Positions 1-64,000 of a DNA stretch of 64,000 nucleotides are shown in pieces. The notes beneath the pieces are model-generated. The model searched no databases and was not told the DNA's origin. It worked only from the letters and a program-made list of their open reading frames with translations. Every line of letters starts with the position of its first letter. Positions within the stretch are counted from its first letter, which is position 1. Source of the stretch: Serinus canaria (Eukaryota; Chordata; Aves; Passeriformes; Fringillidae); assembly GCF_022539315.1 (NCBI RefSeq), contig NC_066316.1, forward strand, positions 51,771,994-51,835,993, read 5' to 3'. A program made the translations under genes and the position numbers.

Positions 1-2470
1 CATGCTCTCAGTAGACTTTCTTTTTGTAGTGGTTGCACACCTTAAACTGAGCACTAGTATTGTATTTAGCCTTTATATTATTATGGCACAGTTATTATGT
101 TCTGCAGGTTGGCTTTCTGTGAAAAGACAGAGCAGGGAAGTTTGGCAGTTGTCTTTTCAGTCACAAGCACATCTTCCTCATGATTATTTCAAAATATTTA
201 TTACACATTTCATATATTTTAAAATAATTAGGATAGTAAATCCCAGGAATCAAAAGACAAAAGTAGGCATGATTATATCATCAAAATCTGTGTGCAGTCC
301 TGAAAAGAAAAAAGGTAACATCACAGAGAAACTAAAAATACTTCTCTCTACTGAGGTCTTCTCATGCTGACAAAATAATGTAGCAATAATTGTAGGAGCA
401 CCTGTTTTCTTATGAAAGTCAAAGCAAATTTTCTGAAAGGCTTCTGTATTTGAAATTATTGTAAGAAGTTGTAAAATCAAGTGGATCATAACAAATCATG
501 TGCAGTCAGATTATGCAAAATATTTAATATTTTAATGTTTAAGTATCACTGTAGAGATGAGTTACAATTGGAATTAAGAGCTGCAACGTTGACCTCACCT
601 GTGTTTAATAAGGAGAGAAAAGGTCTACAAACATAGGCAGAGAACCCTTTGTGTATCCATACCTAGAGTAATGTATTGTAATGGAAGCAAGAGCATTACC
701 TCCAAATTGAGTAGTACCTTATGCTCATGGATAGCACCGTCAAAATTAAATAGTCCTGAAAGATAGCCTTTTATGTTGAAAAAGAAGGCTATTCTCCAGT
801 GCCAGTGAAAGTATCAAAGACCTTCACCAGTGGCTTATATTTTAATGTTTCACATATATATTAGTTCAGAAGCTCTGTGTTAAGGCTTGCTGTTAAGCAC
901 CTAGGTTGAGACTGGCTTCATGTGGCTTCATTACTCCAAATGTGTAACTTTAACCTGACATCTTGATTTTGACTGTGAATGCTGGGAGAGCTGTCTGCAT
1001 TCTTCTAGGGCAAATTATAACTATATTCTACTTATTGCTCACAGTTGTGCAATTGTGTTACTTTCAGAACATAGTTAGAGACAAAGATCATAACCTGGAA
1101 ATGGATACAGAAAAGAGTCTGGGAAAAGGGATCATAATGTACTGCTTTCCTTTCAAGTTATAAAAGCATGTGGAAAACAGCACATCAATGGGCACACACA
1201 CTGAAATGGCAGTGCATCCACATGGCAGATGCCTGTATGCTCTGCTATGCTTGCAGAGAGTTTCCAAAGCCATCCAAAAGACTGAACACCCCTTCACTTC
1301 ACATCATATGAAAAATTGCACACCCCCTCACTTCGCATCAAGTTTCAAAGCTTGTAGTTCAAGCTGACACCATCTTAAACTACTAAAAATGTGACATGGC
1401 AGCAAAAAAATTAATTTCTCCCAGAACTAGGGGAATGCTGTTATACTTTTTCCATTTCTAAGAAATTATATTTTATATATTATAATAAATTTAATTTGTT
1501 TGTTCCACTCTGAATTTCAGAAAGTAATGCACAATTTGAAAGTATAAAGCCATTCAAAGACACAATTTTCTGTCTAGCAATGAAGTTTAAAAAGACATTA
1601 GTGATACAAACATCCTAATGTGCATTGTGTATCCATGACAAAAAACATGTGGGGAAATACAGACATAAGAGAGTGAGTTGTGGCAGGGAATTAGTTGGGG
1701 AATAGAACAACTTTTGTGTGACTGCTCAGTTTTATTTAAGTTTCAAACTGAGTTTTCCAGAGTCTTGTTGTCCATATCAAATTGGCCACCCACTCAAATG
1801 TTTGTTTCCTGCCTGCCACCTCCTGCAACACACCAATAGCAGATGGACAGGCCATATCCTCAGCTGCAGTAAACCAATCTAGCTTTGCCAGTCTTAGGGG
1901 AATTATCTCAATTTACAGAGGCTGAAGAGCTGTCATGGTAAATAATTTTCTTGTAACACTTAGCTGTGAGTAATAACTCCACCAGTAAGTAGAAGTCAGT
2001 CACCAAAAGGGGAGGAAGGAGAGCCAACAGACCTGTGCAAGTACCAAAATGCTTGAGACAATTTAGCATACAGTTAAGCAGGACTGCAGTAGCCCAAATT
2101 AAAAGCACAATTCACTGAGGTAGGAACAATACAGCCCCAAACATACTTCGTATGTGGACGCTTGCAGACCTCTTAAAAGTTTGACACATTTCTTCCAGCC
2201 TCAGAGACAGGGAAGATGAAAGCTGGGGAGCTAGAAGCAGCAAACTATAATGAGCACCAAACTATACTGAAAAGCCCATCAGCTGTCAGGAGACAGTGTT
2301 CCCTGCAAAGGATTATAAAATAGAGCCAAAGGACTCCTGGCTTGCTTATGCGTGAAGGGGTGTATGAGATGTGAGACAGTGAGATGCAAGTAAGGTGGAT
2401 GTTTGTATGTTTGTATGTTCTTCATAAAAAAATCTGTTAAAAACCCCATGTCCATTGTAATCCAGTTATC

Positions 2471-2600
2471 ACACAACAGTCTGAGTTGGAAAGGACCCAG
2501 AAGGATCATCAAGTCCAGCTATGGTGTGAATGGCCCATAGAGGGATCAAACCCACAACTCTGGCATTATTTACACCATCCTCTAACCAGCTGAGCTAATC
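2471..2600 (-). mobile_element. tRNA-Ile-derived SINE with CR1-like 3' tail (TguSINE1 type)
   Basis: Read on the minus strand, 2598 down to about 2531 is a diverged tRNA-Ile. It contains TTAGCTCAGCTGGTTAGAG (the A-box side of the D arm) and GGGTTTGATCCC (the B-box/T-arm), followed by TATGGGCCA. The next bases, down to about 2471, are a CR1-type tail with AAGTCC, TCCTTCTGGGTCCTTTCCAACTC and a terminal TGTGTGAT. A tRNA-Ile head on a CR1 tail is the architecture of the passerine TguSINE1 family. It is a non-autonomous element mobilised by CR1 machinery. It is the main lineage marker in the window and indicates a songbird or close relative. The copy is diverged and has no coding capacity. Confidence 0.8.
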
Positions 2601-2972
2601 TCAGGATCTTCCTAAAAGAAAAAAATTAGCATCATTCTGAAAGCATTCTGAAACACCTGGATGAATATTCCAAGAATACATGTATATTCTTCCTCAGAGA
2701 ATAACCAGTTTCTCCAAAACTAACTTTTAAATTCATCTGTGTGATGACTGACTGTGTAACAGCAACCAGGAAGGAGATCTGCATTTAATATTGATGGCAG
2801 GATTCAGTTTTTCTCCATGTGGACAAAATACTTGTCAGTTTTGTCTTTTCAGTACATGGGGGAGCTGCCAGTGGTTAAATCTGTACAATGAATACAGGAA
2901 AACTGAGTCGACTTCTTCAGTACGGGAGCAAAGTCCTTCCCATTTATTTCTCTTTCTGTACTGTTTAAATGT

Positions 2973-3008
2973 GACCAGGTGGTCCATAACTTTTCTGACC
3001 ACCTGGTC
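2973..3008. repeat. perfect 12-bp inverted repeat with 12-nt loop
   Basis: GACCAGGTGGTC at 2973-2984 is exactly complementary to GACCACCTGGTC at 2997-3008, with a 12-nt spacer. Each arm is itself nearly palindromic around an E-box-like CAGGTGG core. It would form a stable stem in single-stranded DNA or pre-mRNA. No function is assigned. Confidence 0.7.
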
Positions 3009-4714
3009 TGGATGGTGCTCCTGTGAATAAGCTTTCTTCTTTTTCGAGTCTTGAATCCTTACGCTTCTTCTGGAACACTTTCCATGTGACGTAAAGGAGC
3101 TTACAGTATAATTAACCCGCTAAAAAAATGCCCCTGTTTTCAATGGAGAGTTGAACGCATTTTCTATCTATAAAATTGTTACAGCATGCTTTTTCCCTTG
3201 GGAAGAAAAATAAATCTATGAAGTAAATCCAGTAACTATAAAAGCCCAGTATTTTTCTCTCTTCCCTCCTATTATGCAGTTGCTGGGTTGGCGGATAATG
3301 TGCAATGCTTTATGTTATTTTACTATGTAATATATTGGTCAAATTATGTTCTTGTGTATATCCAAATATGGTAGTTTGGAGCTCAGAGTCTTTGCAAGCA
3401 GCTGGCAAAGGGAATTTGCAGTGCCACAGACAACACAGAATCCTTATACACCATGTATCTGTGACTTTTCCTGGGTATGGCGTGACAGTCACCCTTCCCT
3501 CAGGTCTCACACTCTCATGTTTGAAAGGGTTTTCTTTCAATCTGAGAAGAGGTGTAGTAATTAGTATAAGTGTTGTGACATCACTGATAACTCCCAGAGG
3601 AGACTGGGAATTAAGTACAGTGGCAGTTATTCTTCATGTTCTGCAAGAAACAGTTTCATTTCCAGCATATACACTGTGAAAATGTGTAAGAGGTAGCAGA
3701 CATTTGCGGGAGATACAGGTCTGAGGCAGAACTGAGGAGCCAGAAGTAAAACCGAGGGCTGTTGCAATCTGTACCAGAGACCTTTGCATGAATGGTAACC
3801 GGAATTTTTCTGTGGAGAAATTTGCTGTAAGAATTGTGCTGCCATAAATGTGACAATAAAACTGAGCATATTAACATTCTCTTTTGAAAAATAATGTTCT
3901 CTGAAATAGAGTGAACAGAATTTTCATTCATGTACTCGTGGAGAAAAAGTATGAGTCGTGATACTTTCTCATTTAGTGGTTGTTATTTTGCCCATGCAAA
4001 TGAGCATACTTAACAACAATTAAAGCAATTCTGCCTAAATACCCTTACAGAAATATATAAATTGCTGTAGGACTAGAAATTTCTAGATACTTGTGCAAAG
4101 TCCAAAACTGCTGACCCAACTGTTAGTAAATAGGGAACAGTTTGGATAGAAATATTCATGAGCACACAATTGCAGTATTCGACCAGAAAGCTGCTGGGGA
4201 CAAAATGAGAAGATGCCTAATGCTGTGCAGAAATGCCCATTAGCTGAATTCAGCAACAAAAGGCTCCAATTTGCCAAGGATTGTAATGGGGCCTTTCTTC
4301 TACTGCGATATTTAAAAGAAGGAAGGGACAACCTTCACTGGTGTAATGCAGACATGCAGACAAATAATTAAAATAATATATCTTAAAAGCATGTCATACT
4401 GTTTTTTTCAAATAACTGGTTTGTCCCATTGCTAAATGCATCCTTACTAGATGAAGAGAGTACTAGGTGAGAAGTAATTTTTATTAAGTGAGTTGAAGCC
4501 GAGTTGGAGGTCAGTAGGTAACATGACCTAATATTGCCCCTAACACAATTTAGCTCAAGTCAAATTCCCCTTAGGGTGTGCTGCTGGTATACTACAGTGA
4601 TAAAAGCGACCTGATGAATGTTTGATTTAATGAATGTTACTTTAACCCCTGCTGCCAGTCTGCCCTTATTCCTACTTTTTTTTTGATAGTTTACATATCT
4701 GCTCTTGGTTCCAG

Positions 4715-5335
4715 TTGCCGTGTCTCTGAGGAATCAGAAAGTCATCATTCCCCAGGTTCCTGACATCGATGCTGTGTCTGTGGCAGAGACCGTCGCAGTG
4801 CCAGAGCTTAGGCAGTTTACACTGTGCTTTGAAGCAACCAAGGGCAACAGCGATGACAACGACGACTGGAAGGTTTTCTCCTACACTGATGCATTGTTGA
4901 GAGAGCTCTTCAGCTTCGGGAAGACCACAAAAGGCCATTTTCTGTCCATCTCAGGCACACAGTGCATCCTTAAGAATGCACTGCCCCGAAATGCAGAGTT
5001 TTTCACAGGAACCTTTCAACAGCTGTGTGTTGTATGGGACAGCTTTTGGGGCGCTATAGGTGTATATGCCAAAAGCACCTATCATGTGGTGGACTGTCCA
5101 GAGATCTTTGACAAAGTTATCCCTGGAAATGGGAGGCTGGTGCTGGGCTCTAACAGCAATGAAGTGAGCTCTCTAAATGGGGACATTTACAACTTCCGCC
5201 TCTGGAATTTCACCATGAATGCGCAAACACTGGCCAACCTCAGCTGCGATGTGAAAGGAAACATTGTAGACTGGGAAAATGAATTCTGGAGTATTCCAAC
5301 TTCAGCGCTGAAGGCAGAAAACAATTTGAGTTGTG
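4715..5335 (+). CDS. ADGRG6: ADGRG6 exon: pentraxin-like (PTX/laminin-G fold) domain
   Basis: This 621-nt exon runs from acceptor TTCCAG at 4709-4714 to donor GTGAGT at 5336 and is phase 1 at both ends. It encodes about 207 residues, beginning [14 protein letters not shown] and ending ENNLSC. The PTX-like extracellular domain follows the CUB domain in ADGRG6. A pentraxin-like core is visible as QLCVVWDS (codons around 5020-5040), with Gln in place of the usual His of the HxCxxW signature. Its probable disulfide partner is the Cys in FTLCFEATK. The strings VIPGNG, LVLGSN and [14 protein letters not shown] are diagnostic of ADGRG6. Three N-glycosylation sequons lie near the end (NFT, NLS, NLS). 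The upstream border was set by homology: human [10 protein letters not shown] follows directly on the CUB exon, so an acceptor at 4688-4689 was not chosen. Confidence 0.95.
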
Positions 5336-6648
5336 GTGAGTATGCCTTGCCAAAACTTTTTTGCTTATTCCCCCCCCCCCCCACTTCTGTATTGTGCTGA
5401 ACGTACCACATACCAAGATGGAAAAAAATTAGAGCATTCCCATGAAAGAAAAATAGGAAGGTCTTACTTACCTTTATTAGAGTTTAGCTCACCACTTACC
5501 ATGAAGAGAGGCTTTGAAAGGTTATGGAGTTGATTCCTTAAAGGCAAAGGACAAGTCCCCTAAGTTTATTTAGTTGCTGCTTGAAATGATCTGTAGATCA
5601 AGGATTTCCTAAACATTCCATATTGGCTCATACAAAAGGGGAATAACGGCGAGTACCTACTAGCCTCAAATAAGATTACTGTGGTCTCTGGAGAAAAAAA
5701 TAGAAAATATTACTAAATGTTTTTATACCTGCCCTTTGGCCCTTTGATTAGCCAGAGGAGCCCATGCTAGCTGTATATGCAGAGCCAGCAAGAACATTGA
5801 CAAAAGCAGTGCATAGGTGACAGGAAACTAGAATAAAATATTAAATTAGAAGAAGTGGACAGAAAGGAAGAGCTTGAGATAAAAATCATAAGATTTTTTC
5901 TTCATGATGACATATTATCAGTCCTTTTTTAACTGGTACTTACTGAAGGTGTTTTTTCCTGTAGATTACTCCAGAAGATAAATTCCAATACATTTACCAA
6001 CCTTTTCTCATTTTATGGCTCAGACACTTAATTCACATAAATGTCCTGGAGTATTTTTTGTATATTTGACAGAGCATCTGTCACATTCTGAGAATCCTCA
6101 GCTTAGAAGAGAAGCTGCCATCACTAAGGCATTCTAGTTTCTGCATCTAGTAGTTCTTGAGGGATTAAAGTGGCTAAAAAAGCTGCTTTTCTTGCTTTAT
6201 TGTACTCATATCAAAGTGTGGGATACTCATTTGCAGAACTACTAAGAAAGATCTCAACATGCCTCTGCTAAGAAAAATTAATCAACACCTGCATGAAACC
6301 CCAAGCAACTAGGTACCTTCACTTTTCTACCAGAACAAAGAAATGGCTGATCTGACCATGAGTGATGAACAGAAACATTTTTCTGGACAAAACCATTTTT
6401 TTTGGACAAAAAAAAGTTGTTTCTATTTCATCAATATAAACTGATCTAAAATAGATAGAGAATAACTTACCAGAAAATCATGCTCTTCTTACTCTGTTAC
6501 ACCATGATGTAACAGCAACATGATGTACCATAACACTTTTACCAAACAACCTATCTCTGTAAAAGCTGCAATCTCATTTAATTTTGATTGGAGTAGGAGT
6601 CTTGTTCTTCTTTCTGCTAAAGACTGTACAATCCTAAGACACAAATAT

Positions 6649-6668
6649 AATATCACAGCTGTGATATT
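6649..6668. repeat. 20-bp perfect palindrome with central E-box
   Basis: AATATCACAGCTGTGATATT reads identically on both strands and is centred on CAGCTG, a canonical E-box. Its symmetry would suit a dimeric DNA-binding protein, but a single intronic palindrome of this length can also arise by chance. The function is unknown. Confidence 0.65.
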
Positions 6669-8263
6669 GTAGATAGATTTTTTTCCCACAACTTTATTCC
6701 CTGGGATGTGAGTTATCAATAGTTTCCCTGCATCAGAACATTGTTTTAGAAAAAGGATATTAGTGTTCCTGCTTTAGGCCCAGCATCCATTCAAGTAATT
6801 TAAAATGTATCTACATAAAAACCTTGTTGTTGCCTCTAAATAAGCCTATGAGGAAACTGACTCTCTAGCCAGTCTTTTTCTTTCCTTGATGTGAAATCAC
6901 CCTCTGTGATACAGGCTTTCCTGAGCCATAGTATTCCTAAAAGAAAATTCTGGGTGCAATGCCATTTCAAAGATCGTTACTAATCCCAGAGATGAAATTG
7001 TCAGAATTGTCTTCCCTTCCTCCTCCCAAGTAAAAGCCTTCTTTGTAAAATCAGCCTTCAACAGGAGAGTTGATGAGTCAGGCTATCAACCATGAATAAA
7101 CCACTGACATTGGGGAGCTGACTCTGATTAGCCTTCATTTAACAGCAGTGAAAGGATTTATACAGAAAAGAGTTTTTCACACAGCTCCAATAATGCTTCA
7201 CCAGGAAGTGGCCTGTGACTTAAAAAAAAGCAAACCAAGCATTTAGCAGTGATCTCAACATATCTTTGCCTGAACAGTGCTTACATTTTCAAGGGGTATT
7301 ATTTTTATAGTTTCTCAAACAAAGCTTTTACATGTAGATTTATGGGGCATAAAACACCGGCAAATTGCTTCAGATAATCTTTTCATAGTTTTACCTTCTA
7401 TTAGTTTATTCCTTAGACTAATGTTTTCACAGCTGTGCAGTTGTGGTGGGGTGTTTGCATAAGACTTGACAGAATTCTGGTTTTATTGCCATACCTTTGT
7501 GCAGATTGCATGTAAAGGTATGCATACACAGTCTAGGTATCCAGACTTACTTTAAAACAAGTTCCCTAGGTAATGATAGAAGTATGGCTATTGCCCACCA
7601 GTTCAGAGTTCAGTGCCAGCAAACTGAGAAACATTTAATCAACTTCTGGTTCTGATTCTGAAGCCTGCACTGGCTACAGCTCCAGCAGGATAGGATCTAC
7701 TCATTTTAAGGGCAACGTGGCCACATATCTGTCCATGCCTGCAATTGTTTGTTTTTTCATGTGCATTTCATGGGTTCCTCATTCCCAAAGGCCAAAGGAA
7801 TCCTTAATTTTGCTCTCAGATTTAACTCAGTGTGGGATGTGTCTGCCTTAGGCAGCTGGCCAGTGTTTCAGGCTAAGATAATTGCCCTCAGTGCTGTTTA
7901 TGAATAGTGGAATCAAAAAGGCTACTCCACAGGTCAGTGCATCTCATGCTGGAAAAGATGTCTCAGTGCAGTCAAAGTTCTTTTGCTGTGGGAGTGCCTC
8001 TTCCTCTCCACTGGCTATAAAGTCAAGCATGACAACCAGATATGGATGTCTGAGTTTTAGACATTTGAAGTGAGATGTGTCACACAATGTGTCTGTAATA
8101 CAGGTTCATGGGGTGACAAATCCTGTCAGCAAATCTGCTCCAGAATGGGCTCCTGTCTTCATGGGTCCACAGCTCCTACCAGGAGTTTTCTCCAGTGCCA
8201 GTTTTCCATGGAGCAACAGCCTCCTTCAGGCATCCACCTGCTCTGGCATGTGGTCCTCCACAG

Positions 8264-8495
8264 GCTGCAGGTGGATCTCTGCTCCACCATGAACCTCCAT
8301 GGCTGCAGGTGGATCTCTGCTCCACCATGGACCTCCATGGGCTGCAGGTGGATCTCTGCTCCACCATGGACCTCCATGGGCTGCAGGTGGATCTCTGCTC
8401 CACCATGGACCTCCATGGGCTGCAGGTGGATCTCTGCTCCCCCATGGACCTCCCTGGGCTGCAGGTGGATCTCTGCTCCACCATGGACCTCCCTG
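8264..8495. repeat. 39-bp tandem repeat, six copies (minisatellite)
   Basis: Six head-to-tail copies of a unit starting GCTGCAGGTGGATCTCTGCT and ending ACCTCCATGG. Spacing is 38, 39, 39, 39, 39 and 38 bp. The copies differ by only a few substitutions (CCATGAACC in copy 1, CCCCCATGG and TCCCTGG in later copies), so amplification or homogenisation is recent. Because 39 is a multiple of 3, several frames on both strands stay open across the array and give artificial Ser/Trp/His-rich peptides. I do not regard these as genes. The unit is much more GC-rich than the flanking intron. Confidence 0.92.
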
Positions 8496-9769
8496 GCTGC
8501 AGAGGCACAGCTGCTTCCCATGGTCTGCACCACGGGCTGCAGGGGAATCTGAGCTCGGGCACCTGGAGCACCTCCTGCCCCTCCTTCCTCACGGGCCCTG
8601 GTGTCTGTGGGATTTTGCTCTCACACATTCGTTCTCCTCTCTTGGCTGCAATTGCTGCTGTGCAGTAACTTTTCCCCCTTTTAAAATCCATTGTCCCAGA
8701 GACACTGCCATTGCTGCCTACAGGCTCAGCCTTGGCCAATGCATCCATCTTGGAGCTGGCTGGCATTGGCTCCATTGGACATAGGGAAAGCTTCTATGAG
8801 AGGCTTCTCAGAGAACTGCCCCTGTAACCCCCCCTTGCTGCCAAACACTTGCCATGCAAAATCAATGCAGTAGTCTTCTGACTTAAACGTTTTGTAAATT
8901 TGGATTTTATTTTTGTTTTAAGTTTCACCAAATAAAATCACAATCTTGTTTAAAATACTCAGTGAAGAAAATATGAACACCCACAGTATTTCCAGCTAAC
9001 TCCCAGGTCATCTTTTCATGTTACACAATGTGGGTGAAAGAGAGTAGTTTTTGATATTGACTGTTTAATATTAACAAATTTATTTTGGGAGTAAAAGCCT
9101 ACCACATGCAGGGGATAGTACATTCACTTAGAACATCCTTTCTGGAGTTCATAATAATTGTACCAAGAAAGTGACTTTGCCTCTATCTCTAAATCAATTT
9201 AAAAAAAAATCAGTGAAATTTAATATTTGTTGTAGATCATTTAATATTTGTTGTTTTAATTACACCCTATATTTGTTGGCAACACATGTAGGGGTATCTG
9301 TGTCATGATACAGTTTCTTTGTCAAAGCTCCACGCTTCATTTGTTCTTGCATCATAGGAAATATTTTCTTAGCTATCTTTGCAAGCTGATGGGTGGTGGC
9401 AATTTAATTTCGCGGAAGGATAGTGTGTTTCATGAGAGAACCTCATTGACTCAATATGATTCTGAAGTGGACAGAACAAAAGCCAAAAGGGCAAAACTCC
9501 TAGTGGGTTCACATTTTGCCAGAGCTCTATGGTCCCTTTGTGTTCAACACAGTGTGCAAAGGCAGCTGTATCTGCAGCTGAACCCCTGGGATACGTGGAG
9601 TGTAATTAATGCAGTTGCACCCGTTCTTTTTCTGTAGCCATTCTTAGGTGCCTTGGTTTTGTCTCCAGATCAACAAAGTGTAATGCCTGTTGTTATGAAT
9701 AATTCCGTAGAGGTACAGACTTATAACATTATCTGTTTATAAGTCATGCATACCAGCATATTAATCACA

Positions 9770-10020
9770 CCCTCGCCCTGGGCAGAGGAGCAAGTTTAAT
9801 CACCTTTTATCTGGCTGCTGTCTGTCCCGGGCAGATTACTCACAAGTGTGTGTTGGGCAGCCTGTGCTGCAGCAGCAAAGCGTGGTCGCTCCTCCAAGGC
9901 GCGCCTTGTTATGAAAATCACATAAATCCTGTGGCCACACTGACCCCTTTCCTTAAACCCATTTCACAGAGCTCACACAAGCTGCATTCCTTTAATGTGA
10001 TGTTATTCAGTGAAAGCTGA
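9770..10020. promoter_or_regulatory. GC-richer intronic patch, candidate conserved element
   Basis: Within an AT-rich intron this block is relatively GC-rich and looks non-repetitive. It includes TGTCCCGGGCAG near 9825, GGCGCGCC at 9899-9906 and several CAGCAG/CTGCTG words. It lies about 230 bp before linker exon 1. Enhancers in ADGRG6 introns are known in mammals, but correspondence with this block is only inference. Confidence 0.25.
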
Positions 10021-10248
10021 GAAAACCGCAGGAGGATACATGAGTGACTCTAACTTGCAAGTCAGCAGGGTTTTCAAGGATTCCTGAGCTGCAACAGAAA
10101 CTGAAGACTTGTAAGTCATATAGGCAAATGGCAGTGTCAGTTCTGCCACTGAGAGAAATTAGGAAGAGGAATGTGTCACTGTGTGATATAATGTGTTTTA
10201 GGCCCAGTAACTAACCCTTTTTAAATTATTTGATTTCTCCTTTTAAAG

Positions 10249-10317
10249 GCTCATATCTAATTCCCTCTTCTTCAATTGAACCAACCAGTTGTGCAAACCT
10301 AGGAAGCCTTTGCCAAG
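10249..10317 (+). CDS. ADGRG6: ADGRG6 exon: short linker after PTX (SYLIP...CANLGSLCQ)
   Basis: This 69-nt exon, phase 1 at both ends, runs from the AG at 10247-10248 to donor GTAAGA at 10318. Joined to the G left by the PTX exon it reads GSYLIPSSSIEPTSCANLGS then LCQ, which aligns with the human segment SYLIPLPAAELASCADLGT then LCQ. It is the first part of the extracellular linker between the PTX and SEA domains and contributes a Cys pair (CANLGSLC). Being a multiple of 3 and symmetric, it can be skipped or joined to any of the following phase-1 exons without a frameshift. Confidence 0.92.
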
Positions 10318-13300
10318 GTAAGAAACCCAGATCCTTTTCACAGTTTCATCTTTGGGAAATCTTTATTTGCCTCAGGGTTTTATTCCATTTCTTTTTTATT
10401 ATCGTTTATAAAAGGGTGAGCAGCAATAAAAAATAGCAAGGAAAGGAATTCTTCAGTCTCATCAAGTATGTGGGTGTCCTGTTCGCACAATATGTGGAAA
10501 AAATGTGATCACTCCCTTGATAATACATTTTCCAAATAGTCTCAATTATGTCAAAGCTGAATTAACTGCTTTCATTTCTTTCTCCACCTCTTTTCCTCCT
10601 GCACATTTTCACAGTAAAATATTAACCAGTATAAGTAGTAGGTAAATCTGTTAAAAAAAAAAAAGGAACACATGTAAATAAAGGAACTAGCTTTTATTCG
10701 GGGTTTTTTTTTCAATAAGATATTTTGAGGCAAGATACTTTGAGATTAGCAGGTATAAAATAATTACCATCAGACTGCAAAATTCAGCAGCTTTTAGAGA
10801 AAGAAACACATGCTATGGCACTTAATGATGGATTAATAATGTCAAAATGACCACATATAGAAATTAATTGTTTTTAAAGGTCAGCTCTGTTGAATGGAAG
10901 GAATAGGTGAACCCTACAGATTTCTATTTCAATGGGCATGCAAGGATGCCCATTGATGCCCATTTGTACTGTTCTGCTCAGATGCTGAAGTTCCATTAAA
11001 TGTTAACCCATTTCCACTACACCTTCATGAGCCCCGGCCTTACAATTGGCATGCTATGTTAAACTTTAGTTACAGAAGCAACTGCACCAAAAATATCTAG
11101 CTTTATAAACTCTTTCCAGCTGAATGGTGGATGAAAGAGACCGGAGAAAATAATATATAAGAGGAGAACAAGAAATCTCAGAACTTTTTCACAACCAATA
11201 TTTTTAAGTAAATCAGATTTAGCTTAAAAATAAAAGGGGAAATGCACTCTACTTGGAAAGCCAATAAGAGATCTATGTCAGTTTTCAGTGTATTTGTCCC
11301 AGATTTTCCTGAGGTAAATTTAGTTCAGGAGCATATTGTACTGGTCTCCATGGGGTGAGTGAAATGCCATTAATGTCCATAATCAGATTTTAAACAGTAA
11401 TTTTCAGGTATCATATTCACAAAGCAGAGTTCGATCTAAATACTAAAACTCAAATAGTTTGGGTAAATGAGGCATCCACAATCATTCAATAATATTATTT
11501 TTATATATAAAGGGTATCACTGTATAAATATCTTTGTCCATTGTTTTGGAAGATCTCTGAGTGTTTTCTTCCATTAAAATGGCATGGTGTGGAAGGGAGA
11601 AAATATCTTTCATAACATCAGTGAATATGGCTACAGAAATGGACACATTTTCAGCTGAACAAGCCTGCTTTTCTAAAAACCTCATCCTTTGTCCCAGCTT
11701 TATTAACTTGTCTGGTAGATATTGCCTCTGATAAAAGATGCTGCCTTTCAAACTTGCCTTCGTAACTTCTTAGACCATCAAAAAAGACTTCAATAAAGAC
11801 TATGAGTATTTTCATGAAGGTAATGCTCTTTCCTTCTCTAAAAAGTATTTGGTAAAGTGTCCCTTGTGTTCAGTTTTTCACTTTGGAATAAGATGCCAGA
11901 TCAGGTTTATCCCACTCAGCACCATCATAATTATTGTCAAAATAATGAAAATCATAAAAATATGTCTGTCTATTTCTGTCAATACCACAGACTTTGTCTA
12001 AACTGAGAGGCCAGTTTGGATTCCTTTGTTTGTTGGGTGTTGTGCAATAACAGCAGTAAAATAGTTTGTGGATGCCAGGTTATGCCAGCTATGTCTGATG
12101 AAAGAACTGATTTCTCCATTATGCTTAGTAAACATTTTTGTTCATTAGATGCCTCCTTTAGCAGCATTGGCTGTATGACACAGTCTGTAAGAAGTCCTGT
12201 AAATTATTCCTCAGACAATATAGCTCTGAAGTTTCATGTAAGAGCTTTTTTTTATATTTCAAGGTGTCACTTCATATGCTCTCCTTCCTAGTTAGAATCT
12301 GTTTGTTCCAGTGTCCAGCTTTTCCTTCTCTTTCCCTAAATTTTTTTAGAACCTGAACATGAACATGCTCCCTAGGCTGTGACAAGTTTGTGACTTTTGG
12401 ATTCAAAAAGCTAGATAAATCAACTTAGCAAAACATTAAAAAATGTGATTTCTTGTCCAAAATATAACTGCTTAAACTTCCTAGGTTTATTCTTCCAAAA
12501 TCTTCCAAAGCCATGTAACACTGGGAGATTTTACCATACCAACCTTCAGATTTTAAATAAGGGTTTTCAGGAAAAAAGTCTATCAATGAATGGATTTGCA
12601 TTCCTTGGGAGTTACTGAACAAAACCAAAATATTTTCCAAACTATTATTTGAAAATTTAGTGTCATGATCTTTGAATTCTACTAGCATATATACCCTCCA
12701 GGTCCATCGTGGGGGAAATTTGCAGTTTTGGCTTCTCCTCCTAATTTTAAAAAGTGTTCAGCTGATTTTGTGGAGTGACTTCTGTTGGTGCCAGTGGTAA
12801 GAGTACAGCTGAGTTTCTACATAAAGCTTTCAAAACAGGTATTTTACTTCACCTGTTCCAAGCCTGATCTCAATTCTCTTCACTGTTTTGAGTTCAGTGG
12901 AGTTAATTGAATCCTTACATGAATGTTTCAGTTTCTCAATTGTTTGTCATATTCAGTCTTTGAGGAGGGGCAAAGGTTCTTTTCACAAGCAGCATTCTAA
13001 GTGCATGCATCTTAGAACTTCCTCATTTTCTGGTCTTCACAGAACCAAGGCTCTCATGAGAGGATTTTGAGTTTATGAAAGGAGTGCAGGACTGATCCTG
13101 CAAAATTTACACTGGCAAAATTCCCGCTGAAGTGAATGCAAGTAGGATTGCAGGACTGGGGCCTCAGTTCATATCTATTCATCACTTTGTACAGAAAAAA
13201 AATAATGTGTTTTTTTAACATTTATGGCATTGTGTGTAGATGGTTTCATTTTACATTGTCATGCATTGTTCCCATTTTGTCTTACCTTATTAACATTCAT

Positions 13301-13340
13301 ATTTCATTCAAGTTCACCTCTTTCTCATCTTTATTACCAG
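10318..13340 (+). other. ADGRG6: intron between linker exons 1 and 2
   Basis: About 3.0 kb of AT-rich sequence without a recognisable exon or transposon. It includes an 11-bp inverted repeat (10929-10939 with 10946-10956, around TCAATGGGCAT). A minus-strand open frame at 11482-11751 encodes a peptide I do not recognise and do not call. Confidence 0.8.
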
Positions 13341-13424
13341 CTACTGTAAATGCTACTACTCCTACACCACCCACTGTCACCACTAACATGCCCGATACTA
13401 ATAGAAACGATAAGCCAAACAATG
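13341..13424 (+). CDS. ADGRG6: ADGRG6 exon: alternatively spliced Thr/Pro linker
   Basis: This 84-nt, 28-codon exon is phase 1 at both ends, from acceptor TTACCAG (ending 13340) to donor GTAAGA at 13425. The peptide ATVNATTPTPPTVTTNMPDT continues NRNDKPNN and is Thr/Pro-rich with one NAT sequon, like an O-glycosylated stalk. It corresponds to the 28-residue segment present in some human ADGRG6 isoforms and absent from others. In zebrafish a splice insert at this point is reported to alter ectodomain conformation and signalling. The symmetric phase is what a skippable cassette needs. Alternative use in this species is inferred by homology. Confidence 0.88.
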
Positions 13425-14873
13425 GTAAGAAATCCTGTGTTACATTTTTCCTTGTACTGTGTCTAAAGCAAATTTGTTGTATTTTAAGGTGTGTTTTTCC
13501 TACCATCATAATGTCAAGGGTCACGTCTCCGTTTCTGATCTCATTTACACTGAATAACTCAGGATTAAATCTCTGGACCATGTCAGAATGGTGTAAATGA
13601 GGACAGAACCAAACTCAGTGTTATTTGTTTCGTGTTTACCTGGCTCTTCTGTGAAAGGGACTAACTTTGTGTCACCCCTTGCATTTAACGATGCAAAGAA
13701 CGAGGGAAGGGAGAGGGATGTTTAGAAAGGGTCCAAAAAGAAGCATGCTGTTGAAGGGTTCAAGGCTGTAGGTTGTCAGACATTGTGTGGCTCCTGCTTG
13801 TGCAGCCAGGCTGGTAGTAGGCTTGGATTGTCTGTTCCTCACTAGTTCCTCGCCATTCCTCAGGCGCAGGAGCCAAGTGGAACCATTCCTATGGAGCAAA
13901 GCCACTTCCACTGAGTCAACAGAAATCTTTCCACTGACTTAAAGAAGAGTTGGATCAGACTTTACTAGGGAAAATGTTGACAGTATCAGATATCGTTTAC
14001 TTTTCATTTAGAAAGATTAAGGGAAAAAATAAGGTAGTAAATGAACCTATTATTAGCACAGGAATAAAGCCAGGATTTCTTTTGAGGCTTTCTCAAATTC
14101 TGTGATATCACTGTCTCCTAAAGACTGAGCATCATTTTGTGAAGTGCTGCTAAAATATTTATTAGTTTGTTAAAGCTGGTTGTTAAACACAGAGGTAGAT
14201 TTTGCCAATTTTCATCAGAGGCCTAAATGTATATTTTTTTAAGATTTATTTTTTCAGGGTACTCCACAGAAATAAATTAGAATCTGGGTGGGGTTTGTGG
14301 TTTGGTTTTTAGGTTGCTTTTTTTTTGGTTGAGTGTTTTTTTTTCCCCAATCCATCAGTTGTTACTGTAGGATTTAAAACTCTTGAAGTATTTTTTTTCT
14401 TGGCAGATATTTATTGTACACTGGCAATCAGGCAGTACAGTGCATAATGTGAAAGAATTTATCTGAATCCAGACTGTTTGGTTTTAATAAGCTGTAGAAG
14501 TAAGAAGAAAATATTGAAAATTTCTTCCAAGTCGTGTTTGCTTCTTTTTTATGGAGCCACTCACAAATGTTCACCATGAGCAGTTAACTCTGGTTTTTTA
14601 ATGACAGAATGAACTAAATCTTATTAATATTAGTATGAATAAAAAATAGACAATTAAGTCCTTTCTCTAGCTTTGAAAGTCCCAAGAAAAAGTAGGAAGA
14701 CTATGAAAATAAGAAATAAGCCAAGCTCACTAGTGGTAGAAGCAAATTAAACTTTCACTCAGCTAACAGGCATCATTTTCCACTCTTGGTAAGTTGATTT
14801 TTAGACCAAGAACAAAGAGTTAAGTTACATATATTTTCTTTAATCCATTAACTATGTGGCTTGCTACACACAG
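13425..14873 (+). other. ADGRG6: intron before the giant exon
   Basis: About 1.4 kb containing T-rich tracts (14290-14400) and no recognisable repeat or gene. It ends with an acceptor region TTTTCTTTAATCCATTAAC then CACACAG at 14867-14873. TTAAC about 25 nt upstream is a plausible branch point, but the pyrimidine tract is interrupted, so the acceptor looks moderate and may be regulated. Confidence 0.75.
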
Positions 14874-17800
14874 ACCTGCAGGAATTCAGACTTCCTGCTA
14901 CAGTTATCTTCAGAATGAAGAGAAATTCACCTGAATTTTCCCATTCACGACCACAGAGGCAGCAAGAATCTAAGATAGAAGGGATCAAAACAATAGGAAT
15001 TATCTCAAGCCCAATTATTTGGCCAGTGAAGCAAAGGCCCCTGCATTTCAGTAAAAATTCATCAGATGATAACCCAGAGAGAAAAAACGCATACAGCCTC
15101 TTCCTTCCAACTTTGTCCACACCAGCTTCTTCTGAGGAGAATGGCAACAAAACCTCATCTGCTTATACAGAAAACACCAAGCTAGATTATACTGTAATGG
15201 ATCAGTTGCCAATTGAAAATATTTTGAATTATTCTAGAAGTCCATTCCGTGGAACTTCTGGTGCAGCAGATGCAGTTACAGAGCCCCCTGTGAGTGCAGC
15301 AGTTCCTCTTCTTCACAGCAGAAATCCCAGCGCAAAGCTAGCAAGGACTTTGGCAAGTAGGCTCCATCTTTCTGACTCTGAGCCATCGTTCCACTCTCCT
15401 GTTAGCAGCAGCAGCAGCAGCAGCACTGTTTATGAACATGAAGAAGAAACTCCGTGGATTTCAGCCTCCAACAGCGACACAACCAATTTCGTGCATACAA
15501 GCAATGTCTTGGAGCCTGTGAACTGGTGGAATGAGCCTGTATTTCACCATCGTATCACCTCTGATATTCAAGAGGACGGACATCGTTTTCTTTCTAGCTT
15601 TTCTGTACCACCTACAGATGAGAAGCCACTATTCCAAAAAAGTAGGTTAGATTTACTAGACTTGGCACCTGACAATTTTTACCTGGAAATGGTAGAAGGC
15701 GATGCTGACAGGAAAATGTTTTCTACACTATCAGCAAACAGTGAATTTCAGTTTAGAAAATCTGTGCACATTAAGGACCGTCATTCAGCAGGCATTACAA
15801 ATTTAACCTCTGTGGAAATTCTACATGCAAAACCAACAAGTTTTTTTCAGATCATGAAAAAATCATACACAAAATTTATGCATGGCAGCCAACTGACAAA
15901 TTCAGTCCAAGGACACAGTAAAGAACTATTAACATTTTCATCATTTCTGGTAGAACCAGGCTGGACAAGCTCAGCATTTAAGCATGTTGTAACAACCCTG
16001 CCTGTTTATCAACAGCTGTTGACTGACACATATTTGAAAAGTGACAGCATATTTATATCTAGTAGTAATTACTGGTCTCATTATTTACAGCATTCATTAT
16101 ACTTTGAAAATCCAAGTGAGACCCTTAGAAATGGAGCACTGGAGAACAATTTGGATGCATTTCATGGTAGTAATGAAAATGAAGAATCATCTTTTTCCAT
16201 ATTAGAGCCAGAGAACATGAATCCAGTTGCTGACTCCTGGGATTCAGATTACTTGGATTTTCCAACAAAATATGTAGATATATCCCCCTCTTTAAGAGCA
16301 AGTTTCTGGACTGTTTCCCATCATTTGAAAGAAGCATCTCAAGTGTTTTCTGGGGAGCCATCGGAAAATTTCTGGCTCTCATTTAATAAACTGCTTTCTT
16401 CCCCAACAGAGAGATTGAGGTCCATTAGTTTATATGCTAACTCTGACGGTATCTCTGAACAAACATCTGCCATTAGATTTGTAGGTCACAGAGCTGAAGA
16501 AAGTAATTTTTCTAGTCATGTATCAACTTTGGAAACACAAATCTTTAGTTCATTAATTCCAGGCATTTCAAAGAGAATTTCAGAAAGTACTGGCTGGTCA
16601 ATATCACAATTGCAGTCAACAATCAACTTTGCAAACCTAACTGTGACTTCCCACAGTGAATTTTACTTTGATTTTCCTTCTCCTTCCCTGGAAGCACCTT
16701 CCATTCAGTCCTCTGTATGGGCACAGGGAAGCCCTTTTGATCAGGTGCTTGAAAACTCTGCAGATAGTTTGCACATGCAAATTCAAACTGACATAGTAAG
16801 TGATCAAATTGACATGGCTTTCCTAAGCAATAGGCATCAGCCTGTTTCTGTCTTTCCAACACACTCAGGAACTCAGCCTTCTGGTTCAAGGGATAGCCGT
16901 GCTCCTTTCTTGATCAGAACATCTGGGGCTCAGGTCACTTGGACAGTTCAGAGTTTGACAAGCAGTGCAAGAACACACAAAACACAGCAGTCTCAAAGTC
17001 TTCTGGAGAATGATACTATAACAAATACCATTGATAAACCAAGAAGTAAAGTTCAGAAAGATGCAGGTATTTTTTTAAAAAGCATCAGTTCAACAAGTTC
17101 TGACTTTTTTCCAGTGTCTTTGGAATTGCAGCAATTTCTTCATTCAGAGTCTGAATTCAGAGACAGCGTAACTCCTAACACCTATTCTACACCTCCACTC
17201 CCACAAAGTTTTCAGAATCATCTTGACTCAATTACTCCAAGCTTGCTCCCTCAGTGGGACGTAGAAGAGTTAAACTTGCCAACAACAGAAGCACCAAGAA
17301 ATTATCTAACTGTTTTAGGGCAAGACTCCATTGAAAATCAAGCGGACGGTCCAAGATACTCTCTCTGGGCAGTGGAACAAGAAATCATTGACAGTGATAA
17401 AGGCACAAGGGATTTTGCTGTTCTGACATCAACAAACATACCGAGGCTTTCTGAATGGAATTCAGAGGGGGAGGTGTACAGACCCTTCAGCAGGAGCAGA
17501 GAAGCAATATCTACCATTACTGCTAATGCCTTGCATTTTGAAAATGCTGATTATGGACGCCTTGCAAATCTCTCTTCTGTCCTGGAATCATCAAGAACTG
17601 CAATAATGAGTGATGTGGTACCTTTGCCATCTTCTTACATCAGAGTTTTTATTCAGCACAAAGAGACCATCTTGACAGGCACTCTGACAACTGCTGCAGC
17701 AGCCATCCATCACTCTCTCGTGCAGATCCAAACATCACTTTCTTCTGTGACATACCACGAGTCATCAGTTTCAGCCCATGTTTATTCCTTGGCCCATTTA

Positions 17801-17936
17801 CCATCTGGGACAAGCCAAAACAGCACCTCTTACCCACCACTGAAACAACTTTCTAGCTCTGCTGCAGTCCTTTTGCCTTGTTTGTGTGACTTCTTCACTG
17901 AGCTGGGCTGCCTGTGTCGAGCTGAGTTCCACTACA
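14874..17936 (+). CDS. ADGRG6: ADGRG6 giant exon: 1,021-codon Ser-rich extracellular segment
   Basis: A single 3,063-nt block without a stop, in the correct orientation. Acceptor CACACAG ends at 14873 and donor GTATGT lies at 17937-17942. With these borders it is phase 1 at both ends and a multiple of 3, so it fits between the linker exons and the SEA exon. Chance cannot plausibly give 1,021 open codons in this AT-rich DNA. The peptide is hydrophilic and Ser/Thr-rich, with no transmembrane segment, no obvious tandem repeat and nine N-glycosylation sequons (NSS, NKT, NYS, NLT, NFS, NLT, NDT, NLS, NST). A CAG/AGC run at about 15404-15424 gives a poly-Ser tract. There is no cysteine for about the first 990 residues. 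Then four occur close together in LPCLCDFFTELGCLCRAEFH at the end. The likely role is a long, glycosylated, mostly disordered spacer between PTX and SEA. I know no such segment in mammalian or fish ADGRG6. The paralogue ADGRG4 has a huge Ser/Thr-rich region in the comparable position, so shared ancestry is possible. Expression is not shown by sequence alone. Confidence 0.82.
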
Positions 17937-20557
17937 GTATGTCAAGCTGCTAAGTTAGATGTAGAAAAAAACCCAGATCATCTTATCTGTTAGATATTCA
18001 GTTTGTAGACTGAATGTAGAAGTAGCTCTCTTTCATCCTTTAGATGTAGGACCATTTGGCATAGGAAAATGTTTTGGAATAATAATATGATTACAGTAGA
18101 AGGGAATTTGTAACATATTAGTGATAGTAAATGTCATTAATGTGTGATTTCTCATATTTGTATACTTCTCTAAGACAGCTCTCATGAGACTGTGAGGATA
18201 ATTTACTGGTTTCCATGTATTTTATATGATTAAATGACAATTTATTGTTTGAGAGTATATTAATGTTTTTTACTGACGTATTTTTTGAGGATTTCACTTT
18301 CAAAAATAGAAGATTTTTCAAAACTCAGTGTTTGAATAATAAAACTCAGTGTATCCCTAACAGAATTTTTAAAAATACTCACATTTGATTCATCATTCTA
18401 TTTTTGTAGTTGGTGGTGGGTGTAGGGAGCATTGTTTTCAAGGCTATTTTTTCCTTTTTTTCCAGATTTTCTCTGGCTACTTTTCACCAGTTTTATGAAC
18501 TTTTTTTTCTTTTCATTCAGCATTTTGAGATGGGATTTCAACTGTTTAATTTGAAGAGGGATAAATAAGTTTTCATTTTTACTATCTACTTTACAGTCTC
18601 CTGAGAGTATTTTAAAATGCAGATTAGTTCTAGTTCTTTTATTTTGCCTCATTAAAACATGCTTTGGGTCAACATCTGATGGAGATCTTGAATCTGTTGC
18701 CTAGTTTGTAGTTACTGTGTATGATTTTTAAAATGCTTTGCACATTCCTATATTAAAGTGATTTTGTCACTATACATAATTATCTAAGTAAGGTTATAAC
18801 TAGATATATAATTACATATGAGTTTTTGAGTATCTAATGCACACTTTCTGTATGTGTGTATCTGCATGGCACATATAAAAAGTACATTGCAGATTTAAAA
18901 TTGAATATGTGTTTATACAGAGATATAAACACACAAAGAACATCTAGGTATTGCCAGTGTTTTCAATTTGCCCAAAGTCCAAATTTCTACTTCCAAAGAC
19001 ATAATTTTTTAAAAAATGATCACAGTAATAATAAACTAAAGCACATATTCAGATTAAACTATGCACATAATTTGTGTGCCTCCTCAGGAGAGTTAAAAAA
19101 GACAGTCAAGTAAAACAAAGTTCCTTCTGCTCATATCAAAAATTAAATCATAGCTAACCAAGGAAAGTGTCTAGTAAACCATCTTCTTTACTGTTTTATC
19201 GTTAAGGATTTTTTTACCAATCTTAATATTCATATAATTAATTCCATATTGTAAAGAAAGAACAATTCTCCAACCATTTCATGAATAGTAGCCAATTGGA
19301 AAATACTGACATCAAAATTTTTTCCAGGTGCTTTTGCTTCAAGCTCTTGTACAGTAATTATCTATGAAGTTGTAAAATTATGACATTTGCTCCACTTAGA
19401 ATAAAAGGTCTTTTTGGAATCTAAATAAAGATTCCAAAAGATGGAGCAGTTCCTTTCCAATCTGAGACAGAAAGGGATTTCTGTATAATTATTGTCATGT
19501 CCTGCTCCGTCCTATATAGTGTCTCTGTAAGATTTACATAAGATTAAATAAATGCATGTATCTGTGAACAAGACCCACAGCCTTGGTAACAGCCCCAAAC
19601 CAAGCAATGCCACAAATGCACATAAATGCAAGTGAATTGATCCAGAAGTTCTTAAACCTCCCCCACATCCTGGGAACTTTCACACAACTAGAGCTTACAG
19701 AATGTTTAGTAGCTTAATGAAAAAAAAATAGGCTTGTGGAAAGTACAGACTTTTAACACAGAGCATAACTATGAAATGAATTGATGTTATTTATTAGATG
19801 TGAAATCTTGTAATGCTGCCTACCCACTCATGAGCTTAAAGAGAATTTATATTTACACAGTGCCATTTCAAAACAGTTTTCTGAATATAAAATTGCACCA
19901 AGCCAAGTGTTACACATTTTGTTACTGAAAGATGGTTTGTTCAGCTGCCAGTTTTGTAAAGCTAATATGGGTTCTTCTACTGTCTGGCCATTGCCAGGCC
20001 TCAGAGCAAGCCTGTACTTTGGAAACAAGAGCTCTATATCCCTTCTCACACCTAATTCTGTCCTCAGTTACCTTGCTACATTTAATTGATGAGCTTTATT
20101 TGCTCTCACAATATTTAAACTCCAGTCTCCAGTGGTTCAATTCTGGAACATATAGCAATATTCTAATATGCCTAGGATCAGAATTTATCTGTGTTTACAG
20201 ACTTCATTAATTATAATAGTTTTAAATATTCCTGACACTGTCATGAACTTGACATTAGAGGCATATCCAAAATACTATTTATACGTGTGTTGTCTGTGAG
20301 TTTCCATGTCACATTTCAAGTGCCTCTGAAAATATGGAAGGGGAGGGAATTCTTGTCAAAATCAACAGAACTAGTGAGAATGGGCCCAAACCTGCAGGGG
20401 TAATTTATTTCAGAGATTAAATGCCATCAAGAGTGTGAGGTGGCCTTGTAACTGGGGTTAAGCACAATTTTTATATTAATCATGAAGCTAAAATCTCATT
20501 ATTAAAAAGCTAAATTTGCTCAGTTTCTAACATTATGATGCCATTTTTAATGGACAG
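17937..20557 (+). other. ADGRG6: intron between the giant exon and the first SEA exon
   Basis: About 2.6 kb of AT-rich sequence. The reading frame of the giant exon would stop at 17951-17953 if the donor at 17937 were not used. No transposon, RNA gene or additional exon is recognisable. It ends in TTTTTAATGGACAG. Confidence 0.8.
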
Positions 20558-20643
20558 GTGGGCTGTTCTACAGGATATCTATAGTTGTCTCTAGTTCCAA
20601 CCCCAACTCGGTGTCAAAAGTACATGATGTCGTTGCAGAATGG
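20558..20643 (+). CDS. ADGRG6: ADGRG6 exon: start of SEA domain
   Basis: This 86-nt exon enters in phase 1, leaves in phase 0 and has a strong donor GTAAGT at 20644. It reads GGLFYRISIVVSSSNPNSVS then KVHDVVAEW, aligned with human DGIIYRISVVIQ...KVAEW. The competing acceptor CTACAG (ending 20573) would create an immediate in-frame TAG after phase-1 joining, so ACAG ending at 20557 was chosen. It is the first strand/helix segment of the SEA domain. Confidence 0.9.
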
Positions 20644-22020
20644 GTAAGTTAAGTTTTCTTTCCTTTGTGATTACATATATGAATCTGTCCCATCACTGTT
20701 ATCAGCTGGAAAAAACATTTAAAAAAAAAGAGACTACCAAAAAAACTCTTCACATGAGTTCTCCAAATATCTTTCTTTTATTTATTTGTGCAGTAATAAA
20801 TTCAGGTCTAGCTGGGGCTCTTCAGCACTATGGGTAAAATTTGAAATGTCTGCACTATATTAGCTAGCTTCCTAAGAAATATAGATAGTAAGTGAGATTT
20901 TGGAAAGTATGGAGAAATCAGAATTCTCCACAAAAAGAGGTACATGTCTGGGTTCAAACATCACTATTCTAGGAGAAAAACTTTCTCCCCAAGTGCTCAT
21001 ATGGTTTTGAAGCTATATTGTGGCAGAAATTATAGAAACACCAGGCAGTGTTGAGTTGTGTGAAGCAATAAACTTTTCCAATTTATCCTAATGTTTGCTA
21101 CTTCAAAAGGTTTCTGTCATAGGTCAGCTGCTGAGGTTTCTAGTAGTCCCTGGTTTTTCAGCCCATTTTAGCAGACATAAGCTTGTCTCTGAGTGAGGAA
21201 TTTTTGAAGCTCTTGCCTCTAGAAGTTCTTTTTGTCTGAATAAAGATATTCTCTGTCCTTTTTGACAGTTGGCATAGTCCCACTCACACAATTTGTAAAA
21301 TCTTTATACCAACTACTTATGTAAATATGCAACATCATGAAATAGAGCAACTACTCTTTTTTCTTCTTTTTTTTTTTCATTTATAAAACCTGGAGATTTC
21401 AGCTATCAGAAGCTAAGAAACCCATAAACCAGAATATATATATAAAATAATCTACAGAACAGAATTGCAGTCATGTACACCTGCCAAGACTGTTCCCTTA
21501 GCAGCAGTACCCAGGCAAAGTACATAGGTGCCTGAGCCAAAAGAAGCTAGGAAGGTGTAAGAGCATGCAAAGGTGTCTCTTGGAGGAAAACTAAGCAGAT
21601 GTTGAGCACTCAGAATAAATAGTACAAAGGTCTGCAAAGAAGATCATCCTAAGTTTTTTGAAGACTTTCAGGTGAAAATTTAGCCAATAGCTTTTTCAGT
21701 AAATCTGTTCTATTCAAAGTGTATCTGAGGATTTAAGATGTGGAACAGAGGGAGAGCAGGAAAAGGTCAGGCTCCTGTGCGCTCACCTATTCACTCTGTC
21801 GTGACCTTATACAGATTTCCTTCTGCCCGCAAAAAGCCACATCTCTCACTACCAGTTGCACAACAATCACCTCACTGAAAAGTGAGTGTTCTCTTTGATT
21901 TGCAAAACTGAAGGGGATTTCTCAAGGGGCAGAAGAGTGACATTCTAACACAGCTTTAAGCAACAAAGAGCCCCAGTAACATCTCACAATTCATGTGATC
22001 AATGTCTTCCTGTTTTTCAG
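20644..22020 (+). other. ADGRG6: intron within the SEA domain
   Basis: About 1.4 kb, AT-rich, with T-rich tracts near 21357-21380 and a short TA run near 21437. No gene or repeat family is recognised. It ends with the strong acceptor CTTCCTGTTTTTCAG. Confidence 0.85.
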
Positions 22021-22073
22021 CTGAACCGTACTTTCCAGAACTGGAATTACACTGTGTATGTGGTCAATATCAG
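22021..22073 (+). CDS. ADGRG6: ADGRG6 exon: SEA domain, LNRTFQNWNYTVYVVNI
   Basis: This 53-nt exon, phase 0 to 2, has acceptor TTTTTCAG and donor GTAAAT. It encodes LNRTFQNWNYTVYVVNI, nearly identical to the human LNSTFQNWNYTVYVVNI. It carries the NRT and NYT sequons of the SEA domain. Confidence 0.96.
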
Positions 22074-22153
22074 GTAAATTAAGGAGGAAGATATTTATGC
22101 TGTATTCCTTTGGAGAATTAATCCACCCTAATAATTGTCTGTTTCTTCCATAG

Positions 22154-22207
22154 CATCCACCCTGCCTCTGTAAGAGAGGGAGCCAGACAAAAAAGAAGCA
22201 TTAAAAG
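22154..22207 (+). CDS. ADGRG6: ADGRG6 exon: SEA domain with furin-type site RQKR
   Basis: This 54-nt exon, phase 2 at both ends, lies only 80 nt after the previous one. It reads SIHPASVREGARQKRSIK. RQKR at 22185-22196 followed by Ser is a consensus furin (R-x-K/R-R) site. ADGRG6 is known to be cleaved by a furin-like protease within the SEA region. The human counterpart is KIKVKR then SL, so the position is conserved and the bird motif is a better consensus. The adjoining introns are the 80-bp one at 22074-22153 and the largest one, downstream. Confidence 0.93.
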
Positions 22208-23871
22208 GTAATAGTTTGAAATACATTTTCTCAACAGAGGCAACAGCTGCTTTTGCAAGTGGCTTTACAACAGGCTTTATTGTCTATTATTGGATTCATT
22301 GCCTATTATTTGGCAGATGCTGCAGGTCTGTAAATACATGACTGCTGGCAATATCAGTGTTCTGAATGTTCTTAAAAACCTAATAGTAGTTATCATGTTT
22401 GTTTTGGTTTAAACCTATCACACTTTAAACCCTAACAGACAATTTGTTCAGAACTCAGATTTCATCTGTCACAAAACTGAATAGATACGGGATATTTAAG
22501 TTGTACAACACACCCAGCTTTCTTTGGCAACAAGCTTTGGTACACTGGTATCTGTCCACTGCATTTATTCTCTTGAACCAGACACTCTTGAGTTAATAGA
22601 CATCTTACTAGATGGAAAACACTGAAAAATCAGGCTAGAATTGAAAGCTAAACGAGTGTGAGTTAAACTATTTACCATATGCTCTCATTTCCTGACTACT
22701 GCTGGGCTTGGAGGCGCTGGAGTTGGAACGACCTCAAAGGCAGCCAGAGAAAGTTAGATGGGTCAACCCCCTGAAAATCTGGCCTCCATGGGCTTCTTTG
22801 AAAGCAGCAGGCTGATTCTGAGGGATGTCTGGAGAGGGAGGGAATCTTAGGACCAAATTAAAGAGAGGAAACCAAAATATAATTAGTCTTCTGAGGATGG
22901 GGCAATAAGTGGGTATGGGATGTATCTGTTTGAAGTGCAGGCAAAAGTCCTGTTAAGAATTTTAACTGCTGACTCTTGAGAGCTGCCATGATAGTGGCAG
23001 TAAAAGTTGGGCTTTTTAGTATCAGAGACCAATATTCCCAATTTAGTGGTGCTTTTAGTTTTCAAGAGTTTGCCCTGACATGAAAAGATCTGTAGAAAGG
23101 TAGTATCTCCTTCCCACATAGCCACAGCAGAAAGACAGCTTTTATTGGCAAAACCTTTTAACTGGTACCCTGTTATCCCAGTCTCTGAATGGGCTATTTT
23201 GCTGCTTGACCTACATTTCCAGTAGGGTGTAGTGATGTGGGTAGGATTTTTTTTCACACTTCTAAATGATATGGTTATGGCAGCAAGGCCTTTCAAGTGG
23301 AGACCACACCTCAGGTCTTACCAACAATCCAAGACTGCTGAGGAATGCACAGCTTTCCCCATCCTTATTCCTGTATCTTTTTAGGAGTCTAGCAGCTGAG
23401 CTGTACACCTGATTTCTTCTTGTCTCACCTTCCCCCCATCCTGACCTCTGTTTTTTTTCCTTCTCCCCAGTCTACTCAAAAAAAACATCGAAGTGGCAGA
23501 AAATATTTTAGTAATTTCCCTTTCCCTTTCCTTTCCTTTGCCTCCCTTTTTGACATACAGTGAATATACTATTAAATTACTTCTCATAATGTATTACTCT
23601 TATGGGGAAGTAATCCCATCTCTATTTCTTTTGTTCATTATATGCAATTTCAGAGGCAGTGGAATTGCATGTTCATAATATGTCATTTTTCAAAGAAGGC
23701 CTCATCTAATGAGAAACCAATCTTCTCATGGGCTCTAGTGCTCTTTGTGTCAAGGTCATATAGCATTTCTTCATCATTCTGAATAATTTAGTGTAAATGC
23801 TGGTCATGTCACACCAAATTTTAGTGTTCTTCAAATAATCAGGAGTGTCATGATGTGAATGTTCTCTTAAG

Positions 23872-23932
23872 AAAACAAAACAAAACAAACAAAAAAAACC
23901 CACCACAAAATAAAACAAAACAAAAAGACAAG
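23872..23932. repeat. A-rich simple repeat
   Basis: A run of AAAAC/AAAC units (AAAACAAAACAAAACAAAC and similar) spans about 60 bp. It may be the degenerate tail of an old retroposon, but no body is recognisable beside it. Confidence 0.7.
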
Positions 23933-24057
23933 TCAGGACCGTGCTCAACCTAGAAATGCAGATGGGATGAAGCAAGGATAATCAAAAATTTAAGTGAGCT
24001 ACATGATACATGACTAAAAAAAAATTACACTTTTTACACACTGTGTATGTACTTAGA

Positions 24058-24153
24058 ATACATACATAGAAATATATATATGCATACATATATATATTTC
24101 TATGTATGTATTCTATATATATATATACATACATAGAAATATATATATATGCA
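24058..24153. repeat. palindromic AT-rich microsatellite
   Basis: The motif ATACATACATAGAAATATAT at 24058 is repeated in inverted orientation, ending ATTTCTATGTATGTAT at 24111, and again in direct orientation at about 24127-24153. The first two copies form an almost perfect 54-bp palindrome. The structure can extrude as a cruciform and is typical of unstable AT-rich DNA. Confidence 0.85.
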
Positions 24154-27100
24154 TTATTTTCTGCCTTTTTTCGTATAGCTTTCATGTCTTGAATACATTT
24201 TCATGCATCATTTACCTCTTAAAGAAGAAGCATTTGAAAAAAAAATTGGTTAAAGCATGTTTAGGTGTTCTGTGTATATTTCTATGAGTGTACATCCCTC
24301 CCTTCTGAAATCAAAAAAGGATCAGCTTCCCAGTAGTCTTCAGTGTTCCTGGATTTAGTCACCAGTTCCTTACTTCTTTGAGGCTCACACATTTGTTACT
24401 GAATTTTGTGGGGAAGAAATCTGTTGAATTTTTGAAGATTCATATATTTTTTCCTACTGCTTCCAGATAATTGTGGTCAAGATTCTTTGCTAGACTTTCC
24501 TTTGATTTTTCCTGGATAGGATTCTTAGGAAATCCTACAAGATGCTAGGGTAACACCTGAGAGCATAAAAGATTAGCAGTTTAGAGGATAGAAATTCTAA
24601 ATACCTGGTGCAAGTAATGGTAGTTCCTGACTGCCCAGGTGATTCACTGAAATGTTATGGCTGAATGTAACTTGCTCACAGTGTGATTTCATGCAGTTAC
24701 TATTAATTTAATGTTCCTATAAATTGTTTCTGTGGAAAGTTGCCCTATTTTTTCATTTAGAATGGTCAAGGATAAGTCTGTTGTAGTCTTAGACATTCTA
24801 CTATTTCCCTTAGTTTTTAGGTACTTCTTGTTCTATTTACCTTCTTGTTCATCTAAACAGAAATTCACTCCACAGTTTCAATTTAAGACCTAACATAGAA
24901 ATATTATGGCCTTAACTTTATCTTTTACAGAACTGAACATTTTAGTCTTAACTCTTAATTCACTAAGCCTTATTTCTCTTTTCTGATTTTTCTACAAGAT
25001 CACAGCCTTCTTTTTTCTAAGGCAGTATAATAATTCTTAAAATTGTTCTTTGAGAAGGTTTTTCCTCTCTTTACATGAATTCATATTCTTGTAATTCAGA
25101 TCACATATTTTTTTCATTCCCTTTGGATTAGTATTTTATACAGCAGTTTAAAAAAAACCCCAAAACCAACAAAACAACATCCCCAAGCCTGTTCTATGCA
25201 TTTTGCTTTGCTCCACCCGTATTTACCACACTGCTTCCTCACCAAGGAAATTGAGCTGTCACTCTCCCCACCTAGTGTTCTTGCATGTGAAAGAGGAAAA
25301 ATCGCTAGAGAGAATGATTCAGACAAGAAATAGTAGCTGGAAGTGGGAGGTAGGAAGCTGGCTTTTTTTGTCACACTAAAAATAGGTGTTTTCCAAAAAA
25401 ATATTTTGAACTACTGCATTCTGGAGAAGAGCAAAACAAAACAAAATTATTGAAGTGGATTGCTGCTCTTTCATTGCTGTCTTGTATGAGCTGCAGAAAT
25501 CCAAAGTACACCTTGCTTGCTGGGCGTTTATGTACCCAGTGATGAGAGACAGTGCCAAGTCCAAAAGTGCATATTATTATCAGCACCTCTAATTCTGTGA
25601 CATCTCTGGATGACAGCAATATGTATCAAGCTAATACTTTGGTAGATTATTAACTACTTTAATAGACAGAGTCTTATAAAAGCTATATTTGACTTTATGT
25701 CAGTGTTCAATTTTTCCCCTGTTTGTACTGTTTCTGCCACTGAGGGCAGCCATTCAAAACAGACAGGAGTTCAGCATGAGCTATGGATATAGCTGTTTCT
25801 TTGTGCCCATTATTTTTGCACAAACCTTTGAAAATGAAACCAATTTGTGGATTTTAACCAAGTGAATCAGTTTTGTAGATAAACTATAAATGTATTTGTT
25901 TCTTTCATTAATTCTTTGTCTTTTATGACTCTGCAGCTTTGTCAAAACTTCCTGTGACAGTTGCTGCTCCTTTTCTCAGAAAAGTCCTACTGATCCTTGG
26001 TTTTGTCAGATGACTACATAGGGCTGCCTCACAGTAGGGGAATTGGTCTTTAATAAAGAGTTCAGCTCCCTTGCTTCTCCTTTCTTCTCTTAATTTGCAA
26101 GCAATTTTGAGAATTCAGGCCCTAATTAATTTATGAATTTTTCTCCACTTAACATACAGTAAGTTTATGCTTGTTCCAATATCCACTGCTTGATTGTCAT
26201 AATTTTGGCCTATTTCCAGTGCTGGGTTCCTCCTTCTATGGGAAACGATATCAATGTTAGCACTGTTAAACATCTCATCCAAAGTAAAAACTACAGTGGT
26301 AGCCATCTGCATAAAATCTGCTAAATCTAAACAGAAATCCCTTGTCTTGGAAATGAAAATAGAGAGGAAAGCAGTTAATCAGAGCTACCCATGCCCAGTC
26401 CTGCTCTTTTGAAGTCTGTGGGAGTTTTGCCACCAATATTAGTGAGGCACATTCAGGCTCCTGCATGCTGAGTTCTTGGGTGTTGTTTTGCTTAATGGAA
26501 AGTAATGCACTTGGATAAAATGTTAATTAATTAGATTGTGTAATAGTTTTAGACAAGAGGTAGCACCACTAGAACAGCATAATTTTGGTTTTCTAGTCCT
26601 AAGTAAAGTATTGGGCTTTTTAAATTCTTTGTAGATTACTTCAAATTATTTTTTATTAAATAACTTTGCTATTCTTATTATAAATTATGAAATCTGTGAT
26701 GTCTGTTTTTATTTCAAAAGTTTTCTGGGTTTCTACCAGTGAGGTTTTATGAAGGATTTGGACCTGGCCCTCCTCTACTCCACACAACTTCAAGTTCAGT
26801 GTTAGTGAAGGTAGTGAGGGACAGCCTTTGCTCGGGCTGAGAAATATTTTAAAATGCTACATAACATGTACATTACATGTAATATTTGTATTTGAAAAAC
26901 CAACCAAAAAAGAACCCAAGTGAAAATCCTCAGGTTTCTCCACAGTGCCATGCTGGCATCTTGTGTCCATGACCTGTGGAGAAAGCCTTCATCACAGATG
27001 GAAAAATTTGGGATTTCCTTTTGAGTGACTGAAGGATGATCCCTTCTTAGTCTCCTGCTGAAGCTTCCTGCCCTTTTCCACCTTCCAATGCCTTCTTTTG

Positions 27101-28719
27101 TCTTTATACTGACTTTAAACTTTAACTAGATTTAGTGATGATCTGACATTGTTCGATGCCATTTTTAGAAAAGCAGTGTATTGGAGAATAGGGAAAGGGG
27201 GTTTTCTTCATTGTTCCAGAACACGGTGCAAGTGTAGCCAAAAACCCATTTCAGCAAAGACCAGCTGTTTCATGTGAGGGATTCCAGGCCTTTCTGGTTT
27301 GACTTTGCAACATTCTCTAGTAATGAATAGCCTTCATACCAAATTAGCACATATTGTAAGTGCTTTCTGTTGAAAAGCTGTAGTTGATTGTATTCCCACA
27401 CCAGATCTGCAAGGAGGAGCAAGACCCAGAGACACAAGCCAAGGCATGAGGCACGACCATGGTGCTTCCAAAATTCTTCTGCTACAATGGTCAATAACTT
27501 AAAAGGAAGGCTTAGGATGCTTTTATTTTTAGTAGTCCAAAAAGTAGCTGCAATTTTTAGTTTTGTGTCATGAAGTCTCAGATTTTATATTCTAACTATA
27601 ACATCACCTTCTCCAGGGAAAGGAAACTCTTCATCCTTGACATTTCTTTGAATGTGTCTGTTATGTCAAGTCATTTTTTTTTGCTCTCTGTTTTGAACAC
27701 TTTAATGTGCTGCAGTCAAAATCACCTCAAGTAAAAGATTATTCACAACTCAGATGCTTCTGTGGAATGCTTTTAGTTTTCCTCTGCTTTCAAATTTATT
27801 TCTGTCTTACTCTGTGAGTTTTCTAATGTTTTGTCTGCTCTTTGTATTGCATCTTCACTGAGTGACTTATGGAACAGTCAGTTCTTTTTTGTCTGTCCAG
27901 TTAATGCGAAGCAGTTAGAAGTGTTACTGTCATATTTTCTGGAAAAATCCCTTTGCTCACGATTTCTCTCCTGGAAAGCTGAGAAGCCTCAGATAAAAAA
28001 GAAAACAATAGTTATCTCATTGCTTTGCCTGTGTTTTGCTGCTTTAAAATGTATTTGGAGATTGTTTGTCCAACAGGTGGTTGTTTCATTAGTTTCAAGT
28101 ATATGTAACTTAACCAATCACAGTCAAGCTGTGTCGAAACTCTAGAAAGAGTCACGAGTTTTCATTATTATCTTTTAACCTTCTGTAAATATCCTTTCTA
28201 TATTCTTTAGCATACTTTAATATAATAGTCTTTAATATAATATAGTATCATGAAATAATAAATTAACCTTCTAAAAACATAAAGTCAAATTCATCATTTC
28301 CTTTCTCTGTCTAAAAAACCCCACAAACACAAAATAAAACCTCACAAGTGACTCTTTGGGCCTACCTGTGTGGCCAGTCTTCAGTTATAGCTATCCATCA
28401 CCACTTATCTTCAGAGAAAACATAACCATGAGATTAGTAAAGAATTTAATGTTGACATTTGAAAACTATTTAAAATATGCCAGAGTAGCCAGCACTGAAA
28501 TTCCCAGGACTTTTAGTGGAAATTTAGATTCCACAAGTATTTCGGTTCTTTAAAATTAGTTCTTTATATTCTTTAAATCAAGTTATACTAACTCTGAAGG
28601 AAATTAATAGTGATTTGTGTAACAGTTTGACAACGACAGTAATCAGTATTAGCTCAGCCTGTCTAGTACGACAGAAAGGAGAAATGTGCATTGCTGATTA
28701 TCAGCTGCATGTCTCCAGG

Positions 28720-28960
28720 TGCAAGGCAGGCTGTGCTGCCGGCTTCCCGCGGTTTGTTAATCCTTCCTCCGGGCTCCTCGCAGGGCGCAGCAGCGCGACC
28801 ACAGCCCGTGTGTAGGCACACTGTCCTGGAATAGCTCTGAGTCACGCTGCCAGAGAAGAAAGCTGGCTTTGTGGTCCGGGCCGTGGCAGCACAGGCTCCA
28901 CCACCGCCTCCTGTGCCTCTGATGAGGATGCAGCTTCGTAAATTGCTCTCTGTGAGCCAG
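28720..28960. promoter_or_regulatory. CpG-enriched intronic patch with AP-1 consensus
   Basis: About 240 bp are markedly GC-rich against an AT-rich background. They contain roughly a dozen CpGs, including CCCGCGG, CAGCGCGACC and GGTCCGGGCCGTG. TGAGTCA, a perfect AP-1 site, is at 28838-28844. This could be an enhancer or an internal promoter giving a shorter ADGRG6 transcript. It could equally be an old GC-rich retroposon fragment that I do not recognise. Confidence 0.35.
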
Positions 28961-31603
28961 CTTAGCTCAACAGACCAGGACCAAGTGGGATAGACACTGG
29001 TCTTCCCAAGCTTTCCTACTTGCTCCAGCTGTCACCATTTCAGTTAAAGAAAAGAGAAACATACTAATCCCTGTTGTGTTTACCTACACCACTGTCCATT
29101 TTTTTTAAATTATATTGATGGCAGTAATGGCAGTACAGGTTACTATAGGTGATGTGGAATTTGTAACTGATTACTGCTGTGAGAGTCTATCTACCTTTAT
29201 ATGTCACACAATAAAACATTTAAAGCTGAGTGTAGCAAATCCAGTGACACCAGCAGAGCACGGCAGCATTGCCATTTATTTGAGTGCAGGCCTACTGTTT
29301 CCCAAATTAAGAATTTGCTCTTCACAATTATAATGTTTTCTTTCTGGGATATGAGCATGACAAAAGTGGAAGGAAGCACTGAACTCCATGTTGCGTCAGC
29401 TGTCAAGTTAAAAGGTATTTATTTAGTCTGGGAAGCTAGCATGAGTCATTCTGAAAAGTTTGTGGAAATTGTTTTCATCATAATATGGAGTAGGCTCTTA
29501 TTATACAGTATACACATACTTGTGCTTTAAGAGTTTCTCAGAAAACAACAGATTGGTTTAAGGGATTCTTTTTGCCAGTCTTCTTTTGCCAGTCTTTTCT
29601 TCCTCACAATCAATACTTTTTTCTGTAATTTTTCAATGTAACTGCAACCAGTTCTATCTCATCTATCATTATCCCTTCTATTTTGTTGGCATTGTCCTTC
29701 CTCAAAGGTATGGATACTAAATATCATTTTGGTTATTTGGGAATCCTGAGACAGGAAGCTAAGCAGTAGTGGTGACTGTTCAGAATGTCTGTTCTGCAGC
29801 CAGAGTGCTGAGGTAGGGAGTGGCATCAGTATATTAAGTTTTCCTCTTCTGAAGTAAAGGGAATAGATGACTGAAGCCAGAATCTTTTAGGAAAGATGGT
29901 TAAATGCCAGGAGGCTCTGGGGCAGAAGTACTGGAGGGCTGAAGGAATTGGCAATCCTGTAGGCAATTTCCATACTTCTGCTAAAAATAAATGCCGTAAT
30001 AAATTTGTACTTGTAACATATCTGAGGTATACAGAAAAAGCCTGCTAATGCATATCCACCCTACTAAGGCTATTTGCCATATAGATGTTAAACACCCCAC
30101 AGAGACCAAAGGAATGTTAGGAGGAACTCAGTATCTCTGGGAGCAGGGAAGGAGAGACGTGGCCTGAGACAGCTGGAATTTCTCTGCTAAAATACATCCA
30201 CTGGGAAAGGAGAAAGCCAAGCCTGCAGGTGGTCACATTTTATCTTACTTCTCCGGCAACATGTGACCAGTAAAACAGTGAATCTGTCAAGAAAATTAGG
30301 CACATCTGGAAAGTGTAGTTCTGAGCCGTCATCATGGGAATGTCTTTCTGAAAGATTTTTGTAGTTGAAGTCCTGGTCTATCTGGGAAGGAGTACCTGAA
30401 AACCCTACTGGCCCTCTTCAGCACCCCTACAGATTTATTTCGGCTGCTCTTCTTCCCGTAGTCCCCAAGCCCCTTTAGCTGACTGTTGCTTTCTTGTGGC
30501 ACAAGGGGCCACAGGTGAAAGCTCCCCTGGTGGGTGTGTGCCCTGCTCACGGTATGTGTGCTGGCAGTGCCACAGCTCACCAGGCTGCCAGGAACAGCTC
30601 ACACGCTCCAAAGGTCTGTCTTTATTCAGGCTGATGGGTATCCAAGGGCAAGGCTAAGATGAAGACAGCCCAAAGCATGTTTGCTTTTTCCTTTTTTCCA
30701 CATTTTGGCTTCCATGGACATCCAATGTTCCATGCTTTAGAGGCTTACCTCCTACTAGCCAGAGCCAAGCAATGCTCTTGGGTACCAACATATTCTCATC
30801 TCCAACAGTTCCTTTTGTCCCAGGAGGAAACTTCTGTGCCTTCCACTCTGGGCTTATTTCCTGTGTCCTGCTAGAACTGGTTTGCTGTACATGATTTCCC
30901 TTCCAAAAAAGCAATGTTTTTGGACAAGGGTGGGGCCTGTTTTATTTTGTTCACAGGAAAGAGTCTTGGGCACTTTGAACTACTTCTGATGTCCAAGAAA
31001 GTAGCAGTGGGCTACAATACAGAAACAGCTATTAGTGCTCAAACTTCGATTAGTCATCTGAGGAACTCAACTTTCCTAATTATGACTAAAAGCTTCAGAA
31101 GTATGTCAGGGTGTTTTTCACTCCATAAAAAAAACTTGAAGGATTTAAATGTTAGGCATCTGTTCTTTGTTAATCTCCTAGTCTTTCTCTGTAGTCCAGA
31201 GGTGGATCCTCTGGAGGATGGCTAGTCCCACCCTGACAAGTTTTGTGAGGTGGGATGAATCAGCTCATAAGTTCCTAAGCCATTAGCAACCAGATGTTTA
31301 AAATTAATTAGGACCTATTTAGAACTCACAACTCTATGGTTTTATCTTCTGAACTCTTCTGAAAACATTTTTTAGCTCTTCTGATGAGATGCTTTTTAAA
31401 GGTAACTAGGAGATTAAATTTCCCAGCCATATTTTCTTGTCATGGCCCTATATATACAAAAATACTAATTTACAGATAATGAGCAACACTGTTTTGGTGA
31501 CACTGTTCCATACTCAGAAAACCAGAGTTGGTCAGATATTTTTATTTCCACACATTTGGCCTCTGCTCTCCCGACTGAAACACTTGGATAATTTTCTTTG
31601 CAG

Positions 31604-31746
31604 TTTTAGTGCTTTGGCTCTTCTGGTTTATAATTCTACCAACAACATCAATTTAGAAGAAGAAGACATCCGACAGAAGCTCATAAGTAATAATCGAACC
31701 ATGGAAGAGGGATATCAACTTCATGCTGTGGATGTTGATCCAGTGG
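31604..31746 (+). CDS. ADGRG6: ADGRG6 exon: C-terminal half of SEA domain
   Basis: This 143-nt exon, phase 2 to 1, has acceptor TTTGCAG and donor GTAAGT at 31747. It reads SFSALALLVYNSTNNINLEE and continues DIRQKLISNNRTMEEGYQ then LHAVDVDPV. Human ADGRG6 has WALLVYNATNNTNLEG and LHTVNV at the same place. It supplies the C-terminal part of the SEA fold after the furin site and carries NST and NRT sequons. Confidence 0.95.
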
Positions 31747-32444
31747 GTAAGTTGTGTTCAGCTTTGTTACACAAGAAATTTTTTTTGCTTGTTCATAAAT
31801 AAGCATCTTCTGTATTAAAATAATTGCAGATTTCCAAACAGTATGATGGTTTCAGATTTTAAATTGTCCCTATAAATCTACTTGTTCCACTAATCTCAAG
31901 GAGCCGTGCTCAAAATACCACTTTTAATACAAACAAAGTTGTTCAAATTGCTTTAGTCAATGTCTTGTTGTCTGGTTGAAAGAGGTTTGGAGGTTCCTGA
32001 CAGCTGCTCTGGTGGTTTGAGGATAACAAAATATGCTTTACAGCCAGAGCTAAAATGAGACATTTTGGGCCTCCAAGGCCCTCATCCCCACTTCTCAATG
32101 GTGTTTGTGTTTCTGACAACAGTTGCCCTTAATCAATCTTCTTTTAGCTCTCATCTCTTCCCATTCAGCTTCAACCAAAGATTGCCCTTCCTTTGGAAGG
32201 GAGGAGGTGGAGGCTGCTGGAGTGCAGATGGATGCAGCAGACACATCCAAGTCTTACCTCTGAGCAGCAGCAGCATGGATGATCCCCCATTGTGCACCCC
32301 TCTATTCCCACTCCTTTGCAAACAACCAAGCATTTCATTTTAAGACAATTTTGTGCTGTAGGCTGGTTGATGAGCTGAGGACAACAAATGGAAGATGATT
32401 AGGTGAAGAAATTTACTATTAACACTGATACACTCATTTTACAG
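31747..32444 (+). other. ADGRG6: intron between SEA and hormone-receptor exons
   Basis: About 700 bp. A short G-rich, CAG-rich stretch occurs near 32200-32275. Nothing else is recognised. Confidence 0.85.
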
Positions 32445-32559
32445 AAAAATGTTTAGCTGAAGAAAACCCTCCAAACTATTTTTGGCCAGATACCAGGCCT
32501 ACTGTGACCAACTTCACATTTTGCCACGGGAGCTCAGTTCAGACTGCATCAAGAACCTG
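32445..32559 (+). CDS. ADGRG6: ADGRG6 exon: hormone-receptor (HormR) domain, part 1
   Basis: This 115-nt exon, phase 1 to 2, has acceptor TTTTACAG and donor GTAGGT. It reads EKCLAEENPPNYFWPDTRPT and continues VTNFTFCHGSSVQTASRT. The spaced Cys and Trp residues (KCLAEE...FWPDT...FC) match the HormR domain that precedes GAIN in many adhesion GPCRs. Human ADGRG6 has HCLAMEEPKGYYWPS here. It contains an NFT sequon. Confidence 0.93.
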
Positions 32560-32845
32560 GTAGGTGTGCAAATATATGAGAAGTTTCTGATGCTTCTGAA
32601 CTCTGGTTATATATAGTTATTATTTAGTCATATATAATGGTTGCCATTGGCTGGTATTGTATTTCAGAAAGATTTTTTTCTATACCGTGAAAGATTAGGT
32701 AGGTGCAGGAATATTTTGTATTTCATTGATAGGAAAAAAACTCATCTACCACTTTTATAGGGCATATTGGGGCCCACAATTAATACATGTTCTCCATAAC
32801 TATTAAAATAAAATCTTCCTACAGAATGAAACTGTTTTACTCAAG

Positions 32846-33500
32846 TCATAGAATCATAGAATGGGTTTGGGTTGGAAGGGAGCCTAAAGATCATCTAGTT
32901 CCAAACCCCCCTGCCATGGGCAGGGACAAGTTGCTGAGAGCTCCATCCATCCTGGCCTGGAACACTTCCAAGGATGGGGCATCCACATCCTCTCTGGACA
33001 GCCTGTGCCAGTGCCTCACTACCTCAAAGTAAAAAAACTCTTTCTAATATCTAGCTGAAACCTGAAACCTCTCTTTCAGTTTAAAACCATTTGCCATTGT
33101 CTGGTCACTACATGCTGTTGTAAAAAGTCCCTGTCCAGATCTCTTGTACCCCCTTTAGGTGCTGAAAACTCCCCAGAGCTTTCTCTTCTCCAGGATGAAC
33201 CCCAACTCTCTCAGCTTCTTTACAGGAGAGGTGCTCCAGCCCTCTGATCATTTTTGTGGGCCTCCTTTGGACTTGATCCAGCAAGTCCACATTTTTCTTA
33301 TCTTGCAGGCCCCAGAGATGGATGCAGCTGGATGCAACCAGGATGTGGTTGGCTTTCTGGGCTGCATCTTCCACCAACATCCCAAATTCCTTCTCTTCAG
33401 GGCTGCTTTTAACCCGTTTTCCTCCCAAGTCTCTACTTGTGCTTGAGATTGCCCTCACCCACATGCAGGACCTTGCACTTGGCCATGACCTTTACGTTAC
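32846..33500 (-). mobile_element. CR1 LINE, 5'-truncated 3' fragment
   Basis: The plus-strand start TCATAGAATCATAGAATGGG is the reverse complement of the CR1 3' end with its ATTCTATG octamer repeats. It is followed by the standard region around GTTGGAAGGGAGCC and CTGCCATGGGCAGGGAC. Read on the minus strand, a decayed reverse-transcriptase C-terminal region is visible (LDQVQRRPTKMIRGLEHLS, then HLKGV). The copy is truncated at its 5' side and its frame is broken, so it is a fossil. The distal border near 33500 is approximate. Confidence 0.93.
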
Positions 33501-34655
33501 CAAAGCTTCAGATTTGCTACACTCCACCACTACTATCTAACTTGTGTAAGAATTAGAATAAAATTCTATGAAGATGAGATGTGTATTTGTTTTAATCCAA
33601 AACACCTCATCTCATTAGGGGGAAAGTAAAAGAAATTGTGAAACAAATATTTTGCCAGTAGTTAGTAATAATTGAAGGTGGGGATAATCTTATACTTAAA
33701 GACTTGAACTTGAGTTTTTTAAGGGTTAAGAAATTTTCCCTAATGTAAGGGGTTTTTTGCAAACATCTACAGAAGACTTTGACTCTGTATGTCCATTTCC
33801 CATTTGTAAAATGGGAATATTATTACTTCTGTTTATATATTACCAAAACGTTATGGCTTTGATCTCCTTTGAGTGCTGTAAACATGGTTATGATGATGCA
33901 ATATTAATTAATTCCTTCAGTATTTAGGATGATTACTATTAAATGCAATATATTAGTCTTATCCACCCACATTACATCTGGAACATGTTCTGAGAAGACC
34001 AGATCTGTTACTTTTTCCAAATAGTATGGTAACATGGATATGAATCAGCTTTGAGTTTCAGTGCCAGACAGGAAGGCAACCCGCATTATACTTAAATAAC
34101 TCACTTCCTCAGCCTCCTAATCTTGTACAAGAACTGATTCTGACTGACCAACTTTTGTTGTAGAGTGAGTACTGCAGAAATCAAATTGGTTTTATGTCAG
34201 AGCCTCAAAATCATTAAAAATTAAGGTTTCTGGCCTTTGCTGTCCAAGTATTGCTTATCTTTATTATTCATTTGTGGTCTACAAATGATTGTGTACAGCA
34301 CTTCTCATTAAAAAAAAAAAAATTCCTGTGTTCTGCCTGGTGCTGTGCCTTCCTTGCCTCTGCCTCCACTACCTTTTGCCAATATGGAGCACTGGTGGGA
34401 TTTGTTTGGAGGGAAGAGGAAGCTCTTCTAAAATCTCTTTTAGTCATCTGCATTCCACAGTAGGTGATTACCTGTGCTGTTACAATAAATGTGGTCAGCT
34501 GAGGAATAATGTTTTTTTGTCATGTGCTGAGTAAAGGGATAATTTTTTCCCTTTTACCATCCGTCTTTTTTCCATGCTGTAACAGCAAGTTTGTCTTTAA
34601 AGAAAACTGAGGCAGAAGTGTTTTTAATTTTGGAGCCCTTTTTACAGGTTGGCAA

Positions 34656-35082
34656 AGCTGATTAAGGGACTAGAGCATCTCTCCTATGAGGAAAGGCTGA
34701 GGGAGCTGGGCCTGTTCACCCTTGAGAAGAGAGGACTGAGGGGACCTCATCAATGTCTATGACTATCTGAAGGGAGGGTGCCAAGAGGATGGGTCCAGGC
34801 TCTGTTCAGTGGTGCCAGGCAATAGGACAAGGGGGAATGAGCAGAAACGGATGTACAGGAAGTTCCACCTGAATGTGAGGAAGATTTTATTTACTGTGTG
34901 GGTTACCAAGGACCAGAATAGATTGTGCAGAGAGGGTGTGGAGTCTCCCTCACTGGAGTTACTCAAGTACTGCCTGGACTCAATCCTGTGCCATGTGCTC
35001 TGGGATGATCCTGCTTGAGTTGGACAGTTGGACCAGGTGCCCACTGTGGTCCCTTTCAACCTGACCCATTCTGTGATTCTGT
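34656..35082 (+). mobile_element. CR1 LINE, 5'-truncated 3' fragment
   Basis: Plus-strand CR1 tail. A decayed reverse-transcriptase C-terminus is visible ([19 protein letters not shown], then [10 protein letters not shown]), followed by the 3' non-coding segment with GGAAGTTCCACCTGAATGTG and GTCCCTTTCAACCTGACCCA. It ends in the terminal TTCTGTGATTCTGT at about 35082. It lies 1.2 kb from the minus-strand copy and differs from it in sequence, so the two are independent insertions rather than a duplication. Confidence 0.92.
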
Positions 35083-35609
35083 ATTTGGCTATAGTAAGGC
35101 TTTCAAAAACAACAAAAAGGGAATCTTTATATCTGCCCCTAACTTTGGACCTGGATCCAGTAGTTATTTACCCTAGTTTTTATTGGTGGAATAAATTTAT
35201 ACCTTCACATGGCTCCTGTGCATGTTCTTATGAGAGGCAGTATGTCTTGCTATTGGCTAGATCAAAGCTGTTTATATAAAGGAGAAATTATAGAAATAGC
35301 ATATGCCTAGACCATAATAGGGGCATCATAGTTTGTCTCAATATTTGGGTCTTTCCTGAAACACAAAGCCAGAATTTCCAGAAATTTTCAGAATTTCTGA
35401 AAAACTGAGGTTTCTCTCAGCACTATCAGTTAATCAATCATATACTTTCACTGTCAAGTATATATATTGTGTTTCACTAGGGGCCATTTTGCTACAAATA
35501 TTGGGAATTGAGAAGAGTGAACCACTGAGAAACCTACATAAGAATTATGAAATATTTTTGTAATTTTGCTATGATATTTGATGTGAATTTTCTCATTTTC
35601 CCTCTTCAG

Positions 35610-35671
35610 CTATTTGGGTCTGCAGAATTATACATCATACTGGGGTCAACCTGATCTTAGAAATTGCACAG
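35610..35671 (+). CDS. ADGRG6: ADGRG6 exon: HormR domain, part 2
   Basis: This 62-nt exon, phase 2 to 1, has acceptor CCCTCTTCAG and donor GTGGGT. It reads CYLGLQNYTSYWGQPDLRNC then T, aligned with human [20 protein letters not shown] then C. The Trp-Gly and the final Cys complete the HormR disulfide/Trp core. It has one NYT sequon. Confidence 0.95.
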
Positions 35672-37056
35672 GTGGGTATATTAGTGTTGGTCTCTGAAAG
35701 AACATATTTTCTCTTTATGCTAAGTTGTTTAAAAATATTTCTAAAAACATCAGTGCAAAGTAAATAATTGAACTCTGGGTAAGTACACCCAAGTTCAATT
35801 CAGCTCACTCATTTAGAGCTCTGGAAAGCAATTACTGAATTAAATCAAACTCTTCAGGCAATTTAATCAAGAGGAAAGGAAGGTGGTATCTTACCCCTAT
35901 TTGATATTCAAGTTAGGGCAAATTTTTAAATATTTTCAATGCCTGCCAGGGGAAAGGCTCCTGCTCTCTTCACTGGACTTACAATCAGATATTTGCAGAT
36001 TTATTCTCTGTTTCTAAAATACCCTTTTACGTCATTTTGGCCATGAAAGAGTAATAAAATAACAGGACAACAATGTTATGGTCCCTTTTTTAGTGCCAAA
36101 GTTAGTGAAGAGAATTACACAGTCCTATGTATAATGTGCAGAGCACCTACAATAAGCTCTTGTTCTGAATTGCTGTCTTGGAGAAGCTTCTTTTGGTGTC
36201 CCAGGGAGCCTGGCTGCCTAACTCAGTCAATTGGGTACTTGTACTCAGATTATATGAAAAACATCATGTCATGTAAAATGAATATTCCACAGTAAATCTA
36301 TCAGGAACATGTATTAATAAAAAAACAACCCACAGCCAGCTGCAAACTAAAGAAGGCTGATCTTTCAAAATCTTATTTGCAAATTCCATTAAATCTCAAA
36401 TATTTTGAAGTTGTTAAAGGTTAGTGTTTATATTAGTTTTCTGTCCAGGTGGCATTAAAATTACAGTTTTAACATGTTTTGCCATTGGACATGCTATCAA
36501 ACTTTCCTTATCAGGAAGATTCTTGTAGTGAAATTTGCTTGTGTGTTGTGCTTGCCAGGCCTCTGACAAGTAAGAGTAGCATCCTCTGAAAGAACTGAAA
36601 CATTTGCAAGGGGGTCAGACTTCCGTCAGAAAGCTTAAAGGAGTGAACACTTTTTCAGTGATAGAGACCTTGGATGAATTTGTTTCACTTCAAGAGTGAA
36701 ACTTTTTCTCAGTGAAAAAGAAAGGATACCATAAGGAGGAAAAAAAAGAAGATACTACTCGTTGTATTCCTCTCTTTTTCATTCATTCACCCCTTTCTAT
36801 AATAGTTCTGATTTACAAACTCAAATCAAAACAAAGAAAAGAAAGACACAGCCAATGAGGATAGTATATAATCAGCACATCCTATATATATTTAAAAAAT
36901 TATAAGTTTGACAAAATGATGCAATCCTATGTTCATTACATATACCATAGAACATACCCTAACTTTCAACAGTGATTATAAAAATTTGTAATTCTGGACT
37001 ACTTCAGGAGTGCAATGCATTATTTTCTCTTTTTGCTTGATTCTGTATGTTCACAG
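35672..37056 (+). other. ADGRG6: intron between HormR and GAIN exons
   Basis: About 1.4 kb of AT-rich sequence with no recognised repeat or gene. It ends with ATTCTGTATGTTCACAG. Confidence 0.85.
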
Positions 37057-37264
37057 AAAATGCAGCAGATATTGCCAATCAGCTTCTGAATCTCACTGGT
37101 GAGGGGCAGCAGCTGACCTCAGACAAAGTAAATGACGTTGTGCAGAAGCTCAAAAAAATTGTGAACGATGAAGAAATTGATGAATCTCTGGGTTCTACCG
37201 TGGTGACAATTTTTTCCAATATTCTAGCCAGTTCAGACAGTGTATTGGCAGCCTCATCTTCAGA
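37057..37264 (+). CDS. ADGRG6: ADGRG6 exon: GAIN domain, helical subdomain A
   Basis: This 208-nt exon, phase 1 to 2, has donor GTAAGT at 37265. It starts ENAADIANQLLNLTGEGQQL and includes VVQKLKKIVNDEEIDESLGS and IFSNILASSDSVLAASSSE. Human ADGRG6 has EVANQILNLTADGQNLTS and IFSNILSSSDSDL. This is the helical GAIN-A subdomain that packs against the autoproteolytic GAIN-B subdomain. Confidence 0.96.
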
Positions 37265-37711
37265 GTAAGTATTTCTGCATTTGAGAAAAGCTTTTTGAGA
37301 GCAACCTGCAAGACTGTAGGGATTAATTTTTCCATGTATAGACAAACCAGAAAATCAAAGTTTTCTGATTTCCATCAAAAACAATTTCCCAAAACAAATA
37401 TTAGTGTGCATGACAAAGTATTTGGATGGAAAAGAAGTCTTCTGAAACATGACACAGCATAGATATAAGTATTGTTGGAAAATGATTTCAGGACCAGTGA
37501 TATGTAGTCACACAGTTTGTGTCAGTCAAAAGCTTTTGTTTTCAAGAGACATGCATAAATTTACAGTCCAAGAATCTCCTTGTGAATACACAGATGGGTA
37601 ACAGAAACGTAGTTAGAAGAGGATCCTCTTCTTATGTGAGGAGCATGCAGAGCATAGGTGGGGTTTTTTTCTGTATTGAGTTTTCAGAGTAATTTTTATT
37701 TCTGTTTTTAG
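37265..37711 (+). other. ADGRG6: short intron within GAIN
   Basis: About 450 bp, AT-rich, with nothing recognised. It ends in a strong acceptor, TTTCTGTTTTTAG. Confidence 0.9.
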
Positions 37712-37877
37712 AGCTCTAAAAACTATTGATGCCTTGGCTTTAAAGATCCATTTTGCTGGACCATCCATGAGTATTTCAACACGAAATCTAGCACTTGGAG
37801 TGTCCTCTATAAATTCAACTTCGTTCAAGGGTGGTGCTTTCAGCGTCAGTCCACAGAATAATGCATCTGATTTCCAG
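37712..37877 (+). CDS. ADGRG6: ADGRG6 exon: GAIN domain, A/B subdomain junction
   Basis: This 166-nt exon, phase 2 to 0, begins EALKTIDALALKIHFAGPSM and includes STRNLALGVSSINSTSF, ending QNNASDFQ. Human ADGRG6 has EALKTIDELAFKIDL and TTRNLALSVSSL. The segment leads from GAIN-A into the first GAIN-B strands and contains NST and NAS sequons. The donor GTACAG at 37878 is weaker than most in the gene. Confidence 0.95.
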
Positions 37878-40800
37878 GTACAGAACAAGCAGCTGTATTT
37901 GAACATGAAATGTACCTCTTGTTCCAAGTGTGTTTACTGTGGTTCCTATAAATCCACTTACAACTCCCAGTTCTCCCCCTGCTTTCTATTTCCTTTTCCC
38001 TACAATCATCCAAACAGATTAATGTAGTATTTCCTTGAGTGACAGGAAACACAGATAAACTCACATTCCATGCAGATAAAAAGTAATTTGGCTTATAAAT
38101 CCACAACACACTTGACCTTTTTTTAGTTTTGTGGGTTTTCTTTTTACTAGTGAAAAAGGAAAACAACCTTTAACAATCTGTGGCACTGACCATTGTGCAA
38201 TATCTAACAACTCATGTGATGTCTTTCAGCTTTAAAACAAGACACCTATATATAGGCATCTACATATGGATTTCTGCAGATACAGTAGTTCTTCAGCCTT
38301 CCAGAACAGTTTAAATATTAAGTGCTAAAAGAAACTTAAGTCTAATCCAGTTGTCCACGTATAGGTTGATTTAGGATTTAGGATATCTGAGGCAGTTCAA
38401 GTCATTCATGTGGAGCTTGACCAGCCTAGACATTAAAAATAAAACAAACATAGATCACACAAAATTTAGGAAGGTCTCCAGTGCTACCGTAGCTAGACAG
38501 GATACTATAATTAAGATATTTATCATCACCTCAAAAATATTTTTTCTTTGCTTTTTTCCCACAAATAGAAAAAACCAGACATCTTAAAATTTGAAATACT
38601 GCTTGAGAAGCACATGAGCACCTACAGGATTTTCCAGAGGTTCTTTTGAAACCAGTAGTGATGAGGTGCCAAAAGTTTTTAAATTTCACTACATGCCTGT
38701 CTGTATCTTAAGGCACCTGAATGCTTTTAAAAATGCAGTGCAATTTAATTTTTTTTTTTTCAGTTAAATAGGAAGTCTGTGACAGAGGTAATGTAATCTC
38801 AGTTTCCTGGGTGTTTAACCATTTAAGTAAAGTGAGTCTTACTTGGAGAAACTTACAGAAAATATTACACAGAAAGACAAAAAAATCTGCTATCATTTGG
38901 GCCAAAGGAACTAAAACTGAATTCAAGAAAATATGGCATTATAAAAACAGCTAAAGACTAATCACTAGAGTATAAGTATTTTATGGAAACAAATTAATTC
39001 CTGCTGCAAATTGGCAACACAACAATCCTAATAAATGTCTGATCATTTTATAAAATACTATATACTGTAAAAATCAAAACAAGAATGAAGACAGAAGAAT
39101 GTCTACTTCCTAGAAAAAGTTGTAGTAATATAGTAGGCTTTAGGACTTGTGCATATATGGAGACTTTGGATCAAAACTCAAATGCTTGTTTAAATAGATA
39201 AAAATAGATTTAATGAACTTGAGTTTTCACATATCTATATTACTTGATATTTTAGCTAAAATTCCTTTGAATCAATTTTATCAGAAATTTTTGGTGATTG
39301 TAAATCTACTTTTGTTTAGCTCTCATATTAATGAAGCTCAATAGCTGTTTGTGAAGCTGAATAGTTCTTTGTTATCAAAGGAATGTTTCTCCTGCAGATT
39401 TCATCCTTTATTTATGGAAAGAGGAAAGGAAAATTCTGAAGCCAGGTTTTAGATGATCATACATAAAACAGGAATTACCATCTGTGGTTTGAGGACATCC
39501 AGGAATTTTCTCGTCCAGGAATCATTTATTACAGCACTGTCTAAATAATCATAAAATCCAAACTCCGTCAAATTATTTATACTGTTCCTATTGGAACATG
39601 AGCTTCTTCTCAGACTTTCACATTTCCAACAGCTGATTGAGAATTCTTAGCATCCTTCCTACCAGAAAAGTTGCAGCAGCTGTGGGCACCCTTTATATTT
39701 TCCATGCCTGTCAGAAAGATACTTTCTATCCCTGCTGAAGGGAGATTCCCTTGTGAAAGCCCACGTTTTTCACCAGTAATGTGATGATCTATCCTAGGCT
39801 CATCAGGGAACATTAAACTCTTCAAGCTGTATGTCAGAATGTTTCCAGATTACTTTTTTCTTGTATTTTTTTCTTAAAGTAGATACCAAGCAAATTTATC
39901 CATGGCAGTTTGGAAAGATTCTATTTCAGTCCCCTGTGTCTTTATGTTTCTTGCCAAAACTTTGACTAAGTTAGGTTTTGGTGATTCATATTATTAAATT
40001 ATTCCTGTAACATATCCATGCTTCTTTGGAGAAGCCTCTTCTACTCTATTTGCAGACAGTGCCTAATGGGACATCTTTATCACGTACACACTTTCTGTTT
40101 ACTGTGACAGAACCAACCTCTGAAAACCTGGTTTTGAACTGCATTTAACCCTGTCAGGAGATGTCTGTGAGCTACTTCTTACTGATTTCCAAGGGTGAAT
40201 AATCTGTTAATAGCCTATGACTTTTAACTTTCTATTAGCTAATGGTGCTTTTAGAATGACACAGCTGTCCACGAGAGGCATAGGTACACGGCCAGGATGT
40301 CTCTGGGGAAGTCTGTAGTGGGAGTTCCAATATCTCACAGTAAAATTCTGAAGTGCTTTTACCATAGAGCCACTGTGAGCTGGCTTGTTCCCCTTCCTTC
40401 ATGGATATGGTGGCACACTTTGAGTTGGCCAAGGAGGGAAAGTGATCAGTCACAGGATTGCTAATAAAATGCAGGGTTGCATCCTCTTTTATTTCCTACT
40501 CACTTGTTATATTCCTGGGCCACAGAGGGCTTTTAGATTTCTGACACATTGCCAATAAATATTAAATTTATATGATGTGAGAAAGTGTCTTTTTTTCTGT
40601 TACACAGCACAATAAATATGGAAAACTGACACTAATAATTTTAAATTTCCTTTCCAGAGAAACTATAAAAGCTCATAAGAGAATTATTTCAGATGTGCAG
40701 ATCAAGGCAACTAATACAATTTAATAAAGAAAGATTCAGAGCATATCTTTTAGTTCTCAACATTGTTTGCTATGAGGAAAAGTATCTTGAATGCTACTGA

Positions 40801-41122
40801 AAATGGTTATGACTGTCATAATTACCCTCTCATTGTTTCCAAATCATCATTATAGCAGTGGAGGAGTTTGTTTCTTTGTTGGTTTTATCGAATATCTTTC
40901 TGTAGCAGAAGGCTGATCTCATGCTGGAAAAGTGGGAAATGTCCCTAGCCTTTAAAAAGTTTATTTATTGTATCAACTCTTACATAGGCACAAGTCATTT
41001 TAGTCTTCATTGGTTCTAGTCCCATATCTAGATATTTCTGTTTAAGAGTGTGAACCCAGTTGTGGACAACAGATGGTTTCTTTATTGTTTGAAGATGTTC
41101 TCCTGTTGGTTTTATTTAACAG
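37878..41122 (+). other. ADGRG6: intron within GAIN (3.2 kb)
   Basis: AT-rich sequence without a recognised transposon or exon. It includes a T-run near 38748-38760. It ends in GGTTTTATTTAACAG. Confidence 0.85.
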
Positions 41123-41263
41123 ATAGACTTTGACGAGGATCAGACAAGTGCCATCGCTTCGATTGTTCTGCCACCAAGTTTACTGAAGAATTTAAGTCAA
41201 GAAGAGTTTGAAGTTATATCCAGGGCTCAGTTTACCTTCTTCAATAAAAATGGTCTTTTTCAG
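41123..41263 (+). CDS. ADGRG6: ADGRG6 exon: GAIN-B strands (ILPPSLL...RAQFTFFNKNGLFQ)
   Basis: This 141-nt exon, phase 0 at both ends, has donor GTAAGC. It reads IDFDEDQTSAIASIVLPPSL and continues SRAQFTFFNKNGLFQ. Human ADGRG6 has VDPLASVILPPNLLENL and RRAQFTFFNKTGLFQ. It encodes beta strands of GAIN-B. Confidence 0.97.
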
Positions 41264-44200
41264 GTAAGCATCAATGTGCTTGAAGTCAATACAGATAGGG
41301 TGAATCAAAGCCAGCTGCTAAAAGATTCCTGTAGCGTAATCCTTTCACAGTATCTCATGAGTTACAGGGATTAAAAGACAACTGCAAATGTCGGCACTAA
41401 AGACAGTCTTATGTTCAGAGCAGCAAAATAGTTGAAGTGCCCAAGTTGAGTTGAAGTCGGTAGTTTAACTGCAGATTCCTCTCACATGTGAAATAAACCT
41501 TTTTTCAGGATAATCTACGGAAAACTGTATCCCAACTACTAAATATTAGAGGAAAGCAGCAAAAGCCTTTAAAAAAGCCTTTAATTCTGTTAAAATTCAT
41601 TAATATAGCTCCTTGATTTTCAGTGGAGCCGGGTTCTTTTCTATCAGTAGGGAATTTGGCATATAACACTGTCAAGTACTCTCCTTTCCTTTTAGGAGCT
41701 GGTTAGCAGTTATATCCAGCTGACTGCTCTGTATTCAGTTGGAAACCCCAGGCTGATGGTTAGCAGCCAGAGGATTTTTGTTCATATATATATATATATA
41801 TATACACACTGTTCTTTTCATACCTGTGTTCTCATAAGCATACCATATTTTAATAGGAATAAGGAGAACAATACTTGTACCTGAAACCTAAACATGCTCA
41901 GGTAGATTTGATGTTTTATTTTTTTATCAAATGGTAATTGTAAATAGTGCCTGCATGGTAGGTGCCAAAAGTATTAGGAAAAGTTTGCAGCTTGGAAAAA
42001 GAAAACCAAAACCACAGTTATTTGGGGGGGAAAAAAAAGTTAATTAAGAAGGAAACATTGTTTCATGGTGAACTGTAGAATGTGTCTCAGAAGACTTGAG
42101 TTTGTTTTCCCATCAGTATTTCAAGTGACCTTTGGCTCTTCTGCATCCGCAGAACTCCGTAGTATTGTATTGTCCCTATATTATCGTTTTTATTGGCAGT
42201 GTATCCAGATTCTTCAGATAATCTAGGCAAGAAAATACCCATGACCCACAGTTGCCTTCTGAAATACACCCCAAAGTATTTTTATTTTAAATTGTATTCG
42301 TTTTAAGCCTGCTTTTGAGAAAAACAGGATGAATATCTTTAATTTAAAAAACCCCAGAAGAATACAGATGGAGGCTGGTCATAACGGCATAAAATCATAT
42401 GAAGTCAGAATGTGTCCCTTAATGGTGCCAGAATGTGTTTCTAAGTGGTGCTTAATAACCCATTGAAAAACAAAAACCATAAAAATTGCACCTTAATTTG
42501 CAACTAAAACGCCTTTCATTTTTTGTGTGTTTTTCAAAGTCTTTATGGGTGATGTGTTTAACACAATGAATTAAAAATGTGCAATCCTCACATTTTTAGG
42601 AAGTCTAAAAAAAAGGAAGTTAAAGAAAAAGGAGATTAAAATAAGGTCTACAAATAAACTCCACATGCCAGGTCAAAACAAATAACTTTATCCATTAGTA
42701 TAAGAGTATTTTATTTGTATTGCATTTCATATTTCTTCCACGTTCAATTACAAATATCTGAATATTATTAGTTGTCTTTCTTAAAAGTATTCAACATAAC
42801 AGTGAAACATACTTTGCAGCATTGGAGGTAGGGGATTATTGTATTGCAGCTGAGAGAATTCCAGTAAGTTTTGGCTTTTAATTCATTATAGATGGTTCCA
42901 TTACTTAGAGGACTATATAAAAGCTGTTCAGGGTGGGATTCACTTGAACAAACACAGGTGTGTTCAGTGTAAACATCTATGCCTGAACTGTTGAACTTCA
43001 GCTGAACACAGCCTTATGGCTACATAAGCAGTAATCTGTATTTTACTTTAAAGCACACCTAAGAATATATTAAATTGCCTTCACTAAAGAGACCAACTAT
43101 GTCTCGTTTTTCTTATCTGCTACAGACAGAATCCACTGAAACCTGTGGAAATATGTCCAAGGACTTTCATAGACTTTGTCAGATGTTCAAATGTAGCTGG
43201 TAGCCAAGAGACTTTTTCTTGTCTGAATACTAAAGAACTGCTTAGAAATTTGCATTTTCTTTCCTCTTCAATTTTGAAGGTTTTAGGAAATTTTGCCATA
43301 AAGCTCCAGTATAATCTGAAATACTGTGTCTGAAAATTCTTGGATATGGTTCTTCAGAAATAAAATATTCTTCTCAGGATAATATCCACCTAATAACAGA
43401 AACTATTGTGTCTGTCATGAGTGGTGGGATCTCACAAGCCCAGTGCTAAGCTGAAACCTGACGTCTTGTTAAGTTAACAAAACTCCTAAATGGAAGGAAT
43501 CAAAGGTTCAGGAGTTTGGCAGACCAGATTTTGGGAAGGAAAGTGAGTGGCAATAGAAGACTTCATTTTACCTAAGATTTGCCACTGGCAGTGACCAAGC
43601 TTTCCAACCAGGCATTTAAATATGCAGGTTCCAATAGAAGCCTATCAAAAGGAAATAGTACTGCTAATGCACTTCCATTTCAATAAATAATTAGTTTCCA
43701 AGGAAACCACCTCTTCTGGAAAATCATCAGCTGCAGGTTAAAAATCCTACTGGTCAGTGATAATGTCAGAATTCTGTTTAAATTCCTATAGAATAAGACC
43801 TTAGAGAAAATGCTATCCCCTTCAGTATGTAACATTGCTTTGTATTTGTTTACTACTTCATAGTCAACCATTGTAAGATTGAGGGTGATTTAACACCCTC
43901 AATGTGCAGAAAATGGTTTATTCTCTAAAAACTTTGCATTTACTAAAGGACAGTGTCAACAATAAGATAAGTGAGCTCGTTCATGCTTGTTTAGGGAAAT
44001 GAGCTAATCATATCATGGGTTGTTATCTTCCACATTGTTTGAGTTATAATTTTGTTTGCCTTCTAACCTCTCTCTGTAATTGTGCCTATGCATGTTTATG
44101 GCTACAAGAAAAATAGGAAAGCTTCCATGAGGCTAACCCATAATTTGATTTTATAAACATAACGTTCTTACATTGTGTGATCAAAAGTATAGAAATGCTG

Positions 44201-44304
44201 ACAACTTACTTATTCTGGCACGCTCCAAAATGAAACTGTGTACTCTGGCTTTTATGTTATGTGCCATTGCAAGCACTTATTATATTTTTCTTAATTTCTT
44301 GAAG
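41264..44304 (+). other. ADGRG6: intron within GAIN (3.0 kb)
   Basis: AT-rich intron with a dinucleotide TA run at about 41786-41806 and G/A homopolymers near 42025-42040. No gene or transposon family is recognised. Confidence 0.85.
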
Positions 44305-44421
44305 GATGCAGAAAATCCTGCCAATTTGACCAGTTTTGTGGTAGCATGCAGTATTGGAAACTTAACCATTCAGGATCTTCAGGATTATGTGAAGGTTACA
44401 ATCAAGCATACCAAAATTCAG
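44305..44421 (+). CDS. ADGRG6: ADGRG6 exon: GAIN-B strands (VVACSIGNLTIQDL...)
   Basis: This 117-nt exon, phase 0 at both ends, runs from TTTCTTGAAG to donor GTAAAA. It reads DAENPANLTSFVVACSIGNL and continues TIQDLQDYVKVTIKHTKIQ. Human ADGRG6 has [20 protein letters not shown] then KIKHT. It is the GAIN-B core before the GPS disulfides. NLT sequons occur twice. Confidence 0.96.
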
Positions 44422-45509
44422 GTAAAACAAGACTGATTATTCAGAGGAATGCAGATTATATATGGTAAAGGCTAAGATTATAAACTGATTTATATGGATG
44501 GATTTCGAGTAAGATCAAACTCAAATCAAAATTAAGAAGTCTAGAACAAAAGCATGCAAGCACAACGTAGAAACAAATAATCTCTCCCATCCTCATACAT
44601 TTGCACTCCATTCATGACCTAACATTTATCTGCAAGACCATTGATTCTGCCCCTGATAAGTAATATCTGTGCCAATAACTGTAGGTGAAGTCTTTGTTAA
44701 TGACCATATTCATGACCAGGGACATGATTTATTACACTGTAACTTCATAATTACTTAAATTCTTTGACCAAACATTATTTGCTTTGTTAATAGTCCCCGG
44801 AATTATTTTGTTGTTATGTGTTTTTCATCAGAGGAATGGACAGAAACACACTTATAAAAGATGACTACAGTAAATTTAGGGAAATAGAGACCAAATGCAA
44901 CCTTTTGGCACATACTGTTCCAGTTAGAAAACGTGTGAGCTTGACTATTCCTAAAGAGGCACTAGCACTTGAAACATTAAAGAAAATGTTAAAATGCAAT
45001 ACCTAAGTAAATTGTTTATGTAATGAGAACCTGGTTTGTAATTTTCACAGCTCAACTGACTTTGTCTTGCATTGCATAACAATTAATATTTTAAGGTTAG
45101 GCAAAACAACCTACACATGTGTTCAGCAGGCATTTGTACATTTTCAAGCTTTACATAGAGGATTCATGGAGAAGCCCTAAGGCAGCAATCAGGTAAAAGT
45201 ATTTAGATTATATAAAGATATCATACTCATGGATAACTTCAGTAATGAGAAAACTTCATTATTCTGAGGGTGTGCAAAAGGAACCATTGAACAGTACATA
45301 GAAGCAATGCTCTAGATTTTGCAATTTGGACAAATCTGTTTGTCTAGCAGAAAAAAACTCTAATTTGACACTAGGCAAATTTTCAACAATCAAATGATAT
45401 TGATTCTTCAGCTCATCAAATGAAAATACATGCATTGCAACATCTGTTGTAAATTATGAGATTTATGTCTGAAGAGATATACAAAGTCTACTTTTACATC
45501 TGTTCTTAG
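44422..45509 (+). other. ADGRG6: intron within GAIN
   Basis: About 1.1 kb. A plus-strand open frame at 44818-45006 encodes a Lys-rich peptide without recognised homology; I leave it uncalled. No repeats are recognised. Confidence 0.8.
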
Positions 45510-45555
45510 GAAGATCCTAAACCTACCTGTGTCTTCTGGGATATGAACAAAAATG
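45510..45555 (+). CDS. ADGRG6: ADGRG6 exon: GPS region, first Cys-Trp segment
   Basis: This 46-nt exon, phase 0 to 1, has acceptor TGTTCTTAG and donor GTAAGT. It reads EDPKPTCVFWDMNKN, the first conserved Cys and Trp of the GPS motif (human PICAFWDLNKN). The Cys pairs with one in the next exon. Confidence 0.95.
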
Positions 45556-47248
45556 GTAAGTTTGAAAATACTGTAATTTCTTTCCTGAGAGGGATGAATA
45601 TGTCTGAGTTTTAAAATTGGTCACAGTTTTGGCTATTTTGCTCCCAAATCGATCCTTTCAGGATTCAATAAAGTCCACTCATTGAAGTGTATAATTTCTT
45701 CTGGGTAACATAGTTACTTGTAACAGCAAATTTTAAATACTCCTTTTTAAAGATTGTTTTTAATGTAAATGTTTTAAAGATTTAAATTTTTTCCAATAAG
45801 TTCTTCCAATTTTTTCCCATATCTGCAGTTTTTCTCTGATCTGTCTATATGAGCAAATAAAATTATAATGCTACTCCTACACATGAATGGTTCTTAGCCA
45901 TACTTTTAACTGTTCATTTTTTTAAGAACTGGGTTATATAGGTGTAAGATTGTGACTGTTACAGATTATAAACTTTTATGGTCACATATGGACACACACA
46001 TTAATAAAACAACATTTTAGACCATTCTTCATCAAAGAATGGTCACTACTGCCAAACCTGTGTGTGATGTTTTGCTCAGGCAAATCCTTTGCACAAAGTT
46101 GTTCTCTGGGATGAATTTCCAGATGTCTCTGTTTTAGAGATCACTGCTGAGAAATTTCTCTTCCTTACAAAGAAACAGACAGAGCTGTAGGATTTCGGAT
46201 GGAGAGGTTCAGGACACAGAGTCTTGCAAGAAATAAAATTTAACATCTAAATTTGTATTTCGGAGTAGGAAATACAGACAGGGCAACTGAGAAGAATTTG
46301 GGAGGGTTAAAATGAGCAAAAAAATCATAGAAACTAGTTAGGAAGCTGAACTTAAGAATCACATTAAAGGAGAAACACACAGGGAGGGAGGAAACTATTC
46401 ACAGTGGCTGCTTGAGTGGAGAAGAGTTTTAAGTGGTTTTGGAACATCTTCACAGAATTCTCTGCAGTATTTTGAGAGAATGTCTTGAATTTGAGTGTTT
46501 GATTGTCTTGAAGTTACAGAGCAAATTATGGTGGATTTTGTCAAGAGCATGAGAAAAATGTTTTTAAGAGTCAGAGAATAAGAATAATTTCACAAAACTA
46601 GCTCATATTTTGGCAAGGGAAAAATGAACAAAGAAACAAATTTTAGTTTTTAACATTTAATTTTTAAACTAAAATCTTTCTATTTGTTTTTCAGAATGGC
46701 CTTTTCAAGTGGAGTGGGCTGGTAATAGTTCACTTCATGTTTTTTGTGAGGCCACCAGAGATCATTGGGATTACTCCCTCTGAGCTTCTGCTTTACATGC
46801 TGCAGAGAGGAAGAGTGGGACCCTCTGCTCCTGGGCTGTAAAAGCTTTCATGTGCCTGAGGATAGATGAGTGGGAGGCAGGCAGGTGTAGACATCACATT
46901 AGTGGGGGAAAAAGGAGTTCTAAAACCATCTTATTATTGGGTAAAACTAAGGTGTGTCTTAATGCATGATCCATGTCCTACTCAGTAAGCAAAAAGCTCC
47001 CTGACTTTATTATACATCTCCATCCGTTGCCTCTGCTCAGTAGTCTATTTCTGGGACACTCATCTGGGGTGATTCTTTGCAGAAACTAGGAAATCTGACA
47101 CTTGCTTCTCTTGTAGCTGTTTTTAATGCTGGCTCATTCAATTTGAGAAAGCACTTCTGCATTTGCACAGGATGAAGTGAGAAATCTTCTAAAAGAGAGG
47201 CTGACATGTGTTTGTTGGACACCAGTTTCTCATCTTTCATTTCCACAG
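45556..47248 (+). other. ADGRG6: intron within the GPS motif
   Basis: About 1.7 kb. A decoy TTTTTCAG followed by AATGGCCTTTTCAAGTGG occurs near 46690, but the frame does not fit the receptor. Nothing else is recognised. Confidence 0.85.
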
Positions 47249-47355
47249 GTGGCAGTGGTGGCTGGAACCCTGCGGGCTGCCAGGTGGATGCAGAGTCCAA
47301 TGAAAATGAAACTGTGTGCTTATGCAACCACCTCACACACTTTGGGGTCCTAATG
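47249..47355 (+). CDS. ADGRG6: ADGRG6 exon: GPS autoproteolysis site HLT and start of Stachel
   Basis: This 107-nt exon, phase 1 to 0, reads [20 protein letters not shown] and continues [16 protein letters not shown]. The Cys/Trp pattern (W-x4-C ... C-x-C) is the classic GPS motif. The catalytic tripeptide HLT is encoded at 47329-47337. Known GAIN chemistry cleaves between Leu and Thr at 47334/47335. The new N-terminus THFGVLM then acts as the tethered (Stachel) agonist. Human ADGRG6 has HFT here. The bird HLT is the consensus form and all residues needed for self-cleavage are present. Confidence 0.97.
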
Positions 47356-50096
47356 GTAGGAAAACTCACTACTCACCATGTTACTTTCCCAGGAACAGCA
47401 ACACAGCTTTTGTCTGGTGGCAAGACCACTTTCATTTTTGTTACTTGAGTTCTTTCTTTTGCATATAATTTATAATATTAATAATACATGATTTCCCCCT
47501 TATTATCATAAAGTTATCTTGTCATAACAAAGTAGCTAGTGATAAGGATTCAGGAACAAGATCATTAATAAAGTTATCAATGGAAGAATATTGTAATAGT
47601 TGTTATTATTATCATTAATAAATTCTTTAAAAGTGGCTAAATATTATGTTTTAAATAACTAAAACGTACCCATGAGATTTTTCCATGTTTTAAAAATACT
47701 GTGCCACAGAAGACTTGAGATTGAGACTTCTGAGTGATACCAAAATACAAATAGCATATTATAACATCCAACTTAATATAACCAAGGCCCAGTACTAACA
47801 TTTCCACTAGAGAGACAGGAAAAAAAAGGTATCTTTATGAGTCCTAAGTTTCAGGGTATCTCTGACATATCCCTTAACAGTATAATCTGACAAAAGTGAC
47901 CTGCAGCTGAGGAAGGAGGTGTGGAACAAGAGGGAAGTGAATAAGAAAGTCTATTTGAAATTTCCAGATTGAGAAAGTGAGAAGTTGCTTGCAGGAGAAA
48001 AAGAAAACCAAGAAAACATGAGAAATAGTTAGAAATGCTGTTTTCAGAACAAAAAGAAAAGAGACTCATTGTAGGGAAAAACAGGGAAAGAAAAACATCC
48101 TTCAGACAACAGAAATAGTAATGAGGATGAAAAGTCAAGGGAGCACAATAATTCTCTTTCATCCTTTGATAGAAAGGCTGACTTGTCCCTTGCAGATCTA
48201 GTTCTCAAAGCTGACAAGATTTATCTAATGTCATAAACTATGAAGTGGCACCTTTTGCACAATGTGTAAACCCATATTGGCTGTTTGCTTGCTTGGCTTT
48301 ACTCAGTTTTGGGGATGCCTTATGTTACAGGCCTTCTCTTGAAAAAAGATTGCTCACAGAGCACTGGTACAGAACTCATAGCCCATACTCCGTCAGAGCC
48401 TTAAGCAAAGTCTCCAGACAGGGTGGCTGGCAGAGCAGTGTCTGTCCAGGAGGTGAAAGAGGGAACCATATGGACACTTCAGCCTCAGCAGCATAGCCTC
48501 CAGCATTCAGCTGCCTCCAGCAATTTGCACTGGTGAAGTGCTATCCAGAGGAAAAAAAAAAATCCCAACATGAAAAAATTGAATAGTGCTATCTTTTCTG
48601 AACTTTTGGTGGTTGTTGATGCTCAGTAATGGGCTGATACATTTTTTTCCAGCTGAAATTAACATTCTTTGGCCTGTAAAACATAGCTGCAGAAAAGATG
48701 TTGACTCCTGGGCACAGCAGGAATAATTTCTAAGTGGAAGTATTTGGGGTTTGAAGTAACTTGTGGCAGTATCAAATAGGACTTAAACCACACAAGGGAG
48801 CCACATATGCTGACTTTTTCAGCTTTGGCCTTCTAGACCCTTCTTAATAGGACTGCTCTCATCACATCATGCTGAGATGTAGATATGGGAGAGCCACAAA
48901 CTTTGTGTCTTCTTGCAAGCTAAATTATGGTCTTGTTCCACTTTTCATCCCCAAAGGGATTAAGAAAAGGCTTTCTTTAGGATATATTCAATGAGCCCCT
49001 TCTCTTCCCTGAATGCTTCATGGCAGTAAGAAATAAGGCAGAAGGTCTTTGAATTTGGGCTGCATTCCAATAGATTTTTACATAGTTTTGACCATTCTAG
49101 TTACATTTCCAATTTAATAATTTCTTTTTACTTTAATTTAGATACTAATTTATTTCCAAAAAACTATCTCCTTATGTATAAATAAACTATCACATAGGGT
49201 AGGTATGGACAGTAAGGAAAACCTGCTCCTGCCTTTTCCTTCAAAACATGCAAAGTTTTGTAGCATTTAATGTTTCATTTTGCTAGGGACAACAGTGAAA
49301 ATGACTGTAGAATTGACATAATAATCTCTTAGTGTTTGCTCACATTTTCTCCACAGTGATATAAATCTGAACATTCTCATATTTTCTTGTTCTTAAAAAA
49401 AGGAAATAACACTGATTCACTCTCAGATGGTACCATGTGACAGTTACAGTTCGACAGGGGGAAAAAAAAGGAAAATCCTTAGAATGTTCCTGCTTCATTT
49501 CCAAATTTTTTTCTGTTGTCTTTATCGCTACTTTTCTGACCAATTATATTTAAAACCATAGTTTTTATATCAAAACAGACCCTAAATCCAAAATGCAATA
49601 TCTTGCCCTTGGTTTCACCTGCAGGTGATTAGTTACGTTGGCTCCTATGGACTTTAAATAACAAAAAGGCCAGAAATTCCCTACAATGTTGCACATTTCA
49701 GTATGAATACTTGTAAGTTATATTCTTCTAAATCTTACATCTTCTGAGAAAGAGTGGTATGCAAGCAACAGAATTAAAAGTTTGGACACTGGGGACTTTT
49801 CCAGAGAAGGACATTTCAATTCCTAGTACTGAATTATAAGGATCAGAACCAGGCTCTTTCTGCTGTTCCCAGCAGCTATAATACTTACAGCACAATGTTT
49901 TGAAGGGCTGTGGGAAGGAAGTGAGAGGTGTAACAACTGTAGACCGAGTACACGCAGTAAAAATGAACCCCAGTGTCAAGGTCACAGTGGTACTGCCCGA
50001 GTGCTTTTCGGTTTCACTTGACCCATTACCAAGAAAGAGTGCTGAGCTCACAGCAGAAGTGCTGCCCATGGCCAATGCCTCTTCCTTCTCTCACAG
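47356..50096 (+). other. ADGRG6: intron between GPS and TM1 exons
   Basis: About 2.7 kb, AT-rich with several A-runs, and no recognised repeat family or exon. It ends in CTTCCTTCTCTCACAG. Confidence 0.85.
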
Positions 50097-50224
50097 GACC
50101 TGCAGAGAACTGTGACGCAAATCGACCCACAGAACACCAAGGTCCTGACCTTTATCACTTACATAGGCTGTGGAATATCTGCTATATTTTCAGCTGCAAC
50201 TCTTCTGACATACATTGCGTTTGA
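50097..50224 (+). CDS. ADGRG6: ADGRG6 exon: Stachel end and TM1
   Basis: This 128-nt exon, phase 0 to 2, has donor GTAAGT at 50225. It starts [20 protein letters not shown] and continues [20 protein letters not shown] then AF. The second half is transmembrane helix 1. Human ADGRG6 has [20 protein letters not shown] here. Confidence 0.97.
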
Positions 50225-53372
<3,148 letters not shown>

Positions 53373-53487
53373 GTTTGCCAGCTCTGGTGATAGCAATAGT
53401 TTTAGCAAGTGCTAACACAAATGCAAGTCATATTTATGGCAAACAGTTATATGGCAGAGATGCAAACGGGCAAGGAGGAGATGACTT
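53373..53487 (+). CDS. ADGRG6: ADGRG6 exon: TM4 and first half of ECL2
   Basis: This 115-nt exon, phase 1 to 2, has donor GTGAGT at 53488. It reads GLPALVIAIVLASANTNASH and continues IYGKQLYGRDANGQGGDD. Helix 4 is followed by extracellular loop 2, more divergent from human ([20 protein letters not shown]), as expected for a loop. The donor was placed so that the split codon gives Phe, restoring the conserved FCWI across the junction. Confidence 0.95.
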
Positions 53488-54512
53488 GTGAGTATTTCTT
53501 TTGATCTCTTGAAATTTAGCATTTTTAGTTGCTTTGGAAAAGTCAATGGTGCATTAAACAAGCAAAATGGGGCAAAACTCTGAATGATTAGAATCTGTAA
53601 TGTGAAGAAGGCTGTTAGAAAAATTGGAGGGAAATCTGCATTACCCAATGCCAGGAACAAATGCCTCTGCAAAAGTTTTTCATGAAAATAAATTAAAAAT
53701 ACTTGTTTTGGTTTGTCTTAAGTAAAAAGTATATTTTCTAGGTAAGAGCAAAGAAAGAATTTGTATAAAAATAGTTTCCTTTGTAAATCAAGCAGCCTTT
53801 TGCCAATGTAGTTCAATAGTCCTCTATGTTCTTCTCTTGATGTCCAGATAATAACTCCAAATGCCAAAATTTTTATGCGAGTGCTCTTTTTCTTGCCTGG
53901 CAAAGACTCATTGTGATAAAACCTTAATTTTTTTTAATAAAACTTTAATTTTTTAATTTTTATTATAGTATCATGCTGAGCATTAAAGCCATTTGCTGCA
54001 AGAGGAATTAGTTAGAGCTCTCATATGGCTGACTGTCAAATGGCTACCTCAAAAGTCTTGCTTCTTCTCCAGTCATGTTCAAGTTCTTCCTTAGCTCCAG
54101 TGGCAGAAAGTTGAGATTTTGACAGTGAAGATCCAAGTTTGCCCATCCTGTTTCTAAAGCACTCAGTGCTTCACACAGATGACAGCAGTGAATTTTTATG
54201 TACTGAGTCTGAGCATTTTTCATGGTGGGATTGCAGTTCCCACCACTTCCCACTTTTTCCAACTAGTTTTAACTAAAATGTGATACAGCCCTCAGATTTC
54301 TCATATTTTAATAGTGTAGGCCATAGTCACTTAAGATGCCTCTGGCCTTCATCCTGTTTCCAAACAGAAAATGAGCAAATATTTAATGTTACACTATATT
54401 TCTGCACCAGTGGTATCAGAAATTGCCTCATTTTCCTTTAGTTGTATGATTAATGGAAGGAGAGTTTCCATTAACCAAAAATATATTTTATTTTATTTTA
54501 ATTTTTTTACAG
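53488..54512 (+). other. ADGRG6: intron within ECL2
   Basis: About 1.0 kb, AT-rich, with nothing recognised. It ends in a T-rich tract and TTTTTTTACAG. Confidence 0.85.
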
Positions 54513-54796
54513 CTGCTGGATCAAGAACGAAGTTGTCTTTTATGTGACTTGTGCCGGCTACTTTGGAATCATGTTTCTAATGAATGTTGCCATGTTCATT
54601 GTGGTGATGGTGCAAATCTGCGGGAGGAATGGGAAAAGAACCAACCGGAGCCTGAAGGAAGAGATCCTGAGGAACCTCCGCAGCGTGGTCAGCCTGACCT
54701 TCCTCCTGGGCATGACATGGGGCTTTGCCTTTTTTGCCTGGGGTCCCTTAACTCTTGCTTTCCTGTACCTCTTCTCAATTTTCAATTCATTGCAAG
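54513..54796 (+). CDS. ADGRG6: ADGRG6 exon: ECL2 Cys, TM5, TM6 and TM7 start
   Basis: This 284-nt exon, phase 2 to 1, has donor GTAAGC. It reads [20 protein letters not shown] (ECL2 Cys and TM5), [20 protein letters not shown] (TM5 end and ICL3), [20 protein letters not shown] and [10 protein letters not shown] (TM6), then [16 protein letters not shown] (TM7). The CWI Cys forms the conserved disulfide with TM3, and the TM6 motif [10 protein letters not shown] is typical of adhesion GPCRs of this group. Confidence 0.98.
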
Positions 54797-57700
54797 GTAA
54801 GCTGAATTTTTGTTCTGTGAATGAATAGTATTTGATCTGTTCTTGTTCTGGAGCATACTATGCCCAGTGATTTGGCCAGGAAACTCATATCCAGGCTCTC
54901 CAGGTTTTCCTTTGATATTTAACCATCATTAGTTTCCCCTTATGTGGAATAATAACACCAACTACAGGTGGTTTTAATATCTTATGTAAATTAATTATGG
55001 TTTCAATGTCTTTTTCCATAAAATGAGCTATATTATAAATAGAGCTCTCCCCAGCTAACAGTCTGCAGTGTTCTCTGTTGAGATACATGCTATATGACCT
55101 TCAGCATTTCCTTTCACTGATTATAACAAATATAGGAAGCCTTTTTTTCCTTACTTTATTTATGTAGGGAATCTGTGAAACTCATAAATATTTTATTAAG
55201 GCATGAGAAACTCATAAAATAAAATTCAGTCCTGTCTCAGTGTGGAGAGATAGCAGAGACATATGGGATATTCTTTGCTTAAGAAAAATCCAGTGACTGT
55301 TACAGTCAGCTTATTTTTCTTTCCATTACTCAAGTTTTCAATATTTTACTTTTCCAACATAGCGTGTCTTTCTGAAGAATGCTGTAAATTGTAATCACAT
55401 AGTTATAAATTACAGAATGATATAGCTGATATTTATAAAAATTCAACTCAAAGCTAAAATTTGCATATTCTCAATTGCCATAAAATTCTCTACCAGTGCT
55501 TGCCCTATCCACCTATAAAGAACAACTAAATATGCAATGAAGAGAAAACCCTGAGGTCATTGGAAGTGCACATGTTATGCCACACACATATTGACATAAA
55601 AATTAAATTTATCAGGGGTGGGGGGAAACCCAGAAAAATCCCAAAAAACAAACTCAAGAATGTCATTGAAGGAACATGTGTTATGCAACACAAATATTGA
55701 GATAAAAAAGAATTTTTCTTAGGGTCAGCAAAATATCTTCTCTTTATGGAAAAAGTAATTAATATCACTCTGTGCAGATTTTATCGGATACAGTTGAGAT
55801 GTATTTACTGTGCTGAAAGATTTATTGGGCTTTCATGGAAAGAGAATCATGTTGTCGGTTTTTGTTTGGGTCAGTTTCAACCTAAAATGCTAAGCAAAAT
55901 GACAAAAAATATTTGGATGTGGTGTTTTTACTAGAGACTGTTTTTTCCAAAGGATACATTCTGATACTCCCCTAGCAGCATAATGAAGTATTTACAGCAT
56001 TGTGTCTGTGTTAGAAATTCAGACAGGCCTAGAGAGATCAGAAGTATGGGAAGAACATGAGAAAATACTTAAATTCTGAAAACCTTTCCAAGGGTCAAAT
56101 TGAACAAGCTCTCTGTAACCAGAATTTCCAGTGCAATTAATTAAGCTTGTATGTGCAGGGTGCATACAAGGTTGACCAACACTGCCTGAGTGGTGTAATG
56201 GCACTATTTAATGGAAGATGAATATTTGGAACGCAGTTAAGTCAGAAGATGAAACTGAAAAAGTCGAGAAGTAAATGTAAAAAGAAGAGTGATGAGATTT
56301 TCATGGATTGTGGTAGCAATGATGTCGCAGTCTATGTTAAGGCACGTCAGATCAAGCAGTACAAGATAAAAATCTTCTCTCTGAAGGTGCTTTTTGCTGT
56401 GTCAGAAAGAGCTAGGCAAAGCTAAAGAATAAAGGAAGAAGATGTTTAAAATCCTATATACCTGGTGCACTGTTCATGTAGCAGTAAGGGGATGGAATGG
56501 GGCAAATCTGTATCAGAAAGCATTCCCTAGCAGCAAAAAGCATTTCAATATGGCAAGTCTCTCATCAGTATTAGCAGCTTAATTATGGAGATGTTGGTAA
56601 ATACATCTGTTCTCTCTCATGTTCTTGAAAGCTGCATGAGTATTTCAAGCCATACCAGCAGCCTCCAGCAGCAGTTTTCTGTGCACTGGCAATGAAAAAG
56701 CAAATTGCAGCAACTGTTAGTGTTACTGTACTTTGCTGTTTCATCTACAAAGGAAATTCTTGACGCTCTCTCCTTGACGCTCAGAGTAAAAAATATGGGA
56801 ACATTTCTTTTTTGGCTGCTCATTTTATATATATGCCTGGGCAAGCCAAATACTTTCAAGTCAGAGCCAAGTTAGAACCAAGCCTAGGATCTGATTTGTC
56901 TCTGGGAACCAAAACCAAAGCTGTACTACTAAAAGCACATTGTAAACTTAATGAATAATGAAATACAGAGGAAAAAAAATTCTGGAGACCAAGCCCAGAC
57001 AGGGCAAAGGCAAAGTATTTAATGCAGTACATTTGTTTTGCATTACTATGGAATATGCATTTTCTTTTTAAATATTCAGAACATTCACTGCAATTTAATT
57101 AAGCATCAATTTACTAAGTTTGTAAACTGTGTAAAAGCCCTAAGAAGAACTTTGGACCAAAACTAACTTCATATCTCCAGCCCTATAAGAGCTGATAGTG
57201 GTTGCATTGGACTTGCTCTGTGCTTTAAACAAATCAGATAGAAAAATATTTTACCAAGTGCAAATACAGTAGCCATAATCCAAGAGAGGTTACATTTGAG
57301 ATGCATTAGGTCATACCTTTTTAAAATGTGCTTTTCCTTTTTTTCCCCATCAGCTCTTGAAAAACTTTGGAGAGATTGTGTCTCATGACCCAACCCCTAC
57401 CTGAAGTTAACTGATTCCAGAGGTCTCAGCCAGGACTGATAAGCAAATACAAGTCCAGTTCAATGACATGCATTAGTGCAAAATTAGGCCTCAGCAGTTT
57501 GGAGGAGAGAAGATAATTTGATTCTCCAAAACATTATAATCCAAGCTATACCCTGCCATTGTGTTCTGACAGCTGAAACACAGTAGACATTAGTATACAG
57601 AACTAGTCATGATCATCATAAAGGAATGGTTTTAGAGGAAGCCACTTGACCATGTTTGCCCACATTATGCAGCATTCATTCACATCTAAGATAAAATCAT

Positions 57701-58695
57701 GAGGGATCTTGCAATAGCATTTTGCTGTCAGGTGTTCATCCTCAGGTTGGCTCTCTCACAGAGAGCACAAGTAAAACAAGAAATAGGCTAAGCCACAGAA
57801 CAACAAAAGATTCCACAGCCAGTGCCAGCCTGAGAAGATTCAGGAGCATTTCCAACTACTATATTTAGCTCCAAAGTGCATCTGTAGGTAATGAAAGCAT
57901 ATCATACGCCCTGTTAAGACCTACCTTATCACATGATAGGATGCTTACCTCCTCTCTTGAAAATAAAAACTCTAAAATGCCATAAGAAAAATCAACCCCA
58001 CAAATACATTCTTTAGCATGTTTACTACAATTGAGTATGAAAATCTGTTTGTTTTCTTTGGGAGTAAGAGCTGGACCCCTAATTAGAACTTGTGAGCATA
58101 TTCTTACCATTTTCATAATCATTCAAGTGCGTTGCATGTGATGCACATAAATCCAAGTGTGTTTTTTCAGCACTTGGCCAGCACTCAACCCACTACATTA
58201 GGATACCCCTAAGTGCCATTTACAAGATGTCTGGTTTTAAAAGAATACAGCCTACAGTTCTGTACATACAGAACCATATCCAGGAGATAAAATATCTCCT
58301 TGCTAATATAATAATGTTGGTATTTATTTTGCAGTCCCTCTCTTGCAGTCCTGTTGGGTGCAGAGTAGTCATTTGCTTCAAAGAAAAGACCTTTCAATCA
58401 TTTTCCTCTAAGAAAAAAAAAAAAAAAAAAAGGAAAGAAAAATATGAACACTGAGCTAAATCAACAATGCTAATAAAAGGCATCCTAATCTCTGTATTCT
58501 GATATTCCAGACACTTACATGGCAACTATAGGATGGGAAAACTTTAGTTAATTTCCATACCTCTTAAATGGATACCAATAACAAAATATTAAGATGATTT
58601 GTTTTGTTTGTACTTCATAGTCTTCTGATTACAAATTTCAGTTAATCTGTTTATAAATACATGCTTCATTTGTTGTTTATTTGCTTTTGTCACAG
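54797..58695 (+). other. ADGRG6: intron within TM7 (3.9 kb)
   Basis: The second-longest downstream intron, AT-rich, with a poly-A run at about 58412-58430. No CR1, SINE, exon or RNA gene is recognised. It ends in TTTGCTTTTGTCACAG. Confidence 0.85.
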
Positions 58696-58797
58696 GTTTG
58701 TTTATATTTGTATTCCATTGTGCTATGAAAGAAAATGTGCAGAAACAGTGGAGGAGACATCTCTGTTGTGGCAGATTCCGACTGGCAGACAATTCAG
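58696..58797 (+). CDS. ADGRG6: ADGRG6 exon: end of TM7 and membrane-proximal tail
   Basis: This 102-nt exon, phase 1 at both ends, has donor GTAAAG at 58798. It reads [20 protein letters not shown] then [14 protein letters not shown]. Human ADGRG6 is nearly identical ([20 protein letters not shown]). The adjacent Cys-Cys after the basic helix-8 segment is a plausible palmitoylation site. Confidence 0.97.
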
Positions 58798-62876
<4,079 letters not shown>

Positions 62877-62890
62877 ATAATGTCTTCTAA
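62877..62890 (+). CDS. ADGRG6: ADGRG6 terminal coding segment, early stop (DNVF*)
   Basis: An AG-bounded exon at 62877-62923 (47 nt, donor GTAAAG at 62924) resembles the human penultimate exon, which begins DNVSYEHS. Joined in phase 1 the bird reads DNVF and then meets TAA at 62888-62890, in place of the human Tyr codon TAT. This would end the receptor at ...KRNSHTDNVF. The stop lies 33 nt before the exon's 3' end, too close for efficient nonsense-mediated decay. In mammals this exon is alternatively used and skipping it gives a different tail from a distal exon. No such distal exon is visible before 64000. The acceptor is weak, so use of this exon is uncertain. Confidence 0.55.
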
Positions 62891-62923
62891 GGCCCTTTCC
62901 TCATCAGTGGTGGAGCATTACAG

Positions 62924-64000
62924 GTAAAGTGAGAATTGCTTTTGTTGAATGCATGGTTGGAACAGGGTGGAGGGATGCTTCTTGCATGATGTCCTCATTG
63001 ACGCAGAGGATTTTGCTAATCAGAAATGTTGCTTATTTCTATTACATCTTGCACCACTGATGCTGAATCAAAGGACAAGCATGCTTCAAACTCTGGGTGT
63101 CTGCACTCTGCATGGGGCACACAGCATTTAGAGGATACCATTTTAGAAAACAGACATTAATGTCCTGAAATTAACACATGTGAGCAGTAGTATGGAGAAA
63201 GGAGATTATCCTGAAATTACACATACACGAAGCATACATTAAAAAGCAAAAGCAATCTGATTGGGTTCCAGAAGATTCTTTAGTATTTATCAAAGTTATT
63301 ATAGAAAATTTAATATGTTTATATTTGGTCTGTGGCCATTACTGGATTAGTCTTCTAGACATTGAGATTTTTATATCAATTAGCACCCAAAATTACTCCT
63401 AATGGTGAATTATATATGCCTGAAAGCCAGCCTATGAACTGCTGCTTGAACACAGAATGCACCAACACAAATATTGGGTGGACCCTCATGGTGAACAAAA
63501 GAGGTCACTACGGCATCTTGTGCCCCAGCTGTCTACAAACCCAAACCAAACTAACTGTAGAAAGTACTTAAATATCCTCTGTAACACTTCAGTGGATTAG
63601 AACTTAAGACGATTTCTGCAGGGAATTTGGTCATGCAGCTCAAACTTCAGGGATATATTATTTTGACCCTGTACTTAGATGTGAAGCCACTGGTTAGTAA
63701 ATGCATACATTTGAAAGGCTCTCAGTACTCAGAAATTTGCCATTGGACATGGAGTTACTCACTGCAATTCATGAACATTCTTGCGTGCTTTGAAAAATCA
63801 TCCTGATAAGCCTCAACATGCCTGTTTCTGTTTTAATGAGTGAAACTGTTTTGATTTTTCTGTCTGCAATCCATTTCTCCTTCGCAACACTTTGTGCTCT
63901 TTTATGGCTTGGTATCATGACTTTTCCAGGGATGGGTTACTTTTCTTTTTATTTCTAGTTGGTTTATTTCTAAGAAAAGTTTTTTATGAAATCATGGTTC
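62924..64000 (+). other. downstream intron or 3' flank
   Basis: No ADGRG6 coding sequence is recognised here. If the donor at 62924 is used this is intron leading to a distal last exon outside the window. Otherwise it may be 3' UTR or flank. It contains one unexplained Cys-rich open frame (63362-63571). No clear polyadenylation signal could be tied to the gene. Confidence 0.6.
63362..63571 (+). other. unrecognised Cys-rich open frame, possible exon or gene relic
   Basis: A 69-codon open frame ending at TAA 63569-63571. The peptide includes APKITPNGELYMPESQPMNC and then CLNTECTNTN and YGILCPSCLQ. Four cysteines arranged C-x4-C ... C-x2-C resemble a small zinc-binding knuckle, and the composition looks more protein-like than the random frames nearby. 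A TTAG at 63380-63383 could be an acceptor. There is no clear start codon context or promoter, and I do not recognise the family. It may be a terminal exon of an unknown transcript, a relic of a transposon or retrocopy, or chance. Confidence 0.25.

What the first reader, a model, noticed from the sequence alone, without database searches (positions are those of the whole stretch)
14874..17936. A 1,021-codon giant exon inside ADGRG6, between PTX and SEA
A 3,063-nt stop-free block sits exactly in the linker where ADGRG6 is alternatively spliced. It has AG/GT borders, phase 1 on both sides and a length divisible by 3, so including it keeps the receptor in frame and roughly doubles the in-window protein (2,066 versus 1,045 residues). 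Mammalian and zebrafish ADGRG6 proteins as I know them, about 1,200 residues, lack it. If expressed, it would give a receptor with a very long glycosylated stalk separating the ligand-binding CUB/PTX part from SEA/GAIN. That would change reach, shielding and force transmission onto the tethered agonist.
Basis: partly seen in the sequence, partly recalled or inferred. Interest (0 to 1): 0.93.

Follow-up and report, generated by a model that had tools for sequence, protein, structure and literature searches.

The report
Giant cleavable exon in bird ADGRG6
The receptor gene ADGRG6 of this bird contains a 3,063-base exon that other birds, lizards, snakes and frogs share; using it would add about 1,020 residues, predicted to be unfolded, to the receptor's outer part, and because they begin with a predicted furin protease site it would likely cut the receptor's ligand-binding head loose.

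Summary
Confirmed: 14874-17936 is a 3,063-nt, stop-free, phase-1/phase-1 block between ADGRG6 exon 6 and exon 7, far beyond chance (1,033 open codons; longest of 200 simulations 282) and found once in its genome. It is a conserved coding exon: three protein searches returned 70 proteins that carry all or part of it, from 27 named birds, seven named squamates, four named frogs and unnamed sources. So it is not a bird novelty. No mammal or fish appeared, but the searches are not exhaustive. The middle evolves fast and is predicted disordered; both ends are conserved. The start holds a furin-type site (R-x-K/R-R; 42 of 42 sequences that cover it) and a motif (SKI-x-G...IGIISTPI-x-WPVKQRP) with no significant match in Pfam, PDB sequences or the rest of this genome. 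The end holds a cysteine cluster. Predicted database isoforms use the exon whole, shortened at an internal donor (four bird species), with exon 6 skipped (two species), or as last coding exon of a protein without transmembrane part (eight species). Best reading: including it likely lets furin sever the CUB-PTX head from SEA/GAIN/7TM. RNA, cleavage and function are untested. Eight searches of open-licence papers listed no description of it.

The parts
4715..5335 (+). ADGRG6 exon 4, PTX domain (621 nt)
   Evidence: splice borders and frame; Corvus ADGRG6 matches here at 93%
10249..10317 (+). exon 5 with the CANLGSLC loop, phase-1 donor
   Evidence: Corvus 100%
13341..13424 (+). exon 6, 84 nt, counterpart of the human 84-nt (28-residue) alternative exon
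   Evidence: human sizes from passages of PMC6954182 and PMC9105363
14874..17936 (+). giant exon, 3,063 nt, phase 1/1, 1,021 codons
   Evidence: 70 related proteins
14912..14923 (+). predicted furin site RMKR (residues 13-16 of the exon), the only R-x-[KR]-R in the exon
   Evidence: R-x-[KR]-R in 42 of 42 sequences covering the site
14960..15040 (+). conserved motif, residues 29-55; 17 of 27 positions invariant and 3 nearly so in ten aligned tetrapod sequences
   Evidence: no significant match elsewhere
15641..15643 (+). internal donor: last base 15641 then GT; would keep 256 codons of the giant exon and join exon 7 in frame
   Evidence: same junction in predicted isoforms of Agelaius, Cuculus, Columba livia, Falco cherrug; site in window
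17879..17917 (+). cysteine cluster (exon residues 1002, 1004, 1012, 1014), the only four cysteines of the exon
   Evidence: three cysteines invariant in 12 aligned sequences
17937..17953 (+). donor gtatgt and, if not spliced, an in-frame tail of a few residues and stop, as in the predicted soluble isoforms
20558..20643 (+). exon 7, start of SEA
   Evidence: Corvus match
22152..22205 (+). SEA exon stretch with a second furin-type site, RQKR
   Evidence: furin site in SEA of many mammals and birds per PMC6954182 passages

Best explanation
This is a conserved coding exon of ADGRG6, shared by birds, squamates and frogs, that would place about 1,020 residues predicted to be disordered between the PTX and SEA domains and would likely make the receptor furin-cleavable at the exon's first residues, so that the CUB-PTX head is released or held only by weak contacts. 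Shown by calls: exon borders and frame, conservation of the exon, of its furin-type site, of the motif and of the cysteine cluster, and predicted database isoforms of several kinds. Inferred: that splicing works as a switch. Skipping the exon gives the compact, closed receptor known from mammals and fish. Including it puts the site RMKR|NS just after exon 6; furin in the secretory pathway would cut there and again in SEA (RQKR|S), whose halves are expected to stay together. That would leave a receptor tipped by a 1,000-residue disordered bristle starting close to the conserved motif, plus a diffusible CUB-PTX fragment. If the exon's donor is not used, the exon ends the protein and gives a secreted CUB-PTX-stalk form. 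The motif is probably a binding site for an unknown partner (guess).
For: Open frame beyond chance with codon-position bias; one frame with and without it. 70 proteins with all or part of it, in ADGRG6 where flanking domains are present. R-x-[KR]-R in 42 of 42 sequences that cover the site, the window included; 21 further sequences start inside the site and show M-[KR]-R. Conserved ends against a fast middle; motif 17 of 27 positions invariant. No confident fold: mean pLDDT 27, no residue at 50 or more. Nine of 70 proteins, from eight species, hold CUB and PTX and end within 20 residues past the exon. Furin cuts human and mouse GPR126 in SEA, cut SEA domains of other proteins stay together until pulled, and exon 6 opens the ectodomain and raises cAMP signalling (PMC6954182 passages). 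The N-terminal fragment is reported to act in trans (PMC11475505 passages).
Against: No RNA or protein data were seen; the isoforms are automatic annotations. Furin cleavage is predicted from a motif only. The 42 sequences include close relatives and are not independent. The middle of the exon is not above shuffled background between Corvus and Ascaphus, X. laevis or cobra, so common descent of the middle is shown only within birds, geckos and lizards and the unnamed P0048. Low pLDDT can also come from a weak alignment. Polyadenylation signals after the exon are not telling: 5 AATAAA in 2.6 kb against 72 in the window. The internal donor's residues are in 40 of 66 proteins and lacking in squamates and frogs. 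CUB-HormR contacts could keep a cut head in place.
Confidence: 0.55

Rival explanations
1. Uncut extension: the exon makes a long glycosylated spacer that stays in one piece, changes reach and shielding, and passes or damps force between CUB-PTX and GAIN.
For: Position and length; ADGRG4 has a long stalk in the same place for which a force-sensing role was proposed (PMC10687090 passages); 9 N-glycosylation sequons and 24% Ser+Thr in the window.
Against: Furin-type site in 42 of 42 sequences covering it; fold-free middle with no detectable conservation between birds and frogs argues for bulk rather than shape, which does not exclude a spacer.
Confidence: 0.25
2. Secreted form first: the exon mainly serves as an alternative last coding exon that makes a soluble CUB-PTX-stalk decoy or ligand, and joining it to exon 7 is minor.
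For: Nine predicted proteins of eight species, birds, squamates and X. tropicalis, end within 20 residues past the exon with CUB and PTX and no transmembrane part.
Against: Many predicted proteins splice the exon to exon 7 in the same phase, its donor is intact in the window, and no excess of polyadenylation signals is seen downstream.
Confidence: 0.13
3. Sequence homologue of the ADGRG4 (GPR112) mucin-like stalk, an ancestral part of the ADGRG2/4/6 group.
For: Same place between PTX and SEA; PTX domains of ADGRG4 and ADGRG6 cluster together (PMC10687090 passages).
Against: Profiles of the exon and of its motif find nothing significant in the likely ADGRG4 locus of this genome (best E 1.7 and 2.6; stalk alone -0.3 bits).
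Confidence: 0.05
4. Chance open frame, pseudo-exon or retrocopy without coding role.
For: No transcript data were seen; no known domain.
Against: Chance excluded; only the self match in the genome; open and conserved from emu to finches and recognisable in squamates and frogs.
Confidence: 0.01

Closest known systems
ADGRG6/GPR126 alternative exon 6 (human 28, zebrafish 23 residues; PMC6954182 passages)
   Same: Same gene, same PTX-SEA linker, symmetric phase-1 cassette, Ser/Thr-containing; would open the ectodomain.
   Different: About 36 times longer, separate neighbouring exon, own furin-type site, conserved motif and cysteine cluster; can end the protein.
ADGRG4/GPR112 mucin-like stalk (human residues 279-2244; PMC10687090 passages)
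   Same: Long, unfolded segment between PTX and SEA of a related receptor.
   Different: No detectable sequence homology; less Ser/Thr/Pro; furin-type site at its start. In this bird the likely ADGRG4 has a longest stalk-like open frame of only 245 codons.
Furin cut in the SEA domain of human and mouse GPR126 (PMC6954182 passages)
   Same: Same protease type and consensus, same ectodomain.
   Different: SEA halves are expected to hold together; the new site lies in a predicted unfolded linker, where a cut would separate the parts.

Membership tests
ADGRG6 (adhesion GPCR G6) | CUB then PTX at the N-terminus | tested here: met
   CUB exon just upstream in L002 (84% to Corvus) and PTX exon in window (93%); Pfam CUB and Pentaxin on the Corvus protein
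ADGRG6 (adhesion GPCR G6) | SEA_Gpr126, GPS and 7TM in order downstream | tested here: met
   Corvus protein carries PF25307, PF01825, PF00002 and maps exon by exon onto 20558-60885
ADGRG4-type mucin-like stalk | place between PTX and SEA | tested here: met
ADGRG4-type mucin-like stalk | sequence homology with the ADGRG4 stalk | tested here: not met
   nothing significant in the likely ADGRG4 locus of this genome; human ADGRG4 was not compared
ADGRG4-type mucin-like stalk | mucin-like composition | tested here: inconclusive
   S+T 24%, P 6%, 9 sequons; no O-glycosylation predictor was run
furin substrates | R-x-[KR]-R in an accessible stretch | tested here: met
   RMKR at 14912-14923, 42 of 42 sequences covering the site; predicted unfolded
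furin substrates | cleavage in cells | not testable with these tools
   needs expression with and without furin
retrocopy of another gene | a parent gene elsewhere in the genome or a known protein relative | tested here: not met
   only the self match in the genome; no Pfam match above cut-off and no PDB match

The most novel reading that the evidence does not exclude
In non-mammalian tetrapods ADGRG6 is one gene for three extracellular products: through one exon it can release a diffusible CUB-PTX ligand, expose a 1,000-residue disordered bristle on the receptor headed by a conserved motif with its own unknown partner, or secrete the whole assembly. Mammals lost this layer, so mouse and zebrafish work on myelination, ear and skeleton describes only the reduced receptor.
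Probability: 0.3. Interest if true: 0.86.

Novelty: new variant of a known kind. Interest (0 to 1): 0.72.

Why it matters
ADGRG6 controls Schwann-cell myelination and inner-ear formation, and human variants are tied to skeletal disease; how its ectodomain passes force and ligand binding to the tethered agonist is open. A conserved exon that nearly doubles the protein and puts a predicted protease site between head and receptor is a natural experiment on that question, testable in chicken, lizard or Xenopus. It also warns that mouse and zebrafish isoforms may not represent other vertebrates. A strongly conserved motif in an otherwise fast-evolving, predicted unfolded segment points to an unknown binding partner.

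Tried and rejected
Chance open frame: rejected. Retrocopy or repeat: rejected (only one 23-nt repeat pair in and around the exon). Homology with the ADGRG4 stalk: sought in the likely ADGRG4 locus of this genome, not found; its identity rests on a weak PTX match (22%, E 4.7e-7) and a 7TM exon at 72% in the same locus, no database label; phase comparison left open because its stalk acceptor is ambiguous. DNA of relatives for dN/dS: scans of viral contigs (28 pattern matches, none confirmed) and genome contigs (82, none confirmed) gave none. Structure: no confident residue, so no fold search was run. Motif resemblance to an FHL1 peptide (4j2x_B) is not significant (E 0.27). Common descent of the exon's middle between birds and frogs or cobra: not above 30 shuffles each. 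Absence in mammals and fish is not shown: the candidate step samples (one search listed only 5 of the bird proteins). NCBIfam: no match.

Full report
WHAT IS THERE. The window is the PTX-to-tail part of ADGRG6 in a bird, probably a finch-like songbird (nearest giant-exon protein: Haemorhous mexicanus, 93%). The CUB exon lies just upstream (L002). Exon 4 (4715-5335), exon 5 (10249-10317), exon 6 (13341-13424), the giant exon (14874-17936) and exon 7 (20558-20643) join in one frame, with or without the giant exon. The giant block is open for 1,033 codons; the next longest open stretch in the window is 236, and 200 order-2 simulations reached at most 282. Its codon-position chi2 (82) exceeds all 37 control stretches (maximum 20). 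In the genome it matches only itself, and the motif at its start has no other significant match there.

WHO HAS IT. Three protein searches (52 proteins; 23; 28; overlapping) gave 70 distinct proteins besides the window's own (P0002-P0071), among them partial models and unnamed open frames. Named are 27 bird species (songbirds, Acanthisitta, owls, falcons, parrots, a shorebird, fulmar, honeyguide, cuckoo, pigeons, duck, galliforms, emu), seven squamates (Paroedura, Pogona, Podarcis, Zootoca, Anolis, Naja, Ahaetulla) and four frogs (Ascaphus, Xenopus tropicalis, X. laevis, Lithobates). Where flanking domains are present they are those of ADGRG6. No mammal or fish is in the three lists, but the search step is not exhaustive, so loss in mammals is likely rather than shown; print gives human and zebrafish only the short exon 6 here (PMC6954182 passages). 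No turtle or crocodile is named; the unnamed P0048 lies between birds and squamates.

ANATOMY OF THE EXON. The ends are conserved, the middle is not. Corvus against Ascaphus: first 75 residues 51%, middle 23%, cysteine end 52%, against CUB 65%, PTX 56%, SEA 53%, 7TM part 84%. The middle is not above shuffled background for Ascaphus (23.1 against 21.9, s.d. 1.6), X. laevis (23.9 against 22.3) or Naja (24.4 against 22.5); it is for Podarcis (27.5 against 22.8, shuffle maximum 27.0), Paroedura (28.0 against 22.8, maximum 26.3) and P0048 (36.5 against 22.6, maximum 25.6; 30 shuffles each). The start holds R-x-[KR]-R in 42 of 42 sequences that cover it, the window's own included; 21 more begin inside the site. 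Thirteen residues after the expected cut a 27-residue motif begins, 17 positions invariant and 3 nearly so in ten aligned tetrapod sequences, without a significant Pfam, PDB or own-genome match. The end holds the exon's only four cysteines; three are invariant in 12 aligned sequences. AlphaFold2 with 34 sequences gave mean pLDDT 27 and no residue at 50 or more.

HOW IT IS USED, AS FAR AS PREDICTED MODELS TELL. Whole exon spliced to exon 7: many species. Exon 6 skipped before it: Bubo bubo P0015 and Anolis P0062. Internal donor: models of Agelaius, Cuculus, Columba livia and Falco cherrug leave the exon at the same place and join exon 7; the window has the GT at 15642 and using it keeps 256 codons. 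The residues around that donor (QKS or KKS) are in 40 of 66 proteins examined and missing in squamates and frogs, so this variant looks bird-specific. Terminal use: nine proteins of eight species (Camarhynchus, Guaruba, Oxyura, Numida, Paroedura, Pogona, Ahaetulla, X. tropicalis) have CUB and PTX and end within 20 residues past the exon. Two further partial models (P0013, P0022) stop at the exon end and are not counted. These are automatic annotations; that such models usually rest on RNA reads is my recollection, not a result here.

MECHANISM. Leon et al. (PMC6954182 passages) report that the zebrafish ectodomain is closed, that exon 6 opens it and raises cAMP signalling, and that human GPR126 is cut by furin in SEA. 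Against that background a 1,000-residue insert would be expected to undo the closed form. The conserved furin-type site makes a stronger prediction: the head is cut off just after exon 6, leaving a long disordered segment as the new tip, while SEA and GAIN stay. PMC11475505 (passages) reviews evidence that the N-terminal fragment acts in trans; the giant exon would be a regulated way to make one. Shown: exon, conservation, site, motif. Inferred: use in life, cleavage, release, signalling effect, partner of the motif.

COMPARISON. By place it resembles the ADGRG4 stalk (PMC10687090 passages), but homology was tested against the likely ADGRG4 locus of this bird and not met, so I do not file it there. 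In this bird that locus has a longest stalk-like open frame of 245 codons, while ADGRG6 has 1,021: the reverse of the human pair.

NOVELTY. Eight searches of open-licence full texts listed no paper whose title or abstract start describes this exon; the passages I read of PMC13197933, PMC6954182, PMC6667449, PMC11475505, PMC10687090 and PMC9105363 do not mention it. No paper was read whole; subscription papers and supplements were not seen. The predicted proteins are already in public databases, so what would be new is the recognition, the conserved site and motif, and the mechanism.

Noticed in passing
8251-8502: A 39-nt minisatellite (6.5 copies) in the intron after exon 4 is open in several frames. 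A Hirundo rustica ADGRG6 entry (P0044) begins with what looks like its translation (MDLHGLQVDPCS), probably a mis-annotation.
   Followed up: partly
P0066, P0067 (Xenopus tropicalis): These predicted ADGRG6 forms carry a further stretch of roughly 900 Ser/Thr-rich residues with repeats before the giant-exon motif.
   Followed up: no
P0069 (Xenopus laevis): Labelled adhesion GPCR G4, but it carries the SEA_Gpr126 Pfam accession and the giant-exon motif, so it is ADGRG6.
   Followed up: partly
L009-L013 (G000:C1:99050000-99099999, minus strand): Likely ADGRG4 of this bird: PTX exon, Ser/Thr/Pro-rich stalk frame of 245 codons and 7TM exons; much shorter stalk than described for human.
   Followed up: partly
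14999-15040: The motif's IGIISTPI-WPVK part gave one weak PDB sequence match, an FHL1 peptide (4j2x_B, E 0.27); not significant and dropped.
   Followed up: partly
P0002, P0013, P0022, P0023, P0038: In house finch, rifleman, kea, fulmar and emu the giant-exon part is listed as a separate uncharacterized protein.
   Followed up: no
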